A stretch of DNA of 39,336 nucleotides from Bacillota bacterium (lineage in GTDB: Bacteria > Bacillota > Clostridia > Oscillospirales > Oscillospiraceae): assembly GCA_021199635.1 (NCBI GenBank), contig JAJQHS010000112.1, positions 1-39,336 of the forward strand. The letters are read 5' to 3'. Shown here in pieces: positions 1 to 39,336 of this stretch. Below the pieces are notes generated by a model. That model did no database searches. It was not told the origin of the DNA and saw only the letters and a list, made by a program, of their open reading frames with translations. A program made the translations under genes and the position numbers. How positions within the stretch are numbered: the stretch's first letter is position 1; each line of letters starts with the position of its first letter.

Positions 1-2
1 CC

Positions 3-872
3 ACCCAGCAGTCCATCGCCAACTTTGAATGCGCCCAAGCCTGGTTCGACCTGGGCGCGAAGCGGGTGGTCCTGGCGCGGGAGCTGAACCTGGAGGAGAT
101 TCACGAGATCCGCCAGAAAACCGATCCGCAGCTGGAGATCGAAACCTTCGGGCATGGCGCAATGTGCGTCAGCTACTCCGGCCGCTGCCTTCTGAGCAAT
201 TATATGACCGGACGGGACGCCAACCGCGGCTCCTGCGCCCAACCCTGCCGGTACCAGTACGCACTGATGGAGGAAAAGCGTCCCGGGGAATACTTCCCGG
301 TTTTTGAGGACGAGAAGGGCACTTACATCCTGAACTCCCGGGATATGTGCATGATCGACCATCTGGGAGAATTGATGGATGCCGGGGTGGACTGCATAAA
401 AATTGAGGGTCGCGCCAAATCTGCGTACTATGCTGCCATCGTCACCGGTGCGTACCGCCATTGTATCGACGATGCATTTTCCGGCCGCCCCCTTGACCCG
501 GTATGGCGGGACGAGGTGGAGCACGTTTCCCACCGTGTCTACTCCACAGGGTTCTACTTCGGCCAGCCGGGGCAGTATACTGCCCACTCCCGCTATATCC
601 GCCAGTGGCAGATTTGCGCGCGGGTGGAGTCCTGCAGTGGGGATGGCCTTGCCCTGTGCAGCCTGAATAATAAATTCCACGCCGGGGACCAGCTGGAAGT
701 CGTGGGCCCGGATGTACGCCCCTTCCCTGTCACTGCCCAGGCAATGACGGACACGGATGGCCAGCCACTTGAGGAACCGCGCACGCCCCAGATGCGGTTC
801 TATCTCCCTCTGCCCCGCCCGGTTCCTCCGTTTTCCATCCTGCGGCGAAGCGTTGCACTTTCCGGTAAATAA
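3..872 (+). CDS. U32 family peptidase / tRNA or rRNA hydroxylation protein, 5' end missing
   Basis: The frame is already open at the window edge, so the true start lies upstream and only about 289 codons are visible. The U32 signature is clear: ETFGHGAMCVSYSGRC, followed by a second Cys-containing segment with GSCAQPCR, which in the family supplies cluster-type cysteines. Close relatives (YegQ/TrhP, YrrN/YrrO, RlhA) are prephenate-dependent RNA hydroxylation factors rather than true proteases. The visible part resembles the TrhP/YrrO type, but which RNA is the target cannot be told from sequence. The carbonic anhydrase starts 23 bases downstream, so the two may be co-transcribed. Confidence 0.88.
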   Translation, partial: TQQSIANFECAQAWFDLGAKRVVLARELNLEEIHEIRQKTDPQLEIETFGHGAMCVSYSGRCLLSNYMTGRDANRGSCAQPCRYQYALMEEKRPGEYFPVFEDEKGTYILNSRDMCMIDHLGELMDAGVDCIKIEGRAKSAYYAAIVTGAYRHCIDDAFSGRPLDPVWRDEVEHVSHRVYSTGFYFGQPGQYTAHSRYIRQWQICARVESCSGDGLALCSLNNKFHAGDQLEVVGPDVRPFPVTAQAMTDTDGQPLEEPRTPQMRFYLPLPRPVPPFSILRRSVALSGK

Positions 873-895
873 TTTTTGAAAGGCGGGCAATCCCA

Positions 896-1453
896 ATGAA
901 TGAATCCGAAAGTCTGGCGCGGCTGAAATCAGGCAACCGTAAATACCTGGAATCCACCAACCAAATTGGCGATATTTCCAGCAGGATCCGCCGCTATACG
1001 GCAGAAATCGGGCAGCATCCCTTCGCGATCATCGTGGCCTGCTCTGACGCCCGGGAGATTCCGGAGGCGATCTTCTCCTGCGGGATCGGGGAGCTGTTCA
1101 CCATCCGTGTGGCCGGGAACGTGATCGACGAGAGCATCCTTGGCAGCATCGAATACGCGGCAGGACATCTGCACTGCCCGCTGGTGGTGGTGCTGGGGCA
1201 TACCCGCTGCGGCGCTGTGGCAGCCGCCATCTCCGGGGAGAGCTCCGGGTACATCAAAAGTATAACGGACAAGGTTTCCCGGGCGATCGGCTGCGAAACC
1301 GACGACCGTAAGGCCTGCTGCCTGAATGCCCAGGCGACCGCTGCCACCATCCGCAGCGCGTTTGCGGAGCATCCGGAGCTTTCCGGGATCCGGGTGATCA
1401 GCGCGCTGTACGACATCTCCAGCGGTGAAGTGGATTTCCTCCCGGAGGTATAG
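896..1453 (+). CDS. Beta-class carbonic anhydrase
   Basis: This 185-residue protein should interconvert CO2 and bicarbonate in the cytoplasm. The beta-class zinc ligands are present: Cys49 in the CSDAR motif (Asp51 and Arg53 form the usual catalytic dyad), and His102 and Cys105 in GHTRCGA. The segment IRVAGNVID is also typical. Length fits the short bacterial type. The ATG is preceded by a purine-rich GGCGGG about 10 bases upstream. The gene follows the U32 gene closely. Bicarbonate supply to carboxylases is the likely role, by analogy. Confidence 0.93.
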   Translation: MNESESLARLKSGNRKYLESTNQIGDISSRIRRYTAEIGQHPFAIIVACSDAREIPEAIFSCGIGELFTIRVAGNVIDESILGSIEYAAGHLHCPLVVVLGHTRCGAVAAAISGESSGYIKSITDKVSRAIGCETDDRKACCLNAQATAATIRSAFAEHPELSGIRVISALYDISSGEVDFLPEV

Positions 1454-1485
1454 GCGCGGTTACGCGAGTTTTAAGCAGAAATATC

Positions 1486-1546
1486 CCCCTGGCGCGTGCC
1501 CGGAAGGAATAGACTTCCATCGGCTGCACCAGGAGGATTTTTTAGG
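1486..1546 (+). terminator. Possible terminator after carbonic anhydrase
   Basis: A nested imperfect hairpin (inner GGAAG/CTTCC, outer TGG/CCA with partial pairing between) is followed by a run of six T on the + strand near 1537-1542. It lies between two converging genes. Pairing in the middle is imperfect, so this is tentative. Confidence 0.4.
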
Positions 1547-1552
1547 ACATCC

Positions 1553-2911
1553 TTAGTTTTTCAGGCTTTGCAGAGGTGCGGGAATGCGCCCGCCCCGGGC
1601 GACGAAGGCATCTGCGGACTCCTCATGCACCGGCATCACCGGCGCGCTGCCCAGCAGCCCGCCCAGCTCAACCCGGTCCCCCACGGATTTTCCGGGGGCG
1701 GGTAAAATACGCACGGCTGTGGTCTTGGAATTGACCATGCCGATGGCGGCCTCATCCGCGATGATGGCGGAAATTGTTTGGGCGCTGGTGTCGCCGGGGA
1801 TGGCAACCATGTCCAGGCCGACCGAGCATACGCAGGTCATGGCCTCCAGCTTGGAAAGAGTTAGCGTCCCGGACTCCGCCGCGGCGATCATCCCCTCATC
1901 CTCCGACACAGGGATGAACGCGCCGGACAAACCGCCTACGTGATTGGACGCCATAACGCCGCCCTTCTTCACCGCGTCATTCAGAAGCGCCAGTGCGGCG
2001 GTGGTGCCGTGGGTCCCGCAGACCTGCAGGCCCATTTCCTCAAGGATCCTGGCCACGCTGTCCCCGGCTGCCGGGGTGGGTGCCAGAGAAAGGTCCACGA
2101 TTCCGAAGGGAACATGCAGGCGCTTGGATGCTTCCTGCCCCACCAACTGCCCCATGCGGGTGATGCGGAACGCCGTCTTTTTCACCGTTTCCGCCACCAC
2201 ATCGAAGGGCTGGCCCTTCGCATTCTGCAGCGCGTGATAGACTACGCCAGGACCGGAAACGCCCACATTCAGCACACATTCCGGCTCTCCCACGCCGTGG
2301 AATGCGCCGGCCATAAAGGGATTGTCCTCCACGGCGTTGGCAAAAACCACCAGTTTGGCACACCCCAGCCCCTGGTTATCCGCGGTCAGCTCGGCTGTTC
2401 TCTTGACGATACGCCCCATTTCCGCCACGGCATCCATATTGATGCCCGCTTTGGTGGAAGCGACATTTACGCTGGCGCAGACCCGCTCGGTGGACGCCAT
2501 CGCCTCCGGAATGGAGCGGATCAGCTTCCAATCTCCCTCCGTGCAGCCCTTCTGCACCAGGGCGGAAAATCCGCCGATAAAGTTCACGCCGCATTGCTTC
2601 GCCGCAGCATCCAGCGTCTTGGCAATGGCGACATAGGAATCGGCCTGGCAGGCCCCGGCCACCAAGGCGATCGGCGTCACAGAAATGCGCTTATTCACAA
2701 TGGGAATACCGAATTCCCGCTCCAGATCCTGGCCAACCTGCACCAGGTCCCGGGCACAGCGGGTGATTTTCCGGTAAATTTTCTCACAGCAGCGCTCTAT
2801 ATCCGGGTCACAGCAATCCAGCAGGCTGATGCCCATGGTGATGGTGCGGATATCCAGGTGGCGCTTGTCGATCATATCCTGGGTCTGCAAAATATCATTC
2901 TGATTCAGCAT
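1553..2911 (-). CDS. UPF0210 (PFL family, DUF711) protein
   Basis: This 452-residue soluble protein matches the UPF0210/DUF711 family along its whole length, including the start [15 protein letters not shown], the stretch [13 protein letters not shown] and glycine-rich segments in the second half. The biochemical function of the family is not established; it is related in fold to glycyl-radical-type barrels, but no activating Gly motif is claimed here. The gene begins 9 bases after the ACT-domain gene. That pairing is common in Firmicutes and suggests the two proteins act together, perhaps with the ACT protein sensing a small ligand. Confidence 0.92.
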
Positions 2912-2920
2912 GGCAACTCC

Positions 2921-3190
2921 TCAGACCCGATGCATGGCTTCAAAAATATCCTCCCGCTGTACGCGGATGGACAGGCCCATTTCCATGCCGGTTTCCTCCA
3001 TTGCGGAGCAAAGCTCCCCCAGCGGCAAGGTGCATTCCGAAGTATCCACAGCCATCATCATGGTAAAGTAGCCCTGCATGACCGTCTGGCTGATATCCAG
3101 CACGTTAACGCGGTAGGCAGCCAACGCGCTGCACACCCCAGCGATAATCCCTACACGGTCCTTACCGACGACTGTAACAATTGCTTTCAT
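2921..3190 (-). CDS. ACT domain protein (UPF0237)
   Basis: An 89-residue single ACT domain, beginning MKAIVTVVGKDRVGIIAGV. ACT domains bind amino acids or other small ligands and usually regulate a partner. The ATG at 3190 is chosen because GAGGTG lies about 8 bases upstream; an in-frame start 10 codons earlier would include the ribosome site. The downstream UPF0210 gene is separated by 9 bases, which supports a two-gene functional unit. The ligand is unknown. Confidence 0.93.
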   Translation of the reverse strand: MKAIVTVVGKDRVGIIAGVCSALAAYRVNVLDISQTVMQGYFTMMMAVDTSECTLPLGELCSAMEETGMEMGLSIRVQREDIFEAMHRV

Positions 3191-3200
3191 GAGCGGCACC

Positions 3201-3482
3201 TCACACTTCATAATCCGCACTGACGCGGGAATCGATCAGATGTCCAAAATGGGATTTGGCCTGCAGGTGCAGCGGATTCTTCTGGTAGGCGCTCAGCGCC
3301 TCCTGGGAGGAAAATTCTGCATACAGCACATAGTCCATGCCCTGGTATGCCTGACATACCTCCATTTTGCTCAGGCCTGGAATCTGTCCAACCAGCGGCA
3401 TCAGGACCGAGCGGATCATATTAACAGATTCCGCCTTGTCCACGCCCTCTTTTAATGTATACATAACAATATGCTTGATCAT
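3201..3482 (-). CDS. Dabb (stress-responsive alpha/beta barrel) protein
   Basis: A 93-residue protein starting MIKHIVMYTLKEG with a mid-protein KMEVCQAYQGMDYVLYAEFS and a C-terminal SHFGHLID segment, the usual pattern of the dimeric Dabb ferredoxin-like barrel. Family members range from stress proteins to small-ring cyclases, so no specific reaction can be assigned. The start at 3482 is supported by AAAGGGG upstream; the longer open frame runs into the preceding gene. It sits between ispH-S1 and the ACT gene, probably in the same leftward transcript. Confidence 0.88.
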   Translation of the reverse strand: MIKHIVMYTLKEGVDKAESVNMIRSVLMPLVGQIPGLSKMEVCQAYQGMDYVLYAEFSSQEALSAYQKNPLHLQAKSHFGHLIDSRVSADYEV

Positions 3483-3504
3483 AACGAAACCCCTTTCACG
3501 CAGA

Positions 3505-3534
3505 TACCGGGGCCGGCTGCTGCCGGTCCCGGTA
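3505..3534 (-). other. Strong intercistronic stem-loop
   Basis: A 13-base-pair stem (3505-3517 with 3522-3534, one G-U pair, TGCT loop in + orientation) lies between the stop of ispH-S1 and the start of the Dabb gene. There is no T-run on the leftward side, so it is not a standard terminator. It may set a processing or mRNA-stability boundary between these genes. Confidence 0.6.
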
Positions 3535-3546
3535 TGTAGCGTTGAA

Positions 3547-5493
3547 TTACGCCTCCTCAGTCGGATCCGCGGGCGCCTCCAGCAGCGCGCGAATGGACAG
3601 GGAAATACGCTTGTTCTCCGCATCGATGTCAGTGATCTTTACGGTGACCGTCTGGCCCTCGGACAGCACATCCTCCGGCTTGCCGATCCGGCGATCGGCG
3701 ATCTGGGAGATGTGGATCAGGCCGTCAACGCCGGGGATAATTTCCGCGAAGGCGCCGAAGGTCATCATCTTCACGACCTTGGCATCCACCACATCGCCCA
3801 CGTTGTAATTGGTCATGAACTGGTTCCAGGGGTTCATCTCAGCGGTCTTGTAGCCCAGGGAGATTTTGTGCTTCTCCGGGTCAAAGGAGATGACGTATAC
3901 GTCGATCTCATCGCCCACCTTGACCACATCGGCAGGGGTCTTGATACGGTTCCAGCTCAGCTCGGAAACATGGACCATGCCATCCACGCCGCCGATGTCC
4001 ACGAATGCGCCGTAAGAAGTCAGGGACTTCACAACGCCGTGATACTTCTTGCCCTTTTCGATCTCGCTCCAGATCTTCTCCTGGGCAGCCTTCCGCTCCT
4101 CCGCCTTGACAGCGCGGATGGAGCCGATGACGCGGCGGCGGGCGCGGTTGACCTCGGTGATCTTCATCTTAACGGTCTTGCCGACCTGGCCGGCCATATC
4201 GCCGCCCTTGGCAATGCCGGACTGGGAAGCGGGGATAAACACGCGGATGCCCTTGACCGTAGCCACCAGGCCACCCTTGTTCTCCTCAGTGATCTGTCCC
4301 TCGACCGTGGTCTTGTCCTCAACGTAGGACGCCATCTCGTCCCAAATCTTCAGGCCATCCAGCTTCTTCTTGGACAGCTGAACGGTGCCCTCCTGATCGT
4401 TGACCCGGACGACGAACACTTCGATTTCGTCGCCCACATGGAGAATGTCCTCCGGCTTCACGGAAGAATCGGCGCTGACTTCGTCATAGGGAATGTAGCC
4501 GGCGTGCTTGGTTCCAAGGTCCACCTGGACTTCGGTATTTCCGATTCCAGTGACGGTGCCGGTAACCTTATCTCCTGTATTTAAAGTCTTGATAGACTGT
4601 TCCAGGAGCTCCTCGAAGTTCTCCTCCTGTACAGCATCAGCATTGGTAATTTCACTCATAGTCTTGTTGACCTCCTTTATTATCCACGCCGGCGTGGAGG
4701 CACCGGCAGTGATTCCAACTTCACTTACACCGCGAAAAAATTCAGGCTCCAGTTCGGAAGCGTTATCCACGAGCATCACCTTATCGCAGTGCTTCCGGCA
4801 GATCGCAGCCAGCTGCATGGTGTTGGAGCTCTTGCTGTCCCCAACCACAACCATGGCGCCGCATTCGGCGCTGAGCTGGGCGGCTTCCGTCTGCCTATAT
4901 TCAGTCGCTCTACATATTGTATCAAAGATTTTCAAGTTAGTAAACTGTTTTTTTGCATTTTGGACGCTTTTTTTCCACAAAAATTCTGCGGAGGTGGTCT
5001 GTGAGACCATGCAAACCGGGGTTTCCGGCGAAATTTCTCCCGATTCGATCCAGTCCTCCAGCGCCTGTGGAGAATCAAAAATCCGGCAATCTTTGCACCA
5101 CCCGGCGATCCCCTGTATCTCCGGATGACTGGGCGTACCCATGATCAGCGGCAGACGCCCGGACGCCTCCTCCTTCTCCACAATACCGTGGATCCGCTTG
5201 ACGAACGGGCAGGTAGCATCAATGATCTCCACCCCCCGGGCCTGAAGCTGCTGGTAAACCGCCCGTGGCACCCCATGGGAACGGATGACCACCGTCATCC
5301 CCGGCTCCGCCTGCTCCGGCGAGTCGATCACGCGAATCCCCATCTGCTCAAAGTGAGCAACCATGTGCCTGTTATGGATGATCGGCCCAAGGGTGACTAC
5401 CTGGGCACCGGAGGAGGCCGCCTGCTCCACCATTTCCACCGCGCGGCTTACGCCGAAGCAGAAGCCCGCGCTTTTCGCGACCCGGACGGTCAT
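3547..5493 (-). CDS. ispH: Bifunctional HMBPP reductase (IspH) / ribosomal protein S1-like fusion
   Basis: A 648-residue fusion. Residues 1 to about 285 are IspH, the last enzyme of the MEP isoprenoid pathway (HMBPP to IPP and DMAPP). Its iron-sulfur cysteines are seen in [18 protein letters not shown] and [12 protein letters not shown]. The remainder carries four S1 RNA-binding repeats, for example [28 protein letters not shown] and [19 protein letters not shown]. This fusion is well known in Clostridia. The start overlaps the end of cmk by 4 bases, preserving the common cmk-rpsA order. The S1 half probably binds mRNA or acts at the ribosome; why it is joined to IspH is not known. Confidence 0.96.
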
Positions 5494-6176
5494 ATGCCAG
5501 TCCTCTCCCGGACGATCCTGCGCACCTCCGCCGCCGCTTCCTCCGGGGACATATGGGTGGTGTCCACAGCAATGGAATCCTTCGCCATTTTCAGCGGTGC
5601 GATGGCGCGGTGGGTATCCTGCTCATCCCGCTGGCGGATCTGCCGGAGGATCTGCGAATAGTCCGCCTTCTCCCCCTTGTCCTTCAGTTCCTGGGTGCGG
5701 CGCTGGGCACGGATCTCAGGCTCTGCGGTCAGGAATATTTTCACGTCTGCCCTGGGCAGCACCACCGTGCCGATGTCCCGGCCGTCCATGACCACATTGT
5801 GCTGCCGGGCCAGCTCCCGCTGCATATCCAGCAGTACCTCCCGGACCACTCTGTGGGCGGAAACCTGGGACGCTTTCTGGGAAATTTCCGGCGTCCGGAT
5901 GTCGCTTGTCACATCCATGCCGTTCATGATCATGTGCTGTACGCCGTCCTCATCATACTCTATGCCGATGGTCAGCTCATCGATGTACCGGTTCACACCG
6001 TCCACATCCTTTGGGCTGATGCCCAGCAAATCCATGAAATAGGCAACGGTCCGGTAAATTGCGCCGGTATCCACATAGCAGAAGGAAAGCTCCTTCGCCA
6101 ACGTCCGGGCAATCGTACTTTTGCCCGCACCGGCGGGACCATCAATCGCTATGGAATAGGTCTTGTCCATCATCAA
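5490..6176 (-). CDS. cmk: Cytidylate kinase
   Basis: Phosphorylates CMP and dCMP with ATP. The P-loop IDGPAGAGKSTIAR is at the N-terminus, followed by FCYVDTGAIYR, DVTSDIRTPEIS and VVMDGRDIGTVVLP, all typical of Cmk. It is 228 residues, the usual length. The ORF opens with three consecutive Met codons, so the exact start is uncertain by two residues. It lies 12 bases after the sigma-like gene and overlaps ispH-S1 by 4 bases, indicating translational coupling. Confidence 0.96.
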   Translation of the reverse strand: MMMDKTYSIAIDGPAGAGKSTIARTLAKELSFCYVDTGAIYRTVAYFMDLLGISPKDVDGVNRYIDELTIGIEYDEDGVQHMIMNGMDVTSDIRTPEISQKASQVSAHRVVREVLLDMQRELARQHNVVMDGRDIGTVVLPRADVKIFLTAEPEIRAQRRTQELKDKGEKADYSQILRQIRQRDEQDTHRAIAPLKMAKDSIAVDTTHMSPEEAAAEVRRIVRERTGI

Positions 6177-6188
6177 ATCCTCATTTCT

Positions 6189-7229
6189 CTATTGTGCATT
6201 ACGGAGCAGAGCCAGCGCGGACGCCTCCCGCTCCAGAACCTCCTGAGAGGTGAGTCCCAGCTTCCTTCCCGCTTCCTCCGGGGACAGGGGCTTGCCGCCG
6301 TCCAGGCCGAACCGAGCGGACAGCAGGGCGGCATCCGCCTCCGGAAGTACCGAGAGCAGCTCGCCGATCCGCTGGCGCATCTGGAAATAGGCGGTATCCT
6401 CCACCGCCTGAGAATCCTCCGGCTGGGGCGAATCGCTCTGCCGAGAAGACTGGGCGCGCTCCATCCGTCTTGCATTCTCCAGCATATCCGCCACCATGGA
6501 AGCCTCATCCGCCGTCATATGGATCTCCAGCGCGATCTCCTCCAGCGTAGGGTTGCGCCCAAGCTCTGTAAGTAGCCGCTGATCCGCCGCCCGGTACGTC
6601 TCCATCGCACTGCGCATCCGCTGGCCAACGCCGTCTTCCCGGGCATGCAATGTGACGGTTTTCGCCAAAGCCCGGGCGATTGCCCGGCCGCACTGAGCGC
6701 GGATATCCCCGCCGTTGTCCAGCAGAATGCCCTGCCATAGCCCCAGGCTGCCCTCTTGGATCAGGTCCATCAGCAGAACGCCCCGGCCGACCAGGGCGCA
6801 GCTCTGCTGCACCACCATGCTGAGCATACAGCCGGCAAGCTGTGACCTGGCGCTCTCCTCACCGGCGCGGCACTGTTCCGCCAGAAGCGCGAGGTCGCCG
6901 CAGGCTGGCAGTCCTGCAATTTCCTCCAGGCACAGCCGCAGGGGGTCTGTTTTCTCCAGGCCCTGGGGAAGCTCTCCCTGGCGCACGAGCTGCTCCTCCA
7001 GGCGAAGGCGCAGCGCCGTCTCCCCGCCGGCGTGTAAATTTGGAAGGTCGGAAATGTCCAGCAGGACATCCTTTTCATCCAGCTCCGCCAGCGCATCCTG
7101 CACCGCGTCCTCGCTCTGATCCTCCATCAGCGCCAGGAACCGGGACGCGGGCAGCGTCCCGCCTGGAGTCAGGCTGTCCAGCGTCAGCTCCCAGGCCGAA
7201 GGCTCGAAGGCAAACTCCAGTCCGTTCAT
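6189..7229 (-). CDS. Degenerate sigma-70-like protein, paralogue of the adjacent RpoD
   Basis: A 346-residue protein overlapping rpoD by 4 bases. Residues about 15-65 resemble sigma region 1.1 (GGTLPASRFLALM through DEKDVLLDISDL). Residues 96-168 match regions 1.2-2.2, with LLMDLIQEGSLGLWQG closely mirroring RpoD. The aromatic/basic 2.3-2.4 segment (FSTYATKWIRQ in RpoD) is absent and replaced by unrelated sequence at about 170-198. Residues 202-260 resemble region 3, and 282-346 region 4, but the recognition-helix RVRQIE is replaced by VLEREA. It can probably still contact RNA polymerase core through region 2.2, but promoter recognition looks lost. A role as a sigma modulator or competitor is inference. 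Confidence 0.8.
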   Translation of the reverse strand: MNGLEFAFEPSAWELTLDSLTPGGTLPASRFLALMEDQSEDAVQDALAELDEKDVLLDISDLPNLHAGGETALRLRLEEQLVRQGELPQGLEKTDPLRLCLEEIAGLPACGDLALLAEQCRAGEESARSQLAGCMLSMVVQQSCALVGRGVLLMDLIQEGSLGLWQGILLDNGGDIRAQCGRAIARALAKTVTLHAREDGVGQRMRSAMETYRAADQRLLTELGRNPTLEEIALEIHMTADEASMVADMLENARRMERAQSSRQSDSPQPEDSQAVEDTAYFQMRQRIGELLSVLPEADAALLSARFGLDGGKPLSPEEAGRKLGLTSQEVLEREASALALLRNAQ

Positions 7230-8095
7230 TCCAAAAAGTCCTCCAATCCCATGCCGGCTCCCAGCTTTTGCAGCGTATCCATCGCCTGCCGCTCGATCTG
7301 GCGCACTCGCTCCTTGGAGATTCCCAGCATAGTTCCAATTTTTTCCAGAGAATAGCAGGTTCCATCCTCCATGCCGAAACGGAGCCGCAGGATCTGCTGC
7401 TGCCGGGGGCTGAGCATCCCGAGAAGCGTATCCATAGTCTGATTCAGCTCCTCGCGTACCAGTTTTTCGTAGGGCTGCGGGGAATGCAGATCCTCCAGCA
7501 TCACACCGAAATGGTCATCGTCCGCGTCGCCCAGCGGCGCATCCAGCGAGCAGATTTCCGGATACAGCTGCATCAGCTGCCGCAGCTTTTCTACCGGCAT
7601 ATCACACGCCTTGGCAAGAGTCTCCTCGTCCGGCTCCTCGCCGGTAGATTGGATCAGTGCGGTCCGTGCGGACTGAATCTTCCGGATGCGCTCGGCTGTA
7701 TGCACCGGCACGCGGATCAGACTGCCATGGTTGGCGAGGCAACGGGTCACGCCCTGGCGGATCCATTTGGTGGCGTATGTAGAAAAGCGAAAATCCAGCG
7801 TATAATCAAACTTCTTCGCCGCGGCGAGCAGACCAATGCTGCCCTCCTGGATCAAATCCATCAGGGGCACGCCCCGACCGGCATATTCCCTTGCCACGGA
7901 AACGACCAGCCGGAGATTGGAATTGACCATTTTCCGGATGGCGTCCTCGTCCCCTTCGGCGCAGCGCCGGGCAAGCTCCCGCTCCTCCTCAGCGGTCAGC
8001 CGGGGGTAGCTGCGGATTTCATTCAGGTACTGCCGCATATCCTCCTCACCGGCGCTGACCGTAGGGGATTGGGCATCTGTAAGCTGCTGGGTCAT
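7226..8095 (-). CDS. rpoD: RNA polymerase sigma factor, RpoD/SigA family, lacking region 1.1
   Basis: A 289-residue sigma factor. It starts almost directly at region 1.2 (MRQYLNEIRSYPRLT), then region 2 (NLRLVVSVAREYAGRG, LMDLIQEGSIGLL, FRFSTYATKWIRQ), region 3, and region 4 with GISKERVRQIERQAMDTL. Major SigA proteins are usually longer, with an N-terminal region 1.1, and read TYATWWIRQ; here one Trp is Lys. The dnaG-rpoD order strongly supports housekeeping status, but a group-2 sigma cannot be excluded. Promoters in this window show ordinary TTGACA/TATAAT boxes. The start overlaps the dnaG stop by 4 bases. Confidence 0.9.
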   Translation of the reverse strand: MTQQLTDAQSPTVSAGEEDMRQYLNEIRSYPRLTAEEERELARRCAEGDEDAIRKMVNSNLRLVVSVAREYAGRGVPLMDLIQEGSIGLLAAAKKFDYTLDFRFSTYATKWIRQGVTRCLANHGSLIRVPVHTAERIRKIQSARTALIQSTGEEPDEETLAKACDMPVEKLRQLMQLYPEICSLDAPLGDADDDHFGVMLEDLHSPQPYEKLVREELNQTMDTLLGMLSPRQQQILRLRFGMEDGTCYSLEKIGTMLGISKERVRQIERQAMDTLQKLGAGMGLEDFLE

Positions 8096-9846
8096 GTTCC
8101 CATTCCTTTTCTTTCTTTGAGTCGATCGCGAAATGCCAGCAGATCATCCTCCGAGCGGATGCCGGATGCCTGATGCTCCCCGCGGATGATATGCACGCAG
8201 TCCTGGAAGGCCTGCTCGTTCACCGGCTCCTGCTGGCGCTGCAAAATGCCTGCAATGTGCGAGGTTTCCTCCGGTGTCAGACCCTCCAGCACCGCCACGG
8301 ACACGTCCATGCCCTGGCGATAACGCTCAAGCAGCTGGCTGTAAACCTTTCCCAGAAGTGCCGAGGAAAATTCCGACTGCTCCAATCCCCCAACCTGCGA
8401 CAGCAGCGCCGGCTCCCGGAGGATCTGGGCGATGAGGTTTTCCTCCGCCATGGCGGATTTCAGATTGTCATAGCGAATGTCCCGGCTCTTAGGCTGCAGG
8501 GCTTTGGCGGGCTGGAGATCGATTTGCTCCTGCTTCTTCTTATCCTGGTAGGCGCGGCGCTTTCTTGCCCGCTGGATTTCCAGCTTCATGGCATCCATGC
8601 TGATTTCCGCCGCCTCCGCGACCCGGCCGCCGTAGACCTCCCGCTGCACAGCGCTGGACAGGGTGCTGATCAGCTCCGCCGACTCCTGGAGGAATTTCAC
8701 CTTCTGATCGTCTACGCCCAGGTTATATTTGCTGCGGATGGCGTTCAGCTGATATTCCACCCGGTTGGAGGAATCCTCCAGCAGAAGGCGGAACTTGTCC
8801 GCACCGAATTTTTTCAAATATTCATCCGGGTCCTTGGCGTCCCGCATTTGCAGGACCTTCACCTGCAAGCCCGCCTTTTCCAGGATGGGAATGGCGCGCT
8901 TGGTGGCGTTCTGCCCGGCGGCGTCGCCGTCGTAAATCAGGATCACCTGGTCGGTGTACCGGCTGAGGAGCGCGGCGCCATCCTCTGTCAGTGCAGTGCC
9001 CAGGGAGGCCACGGCGCAGTCAAAGCCATACTGGTGCAAGGCAATGGCATCCATATAGCCCTCCACCAGGATCAGGTAACCCTGCTTGCTTTTTTTCGCA
9101 AGATTCAGGGCAAACAGATTCTTCCGCTTGTTGAAAATCAGCGTTTCCGGGGAATTTAAGTATTTCGCTGTATTTTTCTCGTCCGACATGATCCGCCCGC
9201 CGAAGCCGATCACATTGCCCCGCACGTCAATGATTGGGAACATCAGCCGGTTGCGGAAGCGGTCATGCATGTGCCCCGCATTCTCCCGGGACACCGTAAC
9301 CAGTCCGGAATCCTTCATTTCCTGGTCGGTATAGCCCTTTTCGCGGAGGGCCTTGATCAGGCCGTCCCAGCGATCCGGCGCAAAGCCAATGCCAAAGGTG
9401 GTCAGGGTGGATTTGTGCATCCCCCGCCCCAGTGCATAATTCAGTGCTTCCCTGCCTGCCGGCGCGTAGAGCTGGGCATGAAAATAGCGGGCGGCCTCCG
9501 CATGGAGCGCCCAGAGCCGTTCCTGCTGGCGGTAGCGGCTCTCGTACTGGGCATCCTCCGGGACCGTCATACCGGCTCGCTTTGCCAGCGCGCGGACCGC
9601 GTCCGGATAGCTTAAATTCTCGATTTCCATCTGGAAATTGATCACCCCGCCGCCCTTGTGGCAGCCGAAGCAATAGTAAATGCCCTTATCCGGCGCAACG
9701 GAAAAGGAGGCGGTTTTCTCCCCATGGAACGGGCAAAGGCCAAAAAGGTTCCCGCCCGAGCGCTTCAAATTCACATACTGGCTGACCACATCCTCAATGG
9801 GATTGCGCGAAACCAACTCGTCGATAAACGACGGGGGAAATGCCAT
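8092..9846 (-). CDS. dnaG: DNA primase
   Basis: Synthesizes RNA primers at the replication fork. The CHC2 zinc finger is CPFHGEKTASF with YYCFGCHKGG. The Toprim core shows LVEGYMDAIALHQYGFD and LIYDGDAAGQNA. The C-terminal about 150 residues are the variable helicase-interaction domain. An in-frame TTG 7 codons upstream is possible, but AAAGGAG sits 10 bases before the ATG at 9846 and would fall inside the longer version, so the shorter 584-residue form is preferred. It follows dgt by 40 bases and has its own candidate promoter. Confidence 0.96.
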   Translation of the reverse strand: MAFPPSFIDELVSRNPIEDVVSQYVNLKRSGGNLFGLCPFHGEKTASFSVAPDKGIYYCFGCHKGGGVINFQMEIENLSYPDAVRALAKRAGMTVPEDAQYESRYRQQERLWALHAEAARYFHAQLYAPAGREALNYALGRGMHKSTLTTFGIGFAPDRWDGLIKALREKGYTDQEMKDSGLVTVSRENAGHMHDRFRNRLMFPIIDVRGNVIGFGGRIMSDEKNTAKYLNSPETLIFNKRKNLFALNLAKKSKQGYLILVEGYMDAIALHQYGFDCAVASLGTALTEDGAALLSRYTDQVILIYDGDAAGQNATKRAIPILEKAGLQVKVLQMRDAKDPDEYLKKFGADKFRLLLEDSSNRVEYQLNAIRSKYNLGVDDQKVKFLQESAELISTLSSAVQREVYGGRVAEAAEISMDAMKLEIQRARKRRAYQDKKKQEQIDLQPAKALQPKSRDIRYDNLKSAMAEENLIAQILREPALLSQVGGLEQSEFSSALLGKVYSQLLERYRQGMDVSVAVLEGLTPEETSHIAGILQRQQEPVNEQAFQDCVHIIRGEHQASGIRSEDDLLAFRDRLKERKGMGT

Positions 9847-9875
9847 TGCCTGCCCACTCCTTTCCAAACTGTTTT

Positions 9876-9904
9876 ATTATAGCATATTATCCCCGGACTT
9901 GCCA
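9876..9904 (-). promoter_or_regulatory. Candidate promoter for dnaG-rpoD
   Basis: On the minus strand an extended -10, TGc-TATAAT (TATAAT at 9881-9876), is preceded at 17 bases by a weak -35 TGGCAA (9904-9899). It overlaps the end of dgt and points to dnaG, so the primase/sigma genes may be expressed independently of the upstream genes. Confidence 0.5.
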
Positions 9905-10900
9905 GCCCATGGGAATAAAAATCTCCGTAAATTTGTCCACGGCGTAGTTGTCGGTCATACCGGCGACATAGTCGCAAACGGTGCGCTCCAGCCCGCCAAA
10001 GCTCATCTGGGGCTGAAAATCCTCCGGCAGCGCCTCGGGATGGGTAAAGTAGTATTCAAAAAGCCGCTGGAGCATATCCTTTGCCTTGCTCTCCTCCCCC
10101 TTGGCCACCGGATTGCGGTAGACCCGCTCAAACATGAACGCCCGCAGGTCCTTCAGCGCCTTGTCCACCATGGGGGAAAGGCAGATCTGCCCCGCCTCCC
10201 TGGAGGTGTGGATAGCATCGCACACCAGCGTATTGATCCGGCTGCTGTGATCATGCCCGAGAATGTCCGTGATTTCCTGTGGGATGTCGTCATTTGTCAG
10301 GATCCCCGCGCGGATAGCGTCGTCAATATCATGGTTGACATAGGCGATCTGATCGGAACGGCGGACCACCTGCCCCTCCAGGGTTTCCGGAATATAGTCG
10401 CCGGTGTGCCCCAGAATGCCCAGGCGCACCTCGTTGCTCAGGTTCAGGCCCTTCCCGTCCTTTTCCAGCACGTCCACGACCCGCAGGCTCTGCTCATTGT
10501 GCCGGAACGGCTTGCCAAGGCAGCGGCTCAGCGCGTCCTCCCCCGCATGGCCAAAAGGAGTATGCCCCAAATCGTGTCCCAGGGAAATAGCCTCCGCCAA
10601 ATCCTCGTTCAGCGCCAGCGCCTGAGTAATGGTTCTGGCGATCCGGGAAACCTCCAGGGTATGGGTCATCCGGGTGCGGTAATGGTCGCCCTCCGGGCGG
10701 AGAAACACCTGAGTCTTGTGCATCAGGCGGCGGAAGGATTTGCTGTGGACGATCCGATCGGTATCCCGCTGGTAGCAGGTACGCACGTCCCCTTCCCTGG
10801 GCGCCTCCGGCATGGGCCTGCCGCTGCTCTGATCGGCAAACGATGCCAGCGGATTCAGCCGCCGGTGCTCCATAATCTCCAGTTCTTCCCGGACAGTCAT
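9887..10900 (-). CDS. dgt: Deoxyguanosinetriphosphate triphosphohydrolase (dGTPase-like HD protein)
   Basis: A 337-residue HD-domain phosphohydrolase expected to cleave dNTPs to nucleoside and triphosphate. Metal-binding motifs are visible: RMTHTLEVSRIART, then LGHDLGHTPFGHAGE, and VNHDIDDAIRAG further on. The opening LNPLASFADQSSGR and the segment CYQRDTDRIVHSKSFRRL are typical of the Dgt family. The order dgt-dnaG-rpoD is common in Clostridia and links nucleotide pool control to replication. The start ATG at 10900 is preceded by AGGAGG about 8 bases upstream. Confidence 0.94.
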   Translation of the reverse strand: MTVREELEIMEHRRLNPLASFADQSSGRPMPEAPREGDVRTCYQRDTDRIVHSKSFRRLMHKTQVFLRPEGDHYRTRMTHTLEVSRIARTITQALALNEDLAEAISLGHDLGHTPFGHAGEDALSRCLGKPFRHNEQSLRVVDVLEKDGKGLNLSNEVRLGILGHTGDYIPETLEGQVVRRSDQIAYVNHDIDDAIRAGILTNDDIPQEITDILGHDHSSRINTLVCDAIHTSREAGQICLSPMVDKALKDLRAFMFERVYRNPVAKGEESKAKDMLQRLFEYYFTHPEALPEDFQPQMSFGGLERTVCDYVAGMTDNYAVDKFTEIFIPMGWQVRG

Positions 10901-10914
10901 ACCGGTTTCCTCCT

Positions 10915-11541
10915 TTATTCTGTAGGGAAGGCGCGGTATTCCTCCCCGATTTCCAATCCCTCAATGACCCCGGCGGACAGATCCGTCAGCCGTGACAAAA
11001 ACGGCTGCACCGCCTGCTGGGGCACCATGATCTCCATCTCCACCTCAGAGCCAAAGTCCGTTTTGCGGATGATGCCGCCGAAGGCCGCCGTTTCCAGCTT
11101 GACCCGCTCATAGAACGTGTAGGGGCACGGGACGTACAGCGACATCCACACCCGCTTTACGGATTTGCCGGCTGCATCCACGGCAATTTTCGCGCCCTTG
11201 GTATAGGCGCGCACCAGTCCCCCGGCTCCAAGCAAAATGCCGCCAAAATAGCGGGTCACCACGCACACCACATTGTACAGGCCCTCCCTCTGCAGCACCT
11301 GTAAAATCGGCATTCCGGCCGTCCCGCCGGGCTCGCCATCGTCAGAGAAGCGGACCGCGCCATCGCGCAGGATGTACGCCCAGCAGTTATGCGTCGCGTC
11401 GTAATGCTGCTTTCTCATGGCCTGGATTTTTTCCAGCGCCTCCTGCTCGGATTCCACCGGCCAGACCCTGCCAATAAAGCGGGATTTTTTCTCAACAAAT
11501 CCCGCTTCCCCGAACTGGGTGGGGACCAGGTACTCTTCCAA
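10915..11541 (-). CDS. YigZ/IMPACT family protein
   Basis: A 208-residue protein with the UPF0029 (Impact N-terminal) fold. Diagnostic stretches are KKSRFIGRVWPV, HNCWAYIL, RFSDDGEPGGTAG and VVTRYFGGILLGAGGL. The C-terminal part is the second, ferredoxin-like domain. The family has been linked to translation regulation in eukaryotes; its bacterial role is unclear. It begins 2 bases after hflX and ends 14 bases before dgt, so it belongs to the leftward operon. Confidence 0.93.
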   Translation of the reverse strand: MEEYLVPTQFGEAGFVEKKSRFIGRVWPVESEQEALEKIQAMRKQHYDATHNCWAYILRDGAVRFSDDGEPGGTAGMPILQVLQREGLYNVVCVVTRYFGGILLGAGGLVRAYTKGAKIAVDAAGKSVKRVWMSLYVPCPYTFYERVKLETAAFGGIIRKTDFGSEVEMEIMVPQQAVQPFLSRLTDLSAGVIEGLEIGEEYRAFPTE

Positions 11542-11543
11542 AG

Positions 11544-12812
11544 TCAGAACTCCTTTGTAATATACTCCCGTACCCTGCCATAGAGGATCGGGTCCACCAC
11601 AGCCTCCACGCGGATGGCATCGGAGCCGTAGTCCACATTCTTGACCAGCGCGCCGCTGTGCAGCGTCTGCACAAGAGCGCCCATGGTGTAGGGCAGGGTC
11701 ACCTCCACATGGTGCCGCCCCTGGTTCAGTGCCCCCTCGATGGCCGACAGGAGCGTATCCAGGCCCTGCCCGGTGGCCGCCGAAATGGCCACCACCTCCT
11801 GCCCCACCGGGATGTCCAATGGGTCGGCCAGGTCGGATTTATTGTAGCAGCGGAGCACCGGGGTGCCCGGCTTGGCCAGCTGCCCGATCAGCTTTTCCAC
11901 AACGGCGATCTGCGCCTGCCGGTTGGGGTCGGAGGCATCGATTACATGCACCAGAAGGTCCGCATACTCCAGTTCCTCCAGCGTCGCCCGGAACGCATCC
12001 ACCAGATGGTGGGGCAGCTTGGCGATGAAGCCAACCGTGTCCGTCAGGATCACTTTCAGATTGTCGGAAACGGTCAGGAGCCGGGCAGTGGTGTCCAGCG
12101 TGTCAAACAGCCGGTTATTTGCCGGGATCCCCGCCCCGGTCAGACGGTTGAGCAGCGTAGATTTCCCCGCATTGGTATACCCAACGATGGCCACCACGGG
12201 GATAGAATTTTTCTGCCTGCGTTCCCGCTGGACGCTGCGCACCTGCCGCACCTGCTCCAGCTCCGACTGCAGCCGGGTGATCCGCTCGCGGATGTGCCGC
12301 CGGTCGGATTCCAGCTTCGTTTCGCCGGGGCCTCTGGTGCCGATGCCGCCGCCCTGCCTGGAAAGGCTCGCGCCCATGCCGGAAAGCCGCGGCAGCAAAT
12401 ACTGGTACTGTGCCAGCTCCACCTGGAGCCTGCCCTCCTTGGTGCGTGCGCGCTGGGCAAAAATATCCAGGATGAGGGTGCTCCTGTCCAGAACGGTCAG
12501 GCCAATGATCTCCTCCAGCGCCCGGATATGCCCTGGGGAAAGCTCGTTATCAAAGATCACCATGGTGGATGCGGTCGCCTCCGCCAGCATCTTTACCTCT
12601 AAGGCCTTCCCCTCGCCGATGAAGCTGTGGGCATCCGGCGCATGACGGTTCTGAAGCACTTTGCCGGTGCAGAAGCCGCCGGCGGTTTCCAGCAGAGCCT
12701 CCAGCTCCTCCAGTGACTGCTCTGTGGTGGTATCCTCTTTCCGGAAACAGTCAGCGTTCAGGCCCACCAGGACGGCGCGCTCCTGCACGTTTTTTTCCAA
12801 TGTTTTTTCCAT
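11544..12812 (-). CDS. hflX: Ribosome-associated GTPase HflX
   Basis: A 422-residue GTPase that splits stalled or hibernating ribosomes. The glycine-rich HflX signature GGGIGTRGPGETKLE is followed by a coiled helical linker (RERITRLQSELEQVRQVR). The G domain shows GYTNAGKSTLLNRL, DTVGFIAKLPHHLVDAFRATL and CYNKSDL. The start at 12812 is preferred because AGGAG lies about 8 bases upstream; an in-frame start 21 codons earlier has no site and enters the rpmE terminator region. No clear promoter is visible between the rpmE terminator and hflX, so expression may come from read-through. Confidence 0.96.
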   Translation of the reverse strand: MEKTLEKNVQERAVLVGLNADCFRKEDTTTEQSLEELEALLETAGGFCTGKVLQNRHAPDAHSFIGEGKALEVKMLAEATASTMVIFDNELSPGHIRALEEIIGLTVLDRSTLILDIFAQRARTKEGRLQVELAQYQYLLPRLSGMGASLSRQGGGIGTRGPGETKLESDRRHIRERITRLQSELEQVRQVRSVQRERRQKNSIPVVAIVGYTNAGKSTLLNRLTGAGIPANNRLFDTLDTTARLLTVSDNLKVILTDTVGFIAKLPHHLVDAFRATLEELEYADLLVHVIDASDPNRQAQIAVVEKLIGQLAKPGTPVLRCYNKSDLADPLDIPVGQEVVAISAATGQGLDTLLSAIEGALNQGRHHVEVTLPYTMGALVQTLHSGALVKNVDYGSDAIRVEAVVDPILYGRVREYITKEF

Positions 12813-12827
12813 AGATTCTCCTGTTTT

Positions 12828-12847
12828 CGCCGCATTTCGAAGCGGCG
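12828..12847 (-). other. Short stem-loop before hflX
   Basis: CGCCGC (12828-12833) pairs with GCGGCG (12842-12847) across an 8-base loop, between the rpmE terminator and the hflX ribosome-binding site. It has no T-run. It could affect hflX translation on read-through transcripts. Confidence 0.35.
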
Positions 12848-12853
12848 GTAATA

Positions 12854-12890
12854 CAAAAAAAGCCCGCACTACCATACGCAGTGCGGGCTT
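12854..12890 (-). terminator. Rho-independent terminator of rpmE
   Basis: On the minus strand an 11-base-pair stem (12890-12880 with 12870-12860, GC-rich) with a 9-base loop is followed directly by seven T. It lies 5 bases beyond the rpmE stop codon. Confidence 0.93.
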
Positions 12891-12895
12891 AGCGC

Positions 12896-13096
12896 TTACT
12901 TCAGGCCAAATCTCTTGTTGAAACGGTCAACACGTCCACCAGTGTCAACCAGCTTCTGCTTGCCGGTATAGAAAGGGTGGCACTTGGAGCAGATTTCAAC
13001 GCGGATGTCCTTCTTCGTGGAGCCGGTCGTGAAGACGTTGCCACAGGCACAGCGGATCGTTGTCTGTTCGTACTTGGGATGGATACCTTCCTTCAT
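12896..13096 (-). CDS. rpmE: 50S ribosomal protein L31, zinc-binding type
   Basis: A 66-residue ribosomal protein starting [14 protein letters not shown]. The zinc-ribbon cysteines are present (CACGNVF and [12 protein letters not shown]), so this is the C+ form used when zinc is sufficient. The C-terminal [13 protein letters not shown] is typical. ATG at 13096 is chosen over a GTG three codons earlier because GAGG lies 9 bases before the ATG and would overlap the GTG. It has its own promoter, a leader hairpin and a strong terminator, so it is a single-gene unit. Confidence 0.97.
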
Positions 13097-13123
13097 TTCG
13101 TTCACCTCTTTCGTATCATGTAA

Positions 13124-13141
13124 AAGGGCATAGAAGCCCTT
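13124..13141 (-). promoter_or_regulatory. Leader hairpin upstream of rpmE
   Basis: In the rpmE 5' leader, AAGGGC (13141-13136) and GCCCTT (13129-13124) form a 6-bp hairpin with a 6-base loop, 28 bases before the start codon. Ribosomal-protein leaders for L31 are known in Firmicutes; whether this one belongs to that class was not tested. Confidence 0.4.
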
Positions 13142-13162
13142 GCAAATTTCAATCGCCCGGAT

Positions 13163-13191
13163 ATCATACCATATGCCAAACCGGATTGCAA
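13163..13191 (-). promoter_or_regulatory. Promoter of rpmE
   Basis: Minus-strand TTGCAA (13191-13186), a 17-base spacer and an extended -10 TGg-TATGAT (TATGAT 13168-13163). Transcription should begin near 13156. Confidence 0.75.
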
Positions 13192-13207
13192 GTATTTTTT
13201 TCGTTTT

Positions 13208-13834
13208 TTACGAAATTTCTTCCTCCAGCAGCGCTGGTTCCACCTGCCTGTCCCGGAAGTAGTATGCCCTGTCGCGCTCCCCGACCGGCCTGAGGACCCG
13301 GCAGGGATTGCCCACCGCCACCACACCGGACGGCAGGTCCTTGGTAACGATGCTCCCTGCGCCCACCACGGTATTATCCCCGATGGTGACGCCAGGCAAT
13401 ACAATCACCCCGGCGCCCAGCCAGCAATTCTTCCCGATATGCACGGGGATATTGTATTGCAGGCCCTTGCGGCGCAGCGTCGGGTCGATGGGGTGCCCAG
13501 CTGTTGCGATGGTCACATTGGGGCCGATCATGGTATCGTCCCCCACGTAGATATGGGTGTCGTCCACCAGTGTCAGGTTAAAATTAGCATACACCCACTT
13601 GCCAAAATGCACGTTCCGCCCGCCAAAATTGCTGTAGAAGGGGGACTCCACATAGCTCCCCTCCCCAAATTCGGCAAACATTTCGTGCAGCTTCGCCCAA
13701 CGGCGCTCCGGCTGGGTGTGGGGGATCTCGTTGTACGCCCGCAGATCGTCCAGGTACACCCGCTGTACCTCCTCGATCTGGGGGTCACCGGGGAAATACA
13801 GATCCCCACTGTGCTGCTTTTCCTTCTCCGTCAT
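13208..13834 (-). CDS. Maltose/galactoside-type O-acetyltransferase (hexapeptide repeat)
   Basis: A 208-residue left-handed beta-helix acetyltransferase of the LacA/Maa group. The N-terminal cap (LRAYNEIPHTQPERRWAKL) is followed by hexapeptide repeats, including the catalytic-His segment ATAGHPIDPTLRRKG, then IGKNCWLGAGVIVLPGV and GAGSIVTKDLPSGVVA. It should move acetyl from acetyl-CoA to a sugar hydroxyl; the natural acceptor is uncertain. ATG at 13834 is chosen for its upstream GAGAGGA and because longer frames run into the aminopeptidase gene. It begins 11 bases after that gene, so the two share a transcript. Confidence 0.92.
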   Translation of the reverse strand: MTEKEKQHSGDLYFPGDPQIEEVQRVYLDDLRAYNEIPHTQPERRWAKLHEMFAEFGEGSYVESPFYSNFGGRNVHFGKWVYANFNLTLVDDTHIYVGDDTMIGPNVTIATAGHPIDPTLRRKGLQYNIPVHIGKNCWLGAGVIVLPGVTIGDNTVVGAGSIVTKDLPSGVVAVGNPCRVLRPVGERDRAYYFRDRQVEPALLEEEIS

Positions 13835-13845
13835 GGATCGTCCTC

Positions 13846-15069
13846 TCAGAACGCCCAGTTGCCGCCCCGGAAGATGGGCTTCACGCTGTCGTCGGCGCAG
13901 ATGGCATCGATGTCCATGCTGTCGCAGCCGATCATGAAGTCCACATGGATCATGGAGTCGTTGACCCCCAGCTCCCGGCATTCCTCCAGAGTCTTGTTCT
14001 GGAAGTCTTCGATGGTGTCAGCAAAGCCCATGCCAAGTGCCAGGTGGCAGGCGGCGTTCTCGTCAAACAGGGTGTTATAATACAGGATGCCGCTTTCCGC
14101 AATGGGGCTCTTCTGTGGAACCAGGGCGCACTCGCCCAGGTAGGATGCGCCTTCATCCATGGAGATCATGGTTTTCAGCAGCTCCTCGCCCTGCTCCGCG
14201 CCCACCTCTACGGCCTTGCCGCCGGAGAAGCGCACCCAGAAATCCTCGATCAACTGGCCCTGATAGGACAGGGGCTTGGTGGCGTAGACGATGCCCTCCG
14301 CCTTGCCCCGCATGGGGGAAATGAAGCATTCCTCGGTGGGGATGTTGGGATTGAAGAAGATCCCCTGCAGGCTCTTCTCCCCGCCGCCGCAGAAACGGCC
14401 CTGGGGGATCATGCCTACGGTGAGGTCCGTGCCGTTGCCGGCGGTATAGTGCAGACTCTCAATGCCCAGGCTGTTCAGGTAGTCGCACCGGGCTTGCAGA
14501 TCAGCATTGTGGTCATCCCACGCGGCGATGGGGTCGTCTGTCACCCGGGAGGCGGACAAAATCGCCTCCCACAGCTTCTCCACCGCCTGGTTCTTGCTCA
14601 TGCCGGGGAATACCTTCTTCGCCCATGCCACACCAGGCACGGCGGCGATGCACCACTGGTCCTTATTCTCCATCTGGTCATGATAGGGCTTGACGATGGG
14701 ATAGGACATCTGGTTCGCCTTAGCCATTTTCTCCCGATTGATGCCCTTCAGCCCGTCCGGGTCCGCGGAGGTCAGGTGGATGCGGCAGGGAATGGTGTCG
14801 CAGTAATATTGCAGCCTTGCCTTCTCCCACTCCTTCACCGTGCCTAGGGTCTTCAGGGTGCGGTAACGGTAGTGCAGCTTGGTCAGGGGCTGGTAGTTCC
14901 ACTCCACGATTACCTCCGTGGCCTTGGCCTTATAGGCCTCCTCCACCACCATCTGGACAAACTCCGGCTGGTCAAGCCCAGCATTGACGATGACGGTCTG
15001 CCCTTTCTGGACATTGACGCCGCAACGGACGATCAGGCGGGCGTATTCCCGTAAAACAGTCTTTTTCAT
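13846..15069 (-). CDS. M29 family aminopeptidase (AmpS/AmpT type)
   Basis: A 407-residue metallo-aminopeptidase. The N-terminal domain begins MKKTVLREYARLIVRCGVNV, the usual M29 opening. Metal-binding residues lie in PTEECFISP, DEGASYLGECALV, DENAACHLALGMGF and DSMIHVDFMIG. The enzyme removes N-terminal residues from peptides in the cytoplasm. The start is preceded by GGAGGAG, and a good promoter lies just upstream, divergent from the homocysteine methyltransferase promoter. The acetyltransferase follows in the same operon, with no obvious functional link. Confidence 0.94.
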   Translation of the reverse strand: MKKTVLREYARLIVRCGVNVQKGQTVIVNAGLDQPEFVQMVVEEAYKAKATEVIVEWNYQPLTKLHYRYRTLKTLGTVKEWEKARLQYYCDTIPCRIHLTSADPDGLKGINREKMAKANQMSYPIVKPYHDQMENKDQWCIAAVPGVAWAKKVFPGMSKNQAVEKLWEAILSASRVTDDPIAAWDDHNADLQARCDYLNSLGIESLHYTAGNGTDLTVGMIPQGRFCGGGEKSLQGIFFNPNIPTEECFISPMRGKAEGIVYATKPLSYQGQLIEDFWVRFSGGKAVEVGAEQGEELLKTMISMDEGASYLGECALVPQKSPIAESGILYYNTLFDENAACHLALGMGFADTIEDFQNKTLEECRELGVNDSMIHVDFMIGCDSMDIDAICADDSVKPIFRGGNWAF

Positions 15070-15096
15070 GGTTTTTCTCCTCCTTCGGTTTTTCCT

Positions 15097-15125
15097 ATCT
15101 TAGCAGATTTTTCAGAAAAGGTCAA
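15097..15125 (-). promoter_or_regulatory. Promoter of the M29 aminopeptidase operon
   Basis: Minus-strand TTGACC (15125-15120), a 17-base spacer and an extended -10 TGc-TAAGAT (TAAGAT 15102-15097). Confidence 0.75.
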
Positions 15126-15131
15126 TGCCGA

Positions 15132-15160
15132 TTGCATTTTTCCCGATTTGCTAGTATAAT
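15132..15160 (+). promoter_or_regulatory. Promoter of homocysteine S-methyltransferase gene
   Basis: TTGCAT (15132-15137), 17 bases, then a perfect TATAAT (15155-15160). It lies back to back with the aminopeptidase promoter and 34 bases before the start codon. Confidence 0.7.
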
Positions 15161-15193
15161 AGCCGACAGAATCACGCTTTGGAGGATACGGAT

Positions 15194-16093
15194 ATGCTCA
15201 CGAGAGAGGATTTTTGGGAAAAATTAGGCGACGGAGTGTACTTTCTGGATGGCGCCACCGGCTCCAATCTGCTTGCGGCCGGGATGCCCAGGGGGATCTG
15301 CTCTGAAAAATGGGTGCTGGAGCACCCGGATATTCTGGTGGATCTGCAGCGCCGCTATGCCGCATCCGGGGCGCAGATCATTTACGCACCCACCTTCCAG
15401 GCGCAGCCAATTGCCCTGAAAGCCGTTGGTTGGGAGGCGCAGACCGAGGATGTGAACCGGCGCCTGGTAGCGCTCTCCCGCTCTGCCGCGCCGGATTGCC
15501 TGATCGCCGGGGATATCGCCACCCTGGCTGCCTTCTGCGACAGCTGGGACCCGAAGAATTTCGACCTTTTGGTGGAGAATTACCGCCGCCAGATTCGGGG
15601 GCTTCTGGATGCGGATCTTCTGATCGCGGAAACCCTCCTTTACCCACAGGAGGCTGAGGCCGTCCTGTGCGCCGCAGAGCTGGAGGGGGCGGGGGCTGTG
15701 ATGTACAGCTTCACCATGCAGCCGGATGGTACGCTGTTCTCCGGGGCGGATGCCGGTCCGGTCCTGCGGGAGCTGGAGGCGGCGGGAGCCGCCGCTGTAG
15801 GCTTCAACTGTGTCGCGGCGGACATGATGACGCCGTACCTGGTGAGCAAGCTGCGGCGCTATGTAAAGGGCCCCCTGCTGTGCAAGCCCAATGCCGGTTT
15901 GCCGGTGATCAACGACCAGGGCATCGCGGAATACCCCATGGAGCCGGAGGAATTCTCTCAGATCCTGCTGCAATGCGGCCAGAACGGCGCCCGGCTCCTG
16001 GGCGGCTGCTGCGGGACCACGCCTGCGCATATGACCGCCGCAGTGCAGAAAAGAATGGAAATTTCCGATTTTTCCAAGAAAACCGGAAATTAA
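15194..16093 (+). CDS. Homocysteine S-methyltransferase family protein
   Basis: A 299-residue stand-alone homocysteine-binding domain, as in MmuM or the first domain of MetH. DGATGSNLLAAGMP is the N-terminal signature. The three zinc-binding cysteines are in GFNCVA and LLGGCCGTTPAHM. It should methylate homocysteine to methionine; the methyl donor (S-methylmethionine, or a folate/corrinoid partner elsewhere) cannot be told, as no other methionine synthase domain is nearby. ATG at 15194 is chosen over a TTG five codons upstream because GGAGG lies 8 bases before the ATG and overlaps the TTG. Confidence 0.92.
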   Translation: MLTREDFWEKLGDGVYFLDGATGSNLLAAGMPRGICSEKWVLEHPDILVDLQRRYAASGAQIIYAPTFQAQPIALKAVGWEAQTEDVNRRLVALSRSAAPDCLIAGDIATLAAFCDSWDPKNFDLLVENYRRQIRGLLDADLLIAETLLYPQEAEAVLCAAELEGAGAVMYSFTMQPDGTLFSGADAGPVLRELEAAGAAAVGFNCVAADMMTPYLVSKLRRYVKGPLLCKPNAGLPVINDQGIAEYPMEPEEFSQILLQCGQNGARLLGGCCGTTPAHMTAAVQKRMEISDFSKKTGN

Positions 16094-16095
16094 GG

Positions 16096-16124
16096 TTGCG
16101 AATATTGGCGACGTCTGTTATAAT
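16096..16124 (+). promoter_or_regulatory. Promoter of the E2-like membrane protein-birA operon
   Basis: TTGCGA (16096-16101), 17 bases, then an extended -10 TGt-TATAAT (TATAAT 16119-16124). Predicted transcription start about 16131, only a few bases before the first ATG at 16134. Confidence 0.75.
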
Positions 16125-16133
16125 GGCATTGTT

Positions 16134-17555
16134 ATGGAAAGAAGAATGCGTCTACATCTGTATGTCAGCCGGAAAAATCCGCTGGCATGGCTGATGGCAC
16201 TCTGCCTTGTCGGCTCGGCAGTGGCCCGCATTGTGATCGCCTGTTTGAAAGGGTCAGGTGAATCGCTTCAAGTGTGGAGCCAAATTGTTCTGCCAGTAGC
16301 AGCCACACTGCTGTTTGTGCTCATCGTACTCCTGGACGGGAAAGAGCGGTTTTATAAAACGGCCATTCCTGTCGCCCTGATGGCGGTTTTCTACGCCATC
16401 CGTCCCCATGAGATCATGACCAGCACCATCGTCCGTGGGATGTACTACACCTGCCTGGTGTTCTACTGCCTGGTGTATCTGGTGATCTCCTCCGGGCGGC
16501 TGCGCTACCCCTGGCTGCTGCTGTTTCTGTTCGGCGCGCCCCTGGCCGCTGTGGGCTATGCCCACTGGACCCTGATCGGGCGTGGCTTTGTGGAGATTCT
16601 GTACTATGTGCTGCCGGAGTATTTGCTGTTCCTGGGCGGGATCCTGCTGGTCTTCGCCATCCGGGTGCATACGGACGGCACATATCACCCCACCTGGGGC
16701 GACCGTTCGGACGGGCGGCGCATCCGCAGCCTGTCCGCTATGAATCAGGTTTCGCCCTACATCATGGTGACCCGGAATTCCTCCGACAATAGCTTTGAGG
16801 ATTCCTTCGAAATCAGCCATGTGGATCGTTATATCCGCAAAAAGCGGAAGGAGGGCCTGACAAACTTCGGCATCACCCATGTCCTGCTGGCCTGCTATCT
16901 GCGCACCCTGTGCAAATACCCCGGGCTGAACCGATTCCTGGCTGGCCAGAAGGTGTACACCCATGGGGACGACGTGCAGTACTGCATGACGATCAAGAAG
17001 GAAATGTCCGCCGAATCCCCTGACACCGTCATCAAGGTTCACCTGAAGCCCACCGATACCGCGGACGATGTGTACCGAAAGCTCCAGGCCGCTGTGGACG
17101 AAGTGAAGAATTCCTCGCTGGATTCCGATTTCGACAATACCGCCGCCGCGTTTACCCTGATTCCCGGTGTGTTCCTGAAATTTGTGGTGTGGCTGCTGCG
17201 GACGCTGGATTATTTCGGACTGCTGCCCAAATTCCTGCTGGAAGTCAGCCCGTTCCATGGCAGCCTGTTCTTCACCTCCATGGGCTCGCTGGGTATTCCG
17301 CCTGTGTACCATCACCTTTATGACTTCGGCAATCTGCCGGTCTTTGCCGCCTTCGGCTGCAAGCGCAAGGCCATCGAGGTGCAGGAAGATGGCACGGTCG
17401 TCCAGCGCAAGTATGTGGATGTGAAATTCACCCTGGACGAACGGATCGTGGATGGCTACTATTACGCCGCGTTCTTCAAGCATTATAAGCGGCTGCTTGC
17501 CCATCCCGAGGTCCTGGATAATCCCCCGGATGTCGTGCTCCAGGACATTGACTGA
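16134..17555 (+). CDS. Membrane protein with a C-terminal E2 acyltransferase-like domain lacking the catalytic His
   Basis: A 473-residue protein. Residues about 15-180 contain roughly six hydrophobic segments. Residues about 190-473 resemble the catalytic domain of 2-oxoacid dehydrogenase E2/chloramphenicol acetyltransferases: SLSAMNQVSPYIMVTR, a mid-domain FTSMGSLGIPPVYHH, and near the end LDERIVDGYYYAAFF. The family active site reads DHRxxDG; here His is Glu436, while Asp440 and Gly441 remain. No lipoyl or E1-binding domain is present. It may be an acyltransferase with changed chemistry or a membrane binding protein. With transcription starting near 16131, the second ATG at 16146 is a plausible alternative start. 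birA follows after 5 bases. Confidence 0.8.
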   Translation: MERRMRLHLYVSRKNPLAWLMALCLVGSAVARIVIACLKGSGESLQVWSQIVLPVAATLLFVLIVLLDGKERFYKTAIPVALMAVFYAIRPHEIMTSTIVRGMYYTCLVFYCLVYLVISSGRLRYPWLLLFLFGAPLAAVGYAHWTLIGRGFVEILYYVLPEYLLFLGGILLVFAIRVHTDGTYHPTWGDRSDGRRIRSLSAMNQVSPYIMVTRNSSDNSFEDSFEISHVDRYIRKKRKEGLTNFGITHVLLACYLRTLCKYPGLNRFLAGQKVYTHGDDVQYCMTIKKEMSAESPDTVIKVHLKPTDTADDVYRKLQAAVDEVKNSSLDSDFDNTAAAFTLIPGVFLKFVVWLLRTLDYFGLLPKFLLEVSPFHGSLFFTSMGSLGIPPVYHHLYDFGNLPVFAAFGCKRKAIEVQEDGTVVQRKYVDVKFTLDERIVDGYYYAAFFKHYKRLLAHPEVLDNPPDVVLQDID

Positions 17556-17560
17556 TACTT

Positions 17561-18358
17561 ATGATTGATTCGATTTTAGCTGCTCTGCCAGGGGATTTCC
17601 CCTGGCAGAATCAAATTCACTGGTTCGACACCATCGACTCCACCAACACCCGCGCCAAAGCTATGGCACGCCAGGGCGCGCCCCACGGGACCATCCTCAT
17701 CGCGGACCGGCAGACCGGTGGGCGCGGCAGGCTGGGGCGCAGCTTCCACTCCCCCGCCGGGATGGGCATTTACATGAGCGTGCTGCTGCGGCCCCAGTGT
17801 CCGCCGGAGGCGCTGATGCACCTGACCTGCGCGGCTGCGGTTGCCATGTGCGATGCCGTAGAAGAGGTGACCGGCATACGCCCGGGCATCAAGTGGATCA
17901 ACGACCTGGTGATCGGCCACCGGAAGCTGGCTGGGATCCTGACGGAGCTGACCCTTGGCAGCCACAGCGAGCACGTGGACGCGGCTGTGGTTGGCATCGG
18001 CATCAACTGCTGCCAGGCGGTTTCTGATTTTCCCCCGGAAATCCGGGATATGGCCTGCTCGCTGGAAATGGCGCTGGGCAGTCCGATTGACCGCGCGGCG
18101 CTGGCCGGCGCTATGATCCGTCACCTTTACCGGATGGGCAATGCGCTTCCCCAGAGAGATCAGATCCTGACCCGCTACCGCCGGGACTGCGTGACCCTCG
18201 GGCAGGAAATCTCCATTGCCCAGCCTGGGCTTGTGCGGCATGGTACCGCGCTGGATGTGGACGGAAACGGCGCGCTGCTGGTTCGCCTGCCGGACGGACA
18301 GGAGGAGGCAGTCAATTCCGGGGAGGTCAGCATCCGCGGGATGTACGGATACCTATAA
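17561..18358 (+). CDS. birA: Biotin-[acetyl-CoA-carboxylase] ligase, without DNA-binding domain
   Basis: A 265-residue biotin protein ligase that forms biotinyl-AMP and attaches biotin to carboxylase lysines. WFDTIDSTNTRAK, the adenylate-binding loop GGRGRLGRSFHSP and KWINDLVIGHRKLAGILTE are diagnostic; a C-terminal SH3-like cap is present. The N-terminal helix-turn-helix of regulatory BirA is missing, so it is group I and should not repress biotin genes. It begins 5 bases after the E2-like gene with no strong ribosome site of its own, which suggests translational coupling. Confidence 0.95.
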   Translation: MIDSILAALPGDFPWQNQIHWFDTIDSTNTRAKAMARQGAPHGTILIADRQTGGRGRLGRSFHSPAGMGIYMSVLLRPQCPPEALMHLTCAAAVAMCDAVEEVTGIRPGIKWINDLVIGHRKLAGILTELTLGSHSEHVDAAVVGIGINCCQAVSDFPPEIRDMACSLEMALGSPIDRAALAGAMIRHLYRMGNALPQRDQILTRYRRDCVTLGQEISIAQPGLVRHGTALDVDGNGALLVRLPDGQEEAVNSGEVSIRGMYGYL

Positions 18359-18383
18359 TTTACAGAATATTCTAAATTAATTG

Positions 18384-18412
18384 TTGCAATTTCATCCGTT
18401 TGCGGTTATACT
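18384..18412 (+). promoter_or_regulatory. Promoter of the Cys-rich small membrane protein
   Basis: TTGCAA (18384-18389), 17 bases, TATACT (18407-18412), located in a short AT-rich gap after birA. Confidence 0.7.
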
Positions 18413-18446
18413 GATAATGGATTTTTACAAAAAAGGAGGAATTACC

Positions 18447-18770
18447 ATGAAAGTATTCAATATTATCGCGAAGATCGTGGTTGCCCTTGCCGCTGTAGCC
18501 GGTGCTGTGTATGCTGCAGCCACCTATGGCGACAAGATCGTTGCCTGGGCAAAGAAGACGCTGAAGTGCTGCGGTGGCTGCTGCGGCGGCGACTGCACCT
18601 GCACGACTGAGGATACCGCTCCCGAGGAAGCCGTGCCGGAGGCGCCCTGCGCAGAGGAAGCTCCCACCGAGGAGGAAGTCCCTGCCTCCGAGGAGCCGGA
18701 AGCACCCGCCGAGGATGCCCCTGCTGAGGAAGACGGCGAACCCGCTTCCGAAGCCGACTTTGAAAACTGA
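18447..18770 (+). CDS. Small single-span protein with Cys cluster and acidic tail, unknown function
   Basis: A 107-residue protein not recognized as a named family. Residues about 5-27 are a hydrophobic Ala/Val-rich helix. A short basic stretch (KKTLK) leads to a cluster of six Cys (CCGGCCGGDCTC, about residues 41-52). The rest (about 55 residues) is almost all Glu, Ala and Pro with one more Cys, and ends EADFEN. The ATG at 18447 has an excellent AAAGGAGG. Its own promoter and terminator make it a real single-gene unit. The Cys cluster could bind metal or a cluster, or form disulfides; direction of insertion is not certain. Confidence 0.85.
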   Translation: MKVFNIIAKIVVALAAVAGAVYAAATYGDKIVAWAKKTLKCCGGCCGGDCTCTTEDTAPEEAVPEAPCAEEAPTEEEVPASEEPEAPAEDAPAEEDGEPASEADFEN

Positions 18771-18786
18771 GATTGACCCAAAGATT

Positions 18787-18818
18787 GGGCTGCTGCGTGT
18801 GCAGCAGCCCTGTTTTTA
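18787..18818 (+). terminator. Terminator of the Cys-rich protein gene
   Basis: A perfect 10-base-pair GC-rich stem (18787-18796 with 18801-18810), GTGT loop, then TGTTTTTA. It abuts the pepT stop codon from the other strand. Confidence 0.9.
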
Positions 18819-20021
18819 TGCCTGTGTCAGAATGCCTACCAGCATATCGACGCATTTCTCCATATCCTCAACAGGGATATACTCGAACCGTCCGTGGTAA
18901 TTCTCCCCGCCGGTGCAAAGGTTCGGGCAGGGCAGCCCCTCGTAGCTAAGCCGCGCACCGTCCGTGCCGCCGCGAATAGGGACCTCCCGCGGCTCCATCC
19001 CGGCGCTGCGCATGGCGTGCTTGGCCCGCTGCACGATGTGCATGCATGGCTCAATGCACTTTTTCATGTTGAAATAGCTGTCCTGCACTGTCAGCGTAAC
19101 GGTTCCCTCCCCATATTTCCGGTTCAGGAACGCGGCAGCATGGGCCAGGATTTCCTTCTTCAGCTGGAATCGCGCCAAGTCGTGATCCCGGACGATGTAG
19201 CGCAGCACGGAATGCTCCACTTCTCCCTGCATATCCGTCAGGTGGAGGAACCCCTCATACCCTTCGGTATACTCCGGCTTCTGCTCCGCCGGGAGAAGGC
19301 TCTGGAATTCCATGGCGATGTACTGGGAATTGACCATCTTACCCTTGGCCGAGCCAGGATGGATGTTCAGTCCGCGGAACTCCACCTTTGCCGAAGCGGC
19401 ATTGAAGTTTTCGTATTCGATCTCCCCCAGCGTTCCGCCGTCCGCGGTGTAGGCAAAATCCGCGCCGAACCCCTTTACATCAAAGCGGTCCGCTCCCCTG
19501 CCGATCTCCTCATCCGGGGTGAAGCCGATTTTCAGCGTGGCATGGGGCAGCCGCGCGGTGAGCAGGAACTCCGCAGCAGCCATGATCTCCGCGATCCCGG
19601 CCTTATCATCCGCGCCCAGCAAGGTTGTACCGTCTGTGACGATCAGATGCTTGCCTGTGTGACTGTTCAAGCTGGGGTAATCCGATGGGCGGAGCCAGAT
19701 ATCCCTTTCTGGATTCAGGCAGATGTCCCCGCCGCCGTATTCCACGGTGCGCGCCTGGATCTGGGCGCCGGAAGTGTCCGGCGAGGTATCCATATGGGCG
19801 ATCAGCCCGATGACCGGGAACTTCGGATCACCCGGCACAGTGCCGTATACATAGCCGTTTTCGTCCATATGTGCGTCGGAAATGCCCATTTCCTGCATTT
19901 CCGTCACCAGGAGCGCAGCCAATTTCTTCTGCCCCGCTGTGGAGGGGCAGGTTTCGGAAAATTCGTCCGATTGGGTGTCATAGGACACATAGCGCAGGAA
20001 GCGCTGCGTTACCGTTTGCAT
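18816..20021 (-). CDS. pepT: Peptidase T (tripeptidase)
   Basis: A 401-residue M20 zinc aminopeptidase that frees the N-terminal residue of tripeptides. Motifs: LIAHMDTSPDTSG, LGADDKAGIAEIMAA, GFTPDEEIGRGADRFD, FAYTADGG and IRGGTDGARLSYEGLPCPNL. Length is typical for PepT. AAGGAG precedes the ATG. No promoter is apparent in the short gap behind the ackA terminator, so it may depend on read-through from ackA or an unseen promoter. It points toward the end of the Cys-rich gene. Confidence 0.96.
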   Translation of the reverse strand: MQTVTQRFLRYVSYDTQSDEFSETCPSTAGQKKLAALLVTEMQEMGISDAHMDENGYVYGTVPGDPKFPVIGLIAHMDTSPDTSGAQIQARTVEYGGGDICLNPERDIWLRPSDYPSLNSHTGKHLIVTDGTTLLGADDKAGIAEIMAAAEFLLTARLPHATLKIGFTPDEEIGRGADRFDVKGFGADFAYTADGGTLGEIEYENFNAASAKVEFRGLNIHPGSAKGKMVNSQYIAMEFQSLLPAEQKPEYTEGYEGFLHLTDMQGEVEHSVLRYIVRDHDLARFQLKKEILAHAAAFLNRKYGEGTVTLTVQDSYFNMKKCIEPCMHIVQRAKHAMRSAGMEPREVPIRGGTDGARLSYEGLPCPNLCTGGENYHGRFEYIPVEDMEKCVDMLVGILTQA

Positions 20022-20041
20022 TGCATTTCTCCTTCCATTTC

Positions 20042-20068
20042 AAAAAGCGGGGGCGAATCGCCCCCGCT
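20042..20068 (-). terminator. Terminator downstream of ackA
   Basis: Minus-strand inverted repeat with 11-base arms (20068-20058 and 20056-20046) around one central base, followed by TTTTT. Realistically a very GC-rich 8-9 bp stem with a 5-base loop. It separates ackA from pepT. Confidence 0.88.
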
Positions 20069-20126
20069 CTGTCATGTTCCCGTCTGCGCGCCAGCATGTC
20101 CTGTACAGGCGCGGCGGCAGGGCAAT

Positions 20127-21317
20127 TTATTTTGCGGCGTTGACCAAGTCGGCGGTATCCTGGGCGATCATCAGCTCCTCGTTGGTGGGGATGACCCAGA
20201 CCTGGACGGCGGAATCGTCGGCAGAAATCTTCGCTTCCTTGCCGCGGACATTGTTCTTCTCCGGGTCGATTTTCACGCCCATAAAGCCCAGATATTCGCA
20301 CACAGCGGCACGGGTGGAGGGGCCATTCTCGCCCACGCCGGCGGTGAAGGTCAGCACATCGATGCCATTCAGCGCGGCAGTATAGGCGCCAATATACTTG
20401 GCGACCTCGTAATAGAACTTCTCCAGCGCAAGAACGCACTCGGCATTACCGGCCTTTGCTCCGGCTTCCAGGTCCCGGAAGTCAGAGGACACGCCGGACA
20501 GCGCCAGGACGCCGGATTTCTTATTCAGCATGGTCAGGCAATCGTCCACGCTCATGGAATACTTGTTGCAGATGAACTGCACCACGCACGGGTCGATATC
20601 GCCGGAGCGGGTGCCCATGGGGACGCCGGCCAGCGGCGACAGGCCCATGGAGGTATCCATGCACTTGCCGTCCTTCACAGCGGACAGCGAGGAGCCGTTG
20701 CCCAGGTGGCAGTTGATCATCTTGAAGTTCTTCGTCCCCATCAGCTCGGCGGCGCGGCGGGCGATATACTTGTGGGAGGTACCATGGAATCCATAGCGGC
20801 GGATATCGTCATTTTCATAATACTCCTTGGGGATGGCATAGCGATAGGCCTTGGGAGGCATGGTCATGTGGAAAGCCGTATCAAATACCGCCACCTGGGG
20901 TGTGCCGGGCATGACCGCCTGGCAGGCGCGGATGCCCATCAGGTTCGCCGGGTTATGCAGAGGTCCCAGGGGAATGCAGTCCTCGATGGCCTTGATGCAG
21001 GCGTCGTCGATGATGCACGAATCGCTGAACTTCATGCCGCCGTGGAGCACCCGGTGGCCGACGGCATCGATCTCGTCTACAGACTGGATCACGCCATATT
21101 CCGGATCCACCAGGATCTGCAGAACCGCCTGGATGGCTTCGGAATGGGTGGGCATGGGGATGTCCTTGACGACCTTGCTGTCACCGGCCTTGTGGGTCAG
21201 GCGGCCGTCAATGTAAATACGCTCGCACAGGCCCTTGGCGGAAACCTCACCGGTTTCGGGATTCATCAGCTGGTACTTCAGGGAAGAGCTTCCGGCGTTA
21301 ATAACCAGAACATTCAT
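20127..21317 (-). CDS. ackA: Acetate kinase
   Basis: A 396-residue kinase that makes ATP from acetyl phosphate and ADP, giving acetate, the last step of fermentative acetate formation. Motifs: MNVLVINAGSSSLKYQLM, AVFDTAFHMTMP, YGFHGTSHKYI and FTAGVGENGPSTRA. phosphotransacetylase is not in the window. It has its own promoter and terminator. It is divergent from tmcAL, whose enzyme uses acetate and ATP. Confidence 0.98.
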   Translation of the reverse strand: MNVLVINAGSSSLKYQLMNPETGEVSAKGLCERIYIDGRLTHKAGDSKVVKDIPMPTHSEAIQAVLQILVDPEYGVIQSVDEIDAVGHRVLHGGMKFSDSCIIDDACIKAIEDCIPLGPLHNPANLMGIRACQAVMPGTPQVAVFDTAFHMTMPPKAYRYAIPKEYYENDDIRRYGFHGTSHKYIARRAAELMGTKNFKMINCHLGNGSSLSAVKDGKCMDTSMGLSPLAGVPMGTRSGDIDPCVVQFICNKYSMSVDDCLTMLNKKSGVLALSGVSSDFRDLEAGAKAGNAECVLALEKFYYEVAKYIGAYTAALNGIDVLTFTAGVGENGPSTRAAVCEYLGFMGVKIDPEKNNVRGKEAKISADDSAVQVWVIPTNEELMIAQDTADLVNAAK

Positions 21318-21342
21318 GGGAAATGCCTCCTAAAAAATAATA

Positions 21343-21371
21343 TTTCATTTTTTTGCCATATGTGGTATGAT
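21343..21371 (+). promoter_or_regulatory. Candidate promoter of tmcAL
   Basis: An extended -10 TGg-TATGAT (TATGAT 21366-21371) with a weak -35 TTTCAT at 17 bases. It would give a leader of about 78 bases and lies within the leader of ackA. Confidence 0.45.
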
Positions 21372-21387
21372 ACCCATAGATAAGCTT

Positions 21388-21416
21388 ATTTTACCGCACA
21401 ATCCCAAATTTCTCAA
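21388..21416 (-). promoter_or_regulatory. Promoter of ackA
   Basis: Minus-strand TTGAGA (21416-21411), 17 bases, TAAAAT (21393-21388). Leader of about 65 bases, with AGGAGG ahead of the ATG. Confidence 0.75.
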
Positions 21417-21455
21417 CCCCTGAAAGTGATTTTTTTCCAAAAAGGAGGGATTATT

Positions 21456-22607
21456 TTGAAGGTCATCGGTATCATTGCGGAGTATAACCCTTTCCATCTG
21501 GGGCACTGGAAGCAGCTGCGCCTCGTCCGGCAGGTCGCCGGGGAGGATTGCGGCATTGCTGTGCTGATGAGCGGAAGCTTTGTCCAGCGGGGCGCCCCCG
21601 CGATATTTGACAAATCCCTCCGGGCCCGAGCCGCTGTGGAATGCGGCGCTGACCTGGTGCTGGAGCTGCCGGTCAACTATGCCCTGGCCTCGGCGGAGGG
21701 GTTCTGCTCCGGCGGCGTTCGGGTGCTGTCCGGGTTCTGCGACGGGCTGTGCTTCGGCACCGAATCCGGGGACCTGAACACGCTGAACGCCGTGGCGTCC
21801 GCCCTGCTCAGCGGCGACTTCTCCCCTGCGCTGCACCGGGAGCTTGAAAGCGGGATGTCCTTCCCCGCTGCCAGGCAGGCAGCACTTGCCAGAGTGGGGG
21901 CGGACGCTTCCCTGCTGGAAAAGCCCAACGACATTCTGGCGGTTGAGTACTGCAAAGCGATCCTTGCCCAGCACAGCACCATGCAGCCCATGCCCATTCG
22001 GCGGGAAGGGAGCTACCACGCAGATGTCCCCGACAAATCGAATCCCTCCGCCACAGCTCTGCGCGGAAGGATCGAATCCCAGGAGCCCTGGATGGACTAT
22101 GTGCCCCGCAATGCCCGTGAGGTATTTTCCGGCGCCGCAATCCACACCCTTGCCGCCGGAGAACGGGCTATGCTTGGCCGGCTCAGATGTATGGAGGATG
22201 CGGAATTTGCAGCGCTCCCCTACGGATCGGAGGGGCTATGGCGCAAATTTATGCACCAGTGCCGCGCCGGGCAAACCTTGGAGGAAATTTTGACACAGAC
22301 AAAATCCAGGCGCTACACCCGCAGCCGCCTGGATCGTATGGCAATGTGTGCTTACCTGGGTCTGACCCAATCCGCGATGGATACGCCCGCGCCCTACACA
22401 AGAGTGCTGGCCTTTAACGGCACCGGTCGGGAAATCCTCAAAATGGCCCGCCGCTCCGGCAGGTTCCCCCACGTGGGAGAACCGCAGCTGGAAGCGTTCT
22501 GGGACCTGGAGCAGCGCTGTACCGACCTATACGGCCTGTTCTGCGTGGATGCGCCGGAGCCGGCCGGACTGGAGGCAAAGCGCAGGGTGTGGATGCCCGG
22601 CAAGTAG
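21456..22607 (+). CDS. tmcAL: tRNA(Met) cytidine acetate ligase
   Basis: A 383-residue enzyme that activates acetate with ATP and acetylates cytidine 34 of elongator tRNA-Met (ac4C). The nucleotidyltransferase-type signature is GIIAEYNPFHLGHWKQL, with GSFVQRGAPA and ELPVNYALASAEGF following, as in the family once called YlbM. The start is set at a TTG (21456): AAAGGAGG lies 7 bases before it, and the longer frame from a GTG would include that site. The divergent ackA makes acetate, a neat pairing of substrate producer and user. Confidence 0.95.
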   Translation: MKVIGIIAEYNPFHLGHWKQLRLVRQVAGEDCGIAVLMSGSFVQRGAPAIFDKSLRARAAVECGADLVLELPVNYALASAEGFCSGGVRVLSGFCDGLCFGTESGDLNTLNAVASALLSGDFSPALHRELESGMSFPAARQAALARVGADASLLEKPNDILAVEYCKAILAQHSTMQPMPIRREGSYHADVPDKSNPSATALRGRIESQEPWMDYVPRNAREVFSGAAIHTLAAGERAMLGRLRCMEDAEFAALPYGSEGLWRKFMHQCRAGQTLEEILTQTKSRRYTRSRLDRMAMCAYLGLTQSAMDTPAPYTRVLAFNGTGREILKMARRSGRFPHVGEPQLEAFWDLEQRCTDLYGLFCVDAPEPAGLEAKRRVWMPGK

Positions 22608-22617
22608 CCGGATGCGT

Positions 22618-23712
22618 TCAGCCGGCCTGGGCGATCTTCGCAAGCAGCTCCCGGATGGGCAGGTGCTGGGGGCAAATCTCCTCGCACTGGCCGCAGCCCA
22701 CGCAGTCCGCCGGTGTGCCGCCGGAGATGCTGCTGTCACCAGCCCAGGCGCGGATGGTCCGCTTATTGTTCTCCCGCTTGAAGAAAGCCGGAATCTCGAT
22801 CTGCATGGGGCAGCCCGGCACGCAGTAGCGGCATTCGGTGCAGGCGATCAGATCCTGCCCCCGGTAAATGGCGCAGGCCTTGGCGACCGCCTCCTGCTCC
22901 GCAGGGCTCAGCGGATGGAAATCCGCCATATATCCGATGTTGTCCTCCATCATTTCCATACTGCCCATACCGGACAGCACCATAGCGATTCCCTCAAAGC
23001 CTGCGGCGAATCGGATCGCGTAGCTGGCGTGGGAGCCGCCGTGGAGAGAATCGAGGATATTCGCGGCCTCCTCCGGCAGATTCACCAGCTTCCCGCCCTT
23101 CACCGGCTCCATGACGATCACCGGCTTGCCATGGCTGCGGCAGACCTCATAACACTTACGGCTCTGAATCTTTGGGTCCTCGAAGTCCGCATAGTTGAAC
23201 TGCAGCTGGACGATCTCAATTTCCGGATGCTCCGTCAGGATGCGGTCCAGGAAGGCCGCGGTATCGTGGAAGGAGATGCCCAGGTGGTGGATCTTCCCCT
23301 CCTGCTTCAGTGCCTGCGCCACTTCATAGGCATGGCACTGCTGATAATGGTCATAGTTCCGGCTCCCCTGGGCATGCATCAGGTAAAAATCGAAGTAATC
23401 CACGCCGCAGGCCGCCAGCTGGGTTTCAAACAGCGGACGGATATCCGCCTCGGTTTTGAAGCAGCTCTCAGACAGCTTATTAGTGAGGACATAGGCTTCC
23501 CGCGGGTAGCGGGAGGTCAGGCAGCTGCGCAGCGCAGTCTCGCTCTGACCGTCTATGTAGACATGGGCGGTGTCAAAGTAATTGAAGCCCGCCGCCAGGA
23601 ACGCGTCCACCATCTTGGTAAATTCTTCCAGGTCGACTTCCTTCCCGTTCATTTTCATGCGCATGCAGCCAAAGCCAAAGTTCTTCTTGATTTCCGGAAA
23701 ATAGGAATTCAT
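22618..23712 (-). CDS. Aldo/keto reductase with C-terminal 4Fe-4S ferredoxin domain
   Basis: A 364-residue fusion. Residues 1 to about 270 are an AKR barrel with the catalytic set visible: FNYFDTAHVY (Asp and Tyr), LTNKLS (Lys) and FYLMHAQ (His). The C-terminal part has two cluster motifs, CTECRYCVPGCP and CVGCGQCEEICP. This architecture is common in anaerobes and is thought to couple carbonyl or other reductions to ferredoxin-type electron flow; the substrate is unknown. AGGAG precedes the ATG. It converges with tmcAL with a 10-base gap. Confidence 0.94.
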   Translation of the reverse strand: MNSYFPEIKKNFGFGCMRMKMNGKEVDLEEFTKMVDAFLAAGFNYFDTAHVYIDGQSETALRSCLTSRYPREAYVLTNKLSESCFKTEADIRPLFETQLAACGVDYFDFYLMHAQGSRNYDHYQQCHAYEVAQALKQEGKIHHLGISFHDTAAFLDRILTEHPEIEIVQLQFNYADFEDPKIQSRKCYEVCRSHGKPVIVMEPVKGGKLVNLPEEAANILDSLHGGSHASYAIRFAAGFEGIAMVLSGMGSMEMMEDNIGYMADFHPLSPAEQEAVAKACAIYRGQDLIACTECRYCVPGCPMQIEIPAFFKRENNKRTIRAWAGDSSISGGTPADCVGCGQCEEICPQHLPIRELLAKIAQAG

Positions 23713-23750
23713 GTCATTGCTCCTTCTCCCCTGTGGGGTATATTTATCGT

Positions 23751-23779
23751 ATTATAGCACATTCCGAAAAATTTCGCAA
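23751..23779 (-). promoter_or_regulatory. Promoter of the aldo/keto reductase gene
   Basis: Minus-strand TTGCGA (23779-23774), 17 bases, extended -10 TGc-TATAAT (TATAAT 23756-23751). Confidence 0.8.
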
Positions 23780-23797
23780 CTTCCGCCGGATAAATTC

Positions 23798-23826
23798 TTG
23801 ACACCGAAACGGAATCGTGGTAGAAT
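23798..23826 (+). promoter_or_regulatory. Promoter of the manganese riboswitch-mntP unit
   Basis: A perfect TTGACA (23798-23803), 17 bases, extended -10 TGg-TAGAAT (TAGAAT 23821-23826). Predicted start near 23833, just before the aptamer. Confidence 0.82.
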
Positions 23827-23833
23827 CGTTCCA

Positions 23834-23935
23834 ATTCATGGGGGAGTAGCTAGCGCGGTTCCCCGCGCAGCAAGTCAACATACTGGCCTTGCCGGCCTGG
23901 CTTGCTTTTCAATGCAAGACTCATGTATCCCTTCC
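23834..23935 (+). promoter_or_regulatory. Manganese-sensing riboswitch (yybP-ykoY), upstream of mntP
   Basis: The aptamer shows the class layout: GGGGAGTAGC (23841-23850), a GCGCGG/CCGCGC arm, then a second arm AGCAAGTC...GGCTTGCT with inner TGGCC/GGCC, and the conserved GCAAGAC (23914-23920) in the 3' strand. The base is closed by CATG (23837-23840) with CATG (23922-23925). The second arm carries CAACATACTGG, the region that contacts the first arm in known structures. Mn2+ binding is expected to allow expression of the efflux pump directly downstream. Assignment rests on consensus recalled by eye, not a covariance search. Confidence 0.88.
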
Positions 23936-23962
23936 GGGGGCTATGCGTGGGTTGTTTTTTTG

Positions 23963-24003
23963 ATACTCAGGTGTGGCCCAGCGGTCAATCTGAGTATTTT
24001 TTT
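23963..24003 (+). terminator. Expression-platform terminator of the Mn riboswitch
   Basis: ATACTCAG (23963-23970) pairs with CTGAGTAT (23990-23997), followed by six more T up to 24003. It lies between aptamer and mntP and should act as the regulated terminator; an earlier CCC/GGG-containing hairpin near 23928-23943 may take part in the alternative fold. Confidence 0.75.
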
Positions 24004-24017
24004 GGGGGAATTTAATC

Positions 24018-24596
24018 ATGCAGTGGAGCTTCCAGTTCTTTTTCAACAGCATTCTGCTGGGCGTCGGCCTGGCAATGGACGCATTTTCGGTCTCTCTCTC
24101 CAACGGCCTATATGAGCCGGATATGAAGGTTCGGAAAATGTGCGGCATTGCCGGGGTTTTTGCTTTTTTCCAGGCGCTGATGCCTATGATCGGGTGGATC
24201 TGCGTGCATACAATTGTGCAGTACTTCCAGTCCTTCGAGCGGCTGATTCCCTGGATCGCCCTGGTCCTGCTGGGTTACATCGGTGGAAAAATGCTCTACG
24301 AAGGCCTGCACGGCGGAGAAGTGGCCAAGCCGGAGGTAGGGTTTTCTGCCCTGCTGCTTCAGGGGGTGGCCACCTCCATTGACGCGTTGTCCGTCGGATT
24401 CACCATTTCCGGTTATGATCTCCCCACGGCGCTGAGCTGTGCGCTGATCATTGCGGCAGTTACCTTCGTCATCTGCATGGTCGGCCTGTGGCTTGGCAGG
24501 AAGGTCGGCGTGCGCCTGGCCGGGCGCGCCGGGATACTGGGTGGCAGCATACTCATTTTGATCGGCCTGGAAATTTTCATTTCCAGCTTTTTCTGA
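24018..24596 (+). CDS. mntP: Manganese efflux pump MntP
   Basis: A 192-residue six-helix membrane protein that exports Mn2+. The two family motifs with membrane Asp residues are present: GLAMDAFSVSLSNG near the N-terminus and TSIDALSVGFTISG in the second half. Control by the Mn riboswitch directly upstream fits this role. The ribosome site is only a weak GGGGGAA close after the riboswitch terminator. Confidence 0.96.
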   Translation: MQWSFQFFFNSILLGVGLAMDAFSVSLSNGLYEPDMKVRKMCGIAGVFAFFQALMPMIGWICVHTIVQYFQSFERLIPWIALVLLGYIGGKMLYEGLHGGEVAKPEVGFSALLLQGVATSIDALSVGFTISGYDLPTALSCALIIAAVTFVICMVGLWLGRKVGVRLAGRAGILGGSILILIGLEIFISSFF

Positions 24597-24644
24597 CGGA
24601 AAGTGTGGAAATTTCAGATTTTTTTCTTTTCCGGCATTCTTCTG

Positions 24645-24673
24645 TTGCGAATTCCGGCGAACTATGGTACAAT
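24645..24673 (+). promoter_or_regulatory. Promoter of the C39-peptidase/nuclease operon
   Basis: TTGCGA (24645-24650), 17 bases, extended -10 TGg-TACAAT (TACAAT 24668-24673). The leader contains a small hairpin, GCCCTG (24701-24706) with CAGGGC (24712-24717). Confidence 0.78.
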
Positions 24674-24755
24674 GGCCTGGTAAGAACGTAACGATTTCGC
24701 GCCCTGCTCACCAGGGCAACCGGAACCAATCTATCCGTTTACGATGGAGGGTACC

Positions 24756-25682
24756 ATGCCGCATTCGAAACCGCGCCGCCGTGCCGCCAGGCGCAATCCC
24801 CTGGCGTTCACTCTGCTGATTGCAATTGGATTGGCTTTGATCCTGATCCTGGTCACGTCTCACCGCACTTCCCCTGCATCCCAGGATAATTCCACTGCCA
24901 GCAGCACTGCGGAGAGCACCACGCAAGCCACAGAATCCACTGAAAGTACCACTGAGCCTGTCACCGAAACCGTCACCGAGCCTCCGGCCACCACAGAAAT
25001 GATATTCGCGTCCGAGGCGGAGGAAAAAATCTACGCCTACGCAATGGCCAACGGCCTGAGCATGGACGATTACCCGGATTTCATGGTGGAACTGCTGAAC
25101 ACCAACCCGGAAACAGAAACCTATGTCCTGGAATACCCGTTCGCGAAAGACGCATCCTACACCATTGACCTTTCCGACCTGGCCGGATGCACTGAGGTGC
25201 CGCTGCTGCTGCAATGGGATTCCCGCTGGGGCTACATAGAATACGGTTCCAGTCTCGCCGGGCTGACCGCCTGCGGCCCCACCTGCCTGTCCATGGTGGC
25301 CATATATCTGACCCAGAACACCAGCTATACCCCTGCCTATATGATTCAGTACGCGCTGGATAACAATTACTACGTAGTTGGCAGCGGGACCTCGTGGTCA
25401 TTGTTCAGCCAGGGAACCGCTGCATTGGGAATGCAGGCGGAGGAGCTTCCCCTGTCCAAGAGCGTCATCATTTCCCGCCTTGAGGCGGGCCAGCCGGTAG
25501 TATGCTCCATGGGTCCGGGGCTCTTTACCACACAAGGGCATTTTATCGTTCTGGTAGGTGTGGAGGATGGAAAATTCCGAGTCAACGACCCGAACAGCCC
25601 CCAGCGCTCCGCAATGCTCTGGGACTACGATGACATTGAAGACCAGATCCGGAACCTTTGGGCGATTTCCCTGAGTTCCTGA
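24756..25682 (+). CDS. Membrane-anchored C39-like cysteine peptidase
   Basis: A 308-residue protein. A basic N-terminus (KPRRRAARR) and one hydrophobic helix (about residues 15-34) place the rest outside the membrane. A Ser/Thr/Glu-rich linker (about 35-80) leads to a C39_2 papain-like domain: VPLLLQWDSRWGY, the Cys motif TACGPTCLSM (Cys173 the likely nucleophile) and GHFIVLVGVEDGKFRVNDP with the catalytic His. Substrate is unknown; peptide or cell-wall-linked targets are possible. ATG at 24756 is preferred over the one four codons earlier because GGAGGG lies between them. The nuclease follows 26 bases later. Confidence 0.87.
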   Translation: MPHSKPRRRAARRNPLAFTLLIAIGLALILILVTSHRTSPASQDNSTASSTAESTTQATESTESTTEPVTETVTEPPATTEMIFASEAEEKIYAYAMANGLSMDDYPDFMVELLNTNPETETYVLEYPFAKDASYTIDLSDLAGCTEVPLLLQWDSRWGYIEYGSSLAGLTACGPTCLSMVAIYLTQNTSYTPAYMIQYALDNNYYVVGSGTSWSLFSQGTAALGMQAEELPLSKSVIISRLEAGQPVVCSMGPGLFTTQGHFIVLVGVEDGKFRVNDPNSPQRSAMLWDYDDIEDQIRNLWAISLSS

Positions 25683-25708
25683 CCCCCACGCAACTATGAG
25701 GTGCTGCT

Positions 25709-27364
25709 ATGAAAAAATTTGTCCGTAAAGTCGCATCCATTTCCGTCGTCTTCTGCCTGGTGTGCATCATGCTCACCGGTGTCAGCGCCGCATCCACTAA
25801 AATCACGACCACAGCCACCGGATATACCAGCGCATCCGATGTGGAATACGTCATCGTCAGCGGGACCGTAGTGAACTGGGGCGCCCGGAATGAGGACTGC
25901 GTCTTCTTATCCACCTATGCCCTGGAGTACTACACTGGCAGCTATACTTACGATACCTTTGCCGCCCTGGACGGCGGCACATCCCAGAGCAGCGCTCCCA
26001 GCAGTGCGCTGTACAGCGCTTTGCAAAGTATGATGCAGGCCATGCACACAAACATCCAGACCTATCAGGCCACCCGCCAATACTACCAATATACCGATTG
26101 CGTCAGCAATAATTACGCCAAAATTTCCGCCTTCTACTCCGGCACCCTGGTGAACAGCACATGGGACGGCGGCGTGACCTACAATCGGGAGCATATCTGG
26201 CCGGACAGCAAGTGCATCGATTCCGGGCGCAGCACCAACGACAGCGCGGACATTATGACACTGCGGGCAACCACCCCCTCTGAAAACGGCTCCCGCGGCA
26301 ACACCGCCTACGGGGAGAGCAGCGGCTATTTTGATCCAGGCGTTTCCGTCCGGGGCGACTGCGCCAGAATGCTGCTGTATACCTACGTCCGCTGGGGCAA
26401 CACCAGCAAGATGTGGGGCACCAGCGGCGTAATTGAGAATCTGGATGTGCTTCTGCGCTGGATGGAGGAGGACCCGGTGGACACCTGGGAAATGGGCCGC
26501 AACGATGCGGTGCAGTCCATCACCGGCGTGCGGAACGTGTTTGTGGACTATCCGGAGCTGGCCTGGCTGCTGTTTGGTGAGGAAGTACCTGAGGACATGG
26601 TGACGCCCTCCGGTGAGGCCGCAAGCGGCTCCTCCGGCGGTTCCTCTTCCGGCGGTACCACCACCTGCTCCCACACCCATACAACGATCCGCAATGCCAC
26701 GGAAGCCACCTGCACAACGGACGGCTATACCGGCGATACCTACTGCACCGACTGCGGCGTGAAGCTGTCCTCCGGCACCACGATCAGCAAGACCGGGCAT
26801 AAGGGCGTTACTGTGAACCAGAAAAACGCGACCTGTGGGACGGATGGCTACACCGGGGATACCGTGTGCAAATACTGCGGAACCAAGCTGTACTCCGGCA
26901 TTGTCCTGGAGGCCACCGGCGCCCATACTTACGGCGAATGGGTGGTGACTGTGGAAGCAACAGATTCTACCCCGGGCAGTCAGGAGCACACCTGCACTGT
27001 ATGCGGCGCAACAGAAACCCAGGAGATCCCTGCGCTTTCCAGCAGCGGCACTGCGGACACTACCGCACCAGCGGAAACAGCAGAGCCTGAGGAAACGCTC
27101 CCCCCTTCGGAAGCAACAGAAGCTACGGAAGCAGACCAGACCTCCCCCGCCCAATCGGAAACCGATCCTGCGGAAACGGACAACTCCGACGCGGCCACCG
27201 AAGCGGGGCAGACCCTCTCCCCCACGGAATCCGGAGATGATTCCGCCACCGCGATCAGCGGGATCAGGTCGATCGTTCTGGTTTGCGCCGCAGTGCTGGC
27301 CGGTGCCGCGATCGTCATCATAATCCTTGTCCGTAAGAAACGGTCAGAGTCCGAACAACAGTAA
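25709..27364 (+). CDS. Surface-anchored EndA/NucM-family nuclease with Cys-motif repeats
   Basis: A 551-residue protein. Residues 1-27 are a signal peptide. Residues about 45-285 are an endonuclease I domain: YNREHIWP (catalytic His162), ADIMTLRATTPSENGSRGN, and RNDAVQSITGVRNVFVDYPEL. The usual HH of DLHHLRP is MT here, but the His and Asn/Arg positions of the core remain. A Gly/Ser linker is followed by repeats with the pattern C-x3-GYTGD-x2-C-x2-CG (about 335-350, 376-391) and a partial third. A Thr/Glu/Pro stalk and a C-terminal helix (about 520-543, then KKR) anchor it. It likely degrades extracellular DNA or RNA. Confidence 0.9.
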   Translation: MKKFVRKVASISVVFCLVCIMLTGVSAASTKITTTATGYTSASDVEYVIVSGTVVNWGARNEDCVFLSTYALEYYTGSYTYDTFAALDGGTSQSSAPSSALYSALQSMMQAMHTNIQTYQATRQYYQYTDCVSNNYAKISAFYSGTLVNSTWDGGVTYNREHIWPDSKCIDSGRSTNDSADIMTLRATTPSENGSRGNTAYGESSGYFDPGVSVRGDCARMLLYTYVRWGNTSKMWGTSGVIENLDVLLRWMEEDPVDTWEMGRNDAVQSITGVRNVFVDYPELAWLLFGEEVPEDMVTPSGEAASGSSGGSSSGGTTTCSHTHTTIRNATEATCTTDGYTGDTYCTDCGVKLSSGTTISKTGHKGVTVNQKNATCGTDGYTGDTVCKYCGTKLYSGIVLEATGAHTYGEWVVTVEATDSTPGSQEHTCTVCGATETQEIPALSSSGTADTTAPAETAEPEETLPPSEATEATEADQTSPAQSETDPAETDNSDAATEAGQTLSPTESGDDSATAISGIRSIVLVCAAVLAGAAIVIIILVRKKRSESEQQ

Positions 27365-27370
27365 AAAATC

Positions 27371-27404
27371 AGGTGTGCGGAGCAAATCCGCACACCTAAT
27401 TTTA
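27371..27404. terminator. Bidirectional terminator between nuclease and GIY-YIG genes
   Basis: A perfect 10-base-pair stem (27371-27380 with 27388-27397), 7-base loop. On the + side it is followed by AATTTTA; on the minus side by GATTTTTT, so it can serve both converging genes. Confidence 0.88.
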
Positions 27405-27665
27405 TGGCTTCAGGCCGCAGAGCTTCTGCTTATCAGCCCGGGAATACGCTTTCACTTCCAGCTCCCGCTTAAGCGCATCCGAATGGGAGCCTACCTCCTC
27501 CGTATACACCAGCTCCATTGGGCCGCGACCGCGGGTATACTTTGCGCCCTTCCCTGCCCGATGGGCCGCCAATCGCGCAGGTACGTCCACCGTGATGCCT
27601 GTGTACAGGCTGCCGTCGCCGCAGCGCAGGATGTACAGCTTCCAGCTTTTTTCCATGGCGCCCAT
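27402..27665 (-). CDS. GIY-YIG domain protein (YhbQ/UPF0213 type)
   Basis: An 87-residue protein with only the GIY-YIG nuclease domain: WKLYILRCGDGSLYTGIT, then LAAHRAGKGAKYTRGRGP and the EVGSHSDALKRELEVK helix. Small proteins of this type may act in DNA repair or be degenerate; the role is unclear. The start is taken at 27665, where ATG overlaps the upstream stop (TGATG), giving coupling to the membrane-protein gene; an ATG three codons later (27656) is an alternative. Confidence 0.88.
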   Translation of the reverse strand: MGAMEKSWKLYILRCGDGSLYTGITVDVPARLAAHRAGKGAKYTRGRGPMELVYTEEVGSHSDALKRELEVKAYSRADKQKLCGLKP

Positions 27666-28162
27666 CACCGCCTGAACCGGTTGGAAAGCAGAGTGTCCAG
27701 CAGCAGGAATGTCAGATTCCCCAGCACCAGCATAACCGCCGCCATGGCCGCGCCGATATTCTGATAGTCGTTTACCATCTCCTCCAACTGGAACAGCCGC
27801 AGGAACACCAGGTACATAACGCCGATTGCGCAGTTGAACAGCAGAAGCTTCCACAGCCACGAGAGCTTCTTCCTGTCCAGCTTTGGCTTGACGATGGGGT
27901 AAAACCCCAGGAATAGGAAAACCGCCGCTGCCTCCTTGTCCGGCCCCAGCAGAAGGCTGAGGAGCGCCACTGCGGCGTACCATGTCCAGGCGATCCTGCT
28001 GCCGCACTGCTTCCGGATCACCTCCAGGAGCAGCATACATATGATCGGGCAAAGGAAGGTCGCCACCGGAATCAGCCCGCCCATACACATAATCACTACG
28101 GCCAGCGCCGCAAGGACGCCGCCAAATGCCACGGCAAAAGCCGGGCTGTTCTTTCGCTGCAT
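27665..28162 (-). CDS. Small multi-span membrane protein, unknown
   Basis: A 165-residue protein with about five hydrophobic segments: 8-30, 32-47, 60-90, 104-124 and 137-156, separated by short basic loops (PKLDRKK). It resembles substrate-binding S components of ECF vitamin transporters in size and in its N-terminal AFGGVLAALAVVIMCMGG, but no specific family is recognized. ATG at 28162 is chosen for GGAAAG 7 bases upstream and a strong promoter just before; the open frame continues upstream without support. The GIY-YIG gene overlaps its stop. Confidence 0.82.
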   Translation of the reverse strand: MQRKNSPAFAVAFGGVLAALAVVIMCMGGLIPVATFLCPIICMLLLEVIRKQCGSRIAWTWYAAVALLSLLLGPDKEAAAVFLFLGFYPIVKPKLDRKKLSWLWKLLLFNCAIGVMYLVFLRLFQLEEMVNDYQNIGAAMAAVMLVLGNLTFLLLDTLLSNRFRR

Positions 28163-28198
28163 GATATACTTTCCTGCCCTTTCTGACGAATTTTCTTT

Positions 28199-28227
28199 AT
28201 TATAGTCCTGAAAACGCAAATTGGCAA
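28199..28227 (-). promoter_or_regulatory. Promoter of the membrane protein/GIY-YIG operon
   Basis: Minus-strand TTGCCA (28227-28222), 17 bases, perfect TATAAT (28204-28199). Confidence 0.8.
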
Positions 28228-28235
28228 CTGTTTTC

Positions 28236-28264
28236 TTGACAGGAGCCGGATTCCGGGGTATATT
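28236..28264 (+). promoter_or_regulatory. Promoter of the thioesterase gene
   Basis: A perfect TTGACA (28236-28241), 17 bases, TATATT (28259-28264). Back to back with the leftward promoter at 28199-28227. Confidence 0.8.
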
Positions 28265-28288
28265 TGTGCAGGAAAGGTCGTGATAGAT

Positions 28289-28675
28289 ATGACAATTACC
28301 GTAGGGATGACCGGCCGCGCGGAAACCCTGGCCGAGCGGGAGGACACTGCGGCGGAGGTCGGCTCCGGCTCGCTGCTGGTGTATGCCACCCCCTGCATGG
28401 CGGCACTGATGGAGGGTGCGGCCTGCGAGGCCATCGCCCCAGGACTGAGCGAGGGGGAAACCTCCGTCGGCATCGCGCTGGACCTGAAGCACAATTCCGC
28501 CACGCCTGTCGGGCTGGAGGTGCATGCCCAGGCCACGGTCACCGCTGTGGAGGGGAAAATAATCACCTTCTCCATAGAGGCATTCGACGAGGCGGGTTCC
28601 ATCGGCACCGCGACCCACAAGCGCGCCGTGGTCAACGCCCAGCGCTTCCTGGAAAAGGCCTACGCCAAGCTGTAG
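28289..28675 (+). CDS. Hot-dog fold thioesterase (FlK-like)
   Basis: A 128-residue protein of the FlK-like thioesterase group: TLAEREDTAAEVGSGSLLV, TPCMAALMEGAACEAI and the ALDLKHNSATPVGLEVHAQA stretch with the conserved His/Thr region. It probably hydrolyses a small acyl-CoA; fluoroacetyl-CoA specificity is not implied. The ATG at 28289 is used; a GTG three codons upstream is possible but lies on top of the AGGAAAGG site. It forms its own unit with a promoter and terminator. Confidence 0.88.
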   Translation: MTITVGMTGRAETLAEREDTAAEVGSGSLLVYATPCMAALMEGAACEAIAPGLSEGETSVGIALDLKHNSATPVGLEVHAQATVTAVEGKIITFSIEAFDEAGSIGTATHKRAVVNAQRFLEKAYAKL

Positions 28676-28683
28676 AGCAAAAA

Positions 28684-28720
28684 AGAGCAGTACAGAAAAC
28701 GTGTACTGCTCTCTTACTTT
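28684..28720. terminator. Bidirectional terminator between thioesterase and recR
   Basis: A perfect 11-base-pair stem (28684-28694 with 28702-28712), 7-base loop. The minus side is followed by TTTTTTG and suits recR; the + side is followed by CTTACTTT, weaker. Confidence 0.88.
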
Positions 28721-29318
28721 ATATCTCCTGCCGGCCCTCCAGGGCGCGGGATAGGGTGACCTCATCCGCGTATTCCAGCTGGCCGCCTACGGGCATACCA
28801 TAGGCCAGCCGGGTCACCTTGATCTCCATAGGACGCAGCAGTCGGGAGATGTACATCGCCGTGGCCTCCCCCTCTGTATCCGGGTTGGTAGCCATGATCA
28901 CCTCCCGCACGCCACCGGCGGCCACCCGCTGCAAAAGCTCCTTAATGCGGATGTCGTCCTGGGTAACGTGATTCAGGGGCGAGATCACGCCGTGCAGCAC
29001 ATGGTACACGCCGCGATACTCCCGGCTCCGCTCCATGGCGATCACGTCCCGGGGCTCAGCGACCACGCAAACGGTGCTTTTGTCCCGCAGATCATCGTCA
29101 CAGATGGGGCAGATGTCCCGATCCGTCAGGTTCTGGCACACGGGGCAGGTTTTCACGGCTTTTTTCGCCGCGACAATGGCATCGGCAAAGGCCTGAGCCT
29201 CCTCCATTGGCAGGCTCAGCACATGAAACGCCAGGCGCTGTGCGGTTTTGCCGCCAATGCCGGGGAGCCTGGCAAATTGGTCGGCAAGCTCCTGGAGCGC
29301 CGCAGGAAAATACTGCAT
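28719..29318 (-). CDS. recR: Recombination mediator RecR
   Basis: A 199-residue protein that helps load RecA with RecO/RecF in gap repair. The helix-hairpin-helix LPGIGGKTAQRLAFH, the zinc finger CPVCQNLTDRDICPIC and the Toprim segments VCVVAEPRDVIAMER and TNPDTEGEATAMY are all present. It is third in dnaX-ybaB-recR, the widely conserved order, and ends at a strong terminator. Confidence 0.97.
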   Translation of the reverse strand: MQYFPAALQELADQFARLPGIGGKTAQRLAFHVLSLPMEEAQAFADAIVAAKKAVKTCPVCQNLTDRDICPICDDDLRDKSTVCVVAEPRDVIAMERSREYRGVYHVLHGVISPLNHVTQDDIRIKELLQRVAAGGVREVIMATNPDTEGEATAMYISRLLRPMEIKVTRLAYGMPVGGQLEYADEVTLSRALEGRQEI

Positions 29319-29328
29319 GGCGCTTCCC

Positions 29329-29673
29329 TCAGAACATTCCGCCCAGATTCATGCCGCCGGTGAGCCGGGACATATTATTGGCGGCTTCCGTGTCTGCCGT
29401 GCGCATTGCCTCGTTGACCGCGGCGATCACCATATCCTGGAGCATTTCCACATCCTCCGGGTCTACCGCTTCCGGCTGGATCTGCAAACTTACCACCTCA
29501 TGCTTGCCATTGACTGTAGCAGTAACCATCCCGCCGCCGGAGGTGGCAGAGTAGGTCTTCGTTTCCTGCTCCTCCTGCATCCGCAGAAGCTCCTGCTGCA
29601 TTTTTTGCGCCTGCTTCATCATCGCGGCCTGGTTCATTCCTCCGGGCATCCCCCGGAAATTATTCTTTGCCAT
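29329..29673 (-). CDS. YbaB/EbfC family nucleoid-associated protein
   Basis: A 114-residue DNA-binding protein. It shows the Met/Gln-rich first helix (MNQAAMMKQAQKMQQELLRM), a central TATVNGKHEVVSLQI beta segment and the C-terminal DMVIAAVNEAMRTADTEA helix. It lies between dnaX and recR, with 15 and 10 base gaps. The N-terminal MAKNNFRGMPGGMN extension is common in Firmicutes. Confidence 0.96.
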   Translation of the reverse strand: MAKNNFRGMPGGMNQAAMMKQAQKMQQELLRMQEEQETKTYSATSGGGMVTATVNGKHEVVSLQIQPEAVDPEDVEMLQDMVIAAVNEAMRTADTEAANNMSRLTGGMNLGGMF

Positions 29674-29688
29674 GATCGAACTCCTGTC

Positions 29689-31296
29689 TTAAGATTCTTT
29701 AATGTGGATAATATCCTGATGGGCACGGCCAAAATCCATCAGCCGCTCCATTTTTTCACTGGTTTGTGGTCTGGCGCTCCTGTCCTCCGCGGTGGCGGAC
29801 ACAGGCCGTCCGAGGATGGCTGTGGCTTTCCGCCCTACCAGGGAAAGGATTTCCGGCGTAGACACCATTTCCAGCGTAAACGCATTAGCGCACTCCAGGA
29901 TCACCTGGCTGCCGCGAACGATCCCCTGCACCGGTGCGTTGACCGCCGGGGTGAAAAAGCCGGAAATCGGCGGCTTCAGCTCCTGGCGGACGGCGTTCAC
30001 CAGCTCCGGCCAGAATCCCAGCGGTGTCTCCTCCTCAGTGGGCTGTTCCGCTTCTGTGGGCTCCTGCGCCGGCTCCGGAGGAATCTCCTGGACGGCCTGG
30101 CGCTCCTTCGGGGGCTGGGTTGAAGCCGGCGCGAGAGGGATGCCGCTTCTCATCTGCTCCTCCAGGCGAGTCAGCCGTGCGTTCAGGCTGACAGCATCCA
30201 ACTGCAGCTCCGGGCGGCACAGGCGGATCAAGCAAAGCTCCGCGTCCATCCGGCGGCTTGCGCTGCGGGTAAAGCCTGCCATGGTCGTTTCCAGCTGCTC
30301 CATCATCCGGATCAGCTCTCCGCCGGAGAATTTCCCGGCCAGGGTTTCCGCTTCCGCGTCCGATGCCACACCGGAGAGCATGGCGATCCCCGCATCCGGG
30401 GCGTTTTTCAGGATCAGCAGGTCCCGGGTCAGGCATGCCAGCTCATCCAGCAGTGCACCCAAGTCCTTCCCATCGGCGTAAAGCCGGTTAAACAGCGCCA
30501 GCGCGCCGCCGGTATCATGGTTGGCGATATACCCCATCATCTCGGCGCATTTCCGTTCCCCGGCAATGCCCAGGCAGGCGTAAACCCGCTCCGCTGTAAG
30601 CTCCCCCGTGGTGGCGGAGGCGCACTGATCCAGCAGGCTCAGGCCATCCCGCATTCCGCCATCAGCCATCCGCGCCAGGACCCGCGCCGCACCATCGTCC
30701 AGGTCAATATTCTCCTGATAGGCCACATACTGCAGCCGGGCGGCAATGTCCTCCTGGCTGATTCTGCGGAAGGCGAACCTCTGGCAGCGGGATAGGATCG
30801 TGGCCGGGACCTTATGCAGCTCCGTGGTGGCCAGGATAAACAGCAGATGCTCCGGCGGCTCCTCAATGATCTTCAGCAGCGCGTTGAACGCGGGGACGGA
30901 AAGCATATGCACCTCGTCGATGATATACACCCGCATTTTCACCTGGGACGGCGTGTAGACCGCATCGTCCCGCAGGTCGCGCACATTGTCCACGCCGTTG
31001 TTGGACGCAGCGTCGATTTCCAGAACGTCCATGCATGCGCCGGAGTCAATGGCGCGGCAGGCAGCGCACCGGTTGCAAGGATTGCCGTCCTGCGGCTCCA
31101 GACAATTCACCGCCTTGGCTAGGATTTTGGCGCAGGTGGTCTTTCCCGTCCCCCGGGAGCCGGTGAACAGGTATGCATGGCTCATTTTCCCCGTGACCAG
31201 CTGGGTTTTCAGGGTTTGCGTCACCGCCATCTGGCCGGACACATCGTCAAAGGTCTGGGGGCGGTATTTTCGGTATAGTGCCTGATAGGCGGACAT
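29689..31296 (-). CDS. dnaX: DNA polymerase III subunit gamma/tau
   Basis: The clamp-loader ATPase, 535 residues. After MSAYQALYRKYRPQTFDDV come Walker A GSRGTGKTTCAK, the zinc module CNRCAACRAIDSGAC, Walker B DEVHML and the sensor region LATTELHKVPATILSRCQRF. The Pro/Glu-rich linker (about residues 385-425) precedes the polymerase-binding tail. ATG at 31296 is supported by AAAGGAGG; the longer open frame enters the SRP RNA and is not coding. First gene of dnaX-ybaB-recR. Confidence 0.96.
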   Translation of the reverse strand: MSAYQALYRKYRPQTFDDVSGQMAVTQTLKTQLVTGKMSHAYLFTGSRGTGKTTCAKILAKAVNCLEPQDGNPCNRCAACRAIDSGACMDVLEIDAASNNGVDNVRDLRDDAVYTPSQVKMRVYIIDEVHMLSVPAFNALLKIIEEPPEHLLFILATTELHKVPATILSRCQRFAFRRISQEDIAARLQYVAYQENIDLDDGAARVLARMADGGMRDGLSLLDQCASATTGELTAERVYACLGIAGERKCAEMMGYIANHDTGGALALFNRLYADGKDLGALLDELACLTRDLLILKNAPDAGIAMLSGVASDAEAETLAGKFSGGELIRMMEQLETTMAGFTRSASRRMDAELCLIRLCRPELQLDAVSLNARLTRLEEQMRSGIPLAPASTQPPKERQAVQEIPPEPAQEPTEAEQPTEEETPLGFWPELVNAVRQELKPPISGFFTPAVNAPVQGIVRGSQVILECANAFTLEMVSTPEILSLVGRKATAILGRPVSATAEDRSARPQTSEKMERLMDFGRAHQDIIHIKES

Positions 31297-31326
31297 AGTG
31301 CCCCCTCCTTTCCGGGATATGGAAAA

Positions 31327-31624
31327 CCGGCTCATAACAAGATCGCACACCCACATTTGAACCTGCTGAATACCCGGCAGCCCCGCAGCCAGCTCAGGAC
31401 CAGCAACCTCGCGGCACACACGCAGATCCGCTTAATGCTGCTTGGTTCCCCACCTGACATGGTTCACGGGAGCGCGTTGCGCAAGACCAATCCCTCAACG
31501 CCGCTTACAGGGTTCAGACAATACTCAGACAAGCCCGGGTGTGGGAATTCATCCCTGCTGTAGCGGATTGCAGGCCACAGGGCACCGCTAACTCCCCGAC
31601 TAGTGCGACCTTGTTATAAGCCGG
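31327..31624 (-). ncRNA. ffs: Signal recognition particle RNA, large form with Alu domain
   Basis: The minus strand reads as a bacterial SRP RNA of about 298 nt. The ends pair over 22 positions (31603-31624 with 31327-31348). The 5' part carries the Alu-domain hallmark AGTCGGGGAGTTAGC near 31600-31586. The helix 8 core shows GTCAGGTGGGGAACC followed by AAGCAGC and TTAAG near 31464-31432. The tetraloop is GGAA, but its closing pairs are GG/CC where the usual order is CC/GG, a compensatory swap. Location in front of dnaX is typical of Firmicutes. Ends are taken from the stem and may be off by a few bases. Confidence 0.95.
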
Positions 31625-31654
31625 TCCGCCATAACAAGGCTATTTGATTGATGC

Positions 31655-31876
31655 TCAGTTCACCTTGGCGTCGATAAACGCAGCCAGTTCGCCGAAGGTG
31701 GCAATGTTCTCCCCTTCGATATCCAGTTCTACGCCCAGCTCAGTTTCCAGATCCATAATCATTTCCACCACATCCAGGGAATCGATTCCCAGGCTCTCGA
31801 AAGAGCTTTCCGGCGTGATGTCCTCAGGGTCCAGCTCCAGCTGTTTGGCAGCGTAAGCAACCAGCTTTTCGTACAT
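31655..31876 (-). CDS. acpP: Acyl carrier protein
   Basis: A 73-residue carrier protein. The phosphopantetheine Ser33 lies in GIDSLDVVEMIMDLE, followed by the usual acidic helix. ATG at 31876 is chosen for GGAGGG 8 bases upstream. It has its own promoter and no fatty-acid genes beside it, so it may be the main ACP or an extra one; sequence alone does not decide. The SRP RNA begins just downstream. Confidence 0.95.
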   Translation of the reverse strand: MYEKLVAYAAKQLELDPEDITPESSFESLGIDSLDVVEMIMDLETELGVELDIEGENIATFGELAAFIDAKVN

Positions 31877-31921
31877 AATGTATCCCTCCAATAATAGTCT
31901 AAAAGGCATTACTGTCCACTC

Positions 31922-31950
31922 ATTTTAGTACAGCTTTGCCGGTTTGTCAA
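31922..31950 (-). promoter_or_regulatory. Promoter of acpP
   Basis: Minus-strand perfect TTGACA (31950-31945), 17 bases, TAAAAT (31927-31922). Confidence 0.82.
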
Positions 31951-31981
31951 TGGTTCTTTTTCGCTCCACCCGGGAAAGCGT

Positions 31982-33109
31982 TTACTTCTGCACCCAGTTG
32001 CCGGTGGCTAAGCAGTTCAGATACGCCTCGATAAACGGGTCCAGTGCCCCGTCCATCACTGCGCCCACATTGGAGGTTTCGCACCCGGTGCGGGTATCCT
32101 TCACCAGTGTATAGGGCATAAAGACGTAGTTGCGGATCTGGCTTCCCCATTCGATCTTCTGCTGGACGCCCTTGATGTCCGAAATCTTCTCCAGATGCTC
32201 CCGCTCCTTGATCTCCACCAGCTTGCTGCGAAGCATCCGCAGGCAGGTTTCCTTGTTCTGGAACTGGCTGCGCTCCGTCTGGCAGGATACGACAATGCCG
32301 GTAGCCTTATGGATCAGGCGGACGGCGGAGGACGTCTTATTGATGTGCTGGCCGCCGGCGCCGGAGGAGCGGTAAACCTGCATCTCGTAATCCTCCGGGC
32401 GGATCTCCACATCCTGGCTGTCGTCCTCAATGTCGGGCACGACCTCAATGGCGGCAAATGAGGTTTGGCGCCGGGCGTTGGCATCAAAGGGCGAAACCCG
32501 CACCAGCCGGTGGACGCCATTTTCCCCTTTCAGGAAGCCATATGCGTTCTCCCCCTCGATGAGGATGTCCGCACTTTTCAGTCCGGCCTCATCCCCTTCC
32601 AGGTAGTCCAGGATTTTGTAGGTAAAGCCGTGGCGCTCCGCCCAGCGGGTGTACATCCGGTAAAGCATCTGGCACCAGTCCTGCGCCTCTGTGCCGCCAG
32701 CGCCGGAGTGGAAGCTCATCAGGGCGTTATTCTTGTCATAGTGGCCAGTGAGCAGCGTTTCCAGGCGGCAGGATTCCATTTTCTCCGTCAGATTTTCGAA
32801 GCTCTCCTTCAGTTCCGGGAGCATAGAGTCATCGTCCTCCTCTGCGGCCATCTCGCAGATGGTGATCATATCGTCCCAGGAGGCGGTCATTTTCTCATAT
32901 TGGGCAATTTTACTCTCAGTCTGCCGGGTTTTTACCACGATTTTCTGACTTTTTTCCGGATCATCCCAGAAACCGGGCGCCTCCTGCATAGCGTGGAGCC
33001 GCTCCAGCTCATTTTTAAGCCCCTCCAGGTTCAGGGAATCCGCCAGGCCATCCAGCGCAGGCTTGATATCGATTAATTTCTGCTTGTATGTGTCAAATTC
33101 AATGTTCAT
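31982..33109 (-). CDS. prfB: Peptide chain release factor 2, no programmed frameshift
   Basis: A 375-residue RF2 that ends translation at UGA and UAA. Anticodon-like SPF is at residues 206-208 and the catalytic GGQ at 252-254 (SSGAGGQHINKTSS). The whole protein reads in one frame: around codons 25-27 (33037-33029) the DNA is TCC CTG AAC, with no CTT TGA C slippery stop. So the usual autoregulatory +1 frameshift is absent. GAGGG precedes the ATG, and a strong promoter lies upstream. Confidence 0.96.
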   Translation of the reverse strand: MNIEFDTYKQKLIDIKPALDGLADSLNLEGLKNELERLHAMQEAPGFWDDPEKSQKIVVKTRQTESKIAQYEKMTASWDDMITICEMAAEEDDDSMLPELKESFENLTEKMESCRLETLLTGHYDKNNALMSFHSGAGGTEAQDWCQMLYRMYTRWAERHGFTYKILDYLEGDEAGLKSADILIEGENAYGFLKGENGVHRLVRVSPFDANARRQTSFAAIEVVPDIEDDSQDVEIRPEDYEMQVYRSSGAGGQHINKTSSAVRLIHKATGIVVSCQTERSQFQNKETCLRMLRSKLVEIKEREHLEKISDIKGVQQKIEWGSQIRNYVFMPYTLVKDTRTGCETSNVGAVMDGALDPFIEAYLNCLATGNWVQK

Positions 33110-33152
33110 AGCATCCAGCCCTCATTTCCTTCCAATTCGCATTTCCGGATGT

Positions 33153-33181
33153 ATTATATCCGAAAACAGCGTCCGTGTAAA
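33153..33181 (-). promoter_or_regulatory. Promoter of prfB
   Basis: Minus-strand TTTACA (33181-33176), 17 bases, perfect TATAAT (33158-33153). Confidence 0.8.
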
Positions 33182-33222
33182 GTGGAAAACCGGGATTTTT
33201 CCAAAATCCGCGGAAGTGAATG

Positions 33223-33251
33223 TTGACAGTTCCCGATTTTTCCGTTACAAT
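33223..33251 (+). promoter_or_regulatory. Promoter of the tRNA-Arg transcript
   Basis: Perfect TTGACA (33223-33228), 17 bases, TACAAT (33246-33251). Predicted start near 33258, about 100 bases before the tRNA. Confidence 0.8.
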
Positions 33252-33260
33252 GATGTGGCT

Positions 33261-33295
33261 TGATGCGTCCTGCGGAGCCGCCCCCGCAGGCATCT
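33261..33295 (+). other. Stem-loop in the tRNA-Arg 5' leader
   Basis: GATG and CCTGCGG in the 5' arm pair with CCGCAGG and CATC in the 3' arm, interrupted only by a small bulge. The leader between the promoter and tRNA is about 100 bases, longer than a simple tRNA needs. No protein frame with a ribosome site was found in it. Confidence 0.5.
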
Positions 33296-33356
33296 TTGCA
33301 AATCCAATGCGTGCCCTTTTCACAAGGCGGAAGGCTCCGCGTCCCATTTCATACAC

Positions 33357-33433
33357 GCCCCAATAGCTCAGCAGGATAGAGCGTCCGCCTCCTAAGCGGA
33401 AGGTCGTTGGTTCGAATCCAATTTGGGGTGCCA
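33357..33433 (+). tRNA. tRNA-Arg (anticodon CCU)
   Basis: A 77-base cloverleaf with encoded CCA. The acceptor stem is GCCCCAA with TTGGGGT (first pair G-U). D arm is GCTC/GAGC; anticodon arm is TCCGC/GCGGA with loop CTCCTAA, giving anticodon CCT and decoding AGG. T arm contains GTTCGAATC. A strong promoter and a following hairpin make it a single-tRNA unit. tRNA-Arg(CCU) genes are frequent integration sites. Confidence 0.96.
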
Positions 33434-33440
33434 GAATTCA

Positions 33441-33480
33441 AGCCGAAAACCCTGATTTTCAAGGGTTTTCGGCTCTTTCT
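33441..33480 (+). terminator. Terminator after tRNA-Arg
   Basis: A 13-base-pair stem (33441-33453 with 33462-33474) and short loop, followed by a weak CTTTCT tail. Confidence 0.75.
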
Positions 33481-33597
33481 GTTGCAGGCATTGCATCCGG
33501 AGGAAACACTTCCCGCCGTCTTTGATCAGTAGCCACCCCAGAAAATGGCGAAGGAGTCTTGCCTCAAAGGAGATCTGTCTGCCTGTCTAGAGAACGT

Positions 33598-34461
33598 TTA
33601 CTTCCTTTCAGTTGACTTTGTCCGATTATTGACACAGGTGTCCACCATATCTCGGATGAATTGGTCGTAGTTGGTGTTGAGCAGTGCTGTGAACAGTGCA
33701 TCAATGACATTCAGTGTGGAGATCCGGCTGGACATTCCGCCCAACCGGTCCCAGCTTTCACTGGCATCCACGCAGAGCGTATACTTGCAAATGCGGGCAA
33801 CTGAGTTGTCGGTGGAGGCAGTCAATGCAACGGTATCTACCCGATGGCGGCGCAGCTCCTGGGCAACCTCAATAATGTCATCGGTTTCACCAGTGTAGGA
33901 AATGAGGAAGGCCAGCACGCCATTCTCGGTGTTCTTTGCCTGAATCAGCATAGAAACGCGATCGCTAAAGGCTGTAGATGGGATTTTCAGCCGCATACAT
34001 TTAAATTGTGCATCCTTTGCTACCACATTCGACGGACCGACACCGTAAAAATCGATCCGTTTGGCTGCGGCCATCAGGCTCACCACCGTTTCGAGGGTTG
34101 CACCGTCGACAATATGGCTGGTGTCCAGTATTGAGGCTGCATTTTGCTGGGATACCTTCTCCAGTACCTCCCCGACCGAGTCATATCGGCTTACGGGTGC
34201 CCGATTGCCGCGGAGAATATCCTGGTGCTTGTACTGGTTCTGCGCCGCGGAAAGCATCATGCGAAAGCTGGTGTAGCTGTCTATCCCCAGCTTTCTGCAT
34301 AGCCGCTTCACAGTCGTCGTGGAAGTAAAGGTCTTCTCGCTTAATTCCACGATTCCCATGCTGCATACGTCTTTATAATGTTCCAGAATATAATCTGCCA
34401 CGTGGCGCTCTGAAGGCGACAAGTCCTTAATTTCCGCCATCTTAATCAGAATATTCCCCAT
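33598..34461 (-). CDS. MurR/RpiR family transcriptional regulator
   Basis: A 287-residue regulator. The N-terminal RpiR helix-turn-helix includes LSPSERHVADYILEHY, then SEKTFTSTTTVKRLCRKLG (recognition helix). The C-terminal SIS domain (about 120-260) shows KRIDFYGVGPSNVVAKD and LISYTGETDDIIEVAQEL, which bind sugar phosphates. It is the last gene of the PTS operon and the likely local regulator, sensing a phosphorylated intermediate. GGAGG precedes the ATG. The palindrome at 39164-39188 is a candidate target. Confidence 0.93.
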   Translation of the reverse strand: MGNILIKMAEIKDLSPSERHVADYILEHYKDVCSMGIVELSEKTFTSTTTVKRLCRKLGIDSYTSFRMMLSAAQNQYKHQDILRGNRAPVSRYDSVGEVLEKVSQQNAASILDTSHIVDGATLETVVSLMAAAKRIDFYGVGPSNVVAKDAQFKCMRLKIPSTAFSDRVSMLIQAKNTENGVLAFLISYTGETDDIIEVAQELRRHRVDTVALTASTDNSVARICKYTLCVDASESWDRLGGMSSRISTLNVIDALFTALLNTNYDQFIRDMVDTCVNNRTKSTERK

Positions 34462-34476
34462 TTCAGCCTCCAGAAA

Positions 34477-34740
34477 TCACAGCTTCTCAGCTTCAAAAAC
34501 ACCTCGTATTGTATCGGCGATCTCCTTTTCATTCTCACCGTCCACGGTGACAGTAATCATCTCGTTCTGCTTCACCTGAAGCGCCATGACCGCAAACATC
34601 CGCTTCGCATCGGCCGTTTTGCCGCCGTGAGCGATTGTAATGACTGTATCTTTATAGGGCTTAACTGCCTTGACCAGCAGTCCAACAGGTCTGGCATGCA
34701 GTCCCATCTCATCGTGAATCCGGTAGTCAAACGATACCAT
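34477..34740 (-). CDS. HPr-family phosphocarrier without the regulatory serine
   Basis: An 87-residue HPr paralogue. The phosphoaccepting His15 is in GLHARPVG. At the position of regulatory Ser46 (LKSIMGVM in Bacillus HPr), this protein has AKRMFAVM, with Arg47. It can thus relay phosphate from EI to the PTS but should not be a target of HPr kinase or serve as a CcpA co-regulator. GGAGG precedes the ATG. It lies between the membrane helical protein and the RpiR regulator, so it may be dedicated to this transporter. Confidence 0.9.
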   Translation of the reverse strand: MVSFDYRIHDEMGLHARPVGLLVKAVKPYKDTVITIAHGGKTADAKRMFAVMALQVKQNEMITVTVDGENEKEIADTIRGVFEAEKL

Positions 34741-34752
34741 CCTTGCTCCTCC

Positions 34753-35484
34753 TTACTCGCGCTCCAAGACTGTGTGGTCCTCCAATGCTGCTTTAATCAT
34801 ATCCGAATAGTAGGAATTTTGCAAGTTCTTTCTTGCGCGCTTCAGATAAATCTGTACCATGTGGCTGTCCCCGGAAAAGTGATAAAGCTTGGCCAGCCTG
34901 TATTGGAGGATGCCACGTTCCACAGGGTCTGCGGTGGCTGCTGCCTGCGTTTTCATTAGGGGGATCAGGCTTGTGTCACGGTCCACATACACGCCAATGA
35001 TCTGGTTTGCATCCTCAATCATTTTCTGGTACTTCCCGCCCCTGCGATTGGCTTTGGTTTTGCAGAGAAAATCTACCAACTGATCGCGGCTGATTCGGGC
35101 CTGCTGGCCGTTTCCGGCAGAGGCAAAGTAAGACAGTCGGCTCTGATAAAACGCCAGCCGATCCCGGGGCTGGAGTTTCTGCTTGTCCAGCTGGGCGATC
35201 AGGGCACAAATGTCCGCATCGTTTCCCAGCTTCATCTGGCCTTCCAGCCGGTAAAGGAGCAAGACGGAATTCCGGAACACAAGGCGGAGCAGACGGTTAT
35301 GCTCCAGGCGCTCCAAGTAGAGCGGCGTATCCACGTGATACAGCATCCTAAGCGTCTTTTCCGCGTAAGCGCGAGCGGTGCCTAGCAGCCACAGGCTTAG
35401 GAACACCAGCAACATCATCCCAGCCGTCAGGAATATTACCCACCAGCGCACATGCTGCGATACAATAAGGAAGAAGCTGTCCAT
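34753..35484 (-). CDS. Membrane-anchored helical (TPR-like) protein in the PTS operon
   Basis: A 243-residue protein of no recognized family. Residues about 14-35 are one hydrophobic helix, and positive residues after it suggest a cytoplasmic C-terminus. The rest is almost all helical, with repeat-like units such as LIAQLDKQKLQPRDRLAFYQSRLSY and ERGILQYRLAKLYHFSGD, resembling tetratricopeptide repeats. It starts 5 bases after the IIA stop and ends 12 bases before the HPr gene, so it is an integral operon member. A scaffold or regulator of the permease is inference. Confidence 0.82.
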   Translation of the reverse strand: MDSFFLIVSQHVRWWVIFLTAGMMLLVFLSLWLLGTARAYAEKTLRMLYHVDTPLYLERLEHNRLLRLVFRNSVLLLYRLEGQMKLGNDADICALIAQLDKQKLQPRDRLAFYQSRLSYFASAGNGQQARISRDQLVDFLCKTKANRRGGKYQKMIEDANQIIGVYVDRDTSLIPLMKTQAAATADPVERGILQYRLAKLYHFSGDSHMVQIYLKRARKNLQNSYYSDMIKAALEDHTVLERE

Positions 35485-35489
35485 GTCGC

Positions 35490-35879
35490 TTATTCCTTTG
35501 GGGGATAGATCAGAATGGACTGCAACGTCACATCCCGGGCCAGCTCCGCCAACTCATAAGCAGACATCTCTAGATGGAATGAAATCTCCGAGTATGCGGC
35601 GGTATTGATACCGGCCACTACCGCCCAATCAGGATGCGCCGAGCAGATCACAGCTGCCGTACGAAACGGGGAACCTCCGGCGAGGTCACAGGCGAATAGG
35701 ACCTGGGCATCCGCAATTTGTGCCAGCACCAGATTCAGTCGGTTCTGGAGAATCTCCAGAGAGTCCCCTTCATCAAAATCCACGAAGTAAAAACCTTCCA
35801 CATCCCCTACCAGCATACCCAGGTTCCGCTGCATGGCGGAAGCATAGCCGCCATGACCTGTGACGATAACTTTGGACAT
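35490..35879 (-). CDS. PTS mannose-family IIA component
   Basis: A 129-residue EIIA-Man domain that takes phosphate from HPr. The phosphorylated His9 lies in IVTGHGGYASAM; the second conserved region is LFACDLAGGSPFRTAAVI. It is a free-standing IIA, as in Aga/Gam-type systems. AGGAGG precedes the ATG. Confidence 0.94.
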   Translation of the reverse strand: MSKVIVTGHGGYASAMQRNLGMLVGDVEGFYFVDFDEGDSLEILQNRLNLVLAQIADAQVLFACDLAGGSPFRTAAVICSAHPDWAVVAGINTAAYSEISFHLEMSAYELAELARDVTLQSILIYPPKE

Positions 35880-35999
35880 TTTGTTTCCCTCCTTTTAATC
35901 CGTTGAAACATGGATAAGAATCGCAGAGGACACCGCTCAAATGTCATTTGGCTGAGGAAGCGTACCACTGGCAATAATCCAATAGACAATAGAGGCTCA

Positions 36000-36024
36000 G
36001 GGGAAAGCCCATTGTGCTTTCCCC
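36000..36024 (-). other. Intercistronic stem-loop in the PTS operon
   Basis: GGGGAAAGC (36000-36008) pairs with GCTTTCCCC (36016-36024), loop of 7. It sits in the 160-base gap between the SIS gene and IIA. There is no T-run on the leftward side, so it may shape mRNA stability rather than end transcription. Confidence 0.6.
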
Positions 36025-36039
36025 CAAAGCCTGTGGACG

Positions 36040-36801
36040 TTACATGTTGCTGTTATCAAAGACAATTCTGCGGTAGTCAGCGTAAACCTCGTGCATGTAT
36101 TCTTTCGGTACCTGTGTTACATTCGGGGAGACGAAAATATGCATTTGGTGGCCCAACCTCTCCAGCCGCAAGGCTGTCTCCGAAGCGATAGACTGTGCAA
36201 TGGTGATTGCAGCAACGGTGGACGAAGCTCCGACCTTCTGATGGTAGCCGGGAACAGCAACCAGTGCATCCTCCAGCGGGCAGCAGTTGTCAATGAGAAT
36301 GTCCGCGTAATCGCCCAACTTTCTGCCGGAGGAATGCGTAGCCATTGCCTTCCTATAATTTTCGCCGCTGGTGATGGCTATGACCTTCAACCCCCGTTCC
36401 TTGGAATACATGGCCGCCTCGATCGGTGCTGCATTCAATCCGCCATGGGAAAAGACAATCATGACCTCGCCTTCCTGGAAGTGATAGCTTTGCAGAAAGT
36501 TGGCGATATAACCCTCCTGACGCTCGATCCACAACAGCTCACGGGCACCGCCAGGACCAATTACATTGCTCCACATCAGGCGCGGATCCATGCATGGATG
36601 CCATCCCACCAATCCACCGTAGCGGGGAAAAACATCCTGAACCGGAAGTACACTGTGTCCGCTGCCAAATAGATGCACCAATTTGCCGGAGTGGATCGCG
36701 GCCGCGCATAGATCGGCGGCAGCCTGGATATTGTTAGATTGTTCCTGGTCGATTGTTGTGATGACCTCTGAAATTTGATTCAGGTAATCCAGTTGAGCCA
36801 T
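36040..36801 (-). CDS. SIS-domain sugar-phosphate protein (UPF0309 type)
   Basis: A 253-residue SIS-domain protein: KLVHLFGSGHSVLPVQDVF, then VMIVFSHGGLNAAPIEAAMYS and VIAITSGEN. The overall pattern matches the UPF0309 group of sugar-isomerase-domain proteins. It probably isomerizes or deaminates a sugar phosphate produced by this PTS, which would point to an amino-sugar-like substrate. This is inference: no other catabolic enzyme is present. AGGAGG precedes the ATG. Confidence 0.88.
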   Translation of the reverse strand: MAQLDYLNQISEVITTIDQEQSNNIQAAADLCAAAIHSGKLVHLFGSGHSVLPVQDVFPRYGGLVGWHPCMDPRLMWSNVIGPGGARELLWIERQEGYIANFLQSYHFQEGEVMIVFSHGGLNAAPIEAAMYSKERGLKVIAITSGENYRKAMATHSSGRKLGDYADILIDNCCPLEDALVAVPGYHQKVGASSTVAAITIAQSIASETALRLERLGHQMHIFVSPNVTQVPKEYMHEVYADYRRIVFDNSNM

Positions 36802-36854
36802 TGTTTATAATCCTCCTTATGAATTGCGAAATACGATCTATCCAATGCGTCTGC

Positions 36855-37733
36855 TCAGGCAAAAGCGCCGACGACAGGAATGTAGCCAATTGCGGTAAGG
36901 ACTGCGGCCAGGGCCAAAATCAGGACCATGATGGCCAGTGGAGTCCAGTTCCTCTTGGTGTACAACCGGTACACACCCAGTGTAAGGGCAAGGGGCACGA
37001 TTTGCGGGAAGACGCTGTTGAGCAGATTGTCGAGGTTGAACACGGAGATAATACCGTTTACATAGGTGCCGGTCGTCTCATCGAAAACCTGAGCAGTGGT
37101 CTTGATGTCGATATTGAGTGAGCAGGACACAAAGCTGGCAGTCAGTGCGCCCACCACGATCAGGCCCAAAATGGTAACAGCCTGCATAATGCGGTCCAGC
37201 TGTCCCGATGCCATAAATCGTTGGACGCCCTCCAAACCTGCCTTATAGCCCAGATTAAACAGCTTCCAGCTTAGAAAATATGTGCCCGCAGGGTATATAA
37301 GGATATAGATAACTGCGCCTACCCATGGAGCTGCGGTCAGCGCGCTGGCAACCGACAGGCAGATAGTCAGAAGCAACGGTATGATGGTAGCGACCCACAA
37401 GGAGTCACCAATCGCAGACGTGGGGCCGATCAGCGCCACTTTTGCCTCCTGAATAGCCTCGGGGCTACCATTGCCGTTAGCCAGCTGCTCCTCCATGCCG
37501 ATGGCAATGCCATTGCAAATAGAGCCGACCTGGGACTCGGTATTAAACAACGTAATGTGACGCTGGAGAGCGGCGGACTTATCCTCTTTGGTGTCATACA
37601 GCTCTTCAATCACCGGCGCCATGGACTGTCCAAAGGCCATGCCCAGCATAGTCTCGGCTTGCTGCGAACATCCGTTCCAAAAGAACCAGTTAAGGAACGA
37701 CTTTTTTAGCGTTTTTTTGCTTACGGTCTTCAT
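36855..37733 (-). CDS. PTS mannose-family IID component
   Basis: A 292-residue membrane component. The cytoplasmic N-terminal half contains SFLNWFFWNGCSQQAETMLG and ALIGPTSAIGDSLW, both typical of IID; hydrophobic segments follow in the second half. ATG at 37733 is chosen because GAGGGGG precedes it and the upstream frame is inside IIC. It forms the permease with IIC. Confidence 0.95.
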   Translation of the reverse strand: MKTVSKKTLKKSFLNWFFWNGCSQQAETMLGMAFGQSMAPVIEELYDTKEDKSAALQRHITLFNTESQVGSICNGIAIGMEEQLANGNGSPEAIQEAKVALIGPTSAIGDSLWVATIIPLLLTICLSVASALTAAPWVGAVIYILIYPAGTYFLSWKLFNLGYKAGLEGVQRFMASGQLDRIMQAVTILGLIVVGALTASFVSCSLNIDIKTTAQVFDETTGTYVNGIISVFNLDNLLNSVFPQIVPLALTLGVYRLYTKRNWTPLAIMVLILALAAVLTAIGYIPVVGAFA

Positions 37734-37735
37734 AT

Positions 37736-38521
37736 TTACGTTTCCCCCTCTGCGGTGCTGCCACTCATCGCAAAGTAGCAGATCACGGCCATGATGGTTG
37801 CAACTACAGCCACAGCCATAGTGCTCAGGCCAAAGTATGTGACCAGAACAAATCCTCCAAGGAATATAGCCCAATGCGCGCCTTTTTTTACCAGGAAGGA
37901 GAGAATGATGCCCATTCCGAGCGCAGCCATCATGCTGCCAAAGGCGGAAATGCCGGTAACGAACCAGTCGGGAATGGCAATTCCGCCAGCTGCTCCGGCC
38001 ACACGAATGGCGCTAAGGACAATAACTGCGGGGATAAACCGGCACAAGAATCCGATGACCTGCCCGCCAATGACGTTCGGCATCCACATCCGTTTGGTGT
38101 CACCACTCTCTGCGACCTTGTTTGCCCAACGGTTGACGAACACATCCAGAGCATAATGGACGTTCCACATAGTTCCGCCAACCACACCGCCAACACCGGC
38201 ACCGGTAAAGGCCAGGCCGATCAGTGCAGCTTCATCCCCAACGGTGTTCTTGAGTGCAATTGCCATAGCGGTTCCTATGTAGGTGGCATAGGATAGATCC
38301 CAGGCCACCGCGCCACCAGGGGTGACATTAGCCAGGTAAGCAATTTGCAAAGGAATACCCACGAGCATGGCAGTGGACATATCTCCCATGATAAGTCCTA
38401 CCACAAAGGCCGCAATCAGCGGTCGGCCAAGGCAATACCACCCGATGGTATTGCCCACGACGGATCCGATCGCGCCCAGGTAGATAAACAGGGCGATCAG
38501 GATCACCTGCAATGTGTTCAT
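37736..38521 (-). CDS. PTS mannose/sorbose-family IIC component
   Basis: A 261-residue integral membrane permease. The N-terminal stretch GNTIGWYCLGRPLIAAFVVG and the following MGDMSTAMLVGIPLQIAYL are diagnostic of the IIC group (AgaC-like). It ends 2 bases before IID. Confidence 0.95.
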   Translation of the reverse strand: MNTLQVILIALFIYLGAIGSVVGNTIGWYCLGRPLIAAFVVGLIMGDMSTAMLVGIPLQIAYLANVTPGGAVAWDLSYATYIGTAMAIALKNTVGDEAALIGLAFTGAGVGGVVGGTMWNVHYALDVFVNRWANKVAESGDTKRMWMPNVIGGQVIGFLCRFIPAVIVLSAIRVAGAAGGIAIPDWFVTGISAFGSMMAALGMGIILSFLVKKGAHWAIFLGGFVLVTYFGLSTMAVAVVATIMAVICYFAMSGSTAEGET

Positions 38522-38575
38522 AAAATAGTCCCTCCAAACTTTATAATTTCCAAGGGATGAGCCCCATTGGATTCC

Positions 38576-39076
38576 CTATTTCAGCCGGATACCCTTGCGG
38601 ATGTCGGCCCACTCCTTTGCCGGGGATTTCGGTACTGTCTGGTAAATCAGCCTTATCCCGTCGGCGCTGATGCTGTCGAACAGGCGGATATCGTCTTCAC
38701 TGGCAAAAAAGACACTTCCCCCTCCTTTGGTAAGGTTGTATTTTGTGCCGGGTCGTTTTGCCGCGTTGCCAATAATCACCATCTCGCATTGCTTTAGCTC
38801 CTCCCGCAAATTCCCCAGATCCTGGGGAAAACGGGTAACGAACAGATGATTCCCATCGCTTGGCAACGCGAACATCTCCTTTGCCTGGGCCATAGTGACC
38901 ACATGTGCCTTATACTGCCTAGGAATACCCATGAGCATGATGGACTGGAGCATAGTGTTTGCCGCCAATGCGTCGTCAATAGCCACAATTTTGTCAATTT
39001 TCAGGTGCCCGCACCAAGCGGTGACAATTTGCCCATGAATCAGTCGGTCGTCTATCCGAACATAATGGTGTCCCAT
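38576..39076 (-). CDS. PTS mannose-family IIB component
   Basis: A 166-residue phosphotransfer protein, first gene of the operon. The phosphorylated His14 is in VRIDDRLIHGQIV. Other typical parts are AIDDALAANTMLQSIM and GTKYNLTKGGGSVF. It phosphorylates the incoming sugar during transport. GGAGG lies before the ATG. Confidence 0.95.
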   Translation of the reverse strand: MGHHYVRIDDRLIHGQIVTAWCGHLKIDKIVAIDDALAANTMLQSIMLMGIPRQYKAHVVTMAQAKEMFALPSDGNHLFVTRFPQDLGNLREELKQCEMVIIGNAAKRPGTKYNLTKGGGSVFFASEDDIRLFDSISADGIRLIYQTVPKSPAKEWADIRKGIRLK

Positions 39077-39129
39077 ATCGGTTCCTCCTTTCCAATATGT
39101 TTTGCTGGCTTATGCTTTGCGTTGAGTGT

Positions 39130-39135
39130 ATCATA
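39130..39135 (-). promoter_or_regulatory. Candidate -10 for the PTS operon
   Basis: Minus-strand TATGAT (39135-39130), about 50 bases before the IIB start. No recognizable -35 lies at the right distance, so activation by a bound regulator is possible. Confidence 0.4.
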
Positions 39136-39163
39136 CAAGGATGGAGGGCGCAACGTTTTAACC

Positions 39164-39188
39164 AATTTTGTCAATAATTAACAAAATT
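39164..39188. promoter_or_regulatory. 25-bp palindromic operator candidate
   Basis: A 25-base palindrome with a central A and one mismatched pair. Left arm AATTTTGTCAAT (39164-39175), right arm ATTAACAAAATT (39177-39188). It lies between the leftward PTS operon and a rightward promoter at 39205-39232, about 90 bases before IIB. Confidence 0.72.
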
Positions 39189-39204
39189 CAGTAGCATTTT
39201 TTGG

Positions 39205-39232
39205 TTGACCTTTGGCAATGATGTGCTAAAAT
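39205..39232 (+). promoter_or_regulatory. Rightward promoter leaving the window
   Basis: TTGACC (39205-39210), 16 bases, extended -10 TGc-TAAAAT (TAAAAT 39227-39232). The gene it drives is beyond the window; no start codon with a clear ribosome site is seen before 39336. Confidence 0.55.
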
Positions 39233-39336
39233 ATATGTGCGTATATGTACGTCATACAGAAACAAGCCACTTTTGTCAGATCAGAAAGACTAACTATTAA
39301 AAGTCAAGGCCCAAAGTGGGGGAATTTGCAGATTGT

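Follow-up and report, generated by a model that had tools for sequence, protein, structure and literature searches.

A membrane-anchored, TPR-like protein encoded in mannose-family PTS operons of gut Clostridia: a putative accessory component of the importer

In the window, a 39,336-nucleotide stretch of DNA from an Oscillospiraceae bacterium (contig JAJQHS010000112.1 of assembly GCA_021199635.1), a mannose-family PTS operon contains a gene (34753..35484, minus strand) for a 243-residue protein, here given the working name TPRX. The TPRX family is encoded almost exclusively inside mannose-family PTS operons of gut Clostridia. The mannose-family PTS is a known system, and TPRX is an undescribed extra component of it; no published description of PTS operons with a TPRX-like protein was found in a search of papers available without subscription. 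We suggest, with a probability of about one half, that TPRX is a docking platform, or tether, at the permease; among the soluble PTS proteins, the single-domain IIA is its likeliest partner.

Results

The TPRX gene and its operon

The TPRX frame runs from an ATG codon at 35484 to 34753 and has a Shine-Dalgarno-like AAAGGA about 9 nt upstream of the start. The gap to the preceding IIA stop is 5 nt and that to the following HPr start 12 nt, in agreement with the tight packing between IIA and HPr reported in the first-pass annotation. Orthologues hold the same position in G947, G990, and G1127, and dN/dS is about 0.15 between two of them; thus the frame is not a chance one. For the pair G947 and G990, dN is 0.245 and dS, which is near saturation, 1.63, giving the ratio of 0.15. 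In this comparison TPRX evolves faster than IIA (0.12) and IID (0.06), yet it is clearly constrained, that is, under purifying selection.

The operon lies on the minus strand in the order IIB, IIC, IID, SIS, IIA, TPRX, HPr, RpiR, and all products but TPRX were identified by Pfam. These are PTS IIB (38576..39076; PTSIIB_sorb, 1.2e-31), IIC (37736..38521; EII-Sor, 1.8e-46), IID (36855..37733; EIID-AGA, 1.3e-72), a protein of the SIS-domain sugar isomerase family (36040..36801; Pfam and NCBIfam NF002805), a single-domain mannose-family IIA (35490..35879; EIIA-man, 4.4e-13), HPr (34477..34740; PTS-HPr, 1.2e-21), and an RpiR-type regulator with HTH_6 and SIS domains (33598..34461). The operon therefore has all four subunits of a mannose-family PTS of the Aga/Sor/Man type, IIA, IIB, IIC, and IID, together with the histidine residues of IIA (His9, in 'VIVTGHGGY') and IIB. 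Against the NCBIfam model AgaF, the window IIA scores 89.7 bits, below the cut-off of 130. The operon begins some 260 bases short of the end of the contig, and no EI gene adjoins it. A second mannose-family PTS in the same genome (G000 contig 19, L018, 1287-5784) has the order EI-HPr-IIA-IIB-IIC-IID and is without TPRX.

The operon HPr retains His15 and has arginine in place of Ser46 ('DAKRMFAVMAL'), as judged from a by-eye alignment to canonical HPr; the absence of Ser46 had been noticed at first reading. The arginine is kept in the orthologous operons of G947, G990, and G1127, and the operon HPr of this clade should escape HPr-kinase control.

Window TPRX has no above-threshold family in Pfam, NCBIfam, PHROG, or PADLOC and no PDB sequence match. 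It matches no classical PTS domain (EI, HPr, IIA, IIB, IIC, or IID) in Pfam or NCBIfam; PADLOC and PHROG give no match to anti-phage defence or phage families, with single weak matches at chance level elsewhere. No Pfam TPR model matches the window protein, its best hit being DUF2225 (16.0 bits, cut-off 21). The best relative, that of G954, matches TPR_7 at 2.4e-6 with 27.6 bits, just below the cut-off of 27.9, so that neither protein reaches a TPR-clan motif above the curated Pfam threshold.

A single divergent family

Queried as a single sequence, TPRX retrieved nothing from the genome contig scan, the plasmids, or the PDB sequences, and only G009 among 149 relatives. The first impression of an orphan or scattered family drawn from these searches was superseded by profile searches. 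In G102, by-eye reading of the neighbourhoods of IIA relatives revealed a helical protein of 216 residues with a membrane anchor, encoded between IID and IIA. A profile of the G102 family, run against 394 genomes sampled across the order, detected it in 13 of them. Named genomes, when scanned, yielded 22 TPRX loci, all in Butyricicoccus, Agathobaculum, or Intestinibacillus; one of them (L129) was missed by the gene caller and is counted because the match is present. Among 231 genomes of the window's own family, G947, G990, G934, and G954 carry TPRX. A class-wide search of 343 genomes added one further full-length member, G708, from another family, and a phylum sample of 130 genomes gave no clear member elsewhere. 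Short or isolated TPR-like matches in G357, G603, G676, G545, and G1034 were left out of the counts. The simple gene caller often picked long antisense ORFs, and only homology-supported genes were used.

Identity between the TPRX lineages is only 15-40%, and homology was therefore tested out of sample. With the window protein left out, a profile of the Butyricicoccaceae and G708 members found window TPRX at E 3e-6; after G009 was added, the score rose to 50.6 bits (E 2.9e-14 in a search of 3000 proteins). Conversely, a profile of the window and G009 members found G708 at 2e-6. The Butyricicoccaceae-only profile misses window TPRX in the window's own genome (hhalign E 0.005) and is thus too weak to reach it, so that the intermediates G708 and G009 carry the link. 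As judged by these sequence matches, the TPRX proteins form one very divergent family.

Association with PTS loci

TPRX lies inside mannose-family PTS loci, as a conserved member of the locus, in five of its six lineages: the window with three species of another genus, G934, G954, G708, and the Butyricicoccaceae. The sixth, G009, has it outside any PTS. The window and G102 were found via PTS loci and are not to be counted for linkage, and the G947, G990, and G1127 genes are orthologues of the window one. Among the members found by blind search, G934, G954, and G708 are all PTS-linked and G009 is not.

The window operon order is repeated in G947, G990, and G1127, the permease genes of the latter being cut by the contig end. 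The order is IIB-IIC-IID-SIS-IIA-TPRX-HAD hydrolase in G934, IIB-IIC-IID-NanE-TPRX-SIS in G954, and IIC-IID-IIB-TPRX in G708; with all ORFs listed, IIA is absent from the G954 and G708 loci. The 13 G102-family genomes have IIB-IIC-IID-TPRX-IIA-AgaS-YajC-NagA, and the succession IID-TPRX-IIA occurs in all 22 named Butyricicoccaceae loci. Thus, the constant neighbours of TPRX in PTS loci are IIB, IIC, and IID, and IIA adjoins it in the window clade (the window, G947, G990, and G1127), G934, and the Butyricicoccaceae. In genus g63, TPRX and IID are each present in three of 12 genomes, and the two mismatches (G1127 and G1128) are genes at contig ends. The G009 relative (L032, G009:C117, 5359-6027) follows a LysR gene and faces an acyl-CoA ligase/biotin carboxylase-like cluster with no PTS nearby; IID was not found in this genome, which is 85% complete. 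The first-pass annotation described TPRX as an unrecognized PTS-associated protein, which fits both the library searches and the five PTS-linked lineages. It took homologues scattered in unrelated loci as the sign to the contrary, and apart from G009 such scattering was not seen.

The IIDs linked to TPRX occupy four distinct positions in a tree of 71 IID proteins, and TPRX-less relatives stand close to each of them; gain of TPRX by different permease types, or its loss from them, has thus happened on more than one occasion. One TPRX label on this tree, in the G142 locus (L022), proved to be a false match to a HAD phosphatase and was removed. Sister PTSs with IID 61-67% identical to that of the window lack TPRX, and among about 48 other mannose PTS loci sampled across the class only one includes the gene; TPRX is therefore not essential to this transporter type.

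Predicted fold and topology

Hydropathy reveals one hydrophobic helix in TPRX, with a peak at about residues 21-41; together with the count of flanking charges it gives a predicted membrane helix at approximately residues 17-41 (35362..35436, minus strand). Positive charges follow this helix in all 11 family members examined. The positively charged flank of a membrane helix marks its cytoplasmic side (the positive-inside rule), and TPRX is therefore predicted to have its N-terminus outside and its C-terminus inside, with a cytosolic body. AlphaFold2 models of the window protein (pLDDT 83.5, pTM 0.66) and of the Butyricicoccus one (pLDDT 92.0, pTM 0.81) are both all-helical, with a long N-terminal helix (residues 2-51 in the window protein) followed by about five helical hairpins in succession. 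The matches listed by Foldseek for both models are mostly of TPR type (LGN, LapB, Rap, and kinesin light chain) and have high probability, none reaching E<=0.001. The best conserved stretch of the family is a C-terminal TPR-like hairpin at residues 187-220 (34825..34926, minus strand; 'ILQYRLAKLYHFSGDSHMVQIYLKRAR'), formed in the model by helices 187-204 and 207-220 and supported by the alignments. On the basis of these models the TPRX family is predicted to be TPR-like. A single membrane helix with a helical repeat body had been proposed from the sequence at first reading, and the two predictions concur with it, the TPR identity being below threshold in Pfam.

Link to IIA

The IIA proteins of the window and G934 are 49% identical, versus 33-37% between the window and its TPRX-less relatives (33-34% for G046, G001, and G019). 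For IIC and IID the relation is reversed (54-55% to G934 versus 61-67% to TPRX-less relatives, and 64-67% to G046, G001, and G019). By these identities, the IIA sequence follows the presence of TPRX, whereas IIC and IID do not. Replacement of IIA, TPRX, and SIS as one block could also produce this pattern.

In addition, the window, G947, G990, G1127, and G934 all have a strong RNA hairpin in the gap that separates SIS from IIA. The window hairpin (35996..36028, minus strand) has a 13-bp stem and a folding z-score of -3.5 for 35960-36039, and it sets the permease genes apart from IIA, TPRX, HPr, and RpiR. A strong hairpin is located between IID and TPRX in all 22 Butyricicoccaceae loci. A hairpin at either of these gaps places TPRX on the IIA side despite the opposite gene order; TPRX and IIA thus stand together in one sub-operon, downstream of a strong hairpin, in two lineages of different gene order. 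The stems are of 17 bp with a T tract in G947, G990, and G1127 (L142, L143, and L151) and terminator-like with T7 in Butyricicoccus (L115-L136); the G934 locus is L144. Through these hairpins, IIA-TPRX may be expressed at a level of its own. IIA abuts IID in G046 and G001, which lack TPRX. The placement of hairpins could reflect general operon layout, and neither of the two IIA signs proves contact.

Discussion

Some mannose-family PTS importers probably include TPRX as an accessory component. The N-terminal helix is predicted to anchor the protein in the membrane, leaving the TPR-like body in the cytoplasm. TPR-like solenoids typically bind proteins, and the body of TPRX may hold one of the soluble PTS proteins, with the single-domain IIA as the likeliest candidate, beside the IIC-IID permease and IIB. 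Such docking could speed up phosphate transfer locally or allow the availability of IIA to be tuned. In G954 and G708, IIA cannot be the sole locus-encoded partner, since it is missing from both loci. More tentatively, TPRX may be a dedicated fifth, membrane-tethered subunit that binds IIA, turns a phosphate relay that is otherwise diffusive as a rule into a membrane-bound assembly, and has been recruited to at least four permease subfamilies; we regard this as possible, though rather doubtful.

The classical mannose-family PTS has no TPR-like membrane-anchored subunit, and a comparable known layout is that of LapB/YciM, with one N-terminal membrane helix and a cytosolic TPR body, as predicted for TPRX from hydropathy, charge, and AlphaFold2. 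By analogy, TPRX could be an adaptor that delivers a subunit of the PTS, or an enzyme of the neighbourhood, to a protease or an assembly factor, and so controls the amount of permease and not the flow of phosphate. LapB structures are indeed among the top Foldseek matches of the Butyricicoccaceae model (probability 0.93-1.00, E 0.013-0.25) and are listed for the window model as well, but the E values stay above 0.001 and the matches are to TPR proteins in general. Moreover, TPRX has no sequence match to LapB and a different genomic context, it ends after the TPR-like hairpin without the rubredoxin-like metal domain and its CxxC pair, and no protease gene occurs in TPRX loci. We therefore consider an adaptor role unlikely.

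The neighbourhood in the window clade, where TPRX is packed with HPr and RpiR, would suit a signal relay, in which phosphorylation state decides whether TPRX holds HPr, RpiR, or another regulator at the permease or sets it free, and transport is coupled to gene expression in this way. However, HPr and RpiR adjoin TPRX only in this clade. HPr is absent from the TPRX loci of G954, G708, and the Butyricicoccaceae and from the TPRX-linked operon of G934, and the regulators differ, being of AraC type in the Butyricicoccaceae and of Mga/HTH_11 type in G708. The first-pass annotation proposed a scaffold that gathers IIA, HPr, or the regulator; HPr or RpiR as the constant partner is not supported by these lineages, and co-occurrence with a Ser46-less HPr is rejected as a general rule. 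A relay of this kind is accordingly improbable.

Membrane-anchored TPR proteins are common in bacteria, and one member of the family, in G009, lies outside any PTS; an unrelated protein of this sort could in principle have come to sit in PTS loci by chance. Yet the blind matches in G708, G934, and G954 each fall in PTS loci, with differing gene order and IID subfamily, and the probability that a gene picked at random in these genomes is no more than four genes away from an IID is roughly estimated at below 1%, which makes chance a disfavoured and quite improbable explanation. Finally, the IIC-IID part of Man-PTS is bound by known immunity proteins (PMC5077127), but a guard of this kind, closing the pore of the permease on its inner side to bacteriocins that use the mannose PTS as receptor, is very improbable for TPRX, which co-segregates with IIA and not with IIC/IID, differs in architecture, and has no bacteriocin genes seen beside it.

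Two other small proteins of mannose-PTS operons can be compared with the putative docking protein TPRX. The YajC-like protein is likewise a single-helix membrane accessory often encoded there, but it has about 90 residues and a sequence unrelated to TPRX; since both occur together in the Butyricicoccaceae, it is not replaced by TPRX in these bacteria. The other, ManO (DUF956), is a small additional product of man operons, and no TPRX member has a Pfam DUF956 match. YajC-like proteins recur in mannose-PTS operons of several families, beside IIA, IIB, or AgaS (L020 10683-10958, L049-L060, L068, L084, L088, and L107). Other small unannotated membrane proteins were observed in such operons as well, for instance in L101 (6832-7266; 144 residues, one N-terminal helix) and L068 (9088-9423; 111 residues, two helices). 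Further accessory parts of mannose-PTS may exist.

The PTS is among the best-studied bacterial importers, and the way its soluble carriers find the permease is usually treated as simple diffusion. Conservation of TPRX in cultured type strains (Butyricicoccus pullicaecorum and Agathobaculum desmolans) allows the idea of a PTS scaffold to be put to a direct test. Genes near TPRX encode NagA, AgaS-like, NanE, and SIS proteins (nagB-like and NagA in G947), suggesting that the substrates of the TPRX-linked PTS are amino sugars, plausibly derived from host glycans. If so, this uptake would matter for butyrate-producing gut bacteria.
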